Source: Mesorhizobium sp. (GTDB lineage Bacteria; Pseudomonadota; Alphaproteobacteria; Rhizobiales; Rhizobiaceae). From it: a DNA stretch of 64,000 nucleotides. The DNA lies in assembly GCA_004017535.1 (NCBI GenBank), contig SAJS01000001.1:124001-188000 (forward strand), in the 5' to 3' direction. Positions 1 through 64,000 of this stretch are shown here, one piece after another. The notes under the pieces were generated by a model, which had not been told where the DNA came from, did no database searches, and was given only the letters and a program-made list of their open reading frames with translations. The position numbers and the translations under genes were made by a program. The number at the start of each line of letters is the position of its first letter. Position 1 is the first letter of the stretch.

Positions 1-62
1 TCTTCCTTCCGCAGATACGCAGTTTCTGCGTTCTTGCCCCACCAACGAATGATGGCGCGGTT

Positions 63-632
63 CTATTCCCTGTCTGACGAAGGTGTGATCATGCGAGTCA
101 GCACCGAGTCGCGCAGCAGGAAATGGTGGCGCAGCGCCGCCGCGATGTGCAGCGCCACCAGCCCGATGCCGGCATAGGCGAGATACCAATGGGCGGAAGC
201 CCAAAAGCTCTCTGAGGCGTCCGATTCGGCCAAGGGCAGGTTGGGCATCACGAAGAGATCGAACGGCATGGTCGGGATTTCCAGCGTCGACACCGACACC
301 AGCGCCCAGCCGGAGAGCGGCAGCGCGATCTGGAAGGCATAGAGCGCGAAATGCGCCAGCGGCGCGGACCTGCGCTCCAGCGTTCCGACCGAAGCCGGCA
401 GCGCCGGCGCAGCATTGCCGAGCCGCCAGGCGATGCGCAGGATGATCAGGCCGAGCAGCAGGAAGCCGAAGGATTTGTGCAGCTGGATCAGCTCGAAGGA
501 CGTCCGCTGGCTTGTCGTTCGCACCATGACGACGCCGAGCACGAACTGGCCGATGAAGACGACGCCGATCAGCCAGTGCAGGACGATCATCGCCCAGCCG
601 TAGCGGGTGGAAGTGTTGGTGAGGGATTGCAT
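63..632 (-). CDS. cytochrome b561 (CybB-type di-haem membrane protein)
   Basis: The 189-residue product is a small integral-membrane cytochrome b561 of the bacterial type, a family that carries two b haems in a four-helix bundle and moves electrons between quinol and an acceptor. Hydrophobic stretches lie near residues 13-37, 46-69, 91-115 and 145-172. Plausible haem ligands are His19 (VLHW) and His52 (QLHKSFG), with further histidines in the last helix (ALHIAAALRHHF). The start at 632 places the first helix close to the N-terminus as in the family; the in-frame ATG at 797 would add 55 residues running over the LysR gene and is rejected. It lies downstream of the LysR gene on the same strand. 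The electron donor cannot be told from sequence. Confidence 0.88.
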   Translation of the reverse strand: MQSLTNTSTRYGWAMIVLHWLIGVVFIGQFVLGVVMVRTTSQRTSFELIQLHKSFGFLLLGLIILRIAWRLGNAAPALPASVGTLERRSAPLAHFALYAFQIALPLSGWALVSVSTLEIPTMPFDLFVMPNLPLAESDASESFWASAHWYLAYAGIGLVALHIAAALRHHFLLRDSVLTRMITPSSDRE

Positions 633-697
633 GCGAGGCGAACGAAGCCGGCGCCGGCTTTCTTCCGAAGCCTTACCCTCCCAACAGGGGGGTGGGC

Positions 698-1588
698 TCA
701 CCCGCTCACCTTGAAGAAATCCACAAACGCCCGCAGCGCCGGCCGCATCTGCCGGCGGCTGGGATAATAGACGAAGAAACCTTCGAAGGACGGGCACCAG
801 TCCTCCAGCGCGCGGATCAGCCGGCCGTCGGCGAGCGGTGCCCTCACATACGGCTCGAAGACGAAGGCGAGCCCGGCCCCGTCGATCGCCGCCTGGGCGA
901 TCAGGTGGTCCTCGTCGAGGATCAGCGGCCCTTGCACAGCGATCTCAATCTCCTCGCCGTCCTTCTCGAATTCCCAGCGGTAGAGGATGCCGCTGGAGAA
1001 ACGGAAGCGGATGCAGCGGTGGTCGGCGAGGTCGCGCGGGTGGCGCGGTTTGGGCATCGCCGCGAAGTAGGAGGGCGCGCCGACCACCGCGCCCCGGATG
1101 TTCGGCCCGATGCGCACCGCGATCATGTCGCGCTGCAGGCTTTCGCCGAGCCGCACGCCGGCGTCGAAGCCGCCTTCGACCACGTCGGTGAAGCGGTCCT
1201 CGATGACGATCTCCAGCACGATATCGGGATAGGCCGTGGCAAAGGCGCCGAGCCTGGGCGTGAGCGTCAGGTGGGCGGCCGTGCGCGGCACCGTGAGCCG
1301 CAGATTGCCGGCCGGCCGGTCGCGCGCCTCGACCACCGTCTCCAGCGCAAGATCGATCTCGGACAGCGCCGGCCGCAGCCGTTCGAGCAACTGCGCGCCT
1401 TCCTCGGTCGGCGCGACGCTGCGCGTGCTGCGCGCCAGGAGCCGCACGCCGAGCCGCGCTTCCAGGCTCGATACCGCGTGGCTCACGGCCGAGGGCGCGA
1501 TGCCAAGCTCGCGCGCGGCGCCGCGAAAGCTGGCGCATTGGGCGACGGTGGCAAGCACGGCGAGCTGCGAGAGGTTGGTTCGGTTCAT
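698..1588 (-). CDS. LysR family transcriptional regulator
   Basis: The 296-residue product is a full-length LysR-type regulator: an N-terminal winged helix-turn-helix (about residues 5-63, with the typical run SFRGAARELGIAPSAVSHAV) followed by a periplasmic-binding-like effector domain. The ATG at 1588 begins MNRTNLSQLAV, the usual LysR N-terminus; longer in-frame extensions run antisense into the aldo/keto reductase gene and are rejected. It is divergent from the aldo/keto reductase at 1685 with 96 bp between, the common arrangement for a LysR regulator and its target. A perfect 11-bp palindrome (GTTCATTGAAC, 1583-1593) overlaps its own start codon and could be an autoregulatory site. The inducer is unknown. 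Confidence 0.92.
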   Translation of the reverse strand: MNRTNLSQLAVLATVAQCASFRGAARELGIAPSAVSHAVSSLEARLGVRLLARSTRSVAPTEEGAQLLERLRPALSEIDLALETVVEARDRPAGNLRLTVPRTAAHLTLTPRLGAFATAYPDIVLEIVIEDRFTDVVEGGFDAGVRLGESLQRDMIAVRIGPNIRGAVVGAPSYFAAMPKPRHPRDLADHRCIRFRFSSGILYRWEFEKDGEEIEIAVQGPLILDEDHLIAQAAIDGAGLAFVFEPYVRAPLADGRLIRALEDWCPSFEGFFVYYPSRRQMRPALRAFVDFFKVSG

Positions 1589-1684
1589 TGAACTATATTT
1601 TAGAACAAGCCGTGCAAAGGAGAGCCGATTATCGAACGGACTGCAAGGCCTTATTTCCTGCCCATCGCAATAAGGAGATGCGCC

Positions 1685-2680
<996 letters not shown>

Positions 2681-2733
2681 GCGCGAGGCGCGTTGAAATC
2701 ATGTAGGGGCGCCTCTCTTGTCGAAAGACAGGT

Positions 2734-2903
2734 GCGAGGCCCCCCTCTCTGGCCTGCCGGCCATCTCCCCCTCAAGGGGGGAGATTGGCAGTGTCGGCGC
2801 CGGCGCTCCCTTTGCAACGTTGGCGATTGGCGAAGGCCGGCGTGACATCTAATCTCCCCCCCTGAGGGGGAGATGCCCGGCAGGGCAGAGAGGGGGGCCT
2901 CGC
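2734..2903. repeat. long palindromic intergenic element (RIME-like)
   Basis: Two arms of about 54 bp form an imperfect inverted repeat. The left arm (2734-2789) opens gcgaggcccccctctct and ends with ctccccctcaaggggggaga; the right arm (2850-2903) is its near reverse complement. Each arm holds its own small palindrome (CCCCCTCAAGGGGG and CCCCCTGAGGGGG), and about 60 bp lie between the arms. It fills the gap between two convergent genes. Dispersed palindromes of this design (RIME and similar mosaic elements) are known from rhizobia; assignment to a named family is an inference. Confidence 0.75.
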
Positions 2904-2927
2904 GCCGACTTATTTTATTCTGCGCCC

Positions 2928-3530
2928 TTACCAAGGCACGACTTCAATCTCGGGCCAGCACTCCCTGGCCCTTCTCCCCTTCTCCTCATGCGTTCGCTGA
3001 TTATCCGTCACCCGGTTCGGCGTTATACGGAACGAGAAAAGATCGTCCAACCCGAACGGCGCCACCAGCTCCAGCTGCCCGTCAGTGTCGTATCGCACTC
3101 CCACCGCATGCGTCTTCGAGGCAAAATTGCTGATGGGTTCGCTTGCACTCATATAGCGCGGGCACGTCTGCCCGAACTTCTGCGGATACCACAGATGCAC
3201 CCGCGCCTGGTTGCGCACCTCGACAGGGAGCGCCAATCCGTCGAAATGCTGCGCCGCCCGGCGAATAACGACATCCTCGGCCTCGTAAGAGAGGTCGCTG
3301 TCATCGAAATAGAACAGGTCGACATCCTTGATGCCGTAGCCCGGCGGCTTCCCGGTCAAATGATTCCAGACGCTGTTGTAGAGCGCGCCGGAAACCACCA
3401 GCCAATCCGGCAGCGCAAGCGCCCGCACCCGCGCCAGCGTCTCGGCCAACAGCGGATCGGCCGCGACGATCGCGAGAAACGCCGCGCGCTGCTCTTCGAA
3501 CGGAAGGCCGGAATAGCGGAGGTGGTCCAT
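2928..3530 (-). CDS. nucleotidyltransferase-like protein (NTP_transf_6 / DUF925 family)
   Basis: The 200-residue protein resembles the NTP_transf_6 (COG3575) family, thought to hold a nucleotidyltransferase fold. The block VVSGALYNSVWNHLTG followed by GIKDVDLFYFDDSDLS carries the acidic pair expected of such enzymes, and the central segment (VEVRNQARVHLWYPQKFG) and CPRYMSASE motif match the family as I know it. No substrate has been assigned to these proteins to my knowledge. The ATG at 3530 gives the family's usual length. It lies 39 bp downstream of pheT on the same strand, so it may be read at the end of that operon. Confidence 0.8.
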   Translation of the reverse strand: MDHLRYSGLPFEEQRAAFLAIVAADPLLAETLARVRALALPDWLVVSGALYNSVWNHLTGKPPGYGIKDVDLFYFDDSDLSYEAEDVVIRRAAQHFDGLALPVEVRNQARVHLWYPQKFGQTCPRYMSASEPISNFASKTHAVGVRYDTDGQLELVAPFGLDDLFSFRITPNRVTDNQRTHEEKGRRARECWPEIEVVPW

Positions 3531-3569
3531 CGCCCTTTGGAAGGCGATTCGCCACCTGCCGGCAATGCC

Positions 3570-5978
3570 TTATGCTCTCAACACGCCGCCCGTCTGCTTG
3601 TTGACGTTCTCGACGATGCGCTTGGCCAGCGCCTCGAAATCGTCGTCGGTCAGCGTCTTTTCGACCGGCTGGATCGACACCTCGATGGCGATCGACTTCT
3701 TGGCTTCGCCGAGCGTGGCACCCTCGAAGACGTCGAACACCGAAACGCCGGTGACCAGCTTCTTGTCGGCGGCAAGTGCCGCCCGCACCAGCGTGCCGGC
3801 CTCGACCGTCCTGTCGACGACGAAGGCGAAGTCGCGCTTCACCGCCTGAAAGGGTGACAGCTCCAGCTTCGGCTTGGTGCGCGTCGGCTTGGCCTTCGGC
3901 TCCGGCACGGCGTCGACGAAGACCTCGAAGCCGCAGATCGGGCCCGACGCGTCGAGCCCGTCCAGCGTCTTCGGATGGAACTCGCCGAAAGTGCCGAGCA
4001 CCGTCTTCGGGCCGAGCTTGATCGTGCCGGAGCGGCCGGGATGGTACCAGGCGGCGCCGCCGGGCTCGATCTGCAGCCGGTCGACCGGCGCGCCGCAGGC
4101 TTCCAGTGCCGCGATCGCGTCCGCCTTGGCGTCGAACACGCCGACCGGACCGGCATTGCCTGCCCAACTGCGGCCCGAACCTTCGAGCTTGGCCGTGCCG
4201 CGCCGGACGCCGGCAGCGACGCGCCGCTGCTGTTCGGGCGCGTCGCCTTCATAGGTGCCGGAGACCTCGAACAGCGCCACGTCGCCGATGCCGCGGTCGG
4301 CATTGCGCTGCGCCGCGGAGATCAGTCCGGGCAGAAGCGAGGGCCGCATGTCGGACATGTCTGCGGCGATCGGGTTGGCGAGCTTCAGCGCCGTCTGCCC
4401 GCCGCCGAACAGCTCGGCGTGCTTGGCCGGGATGAACGACCAAGTGACCGCTTCCATCATGCCGCGCACGGCGAGCGCCCGCTTGGCGGCGCGGGTGCGC
4501 ACCTGCAGCGTGGTCAGGATCTTGCCGTTGACGGCATCATGCGAGGTGAGCGGCTGGGCCAAGATGTTGTCGACGCCGTGGATGCGCATCACCTCCTCGA
4601 CCAAGTCTGCCTTGCCGTCGATATCCGGCCGCCACGACGGCACCGTCACCTCGACGACGTCGCCTGAGCCCTGCGGCTCGAAGCCGAGACGGTCCAGGAT
4701 TCCGAGGGTTTCTTCTTTTGGCACCTCGATGCCCGTCAGCCGCTTCACTTCCGACAGCGGGAAGGACACGACCATCGGCTTGTGTCCGGCATAGCCGGCA
4801 ACCTCGATCTCGGAAGCCGTGCCGCCGCAGAAATCGAGCACCAGCCTGGTCGCGAGCTCCACGCCCGGCACCATGAATTCGGGATCGACGCCGCGCTCGA
4901 ACCGATAGCGCGCGTCGGTGATGATGCCGAGCGCGCGGCCGGTGCGGGCCGTGGTGATCGGATCCCAGAGCGCCGATTCGATCAGCACGTCGGTGGTGTT
5001 CTCGTCGCAGCCCGAATGCTCGCCGCCCATGATGCCGGCGATCGATTCCACGCCATTGTCGTCGGCGATCACGCACATTTCCGGCGTCAGCGTGTATTCG
5101 CGTCCGTCGAGCGCCAGCACCCTCTCGCCGTCCCTGGCGCGGCGCACCACGAGGTTACCGGCGACTTTCTTGGCGTCGAACACATGCAGCGGCCGGCCGC
5201 GGTCGAATGTGACGTAGTTGGTGATGTCGACCAGCGCGCTGATCGGGCGAAGCCCGATGGCGATCAGCCGCTGCTGCAGCCATTTCGGCGACGGTCCGTT
5301 CTTGACGCCCTTGACCAGCCTGAGCGCGAAGCCCGGGCAGAGCTCCGGCGCCTCGATCGTGACCTTGACCGGGCATAGGCCCTGGCCGGCATGCGGCATG
5401 ATCGCTCCGCCGGTGAGCCGCCCAAGCCCGCTCGCCGCGAGATCGCGGGCGATGCCGTAGACGCTGGTCGCATCCGGCCGGTTCGGCGTCAAATTGATCT
5501 CGATGACCGGATCGTCGAGATGCGCGTAAGCGGCGAAGCTGGTGCCGACCGGCGCGTCCTCAGGCAAATCGATGATGCCGCTGTGCTCGTCCGACAGTTC
5601 CAGCTCGCGTTCCGAGCACATCATGCCATGGCTTTCGACGCCGCGGATCTTGCCGACCGAGAGCGTCACGTCGATGCCCGGGATGTAGGTACCGGGCGCG
5701 GCGAAGGCGCCGATCATTCCCGCGCGGGCATTCGGCGCACCGCACACCACCTGCACCGGCGGCTTGCCGTCGCCGGTGTCGACGGTGAGCACCCGCAGCC
5801 GGTCGGCATCGGGATGCTGCACCGCCGTCAGCACCTTGGCGATAACGAAGGGCTTCAAGCCTGCCTTGTCGTCGACATGTTCGACTTCGAGGCCGATGGC
5901 GGTCAGCCGCTCGACGATCTCGGCAAGCGAGGCGTCGGTCTCGAGATGGTCCTTGAGCCAGGAGAGCGTGAATTTCAT
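3570..5978 (-). CDS. pheT: phenylalanine-tRNA ligase beta subunit
   Basis: The 802-residue product is the beta subunit of the alpha2-beta2 phenylalanyl-tRNA synthetase, which charges tRNA-Phe. Domains run in the expected order: an N-terminal [12 protein letters not shown] segment, a tRNA-binding EMAP-like domain (about residues 40-150), B3/4 editing and B5 domains in the middle, a catalytic-like core, and a C-terminal anticodon-binding FDX-ACB domain starting near residue 708 ([14 protein letters not shown]). Length is normal. The ATG at 5978 overlaps the stop of the upstream GFA gene by 4 bp, so the two are probably translationally coupled. Confidence 0.97.
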
Positions 5979-6412
5979 GGTTCTGTTCCGTTTTGTCCTT
6001 GCCCTTCTGGTCGGGGCACGCTGGTCTTCAGATGCCTGGGCAGATCGTCCGGCATGTGCAGGAAGGGCAGTTGCTCGCGCACATAGGCATGCAGCGTCGG
6101 CTTGAAATAGGCCGGCATATCCATGGCGCCGAGCATGAAATAGATCCGGTTGTCGAGCCGCTTATCGACATAGGCGATCGGCGAGCCGCAGATGCCGCAG
6201 AAGGAGCGCTCCACCGGGCCGTTGCGATAGCTCTTCAACGATTTGCCTTCGAGCGCGACCTGGTCGGCCATGAAGCCGACAAAGGCCGACACCGGCGCGC
6301 CCGTGGCGCGCCGACAGTCGCCGCAATGGCAATAGCTGATGTGGTGCGGCTCGGCCGAGGCCTCGAACCGCACCGCGCCGCACCGGCACCCCCCGGTGTG
6401 GGGAGTAGTCAT
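5975..6412 (-). CDS. GFA family protein (Gfa-like zinc-binding domain)
   Basis: The 145-residue protein is a Gfa-like (glutathione-dependent formaldehyde-activating enzyme-related) protein. Zinc-binding cysteines are visible in three clusters: CRCGAVRF near residue 9, [11 protein letters not shown], and [10 protein letters not shown], followed by the usual C-terminal region ([19 protein letters not shown]). The family's true activity is poorly defined and formaldehyde chemistry is not proven for most members. It overlaps pheS upstream and pheT downstream by 4 bp each, so it is locked inside the pheST operon. The start [12 protein letters not shown] is chosen because it forms the 4-bp overlap; longer extensions are pheS antisense-frame sequence. 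Confidence 0.9.
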
Positions 6413-7506
6413 GTCGACAATCCCCCGAACAGCGTCGGCAGGTCGAGCGGCCGGAAGCCGTAATGCGTGAGCCACCGCACGTCGGCGTCGAAGAAGGCGC
6501 GCAGGTCCGGCATGCCGTATTTCAGCATGGCGATGCGGTCGATGCCCATGCCCCAGGCAAAGCCCTGATATTCGTCGGGATTGAGCCCGCCGTAACGCAG
6601 CACGTTGGGATGCACCATGCCGCACCCCAGAATCTCCATCCAGTCCGAGCCTTCGCCGAAGCGCACTTCGCCGGGACGCGAGCGGTCGCACTGGATGTCG
6701 ACCTCGAGGCTGGGCTCGGTGAACGGGAAGAAGGACGGGCGGAAGCGCATCTTGACGCTCGGCACCTCGAAGAAGGCCTTGCAGAACTCCTCCAGCACCC
6801 ACTTCATGTTGGCGATGTTAGCGGTCTTGTCGATCACCAGCCCTTCGACCTGGTGGAACATCGGCGAATGCGTGGCGTCGGAATCCTGGCGGTAGGTCTT
6901 GCCGGGGATGACGATGCGGATCGGCGGCTTCTGCCGCTCCATGGTGCGGATCTGCACGGGCGAGGTGTGCGTGCGCAACAGCTTGCGCTCGCCCTTTTCG
7001 TCCGGCTGGAAGAAGAACGTGTCATGCATCTCGCGCGCCGGATGTCCCTCGGGGAAGTTCAGCGCGGTGAAATTGTAGTGGTCGGTCTCGATATCCGGAC
7101 CTTCGGCGATCGAGAAGCCGAGATCGCCGAAGATCGCCGCGATCTCGTCGATCACCTGGCTGATCGGATGGATGCGGCCGCGCTCGGCCGGCGACTGGCG
7201 AACGGGGAGCGTGACATCGACCTTCTCGGCCTCGAGCCGGGCGGCGATCGCCACGTCCTTCAGCTCCGCCTTGCGCTGGCTGAGCGCTTCGGTGACGCGG
7301 TTCTTGAGGCCGTTGATCGCCGGGCCCTTCACCTGCCGTTCCTCGGCGCTCATCGCGCCCAGCGTCTTCAGCATTTCGGACACCGAGCCCTTCTTGCCCA
7401 GCGCCGAGACGCGCACCGCCTCGATCGCGGCCTCGTCCGAGGCGGCCGCGATCTCGGTGAGCAACGAAGCTTCCAGGGCTTCAAGATTTCCAGCGGTGGC
7501 GTTCAC
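6409..7506 (-). CDS. pheS: phenylalanine-tRNA ligase alpha subunit
   Basis: This is the catalytic alpha subunit of phenylalanyl-tRNA synthetase (class II). Motif 2 ([18 protein letters not shown]) and motif 3 ([18 protein letters not shown]) are intact, and the N-terminus forms the usual coiled-coil arm. I chose GTG at 7506 (365 aa): it has an AGAGAG ribosome-binding site 7 nt upstream and gives close to the usual length. An in-frame ATG at 7575 would add 23 residues, but it starts directly behind a terminator-like hairpin and has no good ribosome-binding site. The gene follows rplT and is followed by the GFA gene with a 4-bp overlap. Confidence 0.95.
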
Positions 7507-7576
7507 GGCGAAACTCTCTTCGTTCGGGCGGACAGCACCCATGTGGTGCGTCACCAACTTGGTTTGATCAGGCATA

Positions 7577-7610
7577 AGAAAAACCCGCGCCAGCCGTGCC
7601 AGCGCGGGTT
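7577..7610 (-). terminator. intrinsic terminator or attenuator between rplT and pheS
   Basis: On the minus strand a perfect 9-bp stem (AACCCGCGC / GCGCGGGTT, loop of 11 nt) runs straight into TTTTTCTT. It follows the rplT stop by about 40 nt and precedes pheS. This is a textbook intrinsic terminator; because pheS is transcribed in the same direction it could also act as an attenuator. Confidence 0.8.
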
Positions 7611-7648
7611 CCCCAAATCAGTACTAGAAATGCTTGGGAAGCGCTGGC

Positions 7649-8050
7649 TTAGGCGACAGCGCTCTCAAAAGCATTCGGCGTGGTGTTCTTCAGGTATTCG
7701 AGCGCGACCTTGGCCTTGGCCACCAGCGCGGCGAAAGCCTGCGGCTCATGGATGGCCATGTCCGAAAGGACCTTGCGGTCGATCTCGATGCCGGCCTTGT
7801 TGAGGCCGTCGATGAAGCGGCCATAGGTCAGGCCGTGCTCATGGGTCGCCGCGTTGATGCGCTGGATCCACAGCGCGCGGAACGAGCGCTTGCGGTTCTT
7901 GCGGTCGCGGTAGGCATACTGCAGCGACTTCTCCACCGCCTGCTTGGCGATGCGGATGGTGTTCTTGCGGCGGCCGTAGAAGCCCTTGGCGGCTTTCAGG
8001 ACCTTCTTGTGCTTGGCGTGGGCGGTGACGCCTCTCTTTACGCGTGCCAT
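7649..8050 (-). CDS. rplT: 50S ribosomal protein L20
   Basis: The 133-residue basic protein is ribosomal protein L20, an early-binding 23S rRNA protein needed for large-subunit assembly. The N-terminus ([20 protein letters not shown]) and central motif ([15 protein letters not shown]) are diagnostic. Length is slightly above the usual 118-120 residues because of a C-terminal tail ([14 protein letters not shown]), as in other alphaproteobacteria. It follows rpmI by 37 bp, forming the conserved infC-rpmI-rplT order that is split here by one gene. Confidence 0.98.
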
Positions 8051-8087
8051 GTCATGATCTCCTTAAAACGTAACCAGACCGAAATGC

Positions 8088-8291
8088 TCAGAGGCCGTTC
8101 GGCAGAAAATTCTTGATGACCTTCTTGCCGTCCGGTTCAGCCAGAACCATCGTGCCGCGGGCATCGCGAATGAACTTGTTGGAACGCTTGATCATGCCGT
8201 GGCGCTTGCCGGCGGCAGCCGACAGCACCTTGCCGGTGGCAGTAATCTTGAACCGCTTCTTGGCGGCCGATTTGGTCTTCATCTTGGGCAT
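8088..8291 (-). CDS. rpmI: 50S ribosomal protein L35
   Basis: This 67-residue basic protein is ribosomal protein L35; the start [20 protein letters not shown] and internal [15 protein letters not shown] are diagnostic. The ATG at 8291 is the family start; an in-frame extension to 8456 is not needed. It is immediately upstream of rplT and would be co-transcribed with it. Confidence 0.97.
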
Positions 8292-8487
8292 TTTGCTACT
8301 CCGTATTGGTGGCGCACCATCGCGCTTCTTTTTTCGCTTCGGGCCGACCAAAGCCCGAAAAGCAAATGAAACCGCCACGGCATGCCCTGCCGGGCGGTTT
8401 TCTGGAACCGCGGTCCTATAGATCAAAGACGGCCTGTGTGCAACACCTCGAGCCATGCGACGTGCTGTCCTCGCCGTGCACCGGCGG

Positions 8488-8536
8488 GAACGGTTCAGAT
8501 TCAGGTCAGGCCGGCCTCACCTGAAGATCACCGTTC
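8488..8536 (-). repeat. nested stem-loop directly after the methyltransferase stop codon
   Basis: Nested inverted repeats: an outer pair GAACGGT (8488-8494) / ACCGTTC (8530-8536) and an inner pair TTCAGGT (8500-8506) / ACCTGAA (8519-8525) closed over an AGGCCGGCCT core. It begins at the base after the stop codon of the upstream gene and lacks a T-tract. It could stop or slow transcription, protect an mRNA end, or be part of the rpmI leader. The rest of the 8292-8536 gap holds no gene I can recognise. Confidence 0.55.
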
Positions 8537-9184
8537 CTAGGGCAGCGTGAACCACACCGGCAAGACCCCCGACTGCTGCATTCCGTCGATCAACTCGAAG
8601 GCCGGCAGCGCCACCAGGAACACCAGCCCGTCGAGCAGCGTGTTCAATAAGAGGCGCGGCTTGAAGCTGCCGGTATCGCCTTCCTGGTAGAGCCGGAGGT
8701 TCGGAAAGAAGCGCGGCACCTTCGCCAGATAAGCTTGGTAGGGCGCGCCGAGCACCTCCTTCAGATACCGCTCCTCGCGCAGGATGACGATTTGGAACGC
8801 GCCGGCGCACAGCAATGCAAAAAGAATGATGCCTGAAAACGAGCCGATCTGCGCGCCGACGCCAGCGGCGGCCACGGTCGAGAACAGATAGAGCGGGTTG
8901 CGGGTGATCGAATAGGGCCCGCCGGTGACCACTTCGGAGGATTTGCGCCCCCCGATATAAAGCGTCGACCACAACCGGCCGACGATGCCGAGGAAGATCA
9001 AGAGCACGCCGAACATCTCGATCGACTCATGCATCGGCGTGTTCGGCGGAAAAGTCGACTGTCCGAACAGAAGCGCGGCAAACAGCACCACGATCAGAAC
9101 AGCCAGCACGAGGCGGCGCATATGCTGATAGCCGCCAAGACCTGGCGTTTGCCTGGCAGGCTTGGACTTCACTTCATCGGCCAT
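8537..9184 (-). CDS. isoprenylcysteine carboxyl methyltransferase-like membrane protein
   Basis: The 215-residue membrane protein belongs to the ICMT/PEMT-like methyltransferase superfamily. Hydrophobic helices lie near residues 25-45, 55-75, 105-130 and 180-205, and the superfamily motif GGPYSITRNPLYLFS is present, with the later conserved ILREERYLKEVLGAPYQAYLAKVPRFFP. These proteins use S-adenosylmethionine; bacterial members act on unknown small molecules or lipids. The start at 9184 (MADEVKSKPARQ) is preferred over one 15 codons upstream. It sits between infC and rpmI and is probably not functionally tied to translation. Confidence 0.85.
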   Translation of the reverse strand: MADEVKSKPARQTPGLGGYQHMRRLVLAVLIVVLFAALLFGQSTFPPNTPMHESIEMFGVLLIFLGIVGRLWSTLYIGGRKSSEVVTGGPYSITRNPLYLFSTVAAAGVGAQIGSFSGIILFALLCAGAFQIVILREERYLKEVLGAPYQAYLAKVPRFFPNLRLYQEGDTGSFKPRLLLNTLLDGLVFLVALPAFELIDGMQQSGVLPVWFTLP

Positions 9185-9280
9185 GAGGAAAACCCGATCG
9201 TCTGATCGCGATCGCGAAGCGATCGTCAAGATTTGCTCGCGACCGAGGGCACTCGGTCGTCGATTTGCCCGCGATCGGAT

Positions 9281-9314
9281 AGAAAACAGGCGTCCCGCCG
9301 ATCGTCGGGACGCC
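9281..9314 (-). terminator. intrinsic terminator after infC
   Basis: On the minus strand a perfect 9-bp stem (GGCGTCCCG / CGGGACGCC, 8-nt loop) is followed by TGTTTTCT, 24 bp after the infC stop codon. This would end most infC transcripts before the methyltransferase-like gene. Confidence 0.82.
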
Positions 9315-9337
9315 CTGCACCATGATTTTGGCGGGAT

Positions 9338-9874
9338 TTAGCGCGGCGCCAGAACCATCATCATTTGTCGGCCTTCGAGCTTCGGCTCCGCCTCGACCTT
9401 GGCGATCGTAGCTACTTCCTCTCGCACCTTGTTCAGAAGCTGCATGCCGAGCTCCATATGCGCCATCTCGCGGCCGCGGAAGCGCAGCGTCAGCTTGACC
9501 TTGTCGCCTTCCTCGAAGAAGCGCCGCACGGCCTTCATCTTGGTCTCGTAGTCGTGGCTGTCGATGTTCGGGCGCATCTTGATCTCCTTGATCTCGATGA
9601 CCTTCTGGTTCTTGCGCGCTTCGGCCGCCTTCTTCTGGTTGGCGTATTTCAGCTTGCCGAGATCGAGGATCTTGACGACGGGCGGCACAGCATTGGGCGA
9701 TATCTCGACGAGATCGAGCCCGGCCTCCTCGGCCAGCAGCAATGCGTCGTTGATGGAAACATCGCCGCGGTTCTGGCCTTCGGCGTCGATAAGCTGGACT
9801 CGGGGAACCCGGATGTCTCGGTTGGAGCGCGGCCCGTCCTTGGTGGGTGCCGCTGCTTTGAAAGGTCTGCGAAT
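9338..9874 (-). CDS. infC: translation initiation factor IF-3 (AUU start)
   Basis: IF-3 binds the 30S subunit and discriminates against wrong start codons. The product (178 aa) shows the N-domain ([16 protein letters not shown]), the linker helix ([20 protein letters not shown]) and the C-domain ([17 protein letters not shown]). No ATG, GTG or TTG lies at the family start; instead ATT at 9872-9874 follows a GAGGAG ribosome-binding site with a 9-nt gap and gives the usual N-terminus [14 protein letters not shown] rare AUU start is the classical autoregulation device of infC in E. coli. An in-frame ATG at 9970 would add 32 residues without family support. Confidence 0.95.
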
Positions 9875-10088
9875 GGTCGTGGTCTCCTCGGCCGTTTCGT
9901 TCAGGGTTTCTTTGGTTTCGAATAGGTGGACGCGCCTATGTGGGGAGCGCGGGGCGTGAGTCAATAGCATAGGCTCGTGGGAAAATCACCTGTCCGCTTG
10001 CCCTTACCTGCACTAAGCAAAGAAATGCCGCGAGCACTTTTCGTTGAACCACCGCCTGTGCCAAAAGACCGGCGGAAAGGACAAGCCC

Positions 10089-10859
10089 ATGGCCGCCAGC
10101 GTTCCGGTTTTCATCGATGTGGACGAATCGAGCATCGCCGTCAGGCCGGCGCCCGGCGCGGCGCCAGGCGTGGTGTGGCTCGGCGGCTACAAGTCCGACA
10201 TGCTGGGCACGAAGGCGGAGATGCTTGCCGCCTGGGCCGCTCGCGAGGGCCGCGCCTATCTGCGCCACGACTATTCCGGCCACGGCGAGTCGGGCGGCAA
10301 ATTCACCGATGGCACGATCTCAAGATGGCTGGCCGAGAGCCTCGCCGTCTTCCGGCGCTTCAGCAAAGGCAAGCAGATCCTGGTCGGCTCCTCGATGGGG
10401 GCGTGGATTGCGCTACGCATGGTGCAGGAATTGCGCCGGGCGGGCGACGACCGCGTGGCCGGTCTCGTGCTGCTTGCTCCGGCGCCTGACTTCACGATCG
10501 AGTTGATCGAACCGGTGCTGACCAAGTCACAGAAGCGCGATCTTTCGAAAAAGGGATTTTTTGCCGAGCCGTCTGACTATTCGGACGAGCCTTATATCTA
10601 CACCCGGGCGCTGATCGAGGACGGCCGCGCCAACCGGGTCATGACCGGACCGATCGACACGCACTGTCCGGTGCACATATTGCAGGGCCTGGCCGATCCG
10701 GATGTGCCGTCCAGCCATGCCTTGAAGCTCGCATCGATGCTGCCCGCCGACGATGTGACGCTGTCGCTGATCCCCGACGGCGATCATCGCCTGTCACGTC
10801 CCGAGGATCTCGATATGCTGAAGCGCGCCGTGGCCGACATGGTCAGGCGGGCCGCCTGA
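10089..10859 (+). CDS. alpha/beta hydrolase
   Basis: The 256-residue protein is a serine hydrolase of the alpha/beta fold, close in pattern to the ABHD10/palmitoyl-thioesterase-like group. The nucleophile elbow is GSSMG (Ser102), after the oxyanion region LRHDYSGHGESGG. A late Asp (LQGLADPDVP) and His (DGDHRLSR) complete the likely triad. ATG at 10089 has AAAGGA 7 nt upstream; an in-frame ATG at 10044 is less well supported. The BenE gene starts 2 bp after the stop, so they form an operon divergent from infC. Substrate unknown. Confidence 0.87.
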   Translation: MAASVPVFIDVDESSIAVRPAPGAAPGVVWLGGYKSDMLGTKAEMLAAWAAREGRAYLRHDYSGHGESGGKFTDGTISRWLAESLAVFRRFSKGKQILVGSSMGAWIALRMVQELRRAGDDRVAGLVLLAPAPDFTIELIEPVLTKSQKRDLSKKGFFAEPSDYSDEPYIYTRALIEDGRANRVMTGPIDTHCPVHILQGLADPDVPSSHALKLASMLPADDVTLSLIPDGDHRLSRPEDLDMLKRAVADMVRRAA

Positions 10860-10861
10860 CC

Positions 10862-12004
10862 ATGCGCATCTCCATCCCGATATCCGCCTTCGTCGCCGCG
10901 ATCGTCGGCTTCGGCGGCACGCTGGCCCTCGTCATCGCCGCCGCCAAGGCGGTCGGCGCCACCCAGATCGAGACCGCCAGCGGCGTGACGGCGATCTGCC
11001 TGGCCATGACGATCGAATGCCTGTGGCTGTCCTGGCGCACGAAGATGCCGGTCATCACCGCCTGGTCGACGCCGGGTCTCGCGCTGATCGCGGCCTCCAG
11101 CGGGTTCACGATGCCGCAGGCCGTGGGCGCCTTCATGGTCACCGGTGTCCTTCTGGTCGCCACCGGCCTGTTCAAGCCGCTGACCCGGCTGATCGCGCAG
11201 ATCCCGGCCTCCGTCGCGTCCGGCATGCTGGCCGGCATCCTGGTCAGTTTCGCCGTCAACGCGGTGAAGGCCATTCCCGCCGATCCCTGGCTGATCCTGC
11301 CGCTGATCGCCGCCTTCTTCATCATCCGCCTGTTCAATCCGGCTTTATCAGTGCTGGTGGTGCTGATCGGCGGCGGCCTTGCTGCTTTCCTCACCGGCCG
11401 CGTCGGCAGCCTGCCGGTGCCGGAACTGTCGACATTGACGTTCATTGCGCCGCAATTCACTGCATCGGCGACCATCGGCCTTGCCTTGCCGCTCTATCTC
11501 GTCACCATGGCCTCGCAGAACCTTTCCGGCCTCGCGGTGCTGCGTGCCGCCGGCTATCATCCGGAGCCTGGCCCGCTGATCGGCGTCACCGGCCTGTTCT
11601 CGCTGCTCTCGGCGCCGTTCGGCGCCGCGACGACCAATCTTGCGGCGATCTCTGCCGCCATCTGCACCGGCCCCGATGTCCATCCCGATCCGGCCGAGCG
11701 GTGGAAGACCGGGCCGTTCTACGCGCTCGCCTATCTCATCTTCGCCATCTTCGGCGCCTCGCTCGTGGCGATCTTCGCCGTCCTGCCGCAAAGCCTCATC
11801 GTGCTGGTCGCGGGACTTGCCCTGACGGCGCCCCTGGCCAACGCGCTGTCGATAGCCCTTCATGACGCTGGCGACCGCATGCCGGCCACCGTCACCTTCG
11901 CCGTGACGGCTTCGGGCCTCACGCTCTTCGGCGTCGGCGCCGCATTCTGGGGGCTTGTCGCCGGCATGGCAGTGCTTTTTCTCGAAAAACTCAAAAAGCG
12001 ATAA
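10862..12004 (+). CDS. benE: BenE family benzoate/H+ symporter-like transporter
   Basis: The 380-residue protein is an inner-membrane transporter of the BenE family (benzoate:proton symporters), with about 11-12 hydrophobic segments across its whole length. Family hallmarks include the early VTAICLAMTIECLWLSW stretch, ITAWSTPGLALIAAS, and the later GLFSLLSAPFGAATTNLAAI. No benzoate-degradation genes lie nearby, so benzoate as the true substrate is only inferred from family. It is co-transcribed with the hydrolase at 10089, which might act on an ester or amide of the imported compound. Confidence 0.88.
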   Translation: MRISIPISAFVAAIVGFGGTLALVIAAAKAVGATQIETASGVTAICLAMTIECLWLSWRTKMPVITAWSTPGLALIAASSGFTMPQAVGAFMVTGVLLVATGLFKPLTRLIAQIPASVASGMLAGILVSFAVNAVKAIPADPWLILPLIAAFFIIRLFNPALSVLVVLIGGGLAAFLTGRVGSLPVPELSTLTFIAPQFTASATIGLALPLYLVTMASQNLSGLAVLRAAGYHPEPGPLIGVTGLFSLLSAPFGAATTNLAAISAAICTGPDVHPDPAERWKTGPFYALAYLIFAIFGASLVAIFAVLPQSLIVLVAGLALTAPLANALSIALHDAGDRMPATVTFAVTASGLTLFGVGAAFWGLVAGMAVLFLEKLKKR

Positions 12005-12119
12005 TCATTTCAGAAGCTTCGCCGGTTTTGGCCGGATTTGTCTTGAATAGCCCATTTCGCCTTCCCATTTCGATTCCACGCAGCCGGTTTGGCTGTCTCC
12101 AACGGAAGGATTGGGAGAA

Positions 12120-12599
12120 ATGAATACGAGTGCATTGATCCGTCCGGCCTGGACGCCGGCTACCATCGCGCTGATGGTGATCGGCTTCATGGTGTTCTGG
12201 CCGCTCGGCTTCGCCATGCTCGCCTACATCATCTGGGGCGACCGGCTGGAAGGCTTCAAGCGCGACGTCAACCGCGCGACCGACGGCATCTTCGCCGGCT
12301 GCCGCCGCGGCTCCGACAAGGCGGCCCGCTGGGGTCACGGCTCCGCCCGCACCGGCAACGTCGCCTTCGACGACTGGCGTGAAAAGGAGCTCGAGCGCCT
12401 GGCCGAGGAGCGCCGCAAGCTTGACGAGATGCTGACCGAGTTCGACGACTACGCCCGCGAACTGCGCCGCGCCAAGGACCAGGACGAGTTCGACCGCTTC
12501 ATGGCCCAGCGCAACAAGCATACCGCGCCGACCACCACCGACTCGGCCGACAAGCCCGCTTCCAAGCGCGGTAAGGGCACGAACCTGCTCGACGACTGA
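12120..12599 (+). CDS. DUF2852 domain-containing membrane protein
   Basis: The 159-residue protein matches the alphaproteobacterial DUF2852 family. It has one N-terminal hydrophobic segment (about residues 11-38, ALMVIGFMVFWPLGFAMLAY), a WGDRLEGFKRD turn, and a charged C-terminal half predicted to be coiled coil (LERLAEERRKLDEMLTEFDDYARELRRA). Function is not known. ATG at 12120 has GGAAGGA 9 nt upstream; a TTG three codons earlier is the alternative. A strong terminator follows, so it is a single-gene unit. Confidence 0.88.
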   Translation: MNTSALIRPAWTPATIALMVIGFMVFWPLGFAMLAYIIWGDRLEGFKRDVNRATDGIFAGCRRGSDKAARWGHGSARTGNVAFDDWREKELERLAEERRKLDEMLTEFDDYARELRRAKDQDEFDRFMAQRNKHTAPTTTDSADKPASKRGKGTNLLDD

Positions 12600-12629
12600 A
12601 GCCGCGCGACAGGCTCCGGTATGATATGT

Positions 12630-12662
12630 GGCGTCGCGTTCAGCGGCGCCGTTTCTTTTTTG
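12630..12662 (+). terminator. intrinsic terminator after the DUF2852 gene
   Basis: An 8-bp stem with one G-U pair (GGCGTCGC / GCGGCGCC, loop GTTCA) is followed by GTTTCTTTTTT, 30 bp after the DUF2852 stop codon. Confidence 0.85.
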
Positions 12663-12719
12663 TTCTCTTTGTAGCTTCCCTCCACTGGCCGTTTTTTTCG
12701 AATCGCGTATCGTCCAGCC

Positions 12720-13478
12720 ATGACCCTCGGCTTCTTTCGCAATCTGACCAAGCCAAAGCCCACCCCTGTGGTGGAGCGCGAACATTGCGTCGCCGGCCGA
12801 ACGCTGCCGCTGAAGATCGTCGAAAGCGCCAGGGCCAGGCGGCTCACCTTGCGCATCGATTCCGGCGGCCAGGGTCTTCGCGTCACCGTGCCGCCCGGCC
12901 TGCGCCGCGGCGAAGTGGAGAAATTCCTCGACCGTCACCAGGATTGGCTGGAGCAGCGCCTGGCCAAGGTGCCGACCCGCCCGCAAGTGCGGCCCGGCAT
13001 CAAAATCCCGATCCGCGGCGTGCCGCACCGAGTCGTGCATGAGCCTTCGAAGCGCGGCACCGTCACCGTCTCGCGCGACGAGCGCGGCCCGCTTCTGGTC
13101 GTCCATGGCGAGCGCATCCATCTGCCGCGCCGTGTCGCCGACCATCTCAAGCGCGAGGCCAAGAAGGAGATCGAGAGGCTGGTGGTCAAGCACACCGAGG
13201 CTATCGGCAAACGCGCCAAGGCCATACGGTACAAGGATACCTCCAGCCGCTGGGGATCATGCACCTCGGAGGGCAACCTCTCCTTCTCCTGGCGCATCCT
13301 GATGGCGCCGCCGGCGGTGATAAACTATCTGGTGGCGCATGAGGTGGCGCATCTCAAGGAGATGAACCACGGTCCGAAATTCTGGAAGCTGTGCGAGAAG
13401 CTTTGCCCGGACACCGACCGCTGCAAGGACTGGCTGAAGCGCAACGGCGGGGCGCTGCAGGCGATTGTGTTTGAGTAG
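12720..13478 (+). CDS. YgjP-type zinc metallopeptidase-like protein (DUF45)
   Basis: The 252-residue protein belongs to the YgjP/DUF45 (M48-related) family. It holds the zinc signature HEVAHLKEMNHGPKFW (HExxH plus a third His) and the upstream block RYKDTSSRWGSCTSEGNLSFSW that defines the family. E. coli YgjP has been described as a nucleotide (UTP) pyrophosphatase, but the protease-like fold leaves the activity open. The ribosome-binding site is weak. It is convergent with the small gene at 13575. Confidence 0.92.
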   Translation: MTLGFFRNLTKPKPTPVVEREHCVAGRTLPLKIVESARARRLTLRIDSGGQGLRVTVPPGLRRGEVEKFLDRHQDWLEQRLAKVPTRPQVRPGIKIPIRGVPHRVVHEPSKRGTVTVSRDERGPLLVVHGERIHLPRRVADHLKREAKKEIERLVVKHTEAIGKRAKAIRYKDTSSRWGSCTSEGNLSFSWRILMAPPAVINYLVAHEVAHLKEMNHGPKFWKLCEKLCPDTDRCKDWLKRNGGALQAIVFE

Positions 13479-13574
13479 CTCCCCGCTGTTGCGCATATGC
13501 GCGCAACGTTTAAGACGCCGGAGTTCCTTCGCGCCCCCCAGCCTTTCTGCTATCCGCCCGAACGCATCAGACGC

Positions 13575-13790
13575 TCAATCGTCATTCGCCGCGTTCAATT
13601 CCTCCGGCCGCAGCCCTTCCTCGATATGCGGCCACGGCAGGAAATCCCGGTCGAAAGCATCGCTGCCGAAATAGTCCAGCGCCCGGTGCGCCTCGGCGCC
13701 GTTGACGGCGGCCTTATCGATCAGATGCGCGATCACCTCGCGCGCCTGCGCGATCTTTTGTCTGAGTTCGGCGACGGTCCGGTCGGCCAT
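13575..13790 (-). CDS. small conserved-looking hypothetical protein
   Basis: This 71-residue acidic protein has a helical N-terminal half (VAELRQKIAQAREVIAHLIDKAAV) and a C-terminal segment rich in aromatic residues (ALDYFGSDAFDRDFLPWPHI). AGGA stands 5 nt upstream of the ATG. I do not recognise a family. It is divergent from trpF and its codon use is like its neighbours, so I take it as real. Confidence 0.65.
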   Translation of the reverse strand: MADRTVAELRQKIAQAREVIAHLIDKAAVNGAEAHRALDYFGSDAFDRDFLPWPHIEEGLRPEELNAANDD

Positions 13791-13900
13791 GATTATCCTG
13801 CTCCCCCCTGTGGTTCCACTATGAAGGTAGCGTTTTCCGCCGTGGCGGCAACAGCATGCTTTTTCTCGACTCTTTTCCCGTTTCGTGCCAAGCCCGGTCC

Positions 13901-14560
13901 ATGACGCTCGACATTAAGATCTGCGGATTGAAGACCGACGCCGCGATGGCTGCCGCCCTTGCCGGCGGCGCCAGCCATGTCGGCTTTATTTTCTTCCCCA
14001 AGAGCCCGCGTTATGTCGAGCCGGCCGAGGCAGGCCGCCTGCGCGAAGCGGCGCGCGGCAAGGCCATGGCGGTTGCCGTCACGGTCGATGCCGATGATGC
14101 TTTCCTGGACGAGATCGTCGGCAAGATGCAGCCGGACATGCTGCAGTTGCATGGTTCCGAAATCCCCCGGCGCGTGGCGGAACTCAAGGCCCGTTACGGC
14201 CTGCCGGTCATGAAGGTGTTTTCCGTCAGCGAGGCAGCCGATCTCGAGCGGATAAAGCCGTTCGTCGGAATTGCCGATCGCTTCATGTTCGACGCCAAGC
14301 CGCCGAAGGGATCGCAGCTTCCGGGCGGCAACGGCGTCGCCTTCGACTGGCGCATCCTTGCCGGCCTTGACGCCGGGCTCGATTACATGCTTTCCGGTGG
14401 GCTCAACGCCGCCAATATCGGCGATGCCCTGAGACTGGCCAACCCTCCCGGAATAGACGTCTCCTCCGGTGTGGAAAGCGCTCCGGGCGTCAAGGATCCG
14501 GCGCTGATCGAGCAGTTTTTCCGGGCCGTCAGGGCCGCGCGCGACGACCGCGCCGCCTGA
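13901..14560 (+). CDS. trpF: phosphoribosylanthranilate isomerase
   Basis: TrpF converts N-(5-phosphoribosyl)anthranilate to CdRP, the third step of tryptophan synthesis. The 219-residue (beta/alpha)8 protein has the catalytic Cys in IKICGLKT (Cys8) and the catalytic Asp in [17 protein letters not shown], plus phosphate-binding loops ([26 protein letters not shown]). The ATG at 13901 starts [11 protein letters not shown]; an ATG 15 codons earlier adds unrelated sequence. It leads the trpF-trpB-trpA group. Confidence 0.97.
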
Positions 14561-14586
14561 GCACAACCAAAATCAGGAGATCGGCG

Positions 14587-15807
<1,221 letters not shown>

Positions 15808-15809
15808 CA

Positions 15810-16649
15810 ATGACCACCCGCATCGACCGCCGCATGGCGAAGCTCAAATCCGAAGGCCGTCCGGCTCTGGTCACCTACATCATGGGCGGCGACCCCGATT
15901 ACGAGACCTCGCTGTCGATCATGAAGGCGCTGCCTGTCTCCGGCAGCGACGTCATCGAGCTCGGCATGCCTTTCTCCGATCCGATGGCCGACGGCCCGGC
16001 CATCCAGGCGGCGGGTCTTCGGGCGCTGAAGGGCGGCCAGACGCTGGCCAGGACGCTGAAGATGGCGTCCGAGTTCCGCGCCGGCGACGACGAGACGCCG
16101 ATCGTGCTGATGGGCTATTACAATCCGATCTATATTTACGGCGTTGACCGCTTCCTCGCCGACGCCAAGGCCAGCGGCATCGACGGCCTGATCGTCGTCG
16201 ACCTGCCGCCGGAAATGGATGAAGAGCTCTGCATTCCGGCGTTGAAAGCCGGCGTCAACTTCATCCGTCTGGCGACGCCGACCACAGATGACAAGCGCCT
16301 GCCCAAGGTGCTCGAAAACACCTCCGGCTTCGTCTATTACGTCTCGATGACCGGCATCACCGGCTCGGCGCTTGCCGACACCGCCAAGGTCTCCGCGGCG
16401 GTCACCCGCATCAAGGGCCACACCGCGCTGCCGGTCTGCGTCGGCTTCGGCGTCAAGACCGCCGAGCAGGCGCGCGTCATCGGCGCTTCGGCCGACGGCG
16501 TCGTGGTCGGCACGGCGATCGTCAACGCGATCGCCAATGTGCTGGGACCGAAGGGCGAGAAGACAGCCGATCCGGCCGAAGCCGTCGCCACGCTGGTCAG
16601 CGGCCTCGCCCAGGGCGTCCGTTCGGCCCGCCTTGCTGCCGCCGAATAG
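15810..16649 (+). CDS. trpA: tryptophan synthase alpha subunit
   Basis: TrpA cleaves indole-3-glycerol phosphate and passes indole to TrpB through a tunnel. The 279-residue TIM-barrel protein has both catalytic acids: Glu in [12 protein letters not shown] and Asp in [11 protein letters not shown]. The phosphate site [11 protein letters not shown] is present. It starts 2 bp after the trpB stop, so translation is likely coupled. Confidence 0.98.
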
Positions 16650-16744
16650 CCTGACTATTCCTCTACAAACCGTTCCGGACGGAAAATCGCCACAGATTTT
16701 TCCTGGAATTGCGTGAAGTCCTTTCCAGGACGGGAGCCGAAGCC

Positions 16745-17671
16745 ATGAACTGGATCACCAATTACGTCCGCCCGAAGATCAATTCGATGCTCGGCCGGCG
16801 CACCGACATGCCGGAAAACCTCTGGATCAAGGATCCCGAGACCGGCGAGATGATCTTCCACAAGGACCTCGAATCCAACCAGTTCGTCATCCCGGCCTCT
16901 GGGCACCACATGAAGATCTCGGCCAAGGAGCGGCTGAAATACTTCTTCGACGACGGCAAATACGAGGTGCTGGAAAATCCCAAGGTCGTCCAGGACCCGC
17001 TGAAGTTCCGCGACGAGAAGCGCTACACCGATCGCCTCAAGGAGGCGAAGGCCAAGACCAGCCTCGAGGATGCGATCCTCAACGGCGCCGGCACCATCGA
17101 TGGGCTGCCGGTCATCGTCACCGTGCAGGATTTCGCCTTCATGGGCGGCTCGCTCGGCATGGCCGCCGGTGAGGCCATCGTGCATGCCTTCGAGGTCGCG
17201 CTGCAGCGCAGGCGGCCGCTGATCCTTTTCGCCGCCTCCGGCGGCGCCCGCATGCAGGAGGGCATCCTGTCGCTGATGCAGTTGCCGCGCACCACGGTCG
17301 GTGTCGACCGGCTGAAGGAAGCCGGCCTGCCCTATATCGTCGTGCTGACCAACCCCACCACCGGCGGCGTCACCGCCTCCTACGCCATGCTGGGCGATGT
17401 CCATATCGCCGAGCCCGGCGCGCTCATCGGCTTTGCCGGCCCACGCGTCATCGAGCAGACCATTCGCGAAAAGCTGCCCGACGGTTTTCAGCGCGCTGAA
17501 TATCTGATGGAACACGGCATGGTCGACATGGTCGTCTCGCGCCTCGAAATGCGCCAGACCATTGCGCGGCTCCTGAAGATGCTGCTCAAGACTCCGCAAG
17601 CCGAGAAGCCGTTGGAGCCGGAGATCCTGCCGCCGGCGGTGGTCAACGCCGAGGCTAGGCCGCAAGCCTGA
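16745..17671 (+). CDS. accD: acetyl-CoA carboxylase carboxyltransferase subunit beta (zinc-ribbon cysteines absent)
   Basis: AccD with AccA forms the carboxyltransferase that moves CO2 from biotin to acetyl-CoA, making malonyl-CoA for fatty acids. The 308-residue product has the crotonase-like core ([20 protein letters not shown]-like region, then [12 protein letters not shown] and [17 protein letters not shown]). The N-terminal region that is a Cys4 zinc ribbon in E. coli is present in length ([20 protein letters not shown]) but carries no cysteine; the whole protein has none. ATG at 16745 begins [15 protein letters not shown]. The trpA-accD-folC order is common in Proteobacteria. Confidence 0.97.
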
Positions 17672-17764
17672 TACTGTATCGGTCCGACGCGACATCGTTC
17701 GCCGCGAACCGCGATTTGCGCTGCCCGTCGTGTGCTGTAGCCTCTGATTTGCGCACGGCCGTAT

Positions 17765-17785
17765 CGAAACCGATTCCCGGTTTCG
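17765..17785. repeat. short hairpin between accD and folC
   Basis: A perfect 8-bp inverted repeat (CGAAACCG / CGGTTTCG) with a 5-nt loop ATTCC, followed by GTAGCATGCGCTAG. There is no T-tract. The wording resembles one end of the dispersed rhizobial palindromes found at 47533 and 52752, but the match is only partial. Confidence 0.45.
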
Positions 17786-17808
17786 GTAGCATGCGCTAGG
17801 ATTCCATC

Positions 17809-19134
17809 ATGACAACGCTTTCCGCCGATCGCGAAATCGAACATCTGATGACGCTGCATCCGAAAGGCTTCGACCTTTCGCTGGACCGCGTCACCCGGCT
17901 TCTCGAACGTCTCGGCAATCCGCAGGACCGGCTGCCCCCGGTCATCCACATCGCCGGCACCAACGGCAAGGGTTCCTGCGCCGCCTTCTCGCGCGCGCTG
18001 CTGGAGGCGGCCGGCCATCTCGTCCACGTCCATACCTCGCCGCATCTGGTGAACTGGCACGAACGCTACCGGCTGGCGGCCGAAGGCGGCGGCAAGCTCG
18101 TCGAGGACGATGTATTCGCCGAGGCCATCGCGCGCGTCGCCGAGGCCAATCAGGGCCAGAAGATCACCGTCTTCGAGATACTCACGGCCGTCACCTTCGT
18201 CCTGTTCTCGGAGCATCCGGCGGAGGCGGCGATCATCGAGGTCGGCCTTGGCGGCCGTTTCGACGCCACCAACGTCATCAAGCGGCCCGCGGTTTCGGTG
18301 ATCATGCCGATCTCGATGGACCACGAAGCCTATCTCGGCGACCGCGTCGAGCTGATCGCCGCCGAGAAAGCGGGCATCATGAAGCGCGGCTGCCCGGTGG
18401 TGATCGGCGCCCAGGAAAGCGCGACGGCGCTTCAGGTGCTGATCGAGACGGCCGAGAGGCTGGATTGCCCGACCGTGGTCTACGGCCAGGATTTCCTCGC
18501 CTTCGAGGAAAACGGCCGCATGGTCTACCAGGACGAGGGCGGGCTGATGGACCTGCCCTTGCCGCGCCTGCCTGGGCGGCACCAGTACGCGAATGCCGCC
18601 GCCGCGATCGCCGCCGTCAAGGCGGCCGGCTTCGAGATCGGCCATCGCGCCGCCGAGCGGGCGATGACCCATGTCGCCTGGCCGGGGCGCATGCAGAAGC
18701 TGACGCAGGGCAAGCTGGTGGATCTGGCTCCGAAGGGCGCGGAGATCTGGCTGGACGGCGGCCACAATCCCGGCGCCGGCATCGTCATCGCCGAGGCGCT
18801 GGCCGAGCAGGAGGAGAAGAATCCGAGACAGCTGGTGCTGATCTCCGGCATGATCAACACCAAAGACCAGACCGGCTATTTCAGCGCCTTCAAGGGCCTT
18901 GCCCGCCATGTCTACACCGTGCCGGTGACCAACAGCGATGCCGGCGTTCCCAACGACGAGCTGGCATTGCGGGCGGAAGAGGCGGGCCTGTCGGCCGAGC
19001 CGGTCAGCTCCGTCGCCAGCGCGCTGATGCTGTTGCGCGACAGCTGGGACGGCCCGGCGCCGCGCATTCTCATCGGCGGCTCGCTCTATTTCGCCGGCGC
19101 CGTGCTGGCCGAAAACGGCACGCCGCCGACCTAA
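17809..19134 (+). CDS. folC: bifunctional folylpolyglutamate synthase/dihydrofolate synthase
   Basis: FolC adds glutamate to dihydropteroate and then to folates, an ATP-dependent Mur-ligase-type reaction. The 441-residue protein shows the P-loop IAGTNGKGS near residue 50, the DATNVIKRP/ISMDHEAYLGD metal-site region, and the C-terminal LDGGHNPGAG motif. It lies 137 bp after accD. Length is normal for the family. Confidence 0.96.
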   Translation: MTTLSADREIEHLMTLHPKGFDLSLDRVTRLLERLGNPQDRLPPVIHIAGTNGKGSCAAFSRALLEAAGHLVHVHTSPHLVNWHERYRLAAEGGGKLVEDDVFAEAIARVAEANQGQKITVFEILTAVTFVLFSEHPAEAAIIEVGLGGRFDATNVIKRPAVSVIMPISMDHEAYLGDRVELIAAEKAGIMKRGCPVVIGAQESATALQVLIETAERLDCPTVVYGQDFLAFEENGRMVYQDEGGLMDLPLPRLPGRHQYANAAAAIAAVKAAGFEIGHRAAERAMTHVAWPGRMQKLTQGKLVDLAPKGAEIWLDGGHNPGAGIVIAEALAEQEEKNPRQLVLISGMINTKDQTGYFSAFKGLARHVYTVPVTNSDAGVPNDELALRAEEAGLSAEPVSSVASALMLLRDSWDGPAPRILIGGSLYFAGAVLAENGTPPT

Positions 19135-19184
19135 ACGGAAATCAGGATAGTGCGGATTTCGGCGGGGGCCGAAAGGAACCGGCC

Positions 19185-19604
19185 ATGATCAAAGTCAGGC
19201 AGCTCGCCCATGTCTGCATCTTCGCGCATGACCTGGAGGCGACGCGCTCCTTCTACCGCGACGTGCTCGGCACGGACACAAGGTTCAATTTCCTGCGCGA
19301 CGGCAGGATCTTCGGCTTCTATCTCGACTGCGGCGGCCGCAGCCATGTCGAGGTCTTTGAAATGAACGAGGCCAGCTACAGCGACCGCAACCAGATCAAC
19401 CATCTCTGCCTTGAAGTGGAAGACATCGATGCGGCCATCGCCCATATCCGGTCGAAAGGTGTCGCGGTGACGCCGAAGAAGCTCGCCTGCGACGACACTT
19501 ACCAAGCCTGGATCGCCGATCCCAACGGCGTGAGGATCGAGCTGTTCGAATACACCGGCAAAAGCGCGCAGTTCGCCGGCGGCGATCGCGTCGCCGACTG
19601 GTGA
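19185..19604 (+). CDS. VOC family protein (glyoxalase/bleomycin-resistance fold)
   Basis: The 139-residue protein has the paired beta-alpha-beta-beta-beta modules of the vicinal oxygen chelate superfamily. Likely metal ligands are His in QLAHVCIFAHD, His in NQINHLCLEVED, and Glu in GVRIELFEYTG. Members include glyoxalases, dioxygenases and isomerases; the sequence does not decide. ATG at 19185 has AAAGGA 7 nt upstream. It follows folC by 50 bp on the same strand. Confidence 0.88.
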   Translation: MIKVRQLAHVCIFAHDLEATRSFYRDVLGTDTRFNFLRDGRIFGFYLDCGGRSHVEVFEMNEASYSDRNQINHLCLEVEDIDAAIAHIRSKGVAVTPKKLACDDTYQAWIADPNGVRIELFEYTGKSAQFAGGDRVADW

Positions 19605-19650
19605 CCGCCGCAACCGACTTGGTCTGGAATTCTACAGGCCGCACCTCCTG

Positions 19651-20415
19651 CTACGCGGCAATATGCATGGCGGCCGGCAGCGCCAGCGACAGACCCGACA
19701 GGAAAAGCAGCACAAAGACGCTCCTGCGCACCGTCCGTTGCGACAGCGCAGGCGGCCAGCGGCGCGCGGCATAGGTTGACAATATTACAATCGGTATCGC
19801 CAATATAAGCGCCACAGGCGATAAGGCAGGTAGGTTGCCGCCCGCCACGACCAAGACAATCCGGACCGCTTGCGCGGCGCCGAAGGCGGTAACCAGCGTT
19901 TCGCGAATGCGCTCATGCGGCATCGGCTGGCGAAAGAGATGATAGACCAGCGGCGGGCCGCCGGTCGCGAACAGTCCGCTCATCAGCCCCGAGATGACGC
20001 CGAAACCGACAAAACTCGCGCCCGGCGAAGGTTTTGCCAAACCGGAGGGCCTGATCGCCAGTTGCAGGCTCGACAGCATGATGACCAGGCCGAGTCCGAT
20101 TTTCAGCAGATCGGCCCGGGTATCCGCCATCCACTCCAGCACGGCATAGCCTACGAACAGCGAAGGTAGGCTTGAGACCAAGATCAGTCGCAACTCGCGG
20201 CGTGCGACTTCGCGCCAGCCACCATGGATAAGCATTTGCGTCGCGTTGACCAGGGTGAGCATGCCGACCATCGCGGCGGCGTCCGGCAACGGCAGGAGAC
20301 CGACAAGGGCGATCGAATCCATCATGATCAGACCGAAGGCGAAACCCGTCAGGGTCTGGACATAGGCGCCAATCGCCGCGAAAGCGACAAAGGCAGCGAG
20401 CGGACCTAAGGCCAT
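19651..20415 (-). CDS. TauE/SafE family sulfite-exporter-like permease
   Basis: The 254-residue membrane protein has about eight hydrophobic segments and the two-repeat layout of TauE/SafE (DUF81) transporters, with the repeat signature at the N-terminus (AFAAIGAYVQTLTGFAFGLI) and again at mid-protein (GFGVISGLMSGLFATGGPPLVYH). Members export sulfite, sulfoacetate or other organic acids; the substrate here is unknown. The cupin gene lies downstream on the other side of a 60-bp gap, reading the same way towards this gene. Confidence 0.87.
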   Translation of the reverse strand: MALGPLAAFVAFAAIGAYVQTLTGFAFGLIMMDSIALVGLLPLPDAAAMVGMLTLVNATQMLIHGGWREVARRELRLILVSSLPSLFVGYAVLEWMADTRADLLKIGLGLVIMLSSLQLAIRPSGLAKPSPGASFVGFGVISGLMSGLFATGGPPLVYHLFRQPMPHERIRETLVTAFGAAQAVRIVLVVAGGNLPALSPVALILAIPIVILSTYAARRWPPALSQRTVRRSVFVLLFLSGLSLALPAAMHIAA

Positions 20416-20475
20416 ATCGTCGTGTTCAGCGCTGCGGTGGGCGGTCGCAGGCTGACTACCGAGATCATGGCACGC

Positions 20476-20757
20476 CTACCTCAGCTCGATCTCGATAAAA
20501 GCGTATTCGCCATCATTGGCATTGATGACGTCGTGCTCGACGCCCTCCCTGCGGAAATAAGGCGCGCCTTTCTTCATTTCGGCGAAGGATTCGCCGTCCT
20601 TGGTCACCAGCTTCACCTTGCCATCCATCAGCGGCACGACGACATAGTCGTGACCATGGCGGTGCCAGCCGGTGTTGGCGCCCGGCGCGAAGCGGTACTC
20701 GGTGACGATCACCCGCTCATTGTCGACATGGACTGTGGCCTTGGCTGTTCCGGTCAT
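20476..20757 (-). CDS. cupin domain-containing protein
   Basis: The 93-residue protein is a single small cupin barrel. Metal-binding motif 1 is visible as GWHRHGHDYVVVPLMDG, and motif 2 as YFRREGVEHDVINAND. AAGGAG stands 6 nt before the ATG at 20757. Small cupins of this type can be sensors, isomerases or dioxygenase-like enzymes; I cannot assign one. The 60-bp gap to the TauE-type permease gene suggests co-transcription. Confidence 0.88.
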   Translation of the reverse strand: MTGTAKATVHVDNERVIVTEYRFAPGANTGWHRHGHDYVVVPLMDGKVKLVTKDGESFAEMKKGAPYFRREGVEHDVINANDGEYAFIEIELR

Positions 20758-20832
20758 GGCATTCTCCTTTTCCTGTAGAAGAGGAGATGGCGGGCGCGAA
20801 CGTCAGGGCCAGGGCGCCATGAGCGATGGCGC

Positions 20833-20863
20833 CAAAGAAAAGCCCGGCGCGATGGCCGGGCTT
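20833..20863 (-). terminator. intrinsic terminator after trxA
   Basis: On the minus strand an 8-bp stem (AAGCCCGG / CCGGGCTT, 8-nt loop) runs into TTCTTTG, about 24 bp after the trxA stop codon. Confidence 0.87.
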
Positions 20864-20886
20864 GATCTTGAACCTTTCGGATTGAC

Positions 20887-21210
20887 TCAGGCGATGGCGC
20901 CGTTGATCCAGTGCGACAGCGCCGTCTTCGGCGCGGCGCCCACCTTCATGTCGGCCACTTCGCCGCCCTTGAAGATCATCAGCGTCGGGATCGAGCGCAC
21001 GCCGAACTGCGCGGCAAGCTCGGGATTCTCATCGATGTTGAGCTTGGCGATCTTCACCTTGGAGCCGAGCTCCTTGGCGATCTCTTCCAGCGACGGGCCG
21101 ATCATCTTGCACGGGCCGCACCACTCGGCCCAGAAATCCACCACGACCGGCTCCTTGGCGTTGAGCACATCGGCCTGGAAATTGCCATTGTCGACCTTGA
21201 CGGTGGCCAT
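20887..21210 (-). CDS. trxA: thioredoxin
   Basis: The 107-residue protein is a classical thioredoxin, a cytoplasmic disulfide reductase. The active site WCGPC (Cys31, Cys34) and the cis-proline loop [14 protein letters not shown] are intact. ATG at 21210 gives the standard length; an upstream extension is not needed. It is 74 bp after addA, ends in a strong terminator, and so is probably the last gene of the long minus-strand operon starting at divL. Confidence 0.98.
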
Positions 21211-21284
21211 GCTGAAATCCTTTCGAAAACTCGGGTTGCACCAAATGTGGTGGTTGTGGCGGCGATGTTCAAGCAGTTCTTGTG

Positions 21285-24200
21285 TCACGCTCCCGTGAGT
21301 CGGGCAAGGGCGTCGTCCATGGCCCTGGCCGGCAGCTCGATCAGCCGCGGTGCCTCGGTGAAGAGCAGCGCGGCCGTCACCGCGCGTCCCGGATAGAGCG
21401 GCTCAAGCAGCGCGCGATAGAGCGCAAGCTGCAGCACATAGGCCGGCGGCACTTCGGCCAGGTCTTTGGCGGCCGGCCGGTTGGTCTTGTAGTCGACGAT
21501 CGACACCTTTTGCGGGGTGACAGCCAGCCGGTCGATCTTGCCGGAGATGGAACGCAGCCTGCCCTTCACCTCCAGGCTGCCCATGATCGCGACCTCCGCG
21601 CGGGACGACGGCGAGAACAGCGCGCCGAAGCGGTCGTCGGACAGGATGGAGAGCACCGCGTCCATCGCCCTGTCGCGCTCACCATCTGGCCAATCTGCGC
21701 CGGCGCGCGCGAGGTAGCGCTCGGCCGCGCCCTGTCGCTCCGCCTCGGCGATGCCTGGCAACATCTGCAGCAGTTTGTGCAGGGCCAGACCGCGCACCAC
21801 CGCGAAGCCGGGCTCGGCGGCAGCGTCGAGCACCGGCGAGCGCGTATCGGGAATAGCGTCGTACGCTTCCTCGATCAGCGCCGAGGCGCCGGAGGGCGAA
21901 AGCGGACGCGGCAGCTCCTCATAAGGCGGCAATGGTCGGAACAGGGTGTCCGGCAGCGGCGCAGGATGCTCGATTGGATGCTCGGCTTCGCCCTCCGCCA
22001 GTGCCACCGGCGGTAGTTTCGTCATATGGAAGCGATGCACCGCCACATCGGCCGTCGCCGGATGCCGCCGCTCGGAACTCTCGGGCGCGCCTACTAGCGT
22101 CCGGCTGACGATCGAATGCCAGGTGCCGGGGCTGGGCTGCCGCTTGCCGTGGTAGCCACAGACGATCAGCCGGTCCTCGGCGCGCGTCATGCCGACATAG
22201 AGCAGCCGCCGGTATTCGTCGTCCGCCAGCTCGCGCGCCCGCACCGAGGCTGCCTTCGAGACACCGTTGGCGACATCGCTGGCCGAGCGCCACAGATAGC
22301 CCTTGCCTTCCCATTGCGTCCCCGAGCTCGCGAACGGCATCAGCCGCGGCAGATGCTGGTCGCTGAACGGCGCCGAGCCGCCGTCGACCAGGAAGACGAC
22401 CGGCGCCTCCAGGCCCTTGGCGGCGTGCACGGTCATGACGCGCACCTCATCGCGCGTCTGGTCCATCTCGCGCTTGATCTCGGGGCCCGCATTCTCCAGT
22501 GTCGACAGGAAGGATTCCAGCCCCGGCAGTCCGGTCCGTTCCTCGGCCAGGCAAAAGCTCAGGAATTCGTCGAGGATGTCGCCGGCTTCGGGTCCAAGCC
22601 GTGCTGTCATCTTGCGGCGCAGCCCGTCGCGCGCCAGCGCCGCGGCGTAGAATTCGAACACCGGCTTGAACGCCACCTCGGTTGCCCAGCCATCGAGCCG
22701 GCTAACCACAGCGGCGAGCGAAACATCCTCGGCCGCATGTTGCCTGAGCGAGGCGATCAGCGACTGGCCCTTCGGCCTTTGGCCGGCAAGCGCCAGCAAG
22801 GTCTCCTCGGAGACCTCGAAGATTGGGCTGCGCAGCACCGCGGCCAGGGAAAGATCGTCTTCCGGCTGGATCAGGAAATGCCCGAGCGCGATCAGGTCCT
22901 GCACCGCGATATGGCCGGGCAGGCTGAGCCGATCTGCGCCGGCGACCGGGATCTGCCGGTTCTTCAGACTGCGCGACAGCGCATGGACGAAGCGGTCGCG
23001 CTTGCGCACCAGCACCAGGATGTCGCCGGCGGTCAGTTTCCGGCCCTTGCCCTCGATGATCTCGCCTTGCTTGAGCCAGGTCTGGATGGTCGTCGCGACA
23101 TGCTCGGCGACGCGCACCGCAGGCGCGCTGGCATGGTTGACCGGCAGCGTCCAGTCGTCCGGTTCCTCGACCATCTCGGCGCCGACCGAAGGCCACACCT
23201 CGACATAGCCCGGCGCGTCGTTGCGGATCGCCTTATGGCTGAGCGGATCGGGATCGTGGCTGATGCCGCGCCGCACGCCGGGTTCCGCGAAGACGCGGTC
23301 GACCGCGGCCAGCACGTCGTCGCTCGACCGGAACGACCAGGTGAGCTTCAGATTGGCGAAGGCGGCTTCGGCGTCGCGCACGCGCCCGGCGAACAACTGC
23401 CGGCTTTCGGCAAAGGAATCGGGCGCCGAGCCCTGGAAGGAGTAGATCGATTGCTTTTCGTCGCCCACGGCAAAGATCGTGCGCGTGACCGCCTCGCGCT
23501 GGCCGAGCCCGGCGAAGAACTCTTCCGTCAGCTTCTTCACCACCTCCCACTGGTCCGGGCTGGTGTCCTGCGCCTCGTCGAGCAGGATATGATCGATGCC
23601 CTGGTCGAGCTTGAACTGCACCCATGGTCCGGCATCGGGCCGTGACAGGAGGCTGACGGTGCGGGTGATGAGATCGTTGAAGTCGAGGAAGCCGCGCCCG
23701 CGCTTCAGCTGCTCGTAGCGCGCGATCAGCCAGCCGGCGACGGTGAGCGCCGCTGCCGTGCCTTCCAGCATGCGGAACAGCGCCAGCCGGTCCGACACGT
23801 CGAGGATCGCCTTGGCCGTGGCCAGATAGCGATCGGCCAAGTCCGGCAGCCGGTCGACCAGCGCCTTCTTGAAGATCTTGGCCGGCTCATAGGCGTCGCC
23901 GTCGGCCTTGAGAAAGGCCTTTGCCAGCAGCCGCAGCCGCCGGATCGGGTCGGCTTCGGCGAAGGCGCCCCGCGCATAGGGAACGACATTGTTCAGCACC
24001 TGCCGCGCGTCTGCGGCTTCGGCGGCCTGCGCGAATTCGGCGAACTGGCCGGGATCGAAGCCGGGCAGCGGCCAAAGCGAAGCGGCGATGCCCTCGGCCG
24101 TCTGTCCCGGCCTGAAGCCGAATTCGGCGAAGAGTGGCCTGAAATCCCGATCCCTGCCGAGCTTGGCGATGAAATCGCGCAGCTCGTCGCGCTTGCCGAC

Positions 24201-24797
24201 GATCTCGGCAAGCAGGGAATCGAGACCGAACTCGCCGCCGCGCTCCAGCACCGTGGCGAAGGCTTCCGCCAGGCCCTCGACGCCGGCGCCAGCGCCCGAG
24301 ATCATGTCGCGCCGGGCATCGGCGAACAGCGAGGCCTCCATCTGCGGATCGAGCATCTCGAAATGCGCCGGAATGTTGGCTTCGAGCGGGAACTGGTGCA
24401 GCACGGATTCGCAGAAGGCGTGGATGGTCTGGATCTTCAGCCCGCCCGGCGTCTCCAGCGCCTCGGCGAACAGCCGGCGCGCGCGCCGCATCATGTCGCG
24501 GTCGGCGCCGCGGCCGTCCAGCGCCGCGATCCTGACCGCCAGCTCCGCATCGGGCAGCGCCGTCCATTCGGACAGGGTCGAGAACACGCGGTTCGACATG
24601 TTGGCGGCGGCCGCGCGCGTGTAGGTCAGGCACAGGATCTTCGACGGATCCGTGCCGTTGAGCAGGAGCCTAATCACGCGCTGCGCCAGGACATGCGTCT
24701 TGCCGGAGCCGGCATTGGCCGACACCCAGGCGGAATAGGCCGGATCCGAGGCGCGCGCCTGGCTGGCGGCGGTATCGGAGGGGATCGGATATTTCAT
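21285..24797 (-). CDS. addA: double-strand break repair helicase AddA
   Basis: AddA is the helicase-nuclease subunit of AddAB, the alphaproteobacterial counterpart of RecBCD, which resects double-strand ends for RecA. The 1170-residue protein has Walker A at residues 26-34 (SANAGSGKT), the helicase motif [15 protein letters not shown], the motif [29 protein letters not shown], and a C-terminal nuclease motif DYKTNRP (Asp near 1102). ATG at 24797 overlaps the end of addB by 4 bp; the open frame continues 193 codons upstream but only as shadow of addB. Confidence 0.97.
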
Positions 24798-27700
24798 CCT
24801 TCCGCCTCGTCTTCGCTGGCGCCGCCCGCCGACCATTCCAGCACGCGCGCCAGATGGTCGTAATCGCCGTCCGCCTCGCCCTCGCGGAAGGGAAGGGCGC
24901 GCGACAGATAGCCGGTGGTCGGGTCGGCATAGTGGAAAAGCAGCCGCTCTAGCCGCGCCCAGGCTTCCTCGGAAAGGTCGTTGGCGGTGCGGGGCTTGCG
25001 GTTGTATTCGAGGATCGATTCCTCGAACATCTCGCCATTCGGCTTCAGCCGCACGAAGGCAAGCTGCGAGGGCTCGCGAATGCCGAGTTCCCTGAACGCG
25101 CCGCGCCTGAGCAGCGCGCCCTCCAGCGCGAGCTGGGGCGACAGCAGCGTGTGCGCCTGCGCTTTCGAGGGCGAGGAGCCGGTCTTGTAGTCGAGTATGT
25201 CGGCCATGCCGCCGGCGAGCAGGTCGACGCGGTCGGCGTAGCCCGACAGCGTCACCCCGGTGCGGCCGACCAGCGTCTTGTCGGCGCGTTCCTCGGCATA
25301 GCGCCTCGCGACGGCATCGGCGCGGGTGTGCTCCCATTCGATGATGTTCTCGGCGAGCTTTTCGAAACGCGGCCACCAGATGGCCTCGATGTCCGGCGGA
25401 AGCTTTGCCTCGGCAAAGCAGAGACGGCCGGCTTCGATGAGGCTCGAGAGCGCATTCGGCACCCTTGGATCCTCCACCCGCCGCGAGAACAGATGCAGGA
25501 TCTGGTGGAACAGCGTGCCGCGTTCGGCGGCGCCCGGATCGCGGATCAACGGCTCGAGCGGCGAGAGCCCAAGGATGCGCCGCGCATAGACCGCGTAGGG
25601 GTCACGGCGCAGCGTCTCGATCTCGGTGACCGAGAAATGCTGCGGGCGCGTGCTGAGCGGCGGCCTGGGCTGCGGGCGTGCGGCAAAATCCTTCTTCTCG
25701 CCGGCATCGAGCGCCCGCGCCCAGGCAAGCAGCGCGTCGCCCCGCCCGCGAAGCGCCGCCGCCGGCTCCTTGCCGATGAAGGTCAGGATGCGCTGCAGCC
25801 AGCGCGACGGCACCGCCGGCGCGTCGCCCGATCGCGCCGACCGCGTCAGCACGACCTCTTTCGCGCCCATCGCCATCTGGAAATCATGCGCGGCAAGGCC
25901 GATCCGTCGCTCCGGCGGTTCGAGGTCGATGCCGGTCTTCATCAGCCGCGACATGAAGCGATCGCTCTCGGGCTTGCGCGGCCAGACCCCTTCATTGAGC
26001 CCGCCGATGACCAGCGTGTCGACATTCTGCAGCCGCGCTTCCAGCGCGCCCCAGATGGCGATGTTGCGGTCAGTGCCTTGCGCCGGCTTCACCATCTCCG
26101 GCGCGATCAGCGCTTCCATCACGTCGGGCCATTCCGAGGCGGCGAAGGTGAAGGGCGAGGACGCCGCCACCAGTCCGCGCAGCAGATCGGCGAGTTTTTC
26201 GCCGGCGTCGCCGGCATAGAGTTCCGCCAGGCTGCCATCGGCGGCGCGGCCCAGATCCTCCAGCGCGACGACACTTGCGCGTGTCAGCGTCGCGATATCG
26301 GCGTCTTTCTCGTCGCGCAAAGCGGTGAGCGGCGAGAGCGCCTTGGTAAGGTGGCCAAGCATGCCGTGCGCCTGCTCGATGCCGCGCACGGTCAGCCGCG
26401 AAAACCAGAAAGGCTGCCTTGTGTCTCCGCTCAGCTCCGCGAGCCGCGTCTCGAAAAGCGCGCCGAGCGACGCGACATCCGGCCGGCCCGTGCCGCCGCG
26501 CAAGGCGACCAGCTCGACCAGCTCGGCCGCCTTGCGCACGACCTGGCGTTCGAGGCCGAGCCCGAGCAGCGGATGCTTGAGCAAGGAGAGCAGGCTTACC
26601 GGATCGCCGGGCCGGAAGGCGGCGCTCAGCGCGAGCCTGAGCAGGCTGGCAGCCGGCGTGTTGATGAGCGGCGCGCCGCCAGAATCGTCGGCGACGACGC
26701 CGAAGCGCAGAAGCTCGGCCGAAACGCGCCGCGCCAGCGCGCGGTCGCCGGTGACGAGCGCCGCGCGCTTGCCTGGTGCCTCGACGGCAAGTTTGAGTGC
26801 AATGGCGATTGCCGCCGCCTCGTCGCGTTCGTTCGCCGCCTCCACCAGCGTCACGCCGGCCAGCGCCTGTTCGACATCGCCTGTCGTGAAGCGCGGCCGC
26901 GTCTCGGTCCAATATTCGGTTGTTTCGGCCGGCCGCAACGCCTCGCCGACAAGGGCCGCTCGCAGCGCCAGCGGCGGTGGCGCGGCGACGACATCCTCGA
27001 CATCGCGGCGCGGGATGCCGATGCCGCCGATCAGCTTGGCGAGGCCGTATTGCGGGTGGCCGAGCGTTGCCGGACGCGCGCCGGGCGCCTTGATCGCCGC
27101 GAAGGATGCGTCGTCCAGTTCGCGGTCGAGCCCGGGCAGCACGACGGCGCCATTCGGCAGCCCGGCGATCACGCCAAGCAATTCGGCGGTAGCGGGAATG
27201 GAGCCGGTCGAACCGGCGGCGATCACCGGACCGGAAGGCGGATTGCGCTTCAGCCGCGCCGCCTCCAGCCGGATCAGCGCGCTGCGATGCGCGGCCGGAT
27301 TGGAGCGGTCGCGCTCCTTGAGCAATTCAGGCCAGTTGTCGGTAACGATGCCGAGGAAATCGAGCGTCACCTGCCACCAGCCGGCGAGATTGCCGGTGAC
27401 CAGCGTGGCGAGCTTCGCCCAGTCCGTGCCCTCGGTCTCGATCTCGTCCATCAGCCGGGCAAGGTCGCGCGCCAGCCAGATGGCGTCGGCGGCCGAGGTA
27501 GGCACGACAAATTCCTCATTGAACCGCTCCCGCACATGCGCCGGCAGGCTTTCCTTCCAGGCGCGCACCAGCGGCGCCAGCAAAAGCAGCCGCTCCTGCG
27601 CCGCGATCGGCGGCGCGAGGTCTATCGCCGGCGCCGCCTCGGCGTTGAAGGCCGCCTCGTCCTCGTCGAACTCGCCGAGCGGCCGCACCGTCGGCAGGAT

Positions 27701-27913
27701 GGCCGAGCGTTGACCGAGAATATCGACGAAGGCGCCGCGCAGGGCCCGCGCCGCGCGCCGGGTCGGCACATAGATGGTAACGTCGGCCAGCGCCAGCGGC
27801 TCGCCGTCGAAGCGGAAGTCGGGAATCAATCGCCCGTCGAGCAACGCCTCCGCCAGCGTCGGCAGGAACGGCGCTCCGGGCGGGATGGAAAGGACGCGGC
27901 GCGCGCCGCTCAT
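24794..27913 (-). CDS. addB: double-strand break repair protein AddB
   Basis: AddB partners AddA. The 1039-residue protein shows the inactive helicase-like core (IYVPTRRAARALRGAF, VDTLVIGGLNEGVWP) and a C-terminal RecB-like nuclease (GYADRVDLLAGG, then ILDYKTGSSPSKAQ). As in alphaproteobacteria there is no obvious Walker A lysine motif, and the protein has only one cysteine, so the Fe-S cluster described for Firmicute AddB cannot form. It overlaps addA and the MurU-like gene by 4 bp each. Confidence 0.96.
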   Translation of the reverse strand: MSGARRVLSIPPGAPFLPTLAEALLDGRLIPDFRFDGEPLALADVTIYVPTRRAARALRGAFVDILGQRSAILPTVRPLGEFDEDEAAFNAEAAPAIDLAPPIAAQERLLLLAPLVRAWKESLPAHVRERFNEEFVVPTSAADAIWLARDLARLMDEIETEGTDWAKLATLVTGNLAGWWQVTLDFLGIVTDNWPELLKERDRSNPAAHRSALIRLEAARLKRNPPSGPVIAAGSTGSIPATAELLGVIAGLPNGAVVLPGLDRELDDASFAAIKAPGARPATLGHPQYGLAKLIGGIGIPRRDVEDVVAAPPPLALRAALVGEALRPAETTEYWTETRPRFTTGDVEQALAGVTLVEAANERDEAAAIAIALKLAVEAPGKRAALVTGDRALARRVSAELLRFGVVADDSGGAPLINTPAASLLRLALSAAFRPGDPVSLLSLLKHPLLGLGLERQVVRKAAELVELVALRGGTGRPDVASLGALFETRLAELSGDTRQPFWFSRLTVRGIEQAHGMLGHLTKALSPLTALRDEKDADIATLTRASVVALEDLGRAADGSLAELYAGDAGEKLADLLRGLVAASSPFTFAASEWPDVMEALIAPEMVKPAQGTDRNIAIWGALEARLQNVDTLVIGGLNEGVWPRKPESDRFMSRLMKTGIDLEPPERRIGLAAHDFQMAMGAKEVVLTRSARSGDAPAVPSRWLQRILTFIGKEPAAALRGRGDALLAWARALDAGEKKDFAARPQPRPPLSTRPQHFSVTEIETLRRDPYAVYARRILGLSPLEPLIRDPGAAERGTLFHQILHLFSRRVEDPRVPNALSSLIEAGRLCFAEAKLPPDIEAIWWPRFEKLAENIIEWEHTRADAVARRYAEERADKTLVGRTGVTLSGYADRVDLLAGGMADILDYKTGSSPSKAQAHTLLSPQLALEGALLRRGAFRELGIREPSQLAFVRLKPNGEMFEESILEYNRKPRTANDLSEEAWARLERLLFHYADPTTGYLSRALPFREGEADGDYDHLARVLEWSAGGASEDEAEG

Positions 27914-28632
27914 ATCGCTTTCGCGAGCGCGCCGGCCACAGCCGCTTCAGCGGCAGGTATCGCGTCCGGCGTGCCGACGGTGATCCAGCGCCCGTTCATC
28001 TTCATGCCGAACAGGCGCCCGGCGGCGATCGCCTTGTCGAAATAGACATTGAGCGAATGCGAGCCTGTGGGCGCGTCCTTGAAGATACGCGGATGGATGA
28101 TGGCGGCGCCGGCATAGATCAGCCCCGCGGGATCACCCTTCGAGCGCGTGAGCGCGCCATCAGGAGCAACCAGGAAATCGGTGCCGACGCAATGCCCGGT
28201 CGCTGAGTCGAGATCGGTAAGCATCAGCAGAATATCCATTCTGGCGGCGTCCCATGCAAGGGCGAGACCGTCGAGGCTGGGCTTGCCGCTGTCGATCCAG
28301 AAGGTATCGGCGTTGATGATGTAGAAGGGCTCGTTGCCCAAGAGCGGCAGCGCCTTGACGATGCCGCCCGCCGATTCCAGCAGGGCCTCGCGCTCGTCGG
28401 AGATGACGATCTTAGGCGCGCTGCGTCCGGCGACATGGGCGACGATCTGCTCGGGCAGATAGTGCACATTGACCACCGCCTTGGCGATGCCGGCGGCCTC
28501 CAGGCTGTCCAGCCCCCAGTCGAGCAAGGTCTTGCCGGCGATCTTCACCAGCGGCTTCGGCATCGTGTCGGTGATCGGCCGCATGCGCTTGCCGAGCCCG
28601 GCCGCCAGCACCATCGCGGTCGTCGGTTTCAT
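27910..28632 (-). CDS. murU: sugar-1-phosphate nucleotidyltransferase, MurU-like
   Basis: The 240-residue enzyme has the nucleotidyltransferase signature AMVLAAGLGKRMRPITDTMPK and the metal-binding NADTFW region. It resembles MurU, which makes UDP-MurNAc from MurNAc-1-phosphate in the cell-wall recycling route that bypasses MurA. Assignment to MurU rather than a glucose- or mannose-1-phosphate transferase rests on the adjacent AmgK-like kinase domain; the enzyme sequence alone fits several sugar-1-phosphates. It overlaps its neighbours by 4 bp on both sides. Confidence 0.82.
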   Translation of the reverse strand: MKPTTAMVLAAGLGKRMRPITDTMPKPLVKIAGKTLLDWGLDSLEAAGIAKAVVNVHYLPEQIVAHVAGRSAPKIVISDEREALLESAGGIVKALPLLGNEPFYIINADTFWIDSGKPSLDGLALAWDAARMDILLMLTDLDSATGHCVGTDFLVAPDGALTRSKGDPAGLIYAGAAIIHPRIFKDAPTGSHSLNVYFDKAIAAGRLFGMKMNGRWITVGTPDAIPAAEAAVAGALAKAI

Positions 28633-30140
28633 GGGACCCGATCCTCGAGCAGGCCGTGCGCCATATAGAATTCCTTCAGGCCCGCCAGCGCCGGATGCGC
28701 CATCGCCCGCCTCAGATAATCGCGGATGCGCGGCAGGTGTTTCAGATAGTAAGGCTTGCCGTCGCGCTTTTCGAGCCGCACGAAGATGCCGAGGATTTTT
28801 GAATTGCGTTGCGCCGCCATGATCGCGTAGGCCTCGGCGAAGCCGGCCTCGTCGAAGGCGCCGGCGGCGCACCTAGCCGCGACATAAGCCGCCACCGTCC
28901 GGCGCTCGATCTCGGGCGAGACGGTGACGCGCGCATCCATCGCCAAGGAGGCGACGTCATAGGCGGCAGGCCCGATCAGCGCGTCCTGAACGTCGACGAT
29001 GCCGAGCCGGTCGAAGCCCGATCGCTCTGCGCGCCAGATGATGTTGGGCGAATGGAAATCGCGCAGCATCAGCGTGTATTCGCTGCCCGCCAGGCGGTTG
29101 AGCACCGCGTTCCATTCCTTGTGATAGCCGGCTCGCAAGTCCTCGCTCGCAGGGCCGCCGGTGATCCAAGGCACATACCAGTCGACCAGCAGATCGGCCT
29201 CGATCAGCATGGCGTCGCGATCGAAAGGCGGCACGTCGTGGACCACGCCGGGCGCCGCCTCCATGCGCGTGGGCCAAGCCTTGCCATGCATCATGGCGAG
29301 CAGCTCGGCAGCCGCCTCGTAACGCTCTGCAATAGGCTGGCCGGTGCCGCTTAAGAAGCTTTCCGATCCGAGATGTTCGATGAGCAGAAAGCCCTGGTCG
29401 AGGTCCTGGGCATGGATCACCGGCACGCTGACGCCGTTCACGAGCAGCGCCTTGTCGATGGCGACGAAGGCGGCGACGGATTGCGCCGTGTGAGCGATCA
29501 CCGCATAGGGCTTGCCGTCGCGCACGGGCGGCCCGAGCACGAGGCGCGGCGAGTTCATAAGCACGCGCGGCGCCTGGCCAGGCAGCGACACGATTTCGTA
29601 GGAGCGGGCGGAAGCGTCGCCCACGAAATGGCGGCGGCTGGCCTCGCCCCATCCGGCCGAGGCCAGGAAATCGCGCATGGCCATCGATCGCGCCACGCGC
29701 TCAAAGACGGGTCCCGGGCTCGACAACCGCGCCACGCGACCTTCGCCGTGCTCGGCGAGGTCGACCCATAGCGCGTTTGCCGGCAAGCGGTCTGCGGCCC
29801 GTTCCGGCCACTCGATCAGCGCCGCGCCTTGGCCGAGAGCATCGTCGAGGCCGAGTTCGTCGAGCTCGTCCGGCGCGGAAAGCCGATAGAGGTCGAAATG
29901 GTGGACGGGGACGCGCGTCTCGTAGCTCTGTACCAGCGTGAAGGTCGGGCTGGGCACTTCGAGATTGGCATCGTCGGCAAGCGCCCGGATCAGCGCGCGG
30001 GCCAGCGTCGACTTGCCGGCGCCGAGATCGCCTTTGAGCGCGATCGCGTCGCCGGCGCGCAATGTCATGGCGAGATCCTCGCCAAGCCTTGCCGTTGCCG
30101 CCTCGTCGGCGAGAAAACGCTCCAGCACCATCCCTGTCAT
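28629..30140 (-). CDS. tsaE: fusion of TsaE (tRNA t6A synthesis ATPase) and AmgK-like sugar kinase
   Basis: The 503-residue protein is a clear two-domain fusion. Residues 1-150 are TsaE, the ATPase needed for t6A37 modification of tRNA: Walker A GDLGAGKST (37-45), then SPTFTLVQSYE and HFDLYRL. Residues about 155-503 form an aminoglycoside-phosphotransferase-type kinase with LMLRDFHSPNIIW and IVDVQDALIGP as catalytic and metal motifs, most like AmgK, the MurNAc/GlcNAc anomeric kinase. No start or frame break occurs between the halves. MurU, AmgK's usual partner, is the next gene with a 4-bp overlap. Confidence 0.92.
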   Translation of the reverse strand: MTGMVLERFLADEAATARLGEDLAMTLRAGDAIALKGDLGAGKSTLARALIRALADDANLEVPSPTFTLVQSYETRVPVHHFDLYRLSAPDELDELGLDDALGQGAALIEWPERAADRLPANALWVDLAEHGEGRVARLSSPGPVFERVARSMAMRDFLASAGWGEASRRHFVGDASARSYEIVSLPGQAPRVLMNSPRLVLGPPVRDGKPYAVIAHTAQSVAAFVAIDKALLVNGVSVPVIHAQDLDQGFLLIEHLGSESFLSGTGQPIAERYEAAAELLAMMHGKAWPTRMEAAPGVVHDVPPFDRDAMLIEADLLVDWYVPWITGGPASEDLRAGYHKEWNAVLNRLAGSEYTLMLRDFHSPNIIWRAERSGFDRLGIVDVQDALIGPAAYDVASLAMDARVTVSPEIERRTVAAYVAARCAAGAFDEAGFAEAYAIMAAQRNSKILGIFVRLEKRDGKPYYLKHLPRIRDYLRRAMAHPALAGLKEFYMAHGLLEDRVP

Positions 30141-30150
30141 ATAGGCCGCG

Positions 30151-32730
30151 CTACTCGGCCGCGTCGCGGATGCCGGCCGGCGTATCCGGGATTCCGGACG
30201 GCTTGTCAGGGAAGGTGCAGATCACCGTGGTGCCCCTGTCCTGGCCGGTCTCGATGCGCACGGTTCCGCCATGCAGCTCGACGAAGCTCTTGACGATCGA
30301 GAGTCCCAGCCCGGCGCCGCGCCGCCGTCCGCCATTGGCGCGCGGCTCGAAGCGACGGAAGACGGATTCCAGCACGTCCGGCGGCATGCCGGGGCCGTCA
30401 TCGTGCACCGAGAACTCGACGCTGTCGGCCAGCCGCCGGCACGTCAGCGTGATCGTGCTTGCCTCCGGCGCATAATTCGCCGCGTTGCTGAGCAGGTTGT
30501 AGAGTATCTGGCGGATGCGTATCTCGTCGCCGTGGAAGCTCGCCGGCGCCTGCGCCGCATCGATCGCGAGCTTGATCCGGTGCTCGTCCAGCCGGTCGGC
30601 GACCAGTTCGGCGGCCGCGGCGATCGTCCGGTCGATGTTCATCTCGGAAATGTCGAGTTGCATGATGCCAGCGTCGACGGTGGCCAGGTCGAGAATGTCG
30701 TTGACGATGGTCAGCAGCACCGATGACGACGAACCGACATGCTCGACATATTCGCGCTGCTTCGGCGTCAGCGGCCCGGTCGCGGGCAGCGACAGAAGCT
30801 CGGTGAAGCCGATGATGTTGGTCAGCGGCGAGCGCAGCTCGTAGGACACGTGCTGCACGAATTCGTTCTTCAGCTGGTCGGACTTCTCCAGCGCCTCGTT
30901 CCTGTCCTTCAGCGCCCGCTCGACATTGACGGTGTCGGTGACGTCGACGAAGGTGATCATCACTTGGCCGTTGGGCAGGTGGATCACCGCGTAGCTCAGC
31001 ACGTTGCCGTTGATCAGCTCGATCTGGCCGCGCCGGTCGCGGCGCTCGTCGTCGAAGCCGGTGACCGCGGCGACGAAGCCGCCCCAGGGGCTGTTCGCGG
31101 CGCGCTGGTCGCAGAGGTCGCGGATCGCCGAGACATGGACATTTGGCTTGACCGCTTCTCCCGTCAGCCCCCACAGCGCGACGAAGGCCGGATTGGACAG
31201 ACGCAGTCGCCCGTCCGGACCGAACACGACCACGCCTTCGGCGAGGTTGTCCAGCGTCTCGCCCTGCACCCGCACGGCGGTCTGGTAGCGGCTTTCGAGA
31301 TCCATCTTCTCGGTCAGGTTCTCGAACACCCAGGTGACGCCGCCCTTCGGCTGCGGGTTCGCCACCACGCGGATCGTCTTGCCGTCCGGCAGGTGCCACC
31401 AATGCTCCTGCGATTCGACGGCGCGGTAGGCGCTGAGCAGGTTTTCCTTCCAGCGCCGCCATTCCGGTTGCTCGGCGATCCTGCCTTCCGAGCGCAGGCG
31501 GTCGAGCAGCAGCGTGTTGGAGGGCGCGCTGAGCAGGAAGCCCGAATCCAGGCCCCAGAGTTTTTGGAAGGCCTGGTTGAAGAAGCGCAGCTTTTCCTCT
31601 GTGTCGAAGATCGCCACCGCGGTGTTCAACTGGTCGAGCGTGTCGGCATGGCTGCGCACGGTCCGCTCATATTCGGCGCGGATCGTCTCGGCCGCGCTTG
31701 TGTCGCAGGCAAGTCCCGCCGAGCCGTCGGCGCCGGCGAAGTCGGTGACCGCGAACATACGGCGGTCGCCTTCGATCACGGTGGAAAGCGTCTGTTCGAA
31801 GACCGGTCGCGTCTTGTGCTGCTCGGCGATCTGCTCGCGCGCCTGGCCGCCGAGGAACTCCCTGGCGTCGCGCACGGCCGCGGCTGGGCTTTCTGCCTCC
31901 ACCGCCTCGGCATAGGCGCGGTTGACCCATTGCAACCGGCCGTCCGCTGACCGCAGCCATGCCGGCATCTTCAACGCGTCGAGCAGGCCGATCATGGTGT
32001 CGTGGTCGGCGCTGAGCCGCTGGTTCTCGATCTTCAGCCTGGCCTGGTTGCGCAGCGTCTCCGACAGCGAGACGAAGCGCACCAAGACATGCGCCGCGCT
32101 TTTGCGGCCATGCACTTCCAGCGGCACGCCAGCCTGCGTTTCGATGACCAGATCGAAGGCCTTTGCCTGCTCGCGCAGCGCGGCGATCGCGTGTTCCAGC
32201 GCCGCTGCCGAGCGCGGCATCAGCCAGCGGCCGAAGGCGAGGAAGGCGGACCTGTCGTCGGGCGCGCCGCTTTCCAACGGCAGGCTGCCGATGAGCTCGG
32301 GTTTCTTGTTGTCCGTGGCCCAGACGATCAGCCGCTGGTCGCGCAGGTTGAGCAGCGCCTCGGAACGCTGCAGCGCCGCGTTGACGTCGGCGATGCGGGC
32401 CCTGAGCTGGACATTCTGCGCGGCGGTGCGCCCCCGTTCGCGGATCAGGAAGATGGCCGAGACAAGTGCCGCGCCCATCACACCGACGAACATGGCGAGC
32501 TGCATGACCTCGACGGTGCTGACCGGCGCCGCGGCTCTTCCCGGAAGACTTGTGTCGGCGCGCGCGGCAAAGGCGAGCAGCGGGCTGGCAAGCGCCGAGG
32601 TGGCAAGAAGCAAGGCCTGCCGCGCACCGGCGCGAAAACCGCCGCCGTTCACGGCGGGGCCGGCTTCGTTCGACTCCTCATGGCCGCCGGAAACGGCCTT
32701 TCCCGCGCTTGGCGGGTAATCCCCCGGCAT
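30151..32730 (-). CDS. divL: DivL-type PAS sensor kinase with tyrosine in place of the phospho-accepting histidine
   Basis: The 859-residue protein has an N-terminal hydrophobic pair (about 40-60 and 75-98), several PAS modules, a DHp helix and a HATPase domain (RRGAGLGLSIVKSFVELHGG). At the H-box the sequence reads FVQHVSYELRSPLTNIIG: the residue before Glu is Tyr630, where ordinary kinases have His. This is the hallmark of Caulobacter DivL, an essential regulator of the CckA-CtrA cell-cycle pathway that reads DivK phosphorylation. ATG at 32730 has AGAGGA 8 nt upstream; 27 more codons are open but unneeded. ahcY lies upstream and tsaE-amgK downstream. Confidence 0.85.
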   Translation of the reverse strand: MPGDYPPSAGKAVSGGHEESNEAGPAVNGGGFRAGARQALLLATSALASPLLAFAARADTSLPGRAAAPVSTVEVMQLAMFVGVMGAALVSAIFLIRERGRTAAQNVQLRARIADVNAALQRSEALLNLRDQRLIVWATDNKKPELIGSLPLESGAPDDRSAFLAFGRWLMPRSAAALEHAIAALREQAKAFDLVIETQAGVPLEVHGRKSAAHVLVRFVSLSETLRNQARLKIENQRLSADHDTMIGLLDALKMPAWLRSADGRLQWVNRAYAEAVEAESPAAAVRDAREFLGGQAREQIAEQHKTRPVFEQTLSTVIEGDRRMFAVTDFAGADGSAGLACDTSAAETIRAEYERTVRSHADTLDQLNTAVAIFDTEEKLRFFNQAFQKLWGLDSGFLLSAPSNTLLLDRLRSEGRIAEQPEWRRWKENLLSAYRAVESQEHWWHLPDGKTIRVVANPQPKGGVTWVFENLTEKMDLESRYQTAVRVQGETLDNLAEGVVVFGPDGRLRLSNPAFVALWGLTGEAVKPNVHVSAIRDLCDQRAANSPWGGFVAAVTGFDDERRDRRGQIELINGNVLSYAVIHLPNGQVMITFVDVTDTVNVERALKDRNEALEKSDQLKNEFVQHVSYELRSPLTNIIGFTELLSLPATGPLTPKQREYVEHVGSSSSVLLTIVNDILDLATVDAGIMQLDISEMNIDRTIAAAAELVADRLDEHRIKLAIDAAQAPASFHGDEIRIRQILYNLLSNAANYAPEASTITLTCRRLADSVEFSVHDDGPGMPPDVLESVFRRFEPRANGGRRRGAGLGLSIVKSFVELHGGTVRIETGQDRGTTVICTFPDKPSGIPDTPAGIRDAAE

Positions 32731-32854
32731 GTCTTGGTCCTCTTCGCCGCTTGAATGCAAGACCGCCCTGAATGCGTCCCCGGCCCAACATGTCCCCGGA
32801 CCGCGAATCACAACAATAACGCCTGCCGGAATCGGCGTGAAGAATCATTGGCGC

Positions 32855-32893
32855 AAAAAATGAAGCCGGGCGGAAAGTCAACCACCCGGCTTC
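32855..32893 (-). terminator. intrinsic terminator after ahcY
   Basis: On the minus strand a perfect 9-bp stem (GAAGCCGGG / CCCGGCTTC, 14-nt loop) is followed by ATTTTTTG, 27 bp after the ahcY stop. It separates ahcY from divL, whose own promoter must lie in the rest of the 32731-32920 gap; I see no clear one. Confidence 0.88.
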
Positions 32894-32920
32894 AATATCT
32901 GGTAGATAATTTCGCTTTGG

Positions 32921-34321
32921 TTAATAGCGGTAGTGTTCCGGCTTATACGGGCCCTGCGGCGTCACGCCGATATAGGCGGCCTGCTCGCCGGAGAGCTCGG
33001 TCAGCTTGGCGCCGAGCTTGTCGAGATGCAGCCGCGCCACCTTCTCGTCGAGATGCTTGGGCAGCACATAGACCTGGTTCTGGTACTGGCCGTGCTTGGT
33101 GAACAGCTCGATCTGCGCCAGCACCTGGTTGGTGAACGAGGCCGACATGACGAAGCTCGGATGTCCGGTGGCGTTGCCGAGGTTGAGCAGGCGTCCCTCG
33201 GAGAGAAGGATGATCCGCTTGCCGTCCGGGAAGGTGATCAGGTCGACCTGCGGCTTGACGTTGGTCCATTTCAGGTTGCGCAGCGACGCCACCTGGATCT
33301 CGTTGTCGAAGTGGCCAATGTTGCCGACGATCACCATGTCCTTCATCGCCCGCATGTGGTCGAGCGTGACGACATCCTTGTTGCCGGTGGTGGTGATGAC
33401 GATGTCGGCGGTCGGGGCCGCGTCTTCCAGTGTCACCACCTCGAAGCCGTCCATCGCCGCCTGCAGCGCGCAGATCGGGTCGACCTCGGTGACCTTGACG
33501 CGGGCGCCGGCGCCGCGCAGCGAGGCCGACGAGCCCTTGCCGACGTCGCCATAGCCGCACACCACCGCGACCTTGCCGGCCATCATCGTGTCGGTGCCGC
33601 GGCGGATGCCGTCGACCAGCGATTCCTTGCAGCCATATTTGTTGTCGAACTTCGACTTGGTGACGGAATCGTTGACGTTGATCGCCGGGAAGGGCAGCAG
33701 GCCCTTCTTCTGCAGCTGGTAGAGGCGGTTGACGCCGGTGGTGGTTTCCTCGGTGACGCCGCGGATCGCTTCGCGCTGCTTCGTGAAAAAGCCCGGAGAG
33801 GCCTTCAGGCGCTTCTTGATCTGCGCGAACAGAATCTCTTCCTCTTCGCTGCCGGGATTGGACAGCACGTCCTCGCCGGCCTCGGCGCGCGCGCCGAGCA
33901 GGATGTACATGGTGGCGTCGCCGCCGTCGTCCAGGATCATGTTGGAGGTGCCGCCGTCGGTCCACTGAAAGATGCGGTCGGTGTAATCCCAATAGTCCTG
34001 GAGCGACTCGCCCTTGATGGCGAACACCGGGATGCCGGCTTCGGCGATCGCCGCGGCCGCATGGTCCTGCGTCGAGAAGATGTTGCACGATGCCCAGCGG
34101 ATGTCGGCGCCTAGCGCCTTCAGCGTCTCGATCAGCACCGCCGTCTGGATGGTCATATGCAGCGAGCCGGTGATGCGCGCGCCCTTCAGCGGCTTCTTGG
34201 CGCCGAACTCCTCGCGGCAGGCCATCAGGCCCGGCATTTCGGTTTCGGCGATCTCGATCTCCTTGCGGCCCCAGCCGGCAAGCGAGATGTCGGCGACCAC
34301 ATAATCCTTGCTACCCGTCAT
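32921..34321 (-). CDS. ahcY: adenosylhomocysteinase (S-adenosylhomocysteine hydrolase)
   Basis: AhcY splits S-adenosylhomocysteine, the product of all SAM-dependent methylations, into adenosine and homocysteine. The 466-residue enzyme has the NAD-binding motif [14 protein letters not shown], the substrate region [14 protein letters not shown], and the conserved C-terminus KPEHYRY. ATG at 34321 begins [18 protein letters not shown] as in relatives; a 35-codon upstream extension is rejected. A perfect palindrome 111 bp upstream (34432-34449) is a likely operator. Confidence 0.98.
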
Positions 34322-34431
34322 GGCAGTGCTCCGGTGTGATTTTTTTCTCAATGCGCGCCGGCGCCGGGAGGCGCGTGGAAGGGCGCGGTTGCCGGCCTGA
34401 CTAGCAGATCGGTCGCCATACGACAATGGGA

Positions 34432-34449
34432 CATAAAGAAATCTTTATG
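34432..34449 (-). promoter_or_regulatory. palindromic operator candidate upstream of ahcY
   Basis: CATAAAGA-AA-TCTTTATG is a perfect inverted repeat with 8-bp arms in an otherwise GC-rich region, about 110 bp before the ahcY start. The form suits a dimeric repressor. ArsR-family SAH-responsive regulators (SahR) control ahcY in several Proteobacteria and use AT-rich palindromes; linking this site to SahR is inference. Confidence 0.6.
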
Positions 34450-34487
34450 CGCGCATGTCCTCGAGGCGCGAAATGTGAGGCCGGGGA

Positions 34488-34784
34488 CTAGATTTCCTCG
34501 CCGAAGCGAGAGGCGACCAGCTGCTCCAGCGCGTCCATGGCCGGCACGGCTTCCGGGCCGCTGGCGATCACGCGGATTGAATAGCCCGGGCTCGCCGCCA
34601 GCATCATCAGGCCCATGATCGAGGTGCCGCCGACCTTCACGCCGTCCTTCTCGACATGGATGGTGGCATTGAATCCGGAGGCGACCTGGACGAATTTCGC
34701 TGAAGCGCGCGCGTGCAGGCCGCGCTGATTGATGATCGGGAACTCCCGTACAACCTCGTCCGTCTGCGGCGCCGATGCGTTCAT
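34488..34784 (-). CDS. ptsH: HPr family phosphocarrier protein
   Basis: The 98-residue protein is an HPr phosphocarrier. The phospho-accepting His24 lies in QRGLHARASAKFV and the regulatory serine target of HprK is Ser55 in GGTSIMGLMMLAAS. Without sugar permeases nearby it probably serves the regulatory phosphotransferase system of alphaproteobacteria rather than sugar uptake. It overlaps the EIIA gene by 4 bp (ATGA), and ahcY follows 166 bp downstream. Confidence 0.96.
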   Translation of the reverse strand: MNASAPQTDEVVREFPIINQRGLHARASAKFVQVASGFNATIHVEKDGVKVGGTSIMGLMMLAASPGYSIRVIASGPEAVPAMDALEQLVASRFGEEI

Positions 34785-35182
34785 TTGCTGCTCAGGAGCT
34801 GGCTGGCGACATTGATGTATTTGCGGCCTGCCGCCTGCGCTTCGTCGAGCGCGGCGGCCATGTTGTCGCCCTTGCGGATCGAGGAGAGCTTGATCAGCAT
34901 CGGCAGGTTCATGCCGGCGATGACCTCGGTGCGGCCGGATTCCATGACAGAGATGGCGAGGTTGGAGGGCGTGCCGCCGAACATGTCGGTGAGCACGATG
35001 ACGCCGGCGCCGCTATCGACGCGCGCCACCGCATCGACGATGTCGGCCCGGCGCTGCTCCATGTCGTCGTCGGCGCCGATCGCCACTGTTTCGAAATTGT
35101 CTTGCGGCCCGACGACATGTTCTACGGCATGCCGGAACTCGGTGGCGAGTTGACCGTGCGTCACGAGCACGAGTCCGATCAT
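34781..35182 (-). CDS. PTS EIIA component, mannose (EIIA-Man) family
   Basis: The 133-residue protein is a mannose-family EIIA domain with the phosphorylated His9 (LVTHGQLA) and the LTDMFGGTPSNLA motif. Alphaproteobacteria often keep only this domain with HPr and HprK, with no EIIB/EIIC, as a signalling device. It is upstream of HPr with a 4-bp overlap and downstream of hprK by 164 bp; that gap holds no gene I recognise. Confidence 0.95.
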   Translation of the reverse strand: MIGLVLVTHGQLATEFRHAVEHVVGPQDNFETVAIGADDDMEQRRADIVDAVARVDSGAGVIVLTDMFGGTPSNLAISVMESGRTEVIAGMNLPMLIKLSSIRKGDNMAAALDEAQAAGRKYINVASQLLSSK

Positions 35183-35346
35183 TCTCTGGTGGCTCCCGTC
35201 ATCGCCGCTTCACAGGCGTATATTATGTTCGCCAGCCATTCCAGGCGGCGGGAGCGCTATCTTGTCGACGCACGGCCGGTTGACAAGCCCAAAATTGCGG
35301 CGGCTTGGGCCATTTTGACGCATCGCAGCAAAAAACCCGGCCCGGA

Positions 35347-35808
35347 TCATGAAAAAGGCTGGATCGCCAGCCGCGCCATCAGCATGGGGAGCGCGGCGGT
35401 GACATTTTGCCGGGCGATGTCGATGCGGGGCAGCCGGCAACCCTCGATCGTCTCGGTGGCTTCGTCCTGCAGCCGCGCCATGGCGGCCGGCTCGACAAGC
35501 CGAACGACGAGGTCGATCACGGCGGCCGGCTCGAAGGCCAACGGCCGCGGCCCGATGCCGTGCACCTCGCAGAGGCCCGCGATGCTTGCCGGCGCGCGGC
35601 ACACCAGCCGCCCGCCATGCGCGGCGGCGAACAGCTGGTCATCGCCGACCAGCCGGGAAAACATGCCGTGGGTTCGGCAATGATCGAGGAGCGCCAGCGC
35701 CAGCGTCGTCTTGCCGGCGCCGGACGGCCCGGTGATCAGCACGCAGCGCTCGCCCATCAGGAGGGCCGTCCCGTGGATATTCAGGGGCTTCGCGGCGGTC
35801 TCCGGCAT
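35347..35808 (-). CDS. hprK: HPr kinase/phosphorylase, short alphaproteobacterial form
   Basis: The 153-residue protein is the catalytic domain of HprK, which phosphorylates HPr on its regulatory serine and removes it again. Walker A is GPSGAGKT (27-34) and the acidic pair is in LVGDDQLFAAAHGGRL. Firmicute HprK is about 310 residues with an N-terminal domain; here that domain is absent, which is normal for alphaproteobacteria. It starts 12 bp after chvG ends, so it is in the chvI-chvG-hprK operon direction. Confidence 0.93.
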   Translation of the reverse strand: MPETAAKPLNIHGTALLMGERCVLITGPSGAGKTTLALALLDHCRTHGMFSRLVGDDQLFAAAHGGRLVCRAPASIAGLCEVHGIGPRPLAFEPAAVIDLVVRLVEPAAMARLQDEATETIEGCRLPRIDIARQNVTAALPMLMARLAIQPFS

Positions 35809-35820
35809 GTTCGGCTAGCG

Positions 35821-37605
35821 TCAGCCTTCCGCCGGCAGCGTCACAACGAAACGCGCGCCCTTGATCTCGCCGGGCTTGGTGCCGGGGATGTTTTCGGCCG
35901 TCAGCGTGCCGCCATGCGCCTCGACGATCTGGCGGCTGATCGACAGCCCGAGGCCGGAGTTCTGGCCGAACGCCTCGCCGGCCGGCCGGTCGGTGTAGAA
36001 GCGCTCGAATATGCGGTCGATGTTCTCCGCCCGGATACCCGGGCCGTTGTCGTCGACGGTGATGATGTTGAACTTGCCGGCGCGCGCCAACGAGATCGCG
36101 ATATGGCCGTGCTCGTCGGGCACGAAGGAGCGCGCGTTCTCGATCAGGTTGGTGATGACCTGGCCGATCCTCAGATCATGGCCGACAACGAAATAGCCCT
36201 TGGCCCCGGCCGGCAGCTTGGCCACCTTGAGCTCGATCTCGACGGCCTTCTTGTTGCGCGTGGTCTCGCGCGAGACCGCGACCAGATCGGTGATGAACTT
36301 CTTCAGGTCCACGGTTCCGGCGTCCTCCCGCGCCAACTCCGCGTCGAGACGGGAGGCGTCGGAGATGTCGGTGATCAATCGGTCGAGCCGCTTCACGTCG
36401 TGCTGGATGATCTCCATCAGACGCGCGCGAGACGTGTCGTTCTTCGCCAAGGGCAGCGTCTCGACGGCGCTGCGCAGCGATGTCAGCGGGTTCTTCAATT
36501 CGTGCGACACGTCGGCGGCGAAGCTTTCGATCGCCTCGATGCGCGCGTAGAGCGCATTGGTCATGTCGCGCACGGCGATGGACAAATTGCCGATCTCGTC
36601 CTGCCGGTCGGAAAAGTCCGGGATTTCCTCGCGGTTCTTGACGCCGCGCCGCACCCTGACGGCCGCGGCGGAAAGCCGCCGCAGCGGATTGGCGATGGTG
36701 GACGCCAGAAGCATCGACAGGATCGCGGTGACCAGCGCCGCGACGCCGAACACGCGCAGGATCGCCTTGCGCTCGGCCGCGACGATCTTGTCGATATCGC
36801 CGCCCTCCGTGGAAAGCATCAGTACACCCAGCACGGCGCGAAAACGCTGGATCGGCACCGCGACGGAGACGATCTGCTCGCCCTGCTCGCTAACCCGCAC
36901 GATGGTCGAAGGGCTGCCGGTCAGCGCCTTGACCACCTCTGGGAAGGCCGCGCCATTGCCGCCGGGCTGCTCGTGATAGACGGGCAGGTCCTTGTTGCGG
37001 AAGAAGTCGAAGATGAACTTCTCGACCCGCTCCACGAGGCCGGGCTGTTCGTCGTCGACGGGCGGCAGGTCGTAGCGCAGGATCTGGCCGCGCGAATAGA
37101 GATGCCGGGAATCGAGCAGGAGGTTCGCGTCGCGGTCATAGATGCGGGCGCGGGTGCGCGTCGGCGAGATCAGCCGTCTCAGCACCGGCGCGACGCGTTC
37201 GGGGTTGATCGGGAAGTCCAGATTGTCGAGCTGGTCCGATCCGGGCCCCAGGCTCTCGCCGGCCTGCAGCTCGAGCAGCTTTTCCGGGTCGATGCTGATC
37301 GAATCGGTTTCCACCGTCGCCGAGGCGGCGATCGCGCCCGCGATGATTTCGCCCTGCGTCATCAGGCTCTCGACGCGGGCGTCGATCAGTCCGTCGCGGA
37401 AGGTATTGAGGTAGAGGATGCCGGTCACCAGCACGGCAAGGCCGGCCAGGTTGAGGAACAGGATGCGCCGCGTCAGGCTGGAGAAGATGTGATGGCCGAG
37501 AAACCGGCGCATCGGCACCGTGATTCTCGACACGAAGGCGGGCACGATCCGCGACGGGCGCCTTGCCGCGCCCGCCCTTCTGCCTCGCTCTACCTGCACT
37601 GCCAT
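35821..37605 (-). CDS. chvG: sensor histidine kinase ChvG (ExoS)
   Basis: The 594-residue protein is an inner-membrane histidine kinase: TM1 near 48-66, a periplasmic sensor domain, TM2 near 282-303, HAMP to about 355, phospho-accepting His368 in ADVSHELKNPL, and an ATPase domain ending with NSGLGLSISRQIVEAHGG. ChvG/ExoS controls envelope, exopolysaccharide and acid responses in Agrobacterium and Sinorhizobium and is held off by ExoR in those species. It is downstream of chvI by 61 bp. Confidence 0.96.
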   Translation of the reverse strand: MAVQVERGRRAGAARRPSRIVPAFVSRITVPMRRFLGHHIFSSLTRRILFLNLAGLAVLVTGILYLNTFRDGLIDARVESLMTQGEIIAGAIAASATVETDSISIDPEKLLELQAGESLGPGSDQLDNLDFPINPERVAPVLRRLISPTRTRARIYDRDANLLLDSRHLYSRGQILRYDLPPVDDEQPGLVERVEKFIFDFFRNKDLPVYHEQPGGNGAAFPEVVKALTGSPSTIVRVSEQGEQIVSVAVPIQRFRAVLGVLMLSTEGGDIDKIVAAERKAILRVFGVAALVTAILSMLLASTIANPLRRLSAAAVRVRRGVKNREEIPDFSDRQDEIGNLSIAVRDMTNALYARIEAIESFAADVSHELKNPLTSLRSAVETLPLAKNDTSRARLMEIIQHDVKRLDRLITDISDASRLDAELAREDAGTVDLKKFITDLVAVSRETTRNKKAVEIELKVAKLPAGAKGYFVVGHDLRIGQVITNLIENARSFVPDEHGHIAISLARAGKFNIITVDDNGPGIRAENIDRIFERFYTDRPAGEAFGQNSGLGLSISRQIVEAHGGTLTAENIPGTKPGEIKGARFVVTLPAEG

Positions 37606-37666
37606 CGACTAGCAGCTCCCGGTCCGTTCCTGTGCATGCCCACCCGTTTGGGCGACATGCATTACC

Positions 37667-38368
37667 TCAAGCTTCGCGGAACCGGTACCCGACTCCGTAA
37701 AGAGTTTCGATCATCTCGAAGTCGTCGTCGACGGCCTTGAACTTCTTGCGCAGCCGCTTGATGTGGCTGTCGATGGTGCGGTCGTCGACATAGACCTGCT
37801 CATCATAGGCCGAATCCATCAGTGCATCACGGCTTTTCACCACGCCGGGGCGCTGCGCCAGCGAATGCAGGATGAGGAATTCCGTCACCGTCAGCGTCAC
37901 CGGCTCGCCCTTCCAGGTGCAGGTATGGCGTTCCTGGTCCATCACCAGCTGGCCCCGTTCGAGCGAGCGGGCCTGCTGGGCGGGCGCCTTGGCCGCCGCC
38001 TCGCGGGCGCTGGTCCGGCGCAGCACCGCCCGCACGCGCTCGACCAGGAGCCGCTGCGAGAAGGGTTTGCGGATGAAATCGTCGGCGCCCATCTTGAGGC
38101 CGAACAATTCGTCGATCTCGTCGTCCTTCGACGTCAGGAAGATCACCGGCAGGTCCGATTTCTGGCGCATGCGGCGCAACAGCTCCATGCCGTCCATGCG
38201 CGGCATCTTGATGTCCAGGATGGCGAGGTTCGGCGGACGCGCCGCCAGGCCTTCCAGCGCCGACGCGCCGTCGGTGTAGGTTTCGACCCGGTAGCCCTCG
38301 GATTCGAGCGCGATCGACACCGAGGTCAGGATGTTGCGGTCGTCGTCGACAAGCGCGATTGTTGCCAT
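37667..38368 (-). CDS. chvI: response regulator ChvI
   Basis: The 233-residue OmpR-type regulator has a receiver domain with Asp52 ([10 protein letters not shown]), Lys in IRKPFSQRL, and a winged-helix DNA-binding domain ([19 protein letters not shown]). ATG at 38368 has GAGGGAG 9 nt upstream; earlier ATGs at 38386 and 38440 are less likely. It is divergent from pckA with 340 bp between, the arrangement known from Agrobacterium, where pckA responds to acid and ChvG/ChvI. Confidence 0.97.
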
Positions 38369-38569
38369 TTCAAGCGGCTCCCTCATGAGCTGTCCCTTCT
38401 GTCGTCGAGAAGGGGCTTTTGCAGGACAAATTGGGTACAAAATGTGGCACGGACCCTGTCCGAAGTCACGGGCGGTCTGCCGCTACACACCATCGCACCT
38501 ATGACGGGATTGGACGATTGAAGTCTGCCAATCCTTTGGGCAACTTCCGCGACTTTTTGCACATATAAA

Positions 38570-38621
38570 CGATTTAAACAACTTTCAAATTTTTTAAATC
38601 GATTAATGATTTGATATCATT
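38570..38621. promoter_or_regulatory. AT-rich inverted repeats in the chvI-pckA divergent region
   Basis: The 340-bp gap 38369-38708 is unusually AT-rich near the pckA side. It holds a perfect 9-bp inverted repeat CGATTTAAA (38570-38578) / TTTAAATCG (38593-38601) and, just behind it, AATGAT (38605-38610) / ATCATT (38616-38621). These look like regulator-binding sites for pckA. Whether ChvI, a gluconeogenesis regulator or another protein binds cannot be told. Confidence 0.5.
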
Positions 38622-38708
38622 TGGCTTTTCTGGTTCTGAACCTGACAGCCCCGGCGCGGGCTCCGGGAAATCCCCGTCACATGCGGCCAAATCCAGAGAG
38701 GAAATTTG

Positions 38709-40319
<1,611 letters not shown>

Positions 40320-40348
40320 TCGCTGCCTCGAGCACCTTCAACTTTAGG

Positions 40349-40376
40349 GCCCGGCTCACACCGGGCTTTTCTTTTT
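40349..40376 (+). terminator. intrinsic terminator after pckA
   Basis: GCCCGG / CCGGGC stem with loop CTCACA, followed by TTTTCTTTTT, 29 bp after the pckA stop codon. Confidence 0.9.
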
Positions 40377-40390
40377 GCGGCCGCCGCGTC

Positions 40391-40840
40391 ATGAGTGCGT
40401 GCATGGCGAGCGACGACGACATCATTATCTCGGGCGAAGCGGTCATCCGCGCAGGCGACCTGCATGAGGACTTCATCCGCTCGTCCGGCCCGGGCGGCCA
40501 GAACGTCAACAAGGTGGCCACCGCCGTGCAGTTGCGCTTCGACGCGGCGAACGCTTCGGGCCTTAGCGAGCGGGTCCGCGCCCGCGCGATCAAGCTTGCC
40601 GGCCAGCGCGCCACCAAGGACGGCGTAATCGTCATCGAGGCCGGCCGGTTCCGCACCCAGGAGCAGAACCGCGCCGATGCGCGGGCGCGCCTGACCGCAT
40701 TGATCGCCAAGGCGGCCGAGCCGCCACCGCCGCCGCGCAAGAAGACCAGGCCGTCCAAAGGCGCCGTGGAGCGCCGCCTCAAGAGCAAGGCAGGCCGGTC
40801 GACGGTGAAGAAGCTGCGCGGTCGCGTCGACAGCGACTGA
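40391..40840 (+). CDS. arfB: peptidyl-tRNA hydrolase ArfB (rescue of stalled ribosomes)
   Basis: The 149-residue protein is ArfB/YaeJ, which enters empty A sites and frees nascent chains from ribosomes stalled without a stop codon. The GGQ catalytic motif is in SSGPGGQNVNKVATAVQLRF, and the C-terminal tail is rich in Lys/Arg (KKTRPSKGAVERRLKSKAG), as needed to enter the mRNA channel. Start is taken at 40391; the ATG at 40403 is equally possible and neither has a clear ribosome-binding site. Confidence 0.95.
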   Translation: MSACMASDDDIIISGEAVIRAGDLHEDFIRSSGPGGQNVNKVATAVQLRFDAANASGLSERVRARAIKLAGQRATKDGVIVIEAGRFRTQEQNRADARARLTALIAKAAEPPPPPRKKTRPSKGAVERRLKSKAGRSTVKKLRGRVDSD

Positions 40841-40912
40841 GAACGGCCGTTTTCGGGTCGCGGAACTGTTCCTTCGGTGGCATGCTCTCGGGCCAATTGA
40901 TCGGATCGATCC

Positions 40913-41569
40913 ATGCTCGTTCTGCCCAAAGGCGTCCGCCATATGCCGGGCTATATCGCTCGCCCCGCTCAGGAGGCGCTGGTCGAGAAAATAAGGCGCG
41001 TGGTGCAGGCCGCACCCCTCTACGTGCCTGCCATGCCGCGCACCGGCAAGGAGATGAGCGTGCGCATGACCAATTGCGGCGCGCTCGGCTGGGTGACCGA
41101 CAAGGAGCGCGGCTATCGCTACCAGCCGACGCATCCGGTGACCGGCGAGCCTTGGCCGCCGATCCCCGAGGCGCTGCTGCAATTATGGCGCGAAGTCTCG
41201 GGCTACCCGAATCCGCCCGAGGCCTGTCTTGTCAACTTCTATGCGGCCGACGCCAGGATGGGCCTGCACCAGGACCGCGACGAGCAGGATTTTGACGCGC
41301 CCGTCGTGTCGGTCTCGCTGGGCGACGACTGCCTGTTCCGGGTCGGCCAGAACACTCGCGAAGGCGGCACCAAGTCGTTCAGGCTGAAGAGCGGCGACGT
41401 CGTCGTGCTCGGCGGCGAGGGGCGCCTCGCCTTCCATGGCGTCGACCGTATCTATCCCGCGACATCGGCGCTGTTGAAGAATGGCGGCCGCATCAATCTG
41501 ACGCTGCGGCGGGTGACGGTGCCGACAGAGGCAGCTCAGCCCGCTGGCGGCGGGTTGGGCCGAACATAG
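40913..41569 (+). CDS. alkB: alpha-ketoglutarate-dependent dioxygenase AlkB
   Basis: The 218-residue enzyme is AlkB, an Fe(II)/2-oxoglutarate dioxygenase that reverses 1-methyladenine and 3-methylcytosine in DNA or RNA. Iron ligands are the HxD in GLHQDRDEQD and the His in LAFHGVDRIYPA; the 2-oxoglutarate arginine is in GGRINLTLRR. The substrate-loop region MTNCGALGWVTDKERGYRY is typical. Its last 34 bp overlap the end of the convergent glycosyltransferase gene. No ada gene is adjacent. Confidence 0.95.
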   Translation: MLVLPKGVRHMPGYIARPAQEALVEKIRRVVQAAPLYVPAMPRTGKEMSVRMTNCGALGWVTDKERGYRYQPTHPVTGEPWPPIPEALLQLWREVSGYPNPPEACLVNFYAADARMGLHQDRDEQDFDAPVVSVSLGDDCLFRVGQNTREGGTKSFRLKSGDVVVLGGEGRLAFHGVDRIYPATSALLKNGGRINLTLRRVTVPTEAAQPAGGGLGRT

Positions 41570-43122
41570 TCGTTGCGCAGATAGATGCGCAGGCGCCCCC
41601 GTTCGAGGAGCACGCGATAGCCGGCCAGTAGGCGGTCGAAACCGAAATGCCCGATCAACTGGCGCGTCCAGGGGCCATCGTCGATCTTCATGACGATGAG
41701 GTCCGGACGGAGGCGCTCAAATTCCTGGCGCTTGCCTTCGGCGTAGCGCGTCATGATCGTTTGGTAATGGGCGGCGCGGATGGCGTCACCGCCAAGGGCG
41801 GCCTCCTCGTAGCGGGCCGCGGCAACCTGTCCAATCCAGTCATGAGCTTCGGCCGAAACAAATCGACCGCCGATCATGCCGGTCAGCGGATGTGCGGTGT
41901 CCAGATCCGGGGTGATGATGGCGACGGTCGGTTCAAAGGTCGCCGCGCGGATGGTGGCCACCACTGCGCTGTTCGGCTTCTGAGTCGGCCAGTTCAAGAC
42001 AAAGGCGACCATGATTGCCAGCGATATCAATCCCGGCGGTGGAACCGCCAGATAGGAGAGCAGTCCCGCTGACTGACGTTTCATCCTCGGCAAGGCAAGC
42101 AGGCAGAAATTGGCTGCAACAGCCAGGGAAAGTGCGGGATAGGCGTGATAGGGCCAGCCTTTGGCTTGATAGAACAGCGGCACCAGGGCAGCCGCGGACG
42201 CTGCCAGCGCTACCGCGGCCAGTTCCGGAAACCGCCCGACCGGCCAGGACCACAGCGCCAGGAACGCCAGAAAAAGCCAGGCGCAGCCGTAATACGCCAT
42301 GACATGCGCGGAGGCGCCACCCTTCCCATAAAGCTCCACCAGCAGCGGATAGACATCGCGCAGGAACTCCGGATGGGTCCGGATGACCGCGGCCAGATAG
42401 GCGACGCAAATGCCGGCGATGACCCAGTGCTCCAGCGCGAAGATCGGTTTCAGGCTGCGCCGGCGCCCTGCGACGAGCAAAGCCGACGCCAACACCATCA
42501 CCGCATAGTAGGGTTTGACCAGCAGCAGGACGCTTCCGCAAAGCCCGGCAAGCACAGCAATGCCGGGGCTGGGCTCGGCCTCCGCGTCGTTGCGCGCGCG
42601 CCAGGCATGCAGCGCCAGCAGCGGCAGGAACAGCGCGACACCGATGTGCTCGCGCTGGCTGAAGACGTTGCCAGGGAAGATCACCAGTACCGCGAAGAAG
42701 GCCGGACCCAGCGCGAAGAGGGTGGGCCTTTCCGGGAACCCCGCCCGCCTCACGATCGTGCCGGAAAACCACACGCCGATCAGTCCGGCCAGGTAAGTCC
42801 AGGCCTGCGCGAGGATTTCCGGCGCCATGCCGAAAATTCTGGCCGCGGCCACCGGCGGCAGGTAGAGCCATACGCTGAACGGCGGATTGACCTCGTGCAC
42901 CTGCGTATAGAGCCGCTCGCCGGAAAGCATCCGCTCGCACACGATGATCAGCCAGCTCGTGTCGGGGATCGTTCCCCACCGCACCTGCCATAGAACCGCA
43001 ACGGCCAGGAGGAGCAGGAAAGTGGCGACGGACCCGGCATGCTCCGTTTGCGCCGGCGGAGCGGAGACGCCCGCCATTGCATGGTCCTGCGTCGCGCTCG
43101 AGAGCTGCTCGGACACACTCAT
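41536..43122 (-). CDS. polytopic membrane glycosyltransferase-like protein
   Basis: The 528-residue protein has about 10-12 hydrophobic segments and a soluble C-terminal part, as in GT-C type (PMT/ArnT/Gtr) transferases that use lipid-linked sugars in the periplasm. The early acidic loop VHEVNPPFSVWLYLPPV between the first helices is in the place of the GT-C catalytic site. It is the third gene of a GtrB-GtrA-transferase set: the GtrA gene overlaps its start by 4 bp. Sugar and acceptor are unknown. ATG at 43122 (MSVSEQLSSATQD) is chosen from that overlap. Confidence 0.8.
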   Translation of the reverse strand: MSVSEQLSSATQDHAMAGVSAPPAQTEHAGSVATFLLLLAVAVLWQVRWGTIPDTSWLIIVCERMLSGERLYTQVHEVNPPFSVWLYLPPVAAARIFGMAPEILAQAWTYLAGLIGVWFSGTIVRRAGFPERPTLFALGPAFFAVLVIFPGNVFSQREHIGVALFLPLLALHAWRARNDAEAEPSPGIAVLAGLCGSVLLLVKPYYAVMVLASALLVAGRRRSLKPIFALEHWVIAGICVAYLAAVIRTHPEFLRDVYPLLVELYGKGGASAHVMAYYGCAWLFLAFLALWSWPVGRFPELAAVALAASAAALVPLFYQAKGWPYHAYPALSLAVAANFCLLALPRMKRQSAGLLSYLAVPPPGLISLAIMVAFVLNWPTQKPNSAVVATIRAATFEPTVAIITPDLDTAHPLTGMIGGRFVSAEAHDWIGQVAAARYEEAALGGDAIRAAHYQTIMTRYAEGKRQEFERLRPDLIVMKIDDGPWTRQLIGHFGFDRLLAGYRVLLERGRLRIYLRNDYVRPNPPPAG

Positions 43123-43601
43123 CGGCTGGCCGCCACGAAGACGAAGTTTCGAAGAATGACGAAATTCAGCGCCGGCACCAGGATGGAGGACAGCGCCACC
43201 GGCATCGAGGCTGAAAATCCGGCAATGTCGGTCAGGCCGGCGGCCAGAGCCAGCGAGAGCAGGAACCCGAAGCTGGTTGCGACGGCGAAGCGGGGGATTT
43301 CGAACCCGACCGCTCCATCCGACATGAACGTCACGAACCGATGCCCGCAATAAGAGAACACCGCGCCGGCGCCATAGCCGGCCATCGAGGCGATCGTCGC
43401 CGGCACGCCTGGGCCATGTCGAGCCGAAAGCGCCAACGTCAGCGCCGCGTAGATTAATGTCGACAGCCCGCCGATCGCGGCGAACCGCAGGATGCGCGTA
43501 GGCTCCGAACGGCCCGTGGCCCAGGCCATGAGCGGAACGCCGGCGAAAGGCGAAGCTTCGGCCCTGTCGAAGGTCATTTCGGGATCGGCGGCTTGCCGCA
43601 T
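43119..43601 (-). CDS. GtrA family protein (flippase-like)
   Basis: The 160-residue protein has four hydrophobic helices and the GtrA pattern: FAAIGGLSTLIYAALTLAL, GYGAGAVFSYCGHRFVTF and a final LNFVILRNFVFV. GtrA proteins are thought to flip undecaprenyl- or polyprenyl-linked sugars across the inner membrane. ATG at 43601 lies 2 bp after the GtrB-like gene ends; the much longer open frame upstream is its antisense-like shadow. Confidence 0.88.
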   Translation of the reverse strand: MRQAADPEMTFDRAEASPFAGVPLMAWATGRSEPTRILRFAAIGGLSTLIYAALTLALSARHGPGVPATIASMAGYGAGAVFSYCGHRFVTFMSDGAVGFEIPRFAVATSFGFLLSLALAAGLTDIAGFSASMPVALSSILVPALNFVILRNFVFVAASR

Positions 43602-43603
43602 GG

Positions 43604-44641
43604 TCAGCCGAACCGGCGGTCGCGCGGCGCCGGCAACCTTCCCCTCGTCGCCTCGTCGCCGCTCATTGCGGCGATTGCTTCCTCGAAGCCGGTCAGCCGA
43701 TCGATGACATAGAGCGGCCGCCGTTTCACTTCTGCATGGATGCCACCGACATAGAGGCCGATCACACCGGTCATGAAGAGGTTGATGCCCGATAGGAAGG
43801 AGATGATCACCACCGTCGACGTCCAGCCGTGGACGGTGCCGCTGACGAACAGCCAGGAGAACAGGGCGTAGAAGCCGAGCAGTGCCGCAACGCCGGAAAT
43901 GGCGATGCCGGCCCACAAGGCCATTCGCAGCGGCTTGTCGGAAAAGCTGACGATGCCATGCACGGCCAGCCGCGCCATCTTCCAGAACGGGTATTTGGTC
44001 TCACCCGCGGCCCGCGCCGGCCGTTCGAAAGCGACCGCGGCCTGCTTGAAGCCCATCCAGCCGAACATGCCGCGCACGAAGCGGTCGCGCTCCGGCATGC
44101 GCTTGAACGTGTCCAGCGCCCTGCGCCCGACGAGCCGGAAGTCGCCGACATCACGCGGGATGGTGACGGAGGTCATCTGCTCCAGCACGCGATAGAACAG
44201 GCTTGCGGTCAGCCGTTTGATCAGAGACTCGCCTTCGCGCTTGACGCGCCGGGCATAGACGATCTCGTAGCCTTCCTTCCACTTGGCAATGAGGTCGAGC
44301 ACCACCTCAGGCGGGTCCTGCAGGTCGGCATCCATGACGATGACGGCGTCGCCGGCTGCGGCGTCCATGCCGGCGGTGATCGCTATCTGGTGACCGAAAT
44401 TGCGCGACAGCTCGATCAGCCTGAAGCGCGGATCCTTGGCGGCCAAGCCACGCAGGAAGATGGCGCTGGTGTCCCTGCTGCCATCGTCGACGAAGATGGC
44501 TTCGGCGCTGGAGTCCAGCGCGTTGAGCAAGGCTGTGATCCGCCGGACCAGCAGCGGCAGCACCGCCTCTTCGTCGAAGATCGGAATGACCAGTGAATAG
44601 ACCGGGGCTCCGCGGCCGTCGGCATTGCTCTTATCAATCAC
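43604..44641 (-). CDS. GtrB/DPM1-like glycosyltransferase family 2
   Basis: The 345-residue protein has a GT2 domain (YSLVIPIFDEEAVLPLLV, VFVDDGSRD-like IFVDDGSRDT, and the DxD in VIVMDADLQDPPE) plus two C-terminal helices (about 240-262 and 275-298). It would load a sugar on polyprenyl phosphate. The start is GTG at 44641 with GGGAGG 6 nt upstream; no better in-frame start exists. It leads the GtrB-GtrA-transferase operon. Confidence 0.9.
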   Translation of the reverse strand: MIDKSNADGRGAPVYSLVIPIFDEEAVLPLLVRRITALLNALDSSAEAIFVDDGSRDTSAIFLRGLAAKDPRFRLIELSRNFGHQIAITAGMDAAAGDAVIVMDADLQDPPEVVLDLIAKWKEGYEIVYARRVKREGESLIKRLTASLFYRVLEQMTSVTIPRDVGDFRLVGRRALDTFKRMPERDRFVRGMFGWMGFKQAAVAFERPARAAGETKYPFWKMARLAVHGIVSFSDKPLRMALWAGIAISGVAALLGFYALFSWLFVSGTVHGWTSTVVIISFLSGINLFMTGVIGLYVGGIHAEVKRRPLYVIDRLTGFEEAIAAMSGDEATRGRLPAPRDRRFG

Positions 44642-44777
44642 CGGTTGCCTCCCGACGCCTGCTGGAGTTGCAGCAGAAAGTTAATGGGGATTGCCTAAGG
44701 TGCCGTTAACTCGACGGTCGCGGCAAGGGGCTGCGGCCGAGACTGAGAACCCTGCGGCAACGCGATTTTAAGGACAC

Positions 44778-44794
44778 CCGCGCTACAAGCGCGG
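44778..44794 (+). repeat. small hairpin in the leader of the GT87-like gene
   Basis: CCGCGC-TACAA-GCGCGG, a perfect 6-bp stem with a 5-nt loop, 19 bp before the ATG at 44814. It is close enough to affect translation but could be chance in GC-rich DNA. Confidence 0.35.
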
Positions 44795-44813
44795 TTGCCA
44801 AATCGAGATCGCC

Positions 44814-46028
44814 ATGGAACCGAGCTGGATCAGGACCCGAAGCCTCTTGGACGTGGCTATCGTCACGGTCGTATCGTTCATCGTGCTGTGGATGAGCGAA
44901 GTCTACCTGACCGATTTGTGGAATTTGAACAGCAAGGGTTTTTCCGAGCTATCGCACAGGCTGCCCTACTGGGATTTCACCAATCTCTGGGCCGGCTCAC
45001 GCCTGGCCATCGACGGCCATGTTGCCCTGCTCTTCGATGTGGACGCCTACCGCGCAGCGTTGCGCGGCATGTTCTCGCCCGACCTTCCAAATCAGGAATG
45101 GAGCTATCCCCCGAACATCCTCTTGCTCGGCGTCCCGCTCGCGACCCTGCCGATCCTGCCTGCCTATCTTGTCTGGACGTTCGGGACCGTTCTGTGTCTG
45201 TGGCTGGCAATCCGGCCGCTGAAACTCGGAGCGCTGGTGGAACTGGCGGTCGTCCTTAGTCCCGCCGTTATTTGGAACTCGATATTCGGTCAGAACGGCG
45301 CGCTGACGACGGCTTTGTTGATCGGAGGCCTCGCCGTGGCCCCAAGGCGCCCGTTGCTGGCCGGAGTTCTGTTCGGCCTTCTGACCATCAAGCCGCATCT
45401 TGGTATTCTCGTGCCTTTCTGCCTGCTCGCCAGCGGCAACTGGCGAGCCATCTCCGCCGCTATAGTCACCACGGTGGCGGTCGTCCTCGCCACCGGCCTG
45501 TTCTTTGGCTTCGATGTCTGGTGGCTGTTCCTGACCGAAACTCGTCCCTTGATGACGGCGATCATGGAGGCGCCTTATCCGCAGCCTTATCAGTATAATG
45601 CGATAACGGTGTTTTTCACGGCGAGGGCAATCGGCTTCGGACTGACCGCCGCCTATGGCGCCCAGGCGGTCGCGACCATCATTTCCATCGCCCTAGCGGT
45701 CTGGCTTTGGCGGCCGGGTCGCCAGGTCTCGCATCAGGAACGCGTGGCGCTGACCGCTGTCCTTGCGATCCTTGCCACGCCCTACGGCTATACCTACGAC
45801 ACGATCGGTCTGGCCGTCGCGGTCGCCATGCTGGCCGCGATGACGTCAAGGCCGCCCCGGCTGATCCTCGCGATTTGCTGGCTCTGGCCTTTCGTCACGC
45901 ATTACTTCACTTGGCGCGGATACTGCGTTGCCGTCCTGGTGCCATTGTTTCTCGCCGCGTGGATGCTGTTTACGATATGGACGGGAAGCCGGAAGGCTGA
46001 AATCTCCGCAAGACCTTCGCTGGCATAG
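44814..46028 (+). CDS. GT87-like polyprenyl-sugar mannosyltransferase (DUF2029)
   Basis: The 404-residue polytopic membrane protein matches the GT87/DUF2029 layout: an N-terminal helix, an acidic periplasmic loop (PYWDFTNLWAGSRLAIDGH), then NQEWSYPPNILLL, LTIKPHLGILVPFCLL, and several more helices. Family members use polyprenyl-phosphate mannose in surface polysaccharide assembly. It is divergent from the GtrB-GtrA set, so all four genes may decorate one surface glycan. The acceptor is unknown. Confidence 0.82.
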   Translation: MEPSWIRTRSLLDVAIVTVVSFIVLWMSEVYLTDLWNLNSKGFSELSHRLPYWDFTNLWAGSRLAIDGHVALLFDVDAYRAALRGMFSPDLPNQEWSYPPNILLLGVPLATLPILPAYLVWTFGTVLCLWLAIRPLKLGALVELAVVLSPAVIWNSIFGQNGALTTALLIGGLAVAPRRPLLAGVLFGLLTIKPHLGILVPFCLLASGNWRAISAAIVTTVAVVLATGLFFGFDVWWLFLTETRPLMTAIMEAPYPQPYQYNAITVFFTARAIGFGLTAAYGAQAVATIISIALAVWLWRPGRQVSHQERVALTAVLAILATPYGYTYDTIGLAVAVAMLAAMTSRPPRLILAICWLWPFVTHYFTWRGYCVAVLVPLFLAAWMLFTIWTGSRKAEISARPSLA

Positions 46029-46191
46029 CGGCTCAGGGCACAACCGATCTGGGCAATTGCTCCGACGATCTTCCGTTCGGCATAGGAAGAGGCCTGCCGC
46101 GTCGCGAATTTGCAGCGATCCAGATTGGATCGTGGCGCGAACGAGCAGCCTCGCAGATGTGAGGAATGGCGATCCGGCCTCGGGCGCGGCC

Positions 46192-47151
46192 TCACAGCTT
46201 CCTCAGCGCCACTTCCTCGATCAGGTGGTTCGCGCCTTTGCGCAGGATGAGGTCGGCCCGCGCCCTGGTCGGCAGGATGTTCTCGCGCAGGTTCTTCAGG
46301 TTGATGTTGGCCCACAGCCCCTCGGCGATGGCGCGCGCGGCGTCCTCGGAAAGCTGCGAGTAGCGGTGGAAGAAGGAGTCCGGATTGCGGAATGCCGTCT
46401 CGCGCAGTCGCATGAAGCGCTGGATGTACCACTGGTGGATCAGCTTCTCGTCGGCATCGATATAGATGGCGAAATCGAAGAAGTCGGACAGGAACGGGAC
46501 GATCTTGCCGTCCTTCGGCAGCTTGCCCGGCTGCAGCACGTTGATGCCTTCGAAGATCAGGATGTCGGGACGGTCGATGGTGACGAATTCGCCCGGAATG
46601 ACGTCATAGGTCAGGTGCGAATAGACCGGCGCGCGGACGCTGCCTTGCGCCGATTTGATGCCGGAAAGGAACCTCAGCAGCGCGCCGACATCGTAGCTCT
46701 CGGGAAATCCCTTGCGCTCCATGAGGTTCTCGCGGCGCAGGATCTCGTTGGGCAGCAGGAAGCCGTCGGTGGTGATGAGATCGACCTTGGGGCTCGATGG
46801 CCAGCGCGCCAGAAGCTCCTTCAGCACGCGCGCCGTGGTCGACTTGCCGACCGCGACCGAACCGGCGATGCCGATGATGAAAGGCGTCTTGACGATGTCC
46901 TGCGCCTTGAAGAAGGCTTGGCGCTGCCTGAACAGCAACTGGCTCGCCTCGACATGCGCCGAGAGCAGGCGGGAAAGCGATAGGTAGATCCGCTTGACCT
47001 CCTCGAGGTCGACCGGGTCGTTGAGCGAGCGCAGCCGGTCGATCTCGTCCTCGGTCAGCGTCAGCGGCGTGTCGGCGCGGAACTGCGACCATTGCTCGGC
47101 GGAGAAGAAACGATAAGGGGAATACTTCTCGGTCGGAGTCAGCTGGTCCAT
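46192..47151 (-). CDS. coaA: type I pantothenate kinase
   Basis: CoaA phosphorylates pantothenate, the first and regulated step of coenzyme A synthesis. The 319-residue enzyme has Walker [18 protein letters not shown], the [12 protein letters not shown] motif, and the [15 protein letters not shown] and FEGINVLQ regions. The gap 46029-46191 to the convergent GT87 gene holds nothing I can identify. It follows hisE by 36 bp and ends the his operon. Confidence 0.97.
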
Positions 47152-47187
47152 CGGGTTTCCTGCCCTCCTCGCCGTCTGCCCCGGGCG

Positions 47188-47520
47188 TCAATCCCGGGGA
47201 CGGGACGCCTTTTCGGCAACCCCCGAGCGGCCGGTGCGGCCCTCGAGCTCCTTGAGCACGTCGTCCAAGGGAACGCCCGCGATGCCGAGCACGACCAGCC
47301 AATGATACAGAAGATCCGCGCTTTCCGAAACGAGGGCCTGCTTGTCGCCGCGGACGGCGGCGATCACGGCTTCCACAGCCTCTTCGCCGAGCTTCTGAGC
47401 CGCCTTGTCCATGCCCCTGGCGAACAGCTTCGCCGTCCATGAGTCTGGGTCGCCGGAATGGGCGCGCTGGTGGATGATCGTTTCCAGCTCGGCGAGCGAA
47501 AATTGAGCCATGTCGGTCAT
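47188..47520 (-). CDS. hisE: phosphoribosyl-ATP diphosphatase
   Basis: HisE hydrolyses phosphoribosyl-ATP to phosphoribosyl-AMP, the second step of histidine synthesis. The 110-residue all-helical protein shows the MazG-like motif [32 protein letters not shown] (acidic metal site EExxE...ExxD). A second ATG three codons in is an alternative start. It is separate from HisI, which is not in the window. Confidence 0.96.
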
Positions 47521-47532
47521 CTATCTGCTTGT

Positions 47533-47584
47533 TTAAGCATGATCTTTTCCGAAAATCGGTCCCCACCTTGCGGGATCATGCTTT
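47533..47584. repeat. dispersed rhizobial palindrome, copy A
   Basis: Arms AAGCATGATC (47535-47544) and GATCATGCTT (47574-47583) enclose ttttccgaaaatcggtcccc and the rest of a 29-nt centre. Read in reverse complement it aligns base by base with copy B at 52752-52801, sharing CATGATCCC, GTGGG-ACCG, TTTTxGG and GATCATG. It fills the gap between hisE and hisF and overlaps the hisF stop codon. Confidence 0.8.
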
Positions 47585-48374
47585 AAGCCCGATGGGCGGC
47601 CGAGTCCAGCCGCATCGGCAGGCCGGCCTTGGCCATGTATGCCTTGGCCTCGGCGATCGAGTAGGTCCCGAAATGGAAGATCGAGGCGGCAAGCACAGCG
47701 CCAGCGTGGCCGTCGCGGATGCCTTCGACCAGGTGATCGAGCGTTCCGACGCCGCCCGAAGCGATGACCGGCGCGCGCACCGCGTCGGCGACGGCGCGGG
47801 TCAGCGCGATGTCGTAGCCGGCCTTGGTGCCGTCGCGGTCCATCGAGGTCAGCAGGATCTCGCCGGCGCCGCGATCAACCATGCGTGCGGCGAAGTCGAC
47901 GGCGTCGATGCCCGTCTTCTCGCGCCCGCCATGTGTGAAGATCTCCCAGCGGTCGGCCTCGCCGGCCGCCGAAACCTTCTTGGCATCGATGGCCACGACA
48001 ATGCACTGGTTGCCGAACTTATCGGCGGCTTCCGTGACGAAATCCGGGTTCTTCACCGCCGCCGTGTTGATCGACACCTTGTCGGCGCCGGCCAGAAGCA
48101 GCTTGCGGATATCGGCCACCTGGCGCACGCCGCCGCCGACGGTGAGCGGCATGAAGCATTGCTCGGCCGTCCGGGCGACCACGTCGAAGATCGTCTCGCG
48201 ATTGTCCGACGAGGCGGTGATGTCGAGGAAGCACAGCTCATCGGCGCCCGCGGCATCATAAGCCTTGGCGGCTTCGACCGGATCGCCGGCGTCGATGAGG
48301 TCGACGAAATTGACGCCCTTGACCACGCGGCCGTTCTTGACGTCCAGACAGGGGATGACGCGGGCTTTCAGCAT
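47583..48374 (-). CDS. hisF: imidazole glycerol phosphate synthase subunit HisF
   Basis: HisF is the cyclase half of the HisF-HisH enzyme; it uses ammonia from HisH to make imidazole glycerol phosphate and AICAR. The 263-residue TIM-barrel protein has the two catalytic aspartates, Asp11 ([15 protein letters not shown]) and the second in [17 protein letters not shown] chose ATG at 48374 with GGAAGG 6 nt upstream over the GTG at 48377. The start overlaps the stop codon of the arginase-like gene. Confidence 0.97.
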
Positions 48375-49213
48375 CACTTGCCTTCCAGGGTGGACAGCAG
48401 GTCGACCACCAGCTCGCCGACCAGCGGCGGCACGTCGCCCTTGGGGTCGAAGGCCGGATCATAGGCGGTAATGGTCAGCCCCGCGATGGTGAGCGGGCCT
48501 GCCAGGCCGCACATCGCCATGCGCACCTGCTCCGGCGCCGGGCCGCCGGGTGTGGTGTAGCGGTTGGCCTGCAGCTTCTCGGGGTCATGCACGTCGAGAT
48601 CGACATGCATGTGGACCTGGCGTGCGCCGTCAGCCTTCAGCCTCTGTGCCGCGCTCTTCCAGTCGGGGCATTCGGTGCGGATGACCGGCAGCTTTTCCAG
48701 CAGTTCCTTTTCGGCGGCGTCAAGGTCGCGCGCGTTGACCAGGACGCTGCGCGACGGATCGACCGGCTTGAAGCCGGGGATCTGCGCCGCCATCGACCGC
48801 CAGCAGAGGCCGAGCACGGTGGCCAGCGCCATGCCGTCGAGGAAGCCCGTTGTGGTGGTTTCCGGCGTGTTGAGGTCGCCATGCTGATCGGCCCAGATGA
48901 TGGCGTCGGCGCCGGCGCCCGCCACGGCGCCAGCGGCGGTCAGGCAGTTGCCGGCCAGCACGATCGGAAACCGCTTCTTGTCCAGCGCCATGCGGACTTC
49001 GCCTGAAACGGCGTTGCAGATGGCAAAGCCGGTACCGATCTCGCGCTCTTCCTCGTCCTCGACTACCTTGCCGATGTCGTTCACCTCGACGTCGTGGCCG
49101 GCAAGCTTCAGCGCATCGGCCAATCCGCCGGAAATCAGCGCGTCCGGACCCTGGCCGCATCCGCTGTGGAAATGGCCGCTGTCATAGGACGCCAGGATGA
49201 TCGAGATGTTCAC
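48374..49213 (-). CDS. arginase/agmatinase-fold protein within the his operon
   Basis: The 279-residue protein has the ureohydrolase (arginase/formimidoylglutamase) fold. Metal ligands are visible as D109-Q-H111-G-D113 ([12 protein letters not shown]) and D205-L-D207-VHD210 ([11 protein letters not shown]). The first ligand motif, normally GGDHS, reads AGNC: the His is replaced by Cys90 and the Asp by Asn89. Substrate is therefore uncertain. Start is GTG at 49213, overlapping the hisA stop (GTGA). Lying between hisA and hisF, it may act on an amidino or formimino compound of histidine metabolism. Confidence 0.8.
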
Positions 49214-49956
49214 GCTCTTGCCTCCGCCCGCTCGCCGCGCAGGATCGCCAGCGCCTCGGCCGGTTCGATACGTCCGTCATATAGGGCGCGGCCGGAGATC
49301 GCGCCTTCGAGTTTTTGCGCATCGGGCATGGTCATGCGCACGATGTCGGCAATCGAGGCGAGGCCGCCGGATGCGATCACGGGAATGGAAACCGCCTCTG
49401 CGAGGTCGATGGTCGAATCCCAGTTGATGCCGGTCAGCACGCCGTCGCGGTCGATGTCGGTGTAGATGATGGCGGCAACGCCGGCGCCCTCGAATTTCCT
49501 GGCTAGCTCGACGACCCCAAGCTCGGACGCCTCCGCCCAGCCTTCGACGGCGACCTTGCCGCCCTTGGCATCGATGCCGACAGCGATCTTGCCTGGAAAA
49601 GCCTTGCACGCTTCCTTGACGAGTTCGGGTTCGCGCACCGCCACGGTGCCGAGGATGACGCGCGTCAGGCCGCGGTCCAGCCAGTCTTCGATCTGCGGCA
49701 AGGTGCGGATGCCGCCGCCGAGCTGCACCGGGTTCTTCGTCGCCCTGAGGATGGCCCCGACCGCGGCGCTGTTGACGCTCTGGCCCTTGAAGGCGCCGTT
49801 GAGGTCGACGACATGCAGCCACTCGAAGCCCTGGTCCTCGAACGCCTTTGCCTGCGCGGCGGGATCGTCATTGTAGATGGTGGCGGTGGCCATGTCGCCG
49901 TGTTTCAGACGCACGCATTTGCCGTCCTTGAGGTCTATTGCCGGAAACAGGATCAT
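49210..49956 (-). CDS. hisA: phosphoribosylformimino-AICAR ribotide isomerase
   Basis: HisA isomerises ProFAR to PRFAR, the substrate of HisF-HisH. The 248-residue TIM-barrel protein has the catalytic Asp in [14 protein letters not shown] and the second in [16 protein letters not shown], with phosphate loops AVGIDAKGG and SGGLASIAD. The gene overlaps the arginase-like gene by 4 bp and follows the DUF1330 gene by 3 bp. Confidence 0.97.
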
Positions 49957-49959
49957 GGA

Positions 49960-50250
49960 TCAGGCACCCTCGACGATGACGAAATGACCGGTCGAAGCGG
50001 CGAGCCGGAATTTCGAGGCGTGCTGATATTCAGGCGAATGATAGCATTCGATTGCCTTGTCGTAGGACTCGAACTCCACCAGCACGTGACGGTTGCCGGT
50101 CGGTCCTTCCGGGCTCTCGTAGCGCCCCGCGCGGACCGCGAATTTCGCGCCGTATTTCGCGAAGGCGACGGCATTCGCTTCGATATACTGCTTGTAGACG
50201 TCCGGATCGCCGACATCGATCATCGCCATCCAATAGCCCTTCTTGCTCAT
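49960..50250 (-). CDS. DUF1330 domain-containing protein
   Basis: The 96-residue protein is a DUF1330 (ferredoxin-like alpha+beta barrel) protein: KGYWMAMIDVGDPDVYKQYIEAN, then GGRYESPEG-like RAGRYESPEGPTG, and RHVLVEFESYDKAIECYHSPEYQ. No function is established for the family. GGAGG lies 8 nt before the ATG at 50250, inside the end of hisH, so it is translated with the his operon; an ATG 5 codons upstream is less well placed. Confidence 0.92.
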   Translation of the reverse strand: MSKKGYWMAMIDVGDPDVYKQYIEANAVAFAKYGAKFAVRAGRYESPEGPTGNRHVLVEFESYDKAIECYHSPEYQHASKFRLAASTGHFVIVEGA

Positions 50251-50252
50251 TT

Positions 50253-50903
50253 TCAGGGCCTCCATTTCAGGAAATTGGTGATCAGCGCCAGGCCGAGCGC
50301 CTGGCTTTTCTCGGGATGGAACTGCGTGCCGGCGAGGTTGTCGCGGGCGACCGCCGCCGTCACCGGGCCGCCATAGTCGGCTGTCGCCAGCACCTCGTCC
50401 GGATTCTTCGCTTCCAGGTGGTAGGAATGCACGAAATAGGCGTGCAGCCCCTTGGGACCGGTCTCGATGCCGGAAAAGAGCGGATGCGGGCGGACAAGCT
50501 CGATCGTGTTCCAGCCGATCTGCGGGATTTTCAGCGTTGGGTCGGTGGGCTGGATCTCCTTGACGTCGCCGGCGATCCAGCCGAGGCCCTTGGTGATCGT
50601 CTTTTCCAACCCGCGTTGCGACATCAACTGCATGCCGACGCAGATGCCGAGGAACGGCCGCCCCTTACGAAGCGCCGATTCCTCCACCGCCTCCCACATG
50701 CCTGGCACCGCGTGCAGCCCTGCGGCGCAGTCGGCATAGGCGCCGACGCCCGGCAGCACGATGCGGTCGGCGGAACGCACCCGCCCGGCATCGGCCGTCA
50801 GCTCGATCGTCGCGGCGATGCCTCCCTCGCGCGCCGCGCGCTCGAAGGCCTTGGTGGCCGAGCGCAGATTGCCCGAGCCGTAGTCGATGATGGCTACCCG
50901 CAT
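50253..50903 (-). CDS. hisH: imidazole glycerol phosphate synthase subunit HisH
   Basis: HisH is the glutaminase half of imidazole glycerol phosphate synthase. The 216-residue class I amidotransferase has the nucleophile Cys in [12 protein letters not shown] and the His-Glu pair in [12 protein letters not shown]. The oxyanion strand [15 protein letters not shown] is at the N-terminus. It starts 1 bp before the upstream DUF2628 gene's stop region and is followed by DUF1330. Confidence 0.97.
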
Positions 50904-50904
50904 G

Positions 50905-51378
50905 TCAGGGCCTTCCAGGCGTATGGGTCAGGCCGAGCGCCATGCCGGTTTGCGGCGGGCGCGCCAGCGATGCGTCCGGCACGATGCGCGGCAGGGCTGG
51001 CTGCTCCTCGCTCTCCTCGCCGGCGTCCAGCGCATGACGCGTCTCGGCATCGGCGAGATTGCTGGCCTCGACCACGCCCCATTCGCGCCAGCCGCGCCGG
51101 CGCAGCGAAGCGATGCGCAGGTCCTGTCCTTCGAAGCCGATGTAAAGCGAGACCAGCAGCGACAGCATCGATCCGGCCCATTCGAGCCCCAGCTTCTCAC
51201 CGGTCGCCGACAGGAGCGCCATGACGATGAAGGCCAGCACGGCCCCGATCCACAGCCGATGCCAGGCAAGCCAGAGCGGCGAGAACAGGAAGCCGAGCCA
51301 TGTGAAGCTGTCGCGCACGAAACGGATGTCCTCGGCGTTGTTGCCCGCCGGCGGCGTCATCACGACATAGACCGCCAT
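50905..51378 (-). CDS. DUF2628 domain-containing membrane protein
   Basis: The 157-residue protein fits DUF2628: a soluble N-terminus ([23 protein letters not shown]), then hydrophobic segments near residues 28-62 ([21 protein letters not shown]) and 70-83, and an acidic C-terminal tail. The family is made of small membrane proteins without known role and is seen in his operons of Rhizobiales. It sits 3 bp after hisB and 1 bp before hisH. Confidence 0.85.
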
Positions 51379-51381
51379 AGC

Positions 51382-51978
51382 CTATCCTTTCAGGGATCCC
51401 TTGGTGGACGGCACCGCGTCGGGCTGGCGCGGATCGGGCTCCAGAGCCGCGCGCAGCGCCCTGGCCACAGCCTTGAAGCAGGTCTCGGCGATGTGATGGT
51501 TGTTGGCGCCGTAATGGTTGGTCACATGCAGGGTGATGCCGGCATTCTGCGCCAGGGCCTGGAAGAACTCGCGCACCAGCTCGGTGTCGAACGTGCCGAT
51601 CTTCGGCGACGAGAAGCCGACGTTCCAGACCAGGAAGGGCCGGCCGGACACGTCGATCGCCGCCCTGGTCAGCGTCTCGTCCATGGCGAGGTCGATCGAG
51701 GCGTAGCGCATGATGCCGCGCCGCTCGCCCAAAGCCTTGCTCAGCGCCTGGCCGATCGCGATGCCGGTATCCTCGACCGTGTGGTGGTCGTCGATATGCA
51801 GGTCGCCCTTGGCCTTGATGGTCATGTCGATCAGCGAATGCCGCGACAGCTGGTCGAGCATATGGTCGAAGAAGCCGACGCCGGTCGAAATGTCGGCCTT
51901 GCCCTTGCCGTCGACATGGACGGAGACCGAAATCTCGGTTTCCCGGGTCTTGCGGCTGACTTCGGCCGAACGCGTCAT
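51382..51978 (-). CDS. hisB: imidazoleglycerol-phosphate dehydratase
   Basis: HisB dehydrates imidazole glycerol phosphate in step 6 of histidine synthesis. The 198-residue monofunctional enzyme has both manganese motifs, [11 protein letters not shown] and [15 protein letters not shown] at 51978 has AAGGA 7 nt upstream; a 48-codon upstream extension is rejected. It is the first gene of the his operon, divergent from hslV with 214 bp between; I see no clear his leader peptide there. Confidence 0.97.
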
Positions 51979-52192
51979 CACTTTGTCCTTGTTGCCCCGT
52001 TGGGAGGCGCCGGGGCTTGAAAACGAAAGCCTTCTATCAGCATGATCCGGCGATTGCCAGTTGCCATTCCGGCCAGTATCGGCCTTCGCCGCGGGCGGTT
52101 TGCAATCATTGGCCTTGTGCATACATATGGCCGATCCAACTCACTCGTACCGCGCCAATCGCCTTCAAGGGATAGCGCGATCGGAGCTCAAA

Positions 52193-52744
52193 ATGTCGAA
52201 TGAACTCACCATGCACGCCACGACCATCATCAGCGTGCGCAAGGGCAACAAGGTCGTGATCGCCGGCGACGGGCAGGTCAGCCTTGGCCAGACCATCATG
52301 AAGGGCAACGCCCGCAAGGTGCGCCGCATCGGCAAGGGCGGCAGCGTCATTGCCGGCTTCGCAGGCGCCACTGCCGACGCCTTCACCCTCTTGGAGCGGC
52401 TCGAAGCCAAGCTCGAGCAATATCCCGACCAGCTGACGCGCGCCTGCGTCGAGCTGGCCAAGGACTGGCGCACCGACCGTTACCTGCGCCGCCTGGAAGC
52501 CATGATGCTGGTCGCCGACAAGTCGGTCTCGCTGGCGCTGACCGGCAATGGCGACGTGCTGGAGCCCGAACATGGCGTGATGGCCATCGGCTCCGGCGGC
52601 AATTACGCCCTGGCCGCGGCCCGCGCGCTGATCGACACCGACAAGGACGCCGAGGAGATCGCCCGCAAGGCCATGCAGATCGCGTCCGACATCTGCGTCT
52701 ACACCAACAACAATTTCGTCGTCGAAACGCTCGATGCCGCTTGA
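52193..52744 (+). CDS. hslV: ATP-dependent protease subunit HslV
   Basis: HslV is the peptidase core of the HslUV protease. The 183-residue product would be trimmed before Thr10 ([12 protein letters not shown]), making Thr the N-terminal nucleophile; [10 protein letters not shown] and the final [13 protein letters not shown] are typical. ATG at 52193 follows a GGAG element. It is divergent from hisB. hslU is two genes downstream. Confidence 0.97.
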
Positions 52745-52751
52745 GCTGGCG

Positions 52752-52801
52752 GACCATGATCCCAAAAAAGTGGGAACCGGTTTTTGGATAAGATCATGGT
52801 C
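52752..52801. repeat. dispersed rhizobial palindrome, copy B
   Basis: Perfect outer arms GACCATGATC (52752-52761) and GATCATGGTC (52792-52801), with a second inner pair CCAAAAA (52762-52768) / TTTTTGG (52781-52787). It matches the reverse complement of copy A. It follows hslV by 7 bp, and its right arm supplies the ATG of the next gene. Confidence 0.82.
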
Positions 52802-53320
52802 ACTCAGCAGCATAGCTACGATTTTCGGCCGGTCACCGGAAAGGATTTGCCGTTGATCGCCAGGTGGCTGCGCGAGCCGCATGTCGCTGAGTGGTGGGAC
52901 GATCCGGACAAGGAGATCGCCGAGATCCGCGAGCATATGGATTCGGTCTCGGTGGAGCCGCTGATCGTCGAATTGGACGGCAGGCCGATCGCGTATCTGC
53001 AGAGCTATGACCCGCATCTGGAGGACGGCCATCCCTATGCGGACCAGCCCTTCGGCACGCTAGGCGTCGATCTCACGATCGGCCCGCCGGAGCTGGTCGG
53101 GGTCGGCCATGGCTCGGCCATCGTGCGCCAGTTCGTCGAGGAACTGTTCGAGGAAGGCGCGCCGCGCGTCATCATCGATCCGCATCCCGACAACGGCCGC
53201 GCCATTCGCGCCTATGAGAAGGCCGGCTTCAGGCGGATCGGCCGCAGGCATTCGCAATATGGCGACGTCGTGCTGATGGCCGTCGATGCGGACGTAGACG
53301 ACGAACATCTGGGGGACTGA
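52796..53320 (+). CDS. GNAT family N-acetyltransferase (aminoglycoside 6'-N-acetyltransferase-like)
   Basis: The 174-residue protein is a GNAT acetyltransferase close in pattern to AAC(6')-type and siderophore-type members: [26 protein letters not shown] at the start, [22 protein letters not shown] as the acetyl-CoA loop, and [17 protein letters not shown]. Substrate unknown. ATG at 52796 lies in the palindrome right arm and has no clear ribosome-binding site; a TTG 4 codons earlier is open. It is inside the hslV-hslU interval. Confidence 0.88.
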
Positions 53321-53324
53321 AGCA

Positions 53325-53924
53325 ATGACCACATCCGGAGAGGACAAGACGCTTTCAGCTTATGAAGACAGCTGGCGCATGGGCCTTCTGCTCGTGCTCG
53401 CCTTGATCGTCTTCCAGGCGGGCACCTTGTACGGCATGGGGCATCCGCCGATCTGCACCTGCGGCTACGTCAAGCTCTGGCACGGCGTGGTCAACAGCTC
53501 GGAGAATTCCCAGCACATCGCCGACTGGTACACCTTCTCGCACATCATCCACGGCTTCCTGTTTTATGCGCTGGCCTGGGTGCTGTTCCCGCGCTCTCCG
53601 GTAGGGTTGAGGCTCGCCTTCGCCGTCCTCATCGAAGGCGGCTGGGAGATACTGGAAAACAGCCCGTTCATCATCGAGCGCTACCGCGCCGGCACCATCT
53701 CGCTCAACTATTACGGCGACTCGATCATCAACTCGGTGTCCGACACGCTGTTCATGGTGCTGGGATTTGTGATGGCGCGAAAGCTACCTATATGGGTGAT
53801 CGTGGCCCTGGCGCTCATCTTCGAGCTCGGCACGGGTTACATCATCCGGGACAATCTGACGCTCAACGTGATCATGCTGCTGCATCCGTTCGAGTCCATC
53901 AGGCAGTGGCAAAGTGGAATTTGA
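53325..53924 (+). CDS. DUF2585 membrane protein (UPF0314)
   Basis: The 199-residue protein has about five hydrophobic segments and the UPF0314/DUF2585 pattern: [30 protein letters not shown], then [29 protein letters not shown] and [16 protein letters not shown]. Conserved Cys, His, Glu and Asp residues suggest an enzyme or metal site, but no function is known. It starts 4 bp after the GNAT gene and ends 5 bp before hslU. Confidence 0.93.
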
Positions 53925-53929
53925 GTAAT

Positions 53930-55240
53930 ATGAGCACCTTTTCTCCCCGCGAAATCGTTTCGGAACTCGACCGCTTCATCATCGGCCAGAAGGATGCCAA
54001 GCGCGCCGTGGCCATCGCCTTGCGCAACCGCTGGCGTCGCCAGCAGCTGGAAGGCCAGATGCGCGAAGAGGTGATGCCGAAGAACATCCTGATGATCGGC
54101 CCGACCGGCGTCGGCAAGACCGAGATCTCGCGCCGCCTGGCGCGGCTCGCCGGCGCCCCCTTCGTCAAGGTCGAGGCGACCAAGTTCACCGAGGTCGGCT
54201 ATGTCGGCCGTGATGTCGAGCAGATCGTGCGCGACCTAGTCGAGGTCGCCATCGGCCTGACACGCGAAAAGATGAGAGAGGATGTCGCCGCGCGCGCCCA
54301 GATCAACGCCGAGGAGCGCGTGCTGGAAGCCCTCGTCGGCAAGACGGCTAGCCCGGCCACGCGCGATTCCTTCCGCAAGAAGCTGCGCGACGGAGAGCTC
54401 GACGACAAGGAGATCGAGATCGAGGTGGCCGACACCGGCAATGGCGGCATGCCAGGCTTCGAGATCCCCGGCATGCCCGGCGGCAATGTCGGCGTGCTCA
54501 ACATCAACGACATGCTGTCGAAGGCGATGGGCGGCCGCAGGACCAAGACCCGAAAGACGACGGTGCGTGATTCCTACGCTCTGCTCGTCAACGACGAGTC
54601 CGACAAGCTGCTCGACCAGGATGAAGTGGTGCGCCGGGCGCTGGAATCGGCCGAGAACGACGGCATCGTCTTCCTCGACGAGATCGATAAGATCGCCGCC
54701 AGGAGCGACATTTCGGGCGGCCCGTCCCGCGAGGGCGTGCAGCGCGACCTGCTCCCGCTGGTCGAAGGCACCACGGTCGCGACCAAATACGGGCCGATCA
54801 AGACCGACCACATCCTGTTCATCGCTTCCGGTGCCTTCCACGTGTCCAAGCCGTCCGACCTGCTGCCGGAGCTGCAGGGCCGTCTGCCGATCCGCGTCGA
54901 GCTGCGCGCGCTGGAGAAGGCGGATTTCGTCCGCATCCTGACCGAGACCGAGGCGAGCCTCATCAAGCAGTATATCGCGCTGATGAAGACCGAGGGCGTC
55001 GAGCTGACCTTCACCGACGACGCCATCGATTCGCTGGCCGGCATCGCGGTCGACCTCAACGCCAGCGTCGAGAACATCGGCGCACGGCGCCTGCAGACGG
55101 TGATGGAGCGCGTGCTGGACGAGATCTCCTACGACGCGCCGGACCGCAACGGCACGACGGTCACCATCGACGCCGCCTATGTCGAGAAGCATGTCGGCGA
55201 CCTGTCACGCAACACCGACTTGTCGCGCTTCATCCTGTAG
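53930..55240 (+). CDS. hslU: ATP-dependent protease ATPase subunit HslU
   Basis: HslU is the AAA+ unfoldase that feeds HslV. The 436-residue protein has Walker [12 protein letters not shown], Walker [13 protein letters not shown], the sensor region, and the C-terminal tail ending NTDLSRFIL used to open HslV. ATG at 53930 starts [17 protein letters not shown]; the gene is the last of the hslV operon. No clear terminator follows. Confidence 0.98.
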
Positions 55241-55320
55241 GCTCCGCTGCTGGCGGCAGCTATCCTTCCTCTCGCTCGTTACGCGCACGGGACGTATATC
55301 TGCCGCGCCCGGCGCAGGTA

Positions 55321-55354
55321 TTGATTGGATGCTGGCCCAATGCTATCATTGGGC
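55321..55354 (+). promoter_or_regulatory. promoter with overlapping operator for the toxin-antitoxin genes
   Basis: A -35-like TTGATT (55321-55326) and a -10-like TATCAT (55344-55349) are 17 bp apart. A perfect inverted repeat GCCCAATG-CTAT-CATTGGGC (55335-55354) overlaps the -10 element. This suits autorepression by the antitoxin, as in FitAB/VapBC loci. Confidence 0.65.
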
Positions 55355-55376
55355 TCAATGAGAGCATAAAGAGCGC

Positions 55377-55616
55377 ATGGCCGGAAATCTGCACGTCCGC
55401 AATCTGGATGACGATTTGATCGCCAAGCTGAAGATGCGTGCCGCCCGGCATGGGCGCTCGGCTGAGGCCGAGCACCGTGAAATCCTTAAGCAGGCGCTGG
55501 AAAATGAGATCGAGCCCTCGTTCGATGAACTGGCGGCCCGGCTGCGGCTGCTCACTGCGCAGCGAAAGCAAACACCCTCCGAAGTGCTGCTGCGCGAAGG
55601 ACGTGACGAACGGTGA
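55377..55616 (+). CDS. FitA-like ribbon-helix-helix antitoxin
   Basis: The 79-residue protein has a ribbon-helix-helix domain at its N-terminus (NLHVRNLDDDLIAKLKMRAARHGRSAEAEHREIL), like FitA and related VapB antitoxins, and a C-terminal segment that would bind the toxin. The next gene, a PIN toxin, overlaps its stop by 4 bp. A palindrome over its promoter is the likely autoregulatory site. Confidence 0.92.
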   Translation: MAGNLHVRNLDDDLIAKLKMRAARHGRSAEAEHREILKQALENEIEPSFDELAARLRLLTAQRKQTPSEVLLREGRDER

Positions 55617-56056
55617 CGGAAACGCTCGTCGTCGACGCCAGCATCGCTGTCAAATGGGTGGTCGAGGAGGAGGGTACGCCTCTGGCGATAGGCCTGCGGC
55701 ATGGTCGACGCTTCGCGGCGCCGGAACTGCTGATCGTCGAATGCGCCAACATTCTCTGGAAGAAGGTCCAGCGCGGTGAAGTCAGTCTCGAAGAGGCGAA
55801 GATGGCCGCAAGCTTGCTGGCGCGTAGCGATATCGAATTGTTCGGCATGCGGGGATTGCTCGCCAAAGCGACCGAACTGGCGACGGTTATCGGTCATCCG
55901 GCCTATGATTGCATGTATGTCTGCCTTGCGATGAGCCGAAACTGTCGCTTTGTGACCGCGGATGAACGCCTTGTGCGAGTGCTGCACCAGAAGGCTACCC
56001 GCGAAATCGCCAATCTCTGCGTGACCTTGGAGCAGCTCTCAGCCGGTTCGAATTAA
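55613..56056 (+). CDS. PIN-domain toxin (VapC/FitB type)
   Basis: The 147-residue PIN-domain protein should be a Mg-dependent endoribonuclease that blocks growth, often by cutting tRNA. The four acidic residues are visible: Asp8 (VVDASIAVKW), Glu43 (LIVECANILW), Asp99 (AYDCMYVCLA) and Asp117 (FVTADERLV). All are intact, so the toxin looks active. The start is GTG at 55613, overlapping the antitoxin stop (GTGA). Confidence 0.92.
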   Translation: MTETLVVDASIAVKWVVEEEGTPLAIGLRHGRRFAAPELLIVECANILWKKVQRGEVSLEEAKMAASLLARSDIELFGMRGLLAKATELATVIGHPAYDCMYVCLAMSRNCRFVTADERLVRVLHQKATREIANLCVTLEQLSAGSN

Positions 56057-56141
56057 TGCCGTCGATCCATACCCGCCGGTTCTTGTCAGGCGGCAACGCA
56101 ACGGTGCCTCACCACGGTCCTTTACCTCAAACCGGCAGTGT

Positions 56142-56163
56142 GGCCAGATGGTACCATCTGGCC
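56142..56163. repeat. perfect 22-bp palindrome after the PIN toxin gene
   Basis: GGCCAGATGGTACCATCTGGCC reads the same on both strands (a 9-bp stem with loop GTAC). GCCTTTCG follows, a weak T-run, so it could be a terminator for the toxin gene or a protein-binding site upstream of the DUF1402 gene. Confidence 0.6.
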
Positions 56164-56246
56164 GCCTTTCGATCCGGTTTGACCGCGCCTTCTCTCGACT
56201 CTGTCGTGCGCTTTTCTTAGTTTGCCGCGAATTCAAAGGCGGCGGC

Positions 56247-57206
56247 ATGAAGAAATATATCCTGCTTTTTCTGGGCATCGCTTTGGCGGCGGCGGTGACG
56301 ATCGCCGATGCCGCCACCATGGTGCCTCCGGGCAATCGCAACGCCGTGCAGCCGGACATTCCGGGCGCGTCCAGCCGGCGCACCCAGGCAACCAACACTA
56401 CCTTCCAGGCCAAGTACCGTAAAGTCTACGCTTTGCTGCAGAACGATGCCGAGCTGCGCGGCAAGATCAGGAAGGTGGCGGCGGCTTACGGCATCGATCC
56501 GATGCATATCGTCGGCGCCATCGTCGGCGAGCATACCTACAATGTCGACGCCTATGACCGGCTGCAGACCTACTACGTCAAGGCGATGTCCTATCTGTCG
56601 AGCAAGCTGACCTTCGCCTATGAGGGCGAGGATGTCAGCGATTTCGTTCAGCGGCCGGAATTCAAGAAATGCGCTGGCATGGACGACAGCTACGATCTGT
56701 GGGAATGCCGCGAGCAGGTGTGGAACCATGCCTTCCGCGGCAAGACCATCGGCGGCACAAGCTTCCCCAACGACCGCTTCGGCGCCACCTTCTTCCAGCC
56801 CTATTATGCCGGCCAGACCTTCGGTCTCGGCCAGTTGAACCCGCTGACCGCGCTGCAGATGAGCGATCTGGTGCACAAGGTCTCGGGCCTGCCGAAGCTC
56901 GATGTCGAGGATCCCAATGCGGTCTACAAGACCATCATGGATCCGGACCTGACGCTGCCTTACGTGGCAGCGACCATCAAGAAGTCGATCGACGCCTATC
57001 GCGCCATCGCCGGCTTCGACATCTCCCACAATCCGGGGCTTACCGCCACGCTCTACAACGTCGGCAACCCCGAGCAGCGCGCCTATGCGCTGAAGGCCGA
57101 GAACGACAGACGCCGCGCCGCCGGCGAACCGGAAAAGCTGCCGGAGGAGAACTATTACGGCTGGCTGGTCAATGACAAGCTGGATGAGCTGAAGGCGCTT
57201 TTCTAA
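56247..57206 (+). CDS. DUF1402 secreted protein with lytic-transglycosylase-like motifs
   Basis: The 319-residue protein starts with a signal peptide (MKKYILLFLGIALAAAVTIADA), so it is exported. It fits DUF1402. Three spaced motifs recall lytic transglycosylases: Glu95 in AIVGEHTYN (catalytic Glu position), TFGLGQLNPLTAL (residues 191-203, compare GLMQLMPATA), and TATLYNVGNP (residues 266-275, compare AYNAG). Peptidoglycan cleavage is therefore a reasonable inference, but not shown for this family. AAAGG lies 7 nt before the ATG. Confidence 0.85.
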   Translation: MKKYILLFLGIALAAAVTIADAATMVPPGNRNAVQPDIPGASSRRTQATNTTFQAKYRKVYALLQNDAELRGKIRKVAAAYGIDPMHIVGAIVGEHTYNVDAYDRLQTYYVKAMSYLSSKLTFAYEGEDVSDFVQRPEFKKCAGMDDSYDLWECREQVWNHAFRGKTIGGTSFPNDRFGATFFQPYYAGQTFGLGQLNPLTALQMSDLVHKVSGLPKLDVEDPNAVYKTIMDPDLTLPYVAATIKKSIDAYRAIAGFDISHNPGLTATLYNVGNPEQRAYALKAENDRRRAAGEPEKLPEENYYGWLVNDKLDELKALF

Positions 57207-57212
57207 CCAGAC

Positions 57213-58448
57213 CTACGCCGCCGGCAGCGATTTCAGCTTGACCGATTGCGAGCCGAGCGCCTCCGGCGCCGGGCTCGCCCGTTTGGCGATCAGCATCTCC
57301 GCCAGGCGGATATCGCGCGCCACTGCGTTGCCGGGGCCGATGCCGCTGGCGGCGACCAGCCTGCCGTCCTCGGCCAGATAGAACAGGATGAAGGCGCCGT
57401 CGTCGAGGTCGCGCCGCACGATGCTCTTGCCCTCATCCGAAAGCCCGGCGATCTGCAAAGTCAGCCCGTACTGATCCGACCAGAACCACGGCACGGCCGC
57501 ATGTGCCTCACCGGCGCCCAGCATGTTCCTGGCGGCGAGCGCGCCTTGCTCCTGCGCGTTGCGCCACGCTTCCAGCCGCACGCGCCGGCCGCCATAGATG
57601 GCGAGCGGGAAAGAGCAGCAATCCCCGGCGGCGAAGATATCCGGGTCGGCGGTGCGCAAATGCTCGTCCACCGCGATGCCGTTGTCGATCGCAAGGCCCG
57701 CCTCGGCGGCAAGCGCCGTAACCGCCACGGCGCCGATGCCGATCACCACGAGATCGGCGACGATCCTCTGTCCGCCGGCCAGCGTGATGGCGACTTCCTT
57801 GCCGTCATCGGCAATCGCAGCTAACCCCTGGCCGGTGTGGATCGCGACGCCCTCGGCCTCATGCGCCTTGTGGATGATTTCGGCGATCTCGGCCGGCACG
57901 CCGCGCATCAGGATGCGCGGCTGCGCCTCGATGACAGTGACCGTGGCGCCGAGCTTGCACGCCGAGGCGGCAAGCTCCAGCCCGATGAACCCACCGCCGA
58001 TGACGGCGACGCGATTTCCCGCGCTGAGATGGGCGCGGATGGCAAGCGCATCGTTGAAGGTCCTGAGATAGACGCAGCACGGCCCCAGCCCCGGCATCGG
58101 CAGCTGGCGCGGCACCGAGCCGGTGGCCAGCAGCAGCTTGTCGTAGGTAAGCGAAGAGCCGTCCGACAGCTGCACGATATGGGCCGCGCGGTCGATCGCG
58201 ACCGCCCGGACGGAATGGATATGTCGGATGGAGCGCTCGGCAAAGAGCGCGTCGCTGGCGATCGCCTTGATGGAGGGAGCCTCTCCGGTCATCGCGTCCT
58301 TCGACAGCGGCGGCCGCTCATAGGGCAGATGCGGCTCGTCGCCGATCAGTGTCACCGGCCCATCATAGCCGAGATCGCGGAGCGCAAGCGCCGCGCGCCC
58401 GCCGCACTCGCCCGCACCGATGATCACCATCCCGGCCATCGCCGTCAT
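57213..58448 (-). CDS. FAD-dependent ferredoxin reductase, MocF-like
   Basis: The 411-residue flavoprotein passes electrons from NAD(P)H to a ferredoxin. FAD motif VIIGAGECGGRAA (near residue 8), NAD motif AVIGGGFIGLELAAS, and the later FAD site DPDIFAAGDCCS are all present. It overlaps the Rieske ferredoxin gene by 4 bp, so it should be the reductase partner of the membrane oxygenase two genes upstream. The order oxygenase-ferredoxin-reductase is that of rhizobial mocDEF. ATG at 58448 starts MTAMAGMVIIGAG. Confidence 0.9.
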   Translation of the reverse strand: MTAMAGMVIIGAGECGGRAALALRDLGYDGPVTLIGDEPHLPYERPPLSKDAMTGEAPSIKAIASDALFAERSIRHIHSVRAVAIDRAAHIVQLSDGSSLTYDKLLLATGSVPRQLPMPGLGPCCVYLRTFNDALAIRAHLSAGNRVAVIGGGFIGLELAASACKLGATVTVIEAQPRILMRGVPAEIAEIIHKAHEAEGVAIHTGQGLAAIADDGKEVAITLAGGQRIVADLVVIGIGAVAVTALAAEAGLAIDNGIAVDEHLRTADPDIFAAGDCCSFPLAIYGGRRVRLEAWRNAQEQGALAARNMLGAGEAHAAVPWFWSDQYGLTLQIAGLSDEGKSIVRRDLDDGAFILFYLAEDGRLVAASGIGPGNAVARDIRLAEMLIAKRASPAPEALGSQSVKLKSLPAA

Positions 58449-58759
58449 CCGACCTGGATCAGGACCTTTCCGGCATCGATCTTGACCGGATAAGTCCTGA
58501 GGTTGACGCAGACCGGCGCGCCGCGCGCGTCGCCGGTCTTGTAGTTGAAGCGGCCATTGTGCTTGGGGCATTCGATGATGTCGTCCATCACCAGCCCGTC
58601 GGCCAGATGCACCTTTTCATGCGTGCACAGGCCGTCGGTGGCGAAATATTCGTCGTCCGGGCTGCGGTAGATGGCGAAGGTGCGTCCGGCATGGTCGAAC
58701 CGCATCACGTCCTCTTCCTCGATATCTCCGGCCGCGCAGGCCTCGACCCAGTCGCTCAT
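58445..58759 (-). CDS. Rieske-type ferredoxin, MocE family
   Basis: The 104-residue protein is a soluble Rieske [2Fe-2S] ferredoxin with the ligands Cys45-x-His47 (LCTHEKVHL) and Cys64-xx-His67 (ECPKHNGRF). The MSDWVEACAAGDIEEEDVMR start is typical of the MocE group. It sits between the oxygenase (36 bp upstream) and its reductase (4-bp overlap), and should carry electrons between them. Confidence 0.95.
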   Translation of the reverse strand: MSDWVEACAAGDIEEEDVMRFDHAGRTFAIYRSPDDEYFATDGLCTHEKVHLADGLVMDDIIECPKHNGRFNYKTGDARGAPVCVNLRTYPVKIDAGKVLIQVG

Positions 58760-58795
58760 CTCGTCCTCGTGAATTCCTAAACAGCCTTCGGCAAC

Positions 58796-59902
58796 TCACT
58801 CACCCGCGGCCGCCACCGGATTGTGGTTGTGCAGGTCTTCCCGGTAGGGCTTCGCCGTCGGCGGCAGCGCGCGCTTGAGGAAATAATCCTCGTTGCGCAG
58901 CTGGCGCAGGAAGGCAGGGATCATCTCGCGATAGCCGGCCAGGATCGACGGCGTCGGCGCCGGCAGGTCGTGTTTGATCATCTCGTGCAGCTTGGGCAGC
59001 GCGTGATAGGGCACCATCGGGAACATGTGGTGCTCCACATGGTAGTTCATGTTCCAGTAGATGAACCGGCTGATCGGATTCATGTAGACGGTGCGGCTGT
59101 TGAGCCGGTGGTCGATGACATTTTCGGCGAGCCCGCCATGCTGCAGCAGCCCGGTCATCACGTGATGCCAGGCGCCGTAGAGCCGAGGCAGGCCGACAAG
59201 CATAAGCGGCAGCCATGAATGCAGATAAAACGCCGGCGCGATGGTGGCGACGTAGATGGCGAGCCATATGCGCGCGACTCGGATCGCCTTCGGCTGCTCC
59301 TGTTCGGGAATGAAGGTCTTTTCGGCGGGGCTGATGATTCCGGCGGCATTGCGCAGCATGTCGGTCATCGCATGCCAGGCGTCGAGGATGCCGAAGAAGT
59401 TCAGCACCACACGCAGCAGGTCCGGCGGGCGCATGACGGCGATCTCCGGGTCGCGGCCGACGATGATGGTATCGGTGTGGTGGCGCGTATGACTCCAGCG
59501 CCAGGTCACCGGATTGCGCATGATCATGAAGCAGGCGAGCTGGTAGACGGCGTCGTTCATCCACTGCGTGCGAAAGGCCGTGCCGTGGCCGCATTCGTGC
59601 CAGCGGGAGTCGGTCGAGGAGCCGTAAAGCGTGCCGTAGACGAAGAAGAACGGCACGCACCACCAGCTGCCCCAGAACCAGATCCCGCCCGCGGCGCTGA
59701 TGACGAATGCGGCCAGCCAGATGATGGTGTCGCGGATCGCCGGCTGGTCGGAGCGCTGCATGAGCTCCTTCATCTGCTTGCGCGGGATCTCGGTGTGGTA
59801 CCACTCCGCCGCCGCGAGCCCGTTCTCGACCGCAAGCCTGGCGTTCCGGCCGGTCAGGCTGTAGTCACGTGGCGACGCCGCCGAAGACGTGATTGCCGTC
59901 AT
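58796..59902 (-). CDS. membrane di-iron fatty-acid-desaturase-like oxygenase, MocD-like
   Basis: The 368-residue membrane protein has the three His boxes of the desaturase/alkane-hydroxylase superfamily: HECGH (102-106), HTRHH (138-142) and HVEHH (288-292). Hydrophobic helices flank them. MocD of Sinorhizobium is such a protein and works with MocE and MocF in breaking down 3-O-methyl-scyllo-inosamine. The start at 59902 has GGAGGAA 5 nt upstream; the open frame runs 42 codons further without support. It could instead be a plain fatty-acid desaturase. Confidence 0.88.
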   Translation of the reverse strand: MTAITSSAASPRDYSLTGRNARLAVENGLAAAEWYHTEIPRKQMKELMQRSDQPAIRDTIIWLAAFVISAAGGIWFWGSWWCVPFFFVYGTLYGSSTDSRWHECGHGTAFRTQWMNDAVYQLACFMIMRNPVTWRWSHTRHHTDTIIVGRDPEIAVMRPPDLLRVVLNFFGILDAWHAMTDMLRNAAGIISPAEKTFIPEQEQPKAIRVARIWLAIYVATIAPAFYLHSWLPLMLVGLPRLYGAWHHVMTGLLQHGGLAENVIDHRLNSRTVYMNPISRFIYWNMNYHVEHHMFPMVPYHALPKLHEMIKHDLPAPTPSILAGYREMIPAFLRQLRNEDYFLKRALPPTAKPYREDLHNHNPVAAAGE

Positions 59903-59967
59903 TGGGGTTCCTCCGCCAGCGCTTGGCGAACCGCCCTGACCATGCAGGGCTCGCGCATCGCCGACTT

Positions 59968-60038
59968 TTGACTTCAGCATAGCCGCAAGGTCTGATAGTC
60001 TCAACATCACAAAGATAGTTTCTATCATTTCCTATCAG
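59968..60038. promoter_or_regulatory. divergent promoter region with GATAG/CTATC half-sites
   Basis: Four related half-sites lie between the oxygenase and LacI genes: CTGATAG (59992-59998), GATAG (60014-60018), CTATC (60022-60026) and CTATCAG (60032-60038); the middle pair is a palindrome with a TTT centre. A minus-strand promoter TTGAGA (59999-60004), 17 bp, TATGCT (59976-59981) would serve the oxygenase operon, with the first half-site in its spacer. A weaker plus-strand promoter is TTGACT (59968-59973), 17 bp, TCTGAT. The LacI protein is the obvious candidate binder. Confidence 0.6.
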
Positions 60039-60092
60039 AATGAGTTATCTTGAACTGGATATTCAGGGTGGGACACAAGCGAGGAAGCATTC

Positions 60093-61124
60093 ATGGCAAA
60101 GCGCCCGACCATTACCGATCTCGCGCGCGTCTCCGGCGTCAGCGTCGCCACCGTCGACAGGGTGCTGAACAGCCGCCTGCCGGTGCGCGAGGAGACGGCG
60201 CGCCGGGTCTATGACGCCGCCACCGAGATCGGCTATCACGCCGCCGGGCTGATCAAGCAGCGCATGCGCCAGGAATTGCCGGAATATCGGCTCGGCTTCC
60301 TGCTGCTCAGGGGCAATGACGTCTTCTATGGCGATTTCGCCAGGGAGCTCGAGCTGGCGGTCGCGCAGTCGCAGCGTTTTCGCGGCGTTGCAACCATCGA
60401 TTTCGCCGCTTCGCTGGCGCCCGATGAGATCGCCGCCCAGATGCGTGGGCTGGCGGCGAAATCCAGGGCCATCGCCGTCGTCGGCCCGGACCATCCGACA
60501 CTGACGGCGGTCGTGGAGACACTGAAGGCGAGGGGGCAGCCGGTCTTCTCGCTGCTGTCGGATTTTGCCGCCGGCATCCGCGAGGGCTATGTCGGGCTCG
60601 ACAACCGCAAGGTCGGGCGCAGCGCGGCCTGGATGATCGCCAAGGCCGCCAGGAAGCCGGGCAAGGTCGCGCTCTTCGTCGGCAGCCATCGCTTCCATGG
60701 CCATGAATTGCGCGAGATCGGCTTCCGCTCTTTCTTCCGCGAGCACGCGCCCGACTTCACCGTGATGGAGACGCTGGTCAACCTCGAGGCCAACGACGTG
60801 ACGCATGACGCCATGCTCGACCTCCTGGCCCGCCATCCCGATCTCGCCGGCTGCTACGTCGCCGGCGGCGGCATGGAGGGCGCGGTTTCGGCGCTGCGGA
60901 CGGCGCGCCCGGTCGAGATGCCGGTCGTGATCTGCAACGAGATCAACGCTGTCTCACGCGCCGCACTTGCCGACAACATCCTCACCATGGTGATCTCGAC
61001 GCCACTCGCCGCGCTCTGCCGGGAACTCGTAGGGTTGATGGCACATGCCATCGAAAGCGGCGCGGCCAATGCGCCGGGACAGACCTTCCTGCCTTTCGAC
61101 ATCTATCTGCCGGAAAATATCTAA
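60093..61124 (+). CDS. LacI family transcriptional regulator
   Basis: The 343-residue regulator has the LacI helix-turn-helix (TITDLARVSGVSVATVDRVLN, residues 6-26) and hinge, then a periplasmic-binding-like effector domain (residues about 62-343). Its DNA-binding domain and its sugar-type neighbours suggest a sugar or cyclitol inducer. AGGA lies 7 nt before the ATG. It is divergent from the mocDEF-like operon and upstream of the ABC transporter, so it probably controls both. Confidence 0.94.
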   Translation: MAKRPTITDLARVSGVSVATVDRVLNSRLPVREETARRVYDAATEIGYHAAGLIKQRMRQELPEYRLGFLLLRGNDVFYGDFARELELAVAQSQRFRGVATIDFAASLAPDEIAAQMRGLAAKSRAIAVVGPDHPTLTAVVETLKARGQPVFSLLSDFAAGIREGYVGLDNRKVGRSAAWMIAKAARKPGKVALFVGSHRFHGHELREIGFRSFFREHAPDFTVMETLVNLEANDVTHDAMLDLLARHPDLAGCYVAGGGMEGAVSALRTARPVEMPVVICNEINAVSRAALADNILTMVISTPLAALCRELVGLMAHAIESGAANAPGQTFLPFDIYLPENI

Positions 61125-61478
61125 GAGGCGAGCGCGATGTAGCCGATGTGATGCAATCCATCAGCCTGATGGATTCTTTCATCGTGGTTCACCCGGGCTC
61201 GGGCGCAATTTTCGACGAATTTGGTCCTCGCCCCCGCCCATAGTGATCGAAAAACCGGCCGCCCCGGTCGGAATCGCCCTTGACCTTTTCAAAACGAAAT
61301 GGAATAAATATTTCACCAAATAGGCTTTTTGGTCCTTTCGTTCCGTAACGGCTGTTCGAACGGAAGAAGAGGCGTCCAGTCGAATTGGCGACGCCTCATT
61401 GGCCGCAGGGAGAGATTCCCCGGGCAAACCGGGGATTCCGGTTCAATAGGTGCAGCCGGACACCAAGTGGAGGAGAAA
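61125..61478 (+). promoter_or_regulatory. 354-bp leader of the ABC transporter genes: palindromes and promoter candidate
   Basis: Contents in order: AATCCATCAG-C-CTGATGGATT (61155-61175), a perfect palindrome that may end the LacI transcript; a possible promoter TTGACC (61280-61285) with AATAAA 17 bp or TAAATA 19 bp downstream; GAGGCGTC / GACGCCTC inverted repeat (about 61369-61397); and a CCCCGG-GCAAA-CCGGGG hairpin (about 61427-61443). The transporter start has a strong GTGGAGGAG ribosome-binding site. No gene is seen here. Confidence 0.5.
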
Positions 61479-62420
61479 ATGAAGAAACTTCTTTTGGGCG
61501 TCGCGCTTTCGGCGCTGATGTGTTCATCCGCCTTCGCCGCCAAGATCGGCGTTTCGATGGCTCTTTTCGACGACAACTTCCTCACCGTGCTGCGCAACGG
61601 CATGATTGCGCAGGCCAAGGGCATGGATGGCGTCGAGCTGCAGGTCGAGGACGCGCAGAACGACGTTGCCAAGCAGCTCGACCAGATCAAGAACTTCGCC
61701 GCCTCGGGCGTCGACGCTATCATCGTCAACCCGGTCGACACCTCGGCCACGCAGGCGATGTCGGACGCGGCCGCCGCGGCCAAGATCCCGCTGGTTTATG
61801 TCAACCGCGAGCCGGTCAATGTCGACAAACTGCCCGACAACCAGGCTTTCGTCGCTTCCAACGAAGCCGATTCCGGCACGCTCGAGACCAAGGAAGCCTG
61901 CCGCCTGTTCAAGGAAGCCGGCAAGAAGGAGGCCAATGTCTATGTGATCATGGGCGAGCTTTCGAACCAGGCCGCGGTGCAGCGTACCAAGGACATCGAG
62001 GAAGTCATTGCCACCCCGGATTGCAACTTCATCAAGATCATCGACAAGCAGACATCGAACTGGAAGCGTGACGAGGCGCAGAACCTGATGACCAACTGGC
62101 TGTCGTCGGGCAAGGCCTTCGACGGCGTCATCGCCAACAACGACGAAAGCGCCATCGGCGCCATCCAGGCGATGAAGGCCGCCAATGTCGACATGAAGTC
62201 GGTGGTGGTCACCGGCGTCGACGCCACCCAGGACGCGCTGGTGGCGATGCAGGCGGGCGATCTCGACGCGACGGTCTTCCAGGACGCGGCCGGCCAGGGC
62301 GCCGGCGCGCTCGACGCCGCGCTGAAGCTCTCCAAGGGCGAGAAGGTGGACAAGAAGGTCTACATCCCGTTCCAGCTCGTGACGCCGGCGAACATCGACA
62401 AGTTCTTGAAGAAGAACTGA
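61479..62420 (+). CDS. sugar ABC transporter substrate-binding protein, MocB/ribose-binding type
   Basis: The 313-residue protein has a signal peptide (MKKLLLGVALSALMCSSAFA, cleavage near residue 20-21) and a periplasmic binding protein type 1 fold: KIGVSMALFDDNFLTVLRNGM, then GVDAIIVNPVDTSATQAM and GVDATQDALVAMQAGD. It belongs to the ribose/inositol/rhizopine-binding (CUT2) group; MocB of Sinorhizobium is of this kind. The ligand cannot be fixed from sequence. Permease and ATPase genes follow. Confidence 0.92.
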   Translation: MKKLLLGVALSALMCSSAFAAKIGVSMALFDDNFLTVLRNGMIAQAKGMDGVELQVEDAQNDVAKQLDQIKNFAASGVDAIIVNPVDTSATQAMSDAAAAAKIPLVYVNREPVNVDKLPDNQAFVASNEADSGTLETKEACRLFKEAGKKEANVYVIMGELSNQAAVQRTKDIEEVIATPDCNFIKIIDKQTSNWKRDEAQNLMTNWLSSGKAFDGVIANNDESAIGAIQAMKAANVDMKSVVVTGVDATQDALVAMQAGDLDATVFQDAAGQGAGALDAALKLSKGEKVDKKVYIPFQLVTPANIDKFLKKN

Positions 62421-62436
62421 GGCGCCTCGATACGGG

Positions 62437-62467
62437 GCGGCGCGTCCAACCGGAACAAGCGCGCCGC
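62437..62467 (+). repeat. stem-loop between binding-protein and permease genes
   Basis: GCGGCGCG (62437-62444) / CGCGCCGC (62460-62467), a perfect 8-bp stem with a 15-nt loop, 17 bp after the binding-protein stop. Such hairpins commonly protect the 3' end of the binding-protein mRNA so that it is made in excess over the permease. Confidence 0.6.
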
Positions 62468-62527
62468 TCCGCCCTTCCTCCCGCCGCGCGGGAGGCCGGA
62501 TAGCTGCGCCCGACGGAGGAAGAAGAC

Positions 62528-63604
62528 GTGTCACAGACATCGCATGGCATTGGCGGGCTGAGCTATGACGCCAGGAAGCGTCCGTGGCCTGCCGAGTTCA
62601 ACGTGTTCCTGGCGCTTGTCATCCTGGTCGCGGCTTTCGAGCTGGTCGGCCGCGTCTTCCTTGGCGACAGTTTCCTGTTCAACACCCGCGAGAACGTCTC
62701 CGGGCTCTTCAACGAGCAGCGCCTGCAGATCATCATCCTGCAGGTCTCGATCGTCGGCATCATCGCCATCGGCGTCACCCAGGTCATCATCTGCGGCGGC
62801 ATCGACCTGTCCTCGGGCTCGATCGTCGGTGCCACCGCCATGATCGCCATGAGCTTCGCCCAGGTCGCGACGGTCAACGGCAATCCCAATCCCAAGGCGA
62901 TGTTCATCGATTATGGCTGGACCGACCTGCCGGTCATCGTGCCGCTGCTGGTCGCGATCGGCTGCGGCCTGATCGCCGGCCTGATCAACGGCCTCTTGAT
63001 CGCCTACACGCGCATCCCGCCCTTCATCGCCACGCTGGGCATGATGGTCACCGCCCGCGGCATCGCCAAATGGTGGTCGAAGGGTCAGCCGATCTCGTTC
63101 CCGACCGACAGCTTCGCGGCGATCGGCAAGGGGCTGATGCCGGTCGTCATCTTCATCTCGCTGGCGATCCTGTTCCAGCTCATCCTGACCTACACGAAAT
63201 ACGGCAAGCACTGCTACGCAATCGGCTCCAACGAGGATGCCGCGCGCATGTCCGGCATCAAGATCGCCAACCACAAGGTGCTGGTCTATGCCATTGCCGG
63301 CATCCTCGCCTCGATCGCCGCGGTGGTGCTGTCCTCCAAGAACCTCACCGCACAGGCCGGCATGGGCGTGATGTATGAGCTCGACGCTATCGCGATGGCG
63401 GTCATCGGCGGCGTCTCGCTGTCGGGCGGCCGCGGCTCGATCATCGGTACCGTGATCGGCTCGCTGATCTTCGGCGTCATCATTTCCGGCTTCACCTTCC
63501 TGCGCCTCGACGCCTACTATCAGGAGATGGTGAAGGGCGTGATCATCGTCGGCGCGGTCGTTCTCGATCAATGGCGCCAGCGCCGCCGCGCGATAGGAGC
63601 TTGA
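62528..63604 (+). CDS. sugar ABC transporter permease (CUT2 family)
   Basis: The 358-residue membrane protein has about 8-10 hydrophobic segments and CUT2 permease patterns: GVTQVIICGGIDLSSGSIVG near residue 80, FIATLGMMVTARGIAKWW, and GGVSLSGGRGSIIGTVIGS. It forms the channel of the importer with the ATPase that follows. Start is GTG at 62528 with GGAGGA 7-8 nt upstream. It lies 107 bp after the binding protein gene. Confidence 0.94.
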   Translation: MSQTSHGIGGLSYDARKRPWPAEFNVFLALVILVAAFELVGRVFLGDSFLFNTRENVSGLFNEQRLQIIILQVSIVGIIAIGVTQVIICGGIDLSSGSIVGATAMIAMSFAQVATVNGNPNPKAMFIDYGWTDLPVIVPLLVAIGCGLIAGLINGLLIAYTRIPPFIATLGMMVTARGIAKWWSKGQPISFPTDSFAAIGKGLMPVVIFISLAILFQLILTYTKYGKHCYAIGSNEDAARMSGIKIANHKVLVYAIAGILASIAAVVLSSKNLTAQAGMGVMYELDAIAMAVIGGVSLSGGRGSIIGTVIGSLIFGVIISGFTFLRLDAYYQEMVKGVIIVGAVVLDQWRQRRRAIGA

Positions 63605-63606
63605 CC

Positions 63607-64000
63607 ATGTCAGATATCGTTCTGAAGACCGAGAACCTGACCAAGCATTATGGCGGCGTGCACGCGCTGCAGGAGGCGAATTTCGAGCTGCGCAAGGGCG
63701 AGCATGTCGCCATCATGGGCGACAACGGCGCCGGCAAGTCGACCTTCGTGCGCCAGATCACCGGTGTCGAGCAGCGCACCGAGGGCAAGATCTGGTTCGA
63801 CGGCAAGGAGGTGAATTTCGCCGGCCCGATCGAGGCGCGCGAGGCGGGCATCGAAACCGTGTTCCAGAACCTGGCTTTGGCCGATGATCTCGACGTGCCG
63901 TCGAACCTGTTCCTCGGTCGCGAGAAGGTGCTGTTCAACCTCGGCCCCTTCTCGATCCTCGACCGCAAGGCGATGCGCAAGGCGACGGAGGCAGCACTTG
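63607..64000 (+). CDS. sugar ABC transporter ATP-binding protein (partial, window end)
   Basis: Only the first 131 codons are in the window; the gene runs off the right edge. The sequence starts MSDIVLKTENLTKHYGGVHA and holds Walker A GDNGAGKST (residues 38-46) and the Q-loop TVFQNLALADDLD. The FrcA-like single-domain length cannot be checked here. It starts 2 bp after the permease stop codon and completes the importer. Confidence 0.93.
   Translation, partial: MSDIVLKTENLTKHYGGVHALQEANFELRKGEHVAIMGDNGAGKSTFVRQITGVEQRTEGKIWFDGKEVNFAGPIEAREAGIETVFQNLALADDLDVPSNLFLGREKVLFNLGPFSILDRKAMRKATEAAL

Follow-up and report, generated by a model that had tools for sequence, protein, structure and literature searches.

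A run of divergent genes at the end of a 64,000-nt stretch of Mesorhizobium sp. DNA (contig SAJS01000001.1; hereafter the window) probably forms an O-methyl-cyclitol catabolic unit, which would import, O-demethylate and oxidize plant O-methyl-inositols under a FixV-type LacI regulator; we hold this reading with moderate confidence. The most likely natural substrates would be legume O-methyl-inositols (ononitol, pinitol and O-methyl-scyllo-inositol). In favour of this reading we counted an inositol 2-dehydrogenase (IdhA) gene in the same gene run, iolRCDEB on the contig and an operator-like palindrome in 77 of 77 lacI–mocD gaps. Gene content, order and conservation, like the palindrome, are seen directly in the sequence (Table 1). 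As the first-pass annotation had described, a His-box oxygenase, a Rieske ferredoxin and a reductase are encoded in one tight operon, their families now being confirmed, and lacI, divergent from this mocD–E–F operon, is followed by binding-protein, permease and ATPase genes, all on the + strand.

Table 1. Features of the locus, in window numbering; the last column gives positions in locus L009.
Feature	Position	Strand	Family or score	L009
mocF, FAD-dependent NAD(P)H:ferredoxin reductase	57213..58448	-	PF07992 (Pyr_redox_2) + PF14759 (Reductase_C)	
mocE, Rieske-type [2Fe-2S] ferredoxin	58445..58759	-	TIGR02377; CTH...CPKH cluster ligands visible in translation	
mocD, membrane di-iron (8-His) oxygenase, fatty-acid-desaturase superfamily, proposed O-demethylase	58796..59902	-	PF00487	
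Proposed LacI operator, palindrome TGATAG-N3-CTATCA (1 mismatch), mocD–lacI gap	60013..60027	.		
LacI-family regulator, FixV type	60093..61124	+	PF00356 + PF13407	
Degenerate operator-like palindrome 5' of importer genes	61149..61163	.	9/12	
Second degenerate operator-like palindrome	61167..61181	.	10/12	
CUT2 periplasmic binding protein (SBP), proposed for (O-methyl-)cyclitols	61479..62420	+	PF13407	
CUT2 permease	62528..63604	+	PF02653	
CUT2 ATPase, single nucleotide-binding domain	63571 (probably 63607)..64377, past window end	+		7572-8378
idhA (inositol 2-dehydrogenase), outside window after ATPase	64460-65452			8461-9453
SDR, outside window after idhA	65457-66278			9458-10279

The genes of the oxygenase set are closely packed, with a 4-base overlap between mocF and mocE and a 36-base gap between mocE and mocD. 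The first starts given by the ORF tool for mocD (60028) and mocF (58571) are probably too long; conservation and the place of the operator favour 59902 and 58448. MocE scored 192.6 bits against TIGR02377, 'MocE family ferredoxin' (cut-off 136.15), whereas the curated models nearest to MocF, those of dioxygenase ferredoxin reductases, scored below their cut-offs. The order D–E–F comes with an eight-histidine membrane di-iron protein and an FAD reductase, and the histidine boxes of MocD (H102/H106, H138/H141/H142 and H288/H291/H292) are invariant in the 30 aligned rows, window included. Membership of the Pfam superfamily PF00487 would also suit an ordinary fatty-acid desaturase. We rejected this reading as very improbable: MocD reached only 24–33 bits against the GntB, DesB and CrtR equivalogs (cut-offs 380–500), mocE follows mocD in 80 of 80 loci (the best 80 of at least 588 matched stretches), and MocD sits among cyclitol genes. 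The structure model of MocD was poor (mean pLDDT 64.1), and its fold search returned chains of the chloroplast FtsHi motor complex and noise, from which we drew nothing. In the tree, from which 31 of the 88 rows were left out for size, the MocR-type row L158 (Rhizobium bangladeshense) had no settled place.

We counted neighbourhoods in these same 80 loci, the best among at least 588 stretches matched; the counts are not independent of kinship. A divergent FixV-type LacI gene lies beside mocD in 76 of the 80 and a MocR gene in one, and we rejected the MocR pairing as the standard arrangement. The LacI pairing, which the first-pass annotation had taken for a variant, is thus the usual one; it was also on record, since PMC3538637 (2013), in the portion available, describes homologues of FixV adjoining mocDEF in M. 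loti, S. meliloti, NGR234, R. etli and R. leguminosarum. Among these 80, 21 of the 24 Mesorhizobium-titled loci carry the whole gene set, which argues that the gene arrangement is not due to chance. In the 67 loci with enough flank, the neighbours include an SBP (41), IdhA (33), a TIM-barrel protein (39) and iol genes (12). The arrangement is common and has partly been described already. Like the loci in the available text of PMC3538637, the window has a FixV-type LacI beside or divergent from mocDEF; unlike that account, ours has importer, IdhA and SDR genes after lacI, proposes an operator and counts an association with PanB-like and purU–folD genes. In loci of the R. etli type, the place after lacI is taken by a TIM-barrel gene rather than by the importer.

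The window LacI is 59% identical, over 341 aa, to FixV of the genome's nod contig, and the two share the stretch GVSVATVDRVLN in their DNA-binding domains, which presumably holds the recognition helix. A best score of at least 9/12 for TGATAG-N3-CTATCA was found in 77 of 77 lacI–mocD gaps, against 134 of 1,540 first-order resampled controls, and the gaps that carry it are without a moc-box. This operator-like palindrome appears to be new here; PMC8877191 and PMC4052901, in the portions available, deal with other LacI regulators and do not name mocD. Among lacI–SBP gaps shorter than 700 bp in the window's group, 19 of 21 (window included) scored at least 9, compared with about 6% of controls; the longer lacI–SBP gaps of L117 and L119 held no operator-like palindrome. 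A scan of the genome itself, with spacer 3, gave nine sites at no more than one mismatch and two for the reversed pattern. Neither of the two gaps tried on contig C4 (best 7/12) held the operator, nor did the L087 gap (8/12); L088 and L091 scored 10. Scores of 11 in L176, a locus without LacI, and of 10 before mocD of the MocR-type L158 weaken the specificity of the operator for LacI.

On the importer side, 4yo7 (38%) is the nearest solved relative of the SBP in both sequence and fold, and the Caulobacter myo-inositol-binding protein 4irx also matches it. IdhA, which starts 0.5 kb past the window end, scored 425 bits against TIGR04380 (cut-off 355); its nearest solved relative is 4hkt, 'Inositol 2-dehydrogenase' (557 bits), which we take to be of S. 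meliloti origin. The genes iolR-C-D-E-B lie on the same contig, with iolC about 22 kb past the window end; iolC exceeds the TIGR04382 cut-off and iolE is also above its cut-off, the remaining genes being assigned by place and kinship. A closely related IdhA and iolRCDEB on the same contig are as in rhizobial inositol catabolism; unlike there, idhA here belongs to a gene run divergent from the proposed O-demethylase. Given an IdhA and an SBP of inositol type, the importer–IdhA arm could serve plain myo-inositol uptake and oxidation while mocDEF acts on an unrelated compound and shares the regulator by chance, and in M. erdmanii (L110) mocDEF–LacI indeed occurs without importer and IdhA. We consider this improbable: both arms stand together in 21 of the 24 Mesorhizobium-titled loci, loci of other genera combine LacI–mocDEF with a related SBP and IdhA, and operator-like sites flank lacI on both sides. 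That the SBP could simply carry myo-inositol was nevertheless counted against the methyl-cyclitol reading.

A second alternative is that the locus is chiefly one for rhizopine (3-O-methyl-scyllo-inosamine), with the importer carrying rhizopine, mocDEF demethylating it, and mocC and MocR 33–36 kb downstream completing the pathway. We regard this as rather unlikely, although rhizopine is possible as a further or the main substrate. mocDEF is known from rhizopine work, and in the available text of PMC10107442 rhizopine induces the mocD promoter of S. meliloti L5-30. mocC, about 33 kb past the window, is 94% identical to mocC of genome G155, which also has an NF052284 rhizopine-binding protein; NCBIfam scores mocC as iolE. 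It is intact: we rejected the idea of a pseudogene, since the two TGA codons within its match both lie outside the 303-aa open frame (one upstream of the start, one its own stop). MocR, about 34 kb past the window and not beside mocD, scored 738 bits against NF052281, rhizopine_MocR (cut-off 650), and the mocC–mocR gap holds a moc-box pair at 18/22, while none of 200 controls exceeded 16. In L158 the SBP divergent from MocR occupies the MocB position, and the window SBP shares 62% identity with it, which lends some support to the earlier remark on MocB. This identity, the rhizopine history of mocDEF, mocC and the above-cut-off MocR are why rhizopine may be the main substrate.

Against this, the best moc-box match before the window mocD is 12/22, within the control range. 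No moc-box pair of at least 17/22 was found in L009, L010, L077–L079 or L081. The mocA-position dehydrogenase of L158, a label given by position, matches nothing closely here, the best hit being IdhA at 33%. No protein of the genome reaches the NF052284 cut-off of 420 (135 bits at most, with 35 for the window SBP), although the model also misses the MocB-position SBP of L158 (39.5 bits); we accordingly dropped the argument that failing NF052284 means that the SBP cannot be MocB, which makes the methyl-cyclitol reading slightly less and the rhizopine reading slightly more likely; its 62% identity leaves the SBP compatible with either substrate. Across the family, NF052284 proteins exceed the cut-off in 7 of 394 genomes, compared with MocD at 61% identity or more in 66 of 247. 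Like the moc systems of S. meliloti L5-30 (PMC10107442, as far as available) and L158, the window has the mocD–E–F order and families, and mocC and MocR with a moc-box between them elsewhere on its contig; unlike them, it has LacI rather than MocR beside mocD, no moc-box before mocD and no close mocA, and an importer with CUT1-type proteins adjoins mocC. The first-pass reading of a rhizopine or methyl-cyclitol locus thus proved largely right, because idhA, the iol genes including iolC, mocC and MocR all lie further along the contig, where it had advised a search; of the genes it named, mocA is without a close match, and the sequence accommodates rhizopine as well as O-methyl-inositol. Neither of the contrary outcomes it had named, an oxygenase of the ordinary desaturase kind or an importer among unrelated sugar genes without cyclitol enzymes, holds.

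Support for O-demethylation of a methyl-cyclitol by the mocDEF set is only indirect and comes from the linkage of MocD with PanB-like, purU and folD genes, of which the first two were counted for it. Among the 67 loci with enough flank, 38 have a PanB-like gene and 15 purU. In the family, PanB-like genes occur in 56 of 247 genomes, every one of which belongs to the 66 whose MocD reaches at least 61% identity, and 57 of the 69 copies lie within 5 kb of a MocD, sometimes with purU or folD (for some genomes part of the candidates were scored, and weak matches are unlisted). The protein scored 105–126 bits on PanB models, below the cut-offs of 208–272, and falls well inside Pfam PF02548. This association, new here, suggests that the methyl carbon may pass to tetrahydrofolate. 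The window locus has no PanB-like gene behind mocF, which we counted against the methyl-cyclitol reading; 7 of the 21 complete Mesorhizobium loci have one, and the single copy over E 1e-60 in this genome lies on contig C4 beside a second mocDE.

From this gene set we infer substrate, ligand, demethylation, binding and direction of regulation as follows. The CUT2 importer would take up inositol or O-methyl-inositol. MocD, with NAD(P)H as electron source and MocF and MocE as carriers, would hydroxylate the O-methyl group, and the hemiacetal would break up into formaldehyde and the free cyclitol, which IdhA would oxidize to an inosose for degradation by the iolEDCB enzymes about 20 kb away. The FixV-type LacI would bind the palindrome in the lacI–mocD gap and, on the importer side, its weaker copies, in response to the cyclitol or an early product. 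With mocC and MocR further on, the same demethylase could also act on rhizopine or a similar inosamine.

Legume nodules and root exudates are rich in methylated inositols, according to the available portions of two papers that we counted for the methyl-cyclitol reading: PMC8730688 on pinitol and ononitol in Lotus nodules, and PMC5789663 on Mimosa root exudate, in which pinitol was the most concentrated compound measured and to which Rhizobium mesoamericanum responded with a rise in mocDEF, iol genes, idhA and an importer operon. In the open-licence literature searched, we found no description of a bacterial route that removes their methyl group. The present locus is widespread, would suit this role and has a precise proposed operator, so that it lends itself to a direct test.

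The palindrome may also bear on nitrogen fixation. One of the same half-sites, with spacer 3 or 4, follows fixV in 13 of 22 distinct sequences and is a putative binding site; the remaining nine do not reach 10, and the 13 include several near-copies. It stands just after fixV in all three fixV–nifA2 loci seen, which appears to be new here, and 6–21 bp after the fixV stop in L220, L225 and L235. In the available text of PMC3538637, a 536-bp fragment, which would begin about 22 bp after fixV, sufficed for nifA2; if R7A is alike, the palindrome would fall outside it, which speaks against an essential role. On the same proviso, the fragment would include a second inverted repeat, CTTTCAT-N2-ATGAAAG. 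The authors of PMC3538637 already infer an inositol-derived inducer and, in that text, leave the FixV inducer in Mesorhizobium nodules open. Tentatively, and with the odds against it, plant O-methyl-inositols might be the signal for the whole FixV family: in soil through the mocD-linked LacI to methyl-inositol catabolism, and in the nodule through FixV, its symbiosis-island paralogue, which shares the DNA-binding stretch and has the same-half-site palindrome just after its gene, to nifA2 and nitrogen fixation. In this view the MocD-linked PanB-like protein would be an enzyme of a new kind, passing the methyl carbon freed by the oxygenase on to tetrahydrofolate. The locus thereby suggests DNA sites and ligands that FixV might use, and a testable link to the nitrogen-fixation switch.

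The gene labels of the first-pass annotation match the Pfam and NCBIfam results, and the iolC-, mocC- and idhA-type genes that it proposed to seek past position 64000 are all present on the same contig, C11, of this 6.86-Mb genome, on which the window spans C11:124001-188000. IdhA scores above TIGR04380 (425 bits, cut-off 355), its best solved relative being 4hkt, 'Inositol 2-dehydrogenase' (557 bits). Similarly, iolC and iolE exceed TIGR04382 and TIGR04379, and the other iolBEDCR genes are named from their place and from 96–97% kin in G155, a genome of the same genus. The second inositol-type dehydrogenase is separated from mocC/MocR by an importer made of CUT1-type proteins (SBP_bac_1, BPD_transp_1 and a MalK-type ATPase; L241:1-2798, L077:15679-19765), which occupies the place held in G155 by a protein of the rhizopine binding model NF052284. 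The ATPase of the mocDEF locus (window 63571-64000, and L009:7572-8378) is a 268-aa, single-domain protein; where loci of other genera encode a binding protein related to the window's (61–73% identical), the ATPase is 517 aa long and shares 33% identity over 250 aa. A short frame just ahead of the locus (55613-56056) encodes a PIN domain (PF01850, 34.5 bits, cut-off 23.6).

Features of the mocDEF locus and of contig C11 beyond it (SBP, CUT2 periplasmic binding protein)
Feature	Position	Strand	Remark
mocF	window 57213-58448	minus	
mocE	window 58445-58759	minus	
mocD	window 58796-59902	minus	
lacI	window 60093-61124	plus	
SBP	window 61479-62420	plus	
permease	window 62528-63604	plus	
importer ATPase	window, start 63571 or 63607, end 64377	plus	ends past window
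idhA	window numbering 64460-65452		beyond window, after ATPase
SDR	window numbering 65457-66278		beyond window, after idhA
iolB-E-D-C-R	C11:206479-213417		
second inositol-type dehydrogenase	C11:215678-216679		394.9 bits on TIGR04380
mocC	C11:220886-221797		
MocR	C11:222304-223818		divergent from mocC; NF052281 (rhizopine_MocR) 738 bits, cut-off 650

A MocD alignment scanned against 84,980 species genomes matched at least 588 coding stretches, and the 80 best were retained; the nearest named loci among the matches listed are from Mesorhizobium sp. ORS3359 (96%) and WSM4313 (95%), which is why we take the window's genome for a Mesorhizobium. In these best 80 of at least 588, MocE is present in 80 and MocF in 77, and a divergent LacI lies within 400 bp in 76, versus MocR in one (L158, Rhizobium bangladeshense). 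The other loci without a counted LacI are L109 (partial match outside the distance cut), L154 (contig end) and L176 (none). The LacI pairing had been proposed as a variant, a view that these counts do not bear out; nor do we call it one, because PMC3538637 had already described a FixV-type LacI with mocDEF. Neighbourhoods were counted in those 67 of the best 80 loci whose flanks extend 8.5 kb or more upstream and 3.5 kb or more downstream: SBP in 41, TIM-barrel in 39, PanB-like in 38, IdhA in 33, SDR in 21, PurU in 15, iol genes in 12 and FolD in 4. Each of the 21 loci with an SDR carries a Mesorhizobium title and the complete gene set.

The lacI–mocD gap holds an operator-like palindrome, TGATAG-N3-CTATCA (60013-60027 in the window). 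Scored over its 12 fixed positions, it reaches at least 9 in all 77 gaps scored, those of 76 loci plus the window's own (49 reach 11 and 13 reach 12), against 134/1540 first-order resampled controls. The same score is found in 19/21 lacI–SBP gaps under 700 bp in the window's group, window included (controls ~6%), and in neither of that group's two longer lacI–SBP gaps. The moc-box, a site described in PMC10107442, was not seen in the 76 LacI-type gaps (best 11–15/22, controls 11–16), whereas the mocC–mocR gap of the window's genome carries one (18/22; 0/200 controls above 16). Judged by these sites, mocDEF seems to be run by LacI in this genome, and mocC by MocR.

The two systems may overlap, and their control may not be fully separate, because the region ahead of mocD in L158 holds a 10/12 match to the LacI palindrome as well as a moc-box (18/22). 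L158 reads mocC, a dehydrogenase and SBP (both minus), MocR divergent from the SBP (743.5 bits on NF052281), mocDEF, PanB-like, purU and folD. Since PMC10107442 puts mocR divergent from mocB, with mocBA, mocC and mocDEF as further units, the SBP and dehydrogenase hold the mocB and mocA places. This SBP is 62% identical to that of the window and, like it, falls far under the NF052284 cut-off (39.5 bits), so that failing this model does not set the window SBP apart from MocB. For the mocA-place dehydrogenase, the best match that the window's genome offers is IdhA, at 33% not a close one. A YdjC-family gene (PF04794 in L080) lies near the NF052284-type loci L080, L081, L085 and L086 and near L158.

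The window's LacI shares 59% identity with the FixV encoded on the nod contig, and the stretch GVSVATVDRVLN is common to both. That contig (C36) encodes NodB, NodC, NodI and NodJ, each over its curated cut-off, and a TIM-barrel gene comes after its fixV. Past fixV, a palindrome built from the half-sites of the LacI operator candidate (at least 10/12, spacer 3 or 4) occurs in 13 of 22 distinct sequences from 51 loci (controls ~0.6%); kinship among these sequences means that such counts are not independent. In L220, L225 and L235, nifA lies ~0.5 kb after fixV (TIGR01817 726 bits, cut-off 528.85, in L220; identified from near-identical translation in the others), and the palindrome stands 6–21 bp past the fixV stop in all three. 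An essential role there is made less likely by the 536-bp fragment that sufficed, which by the figures of PMC3538637 would begin just past the site. A second inverted repeat, CTTTCAT-N2-ATGAAAG, occupies the same three gaps, both repeats lying ~6–52 bp past the stop; a similar one follows fixV also where a TIM-barrel gene comes next.

The structure model of the window SBP is confident (mean pLDDT 91.6). Among solved structures, sequence and fold both rank 4yo7 first (38% identical), which was reportedly solved with myo-inositol; the Caulobacter myo-inositol-binding protein 4irx is a further match. The substrate is, on balance, probably a plant O-methyl-inositol. R. mesoamericanum mocDEF, importer, iol genes and idhA are up in Mimosa exudate, in which pinitol is the most concentrated compound measured (PMC5789663), and nodules contain pinitol and ononitol (PMC8730688). 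The authors of PMC5789663 suggested rhizopine catabolism, and because MocB cooperates with IntBC, membrane components of an inositol importer (PMC10107442), inositol-type and rhizopine SBPs may be near relatives; we hold a rhizopine to be the less likely substrate here. No NF052284 protein was found in this genome (best of 24 matches 135 bits, cut-off 420), and none of the 67 loci with enough flank has an SBP of that type (>45% to that of G155). G155 carries on a single contig its copy of the window's cluster (91–98% identity, seven proteins compared) and, at a distance of 36 kb, such a protein (508 bits) together with mocC. In PMC6668481, scyllo-inosamine and one 3-O-methyl-scyllo-inosamine enantiomer switched on a MocR biosensor on which ononitol and pinitol were also tried; a separate sensor for methyl-inositols would fit these results.

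In many loci a PanB-like gene lies 3′ of mocF or mocE, in some with purU and folD too. Of 247 family genomes, 66 have MocD (at least 61% identity); the PanB-like gene was found in 56, every one of them among those 66 (hypergeometric p ~1e-45, kinship ignored), and 57/69 PanB-like copies are within 5 kb of a MocD. The protein belongs to PF02548 and falls under the PanB cut-offs. PanB is a tetrahydrofolate-dependent one-carbon transferase; PurU and FolD act on formyl- and methylene-tetrahydrofolate. From this we infer that the oxygenase would set free formaldehyde, as expected of O-demethylation. The window's own locus is without PanB-like gene, purU and folD; the PanB-like gene is in 7/21 complete Mesorhizobium loci, and this genome's close copy is on contig C4 beside a second mocDE. 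That operon (L010:3325-11576) comprises Gfo/Idh, TIM-barrel (PF01261), MocD2 (68% to the window's MocD), MocE2 and the PanB-like gene, without mocF, and comes after an ABC importer whose PotD-like binding protein (158 bits) is below the PotD cut-off.

Taken together, this is a real and widespread locus, parts of whose architecture had been described before; new here are the full set of genes, an operator-like site, the apparent division of control between LacI and MocR, and the link to a PanB-like gene.
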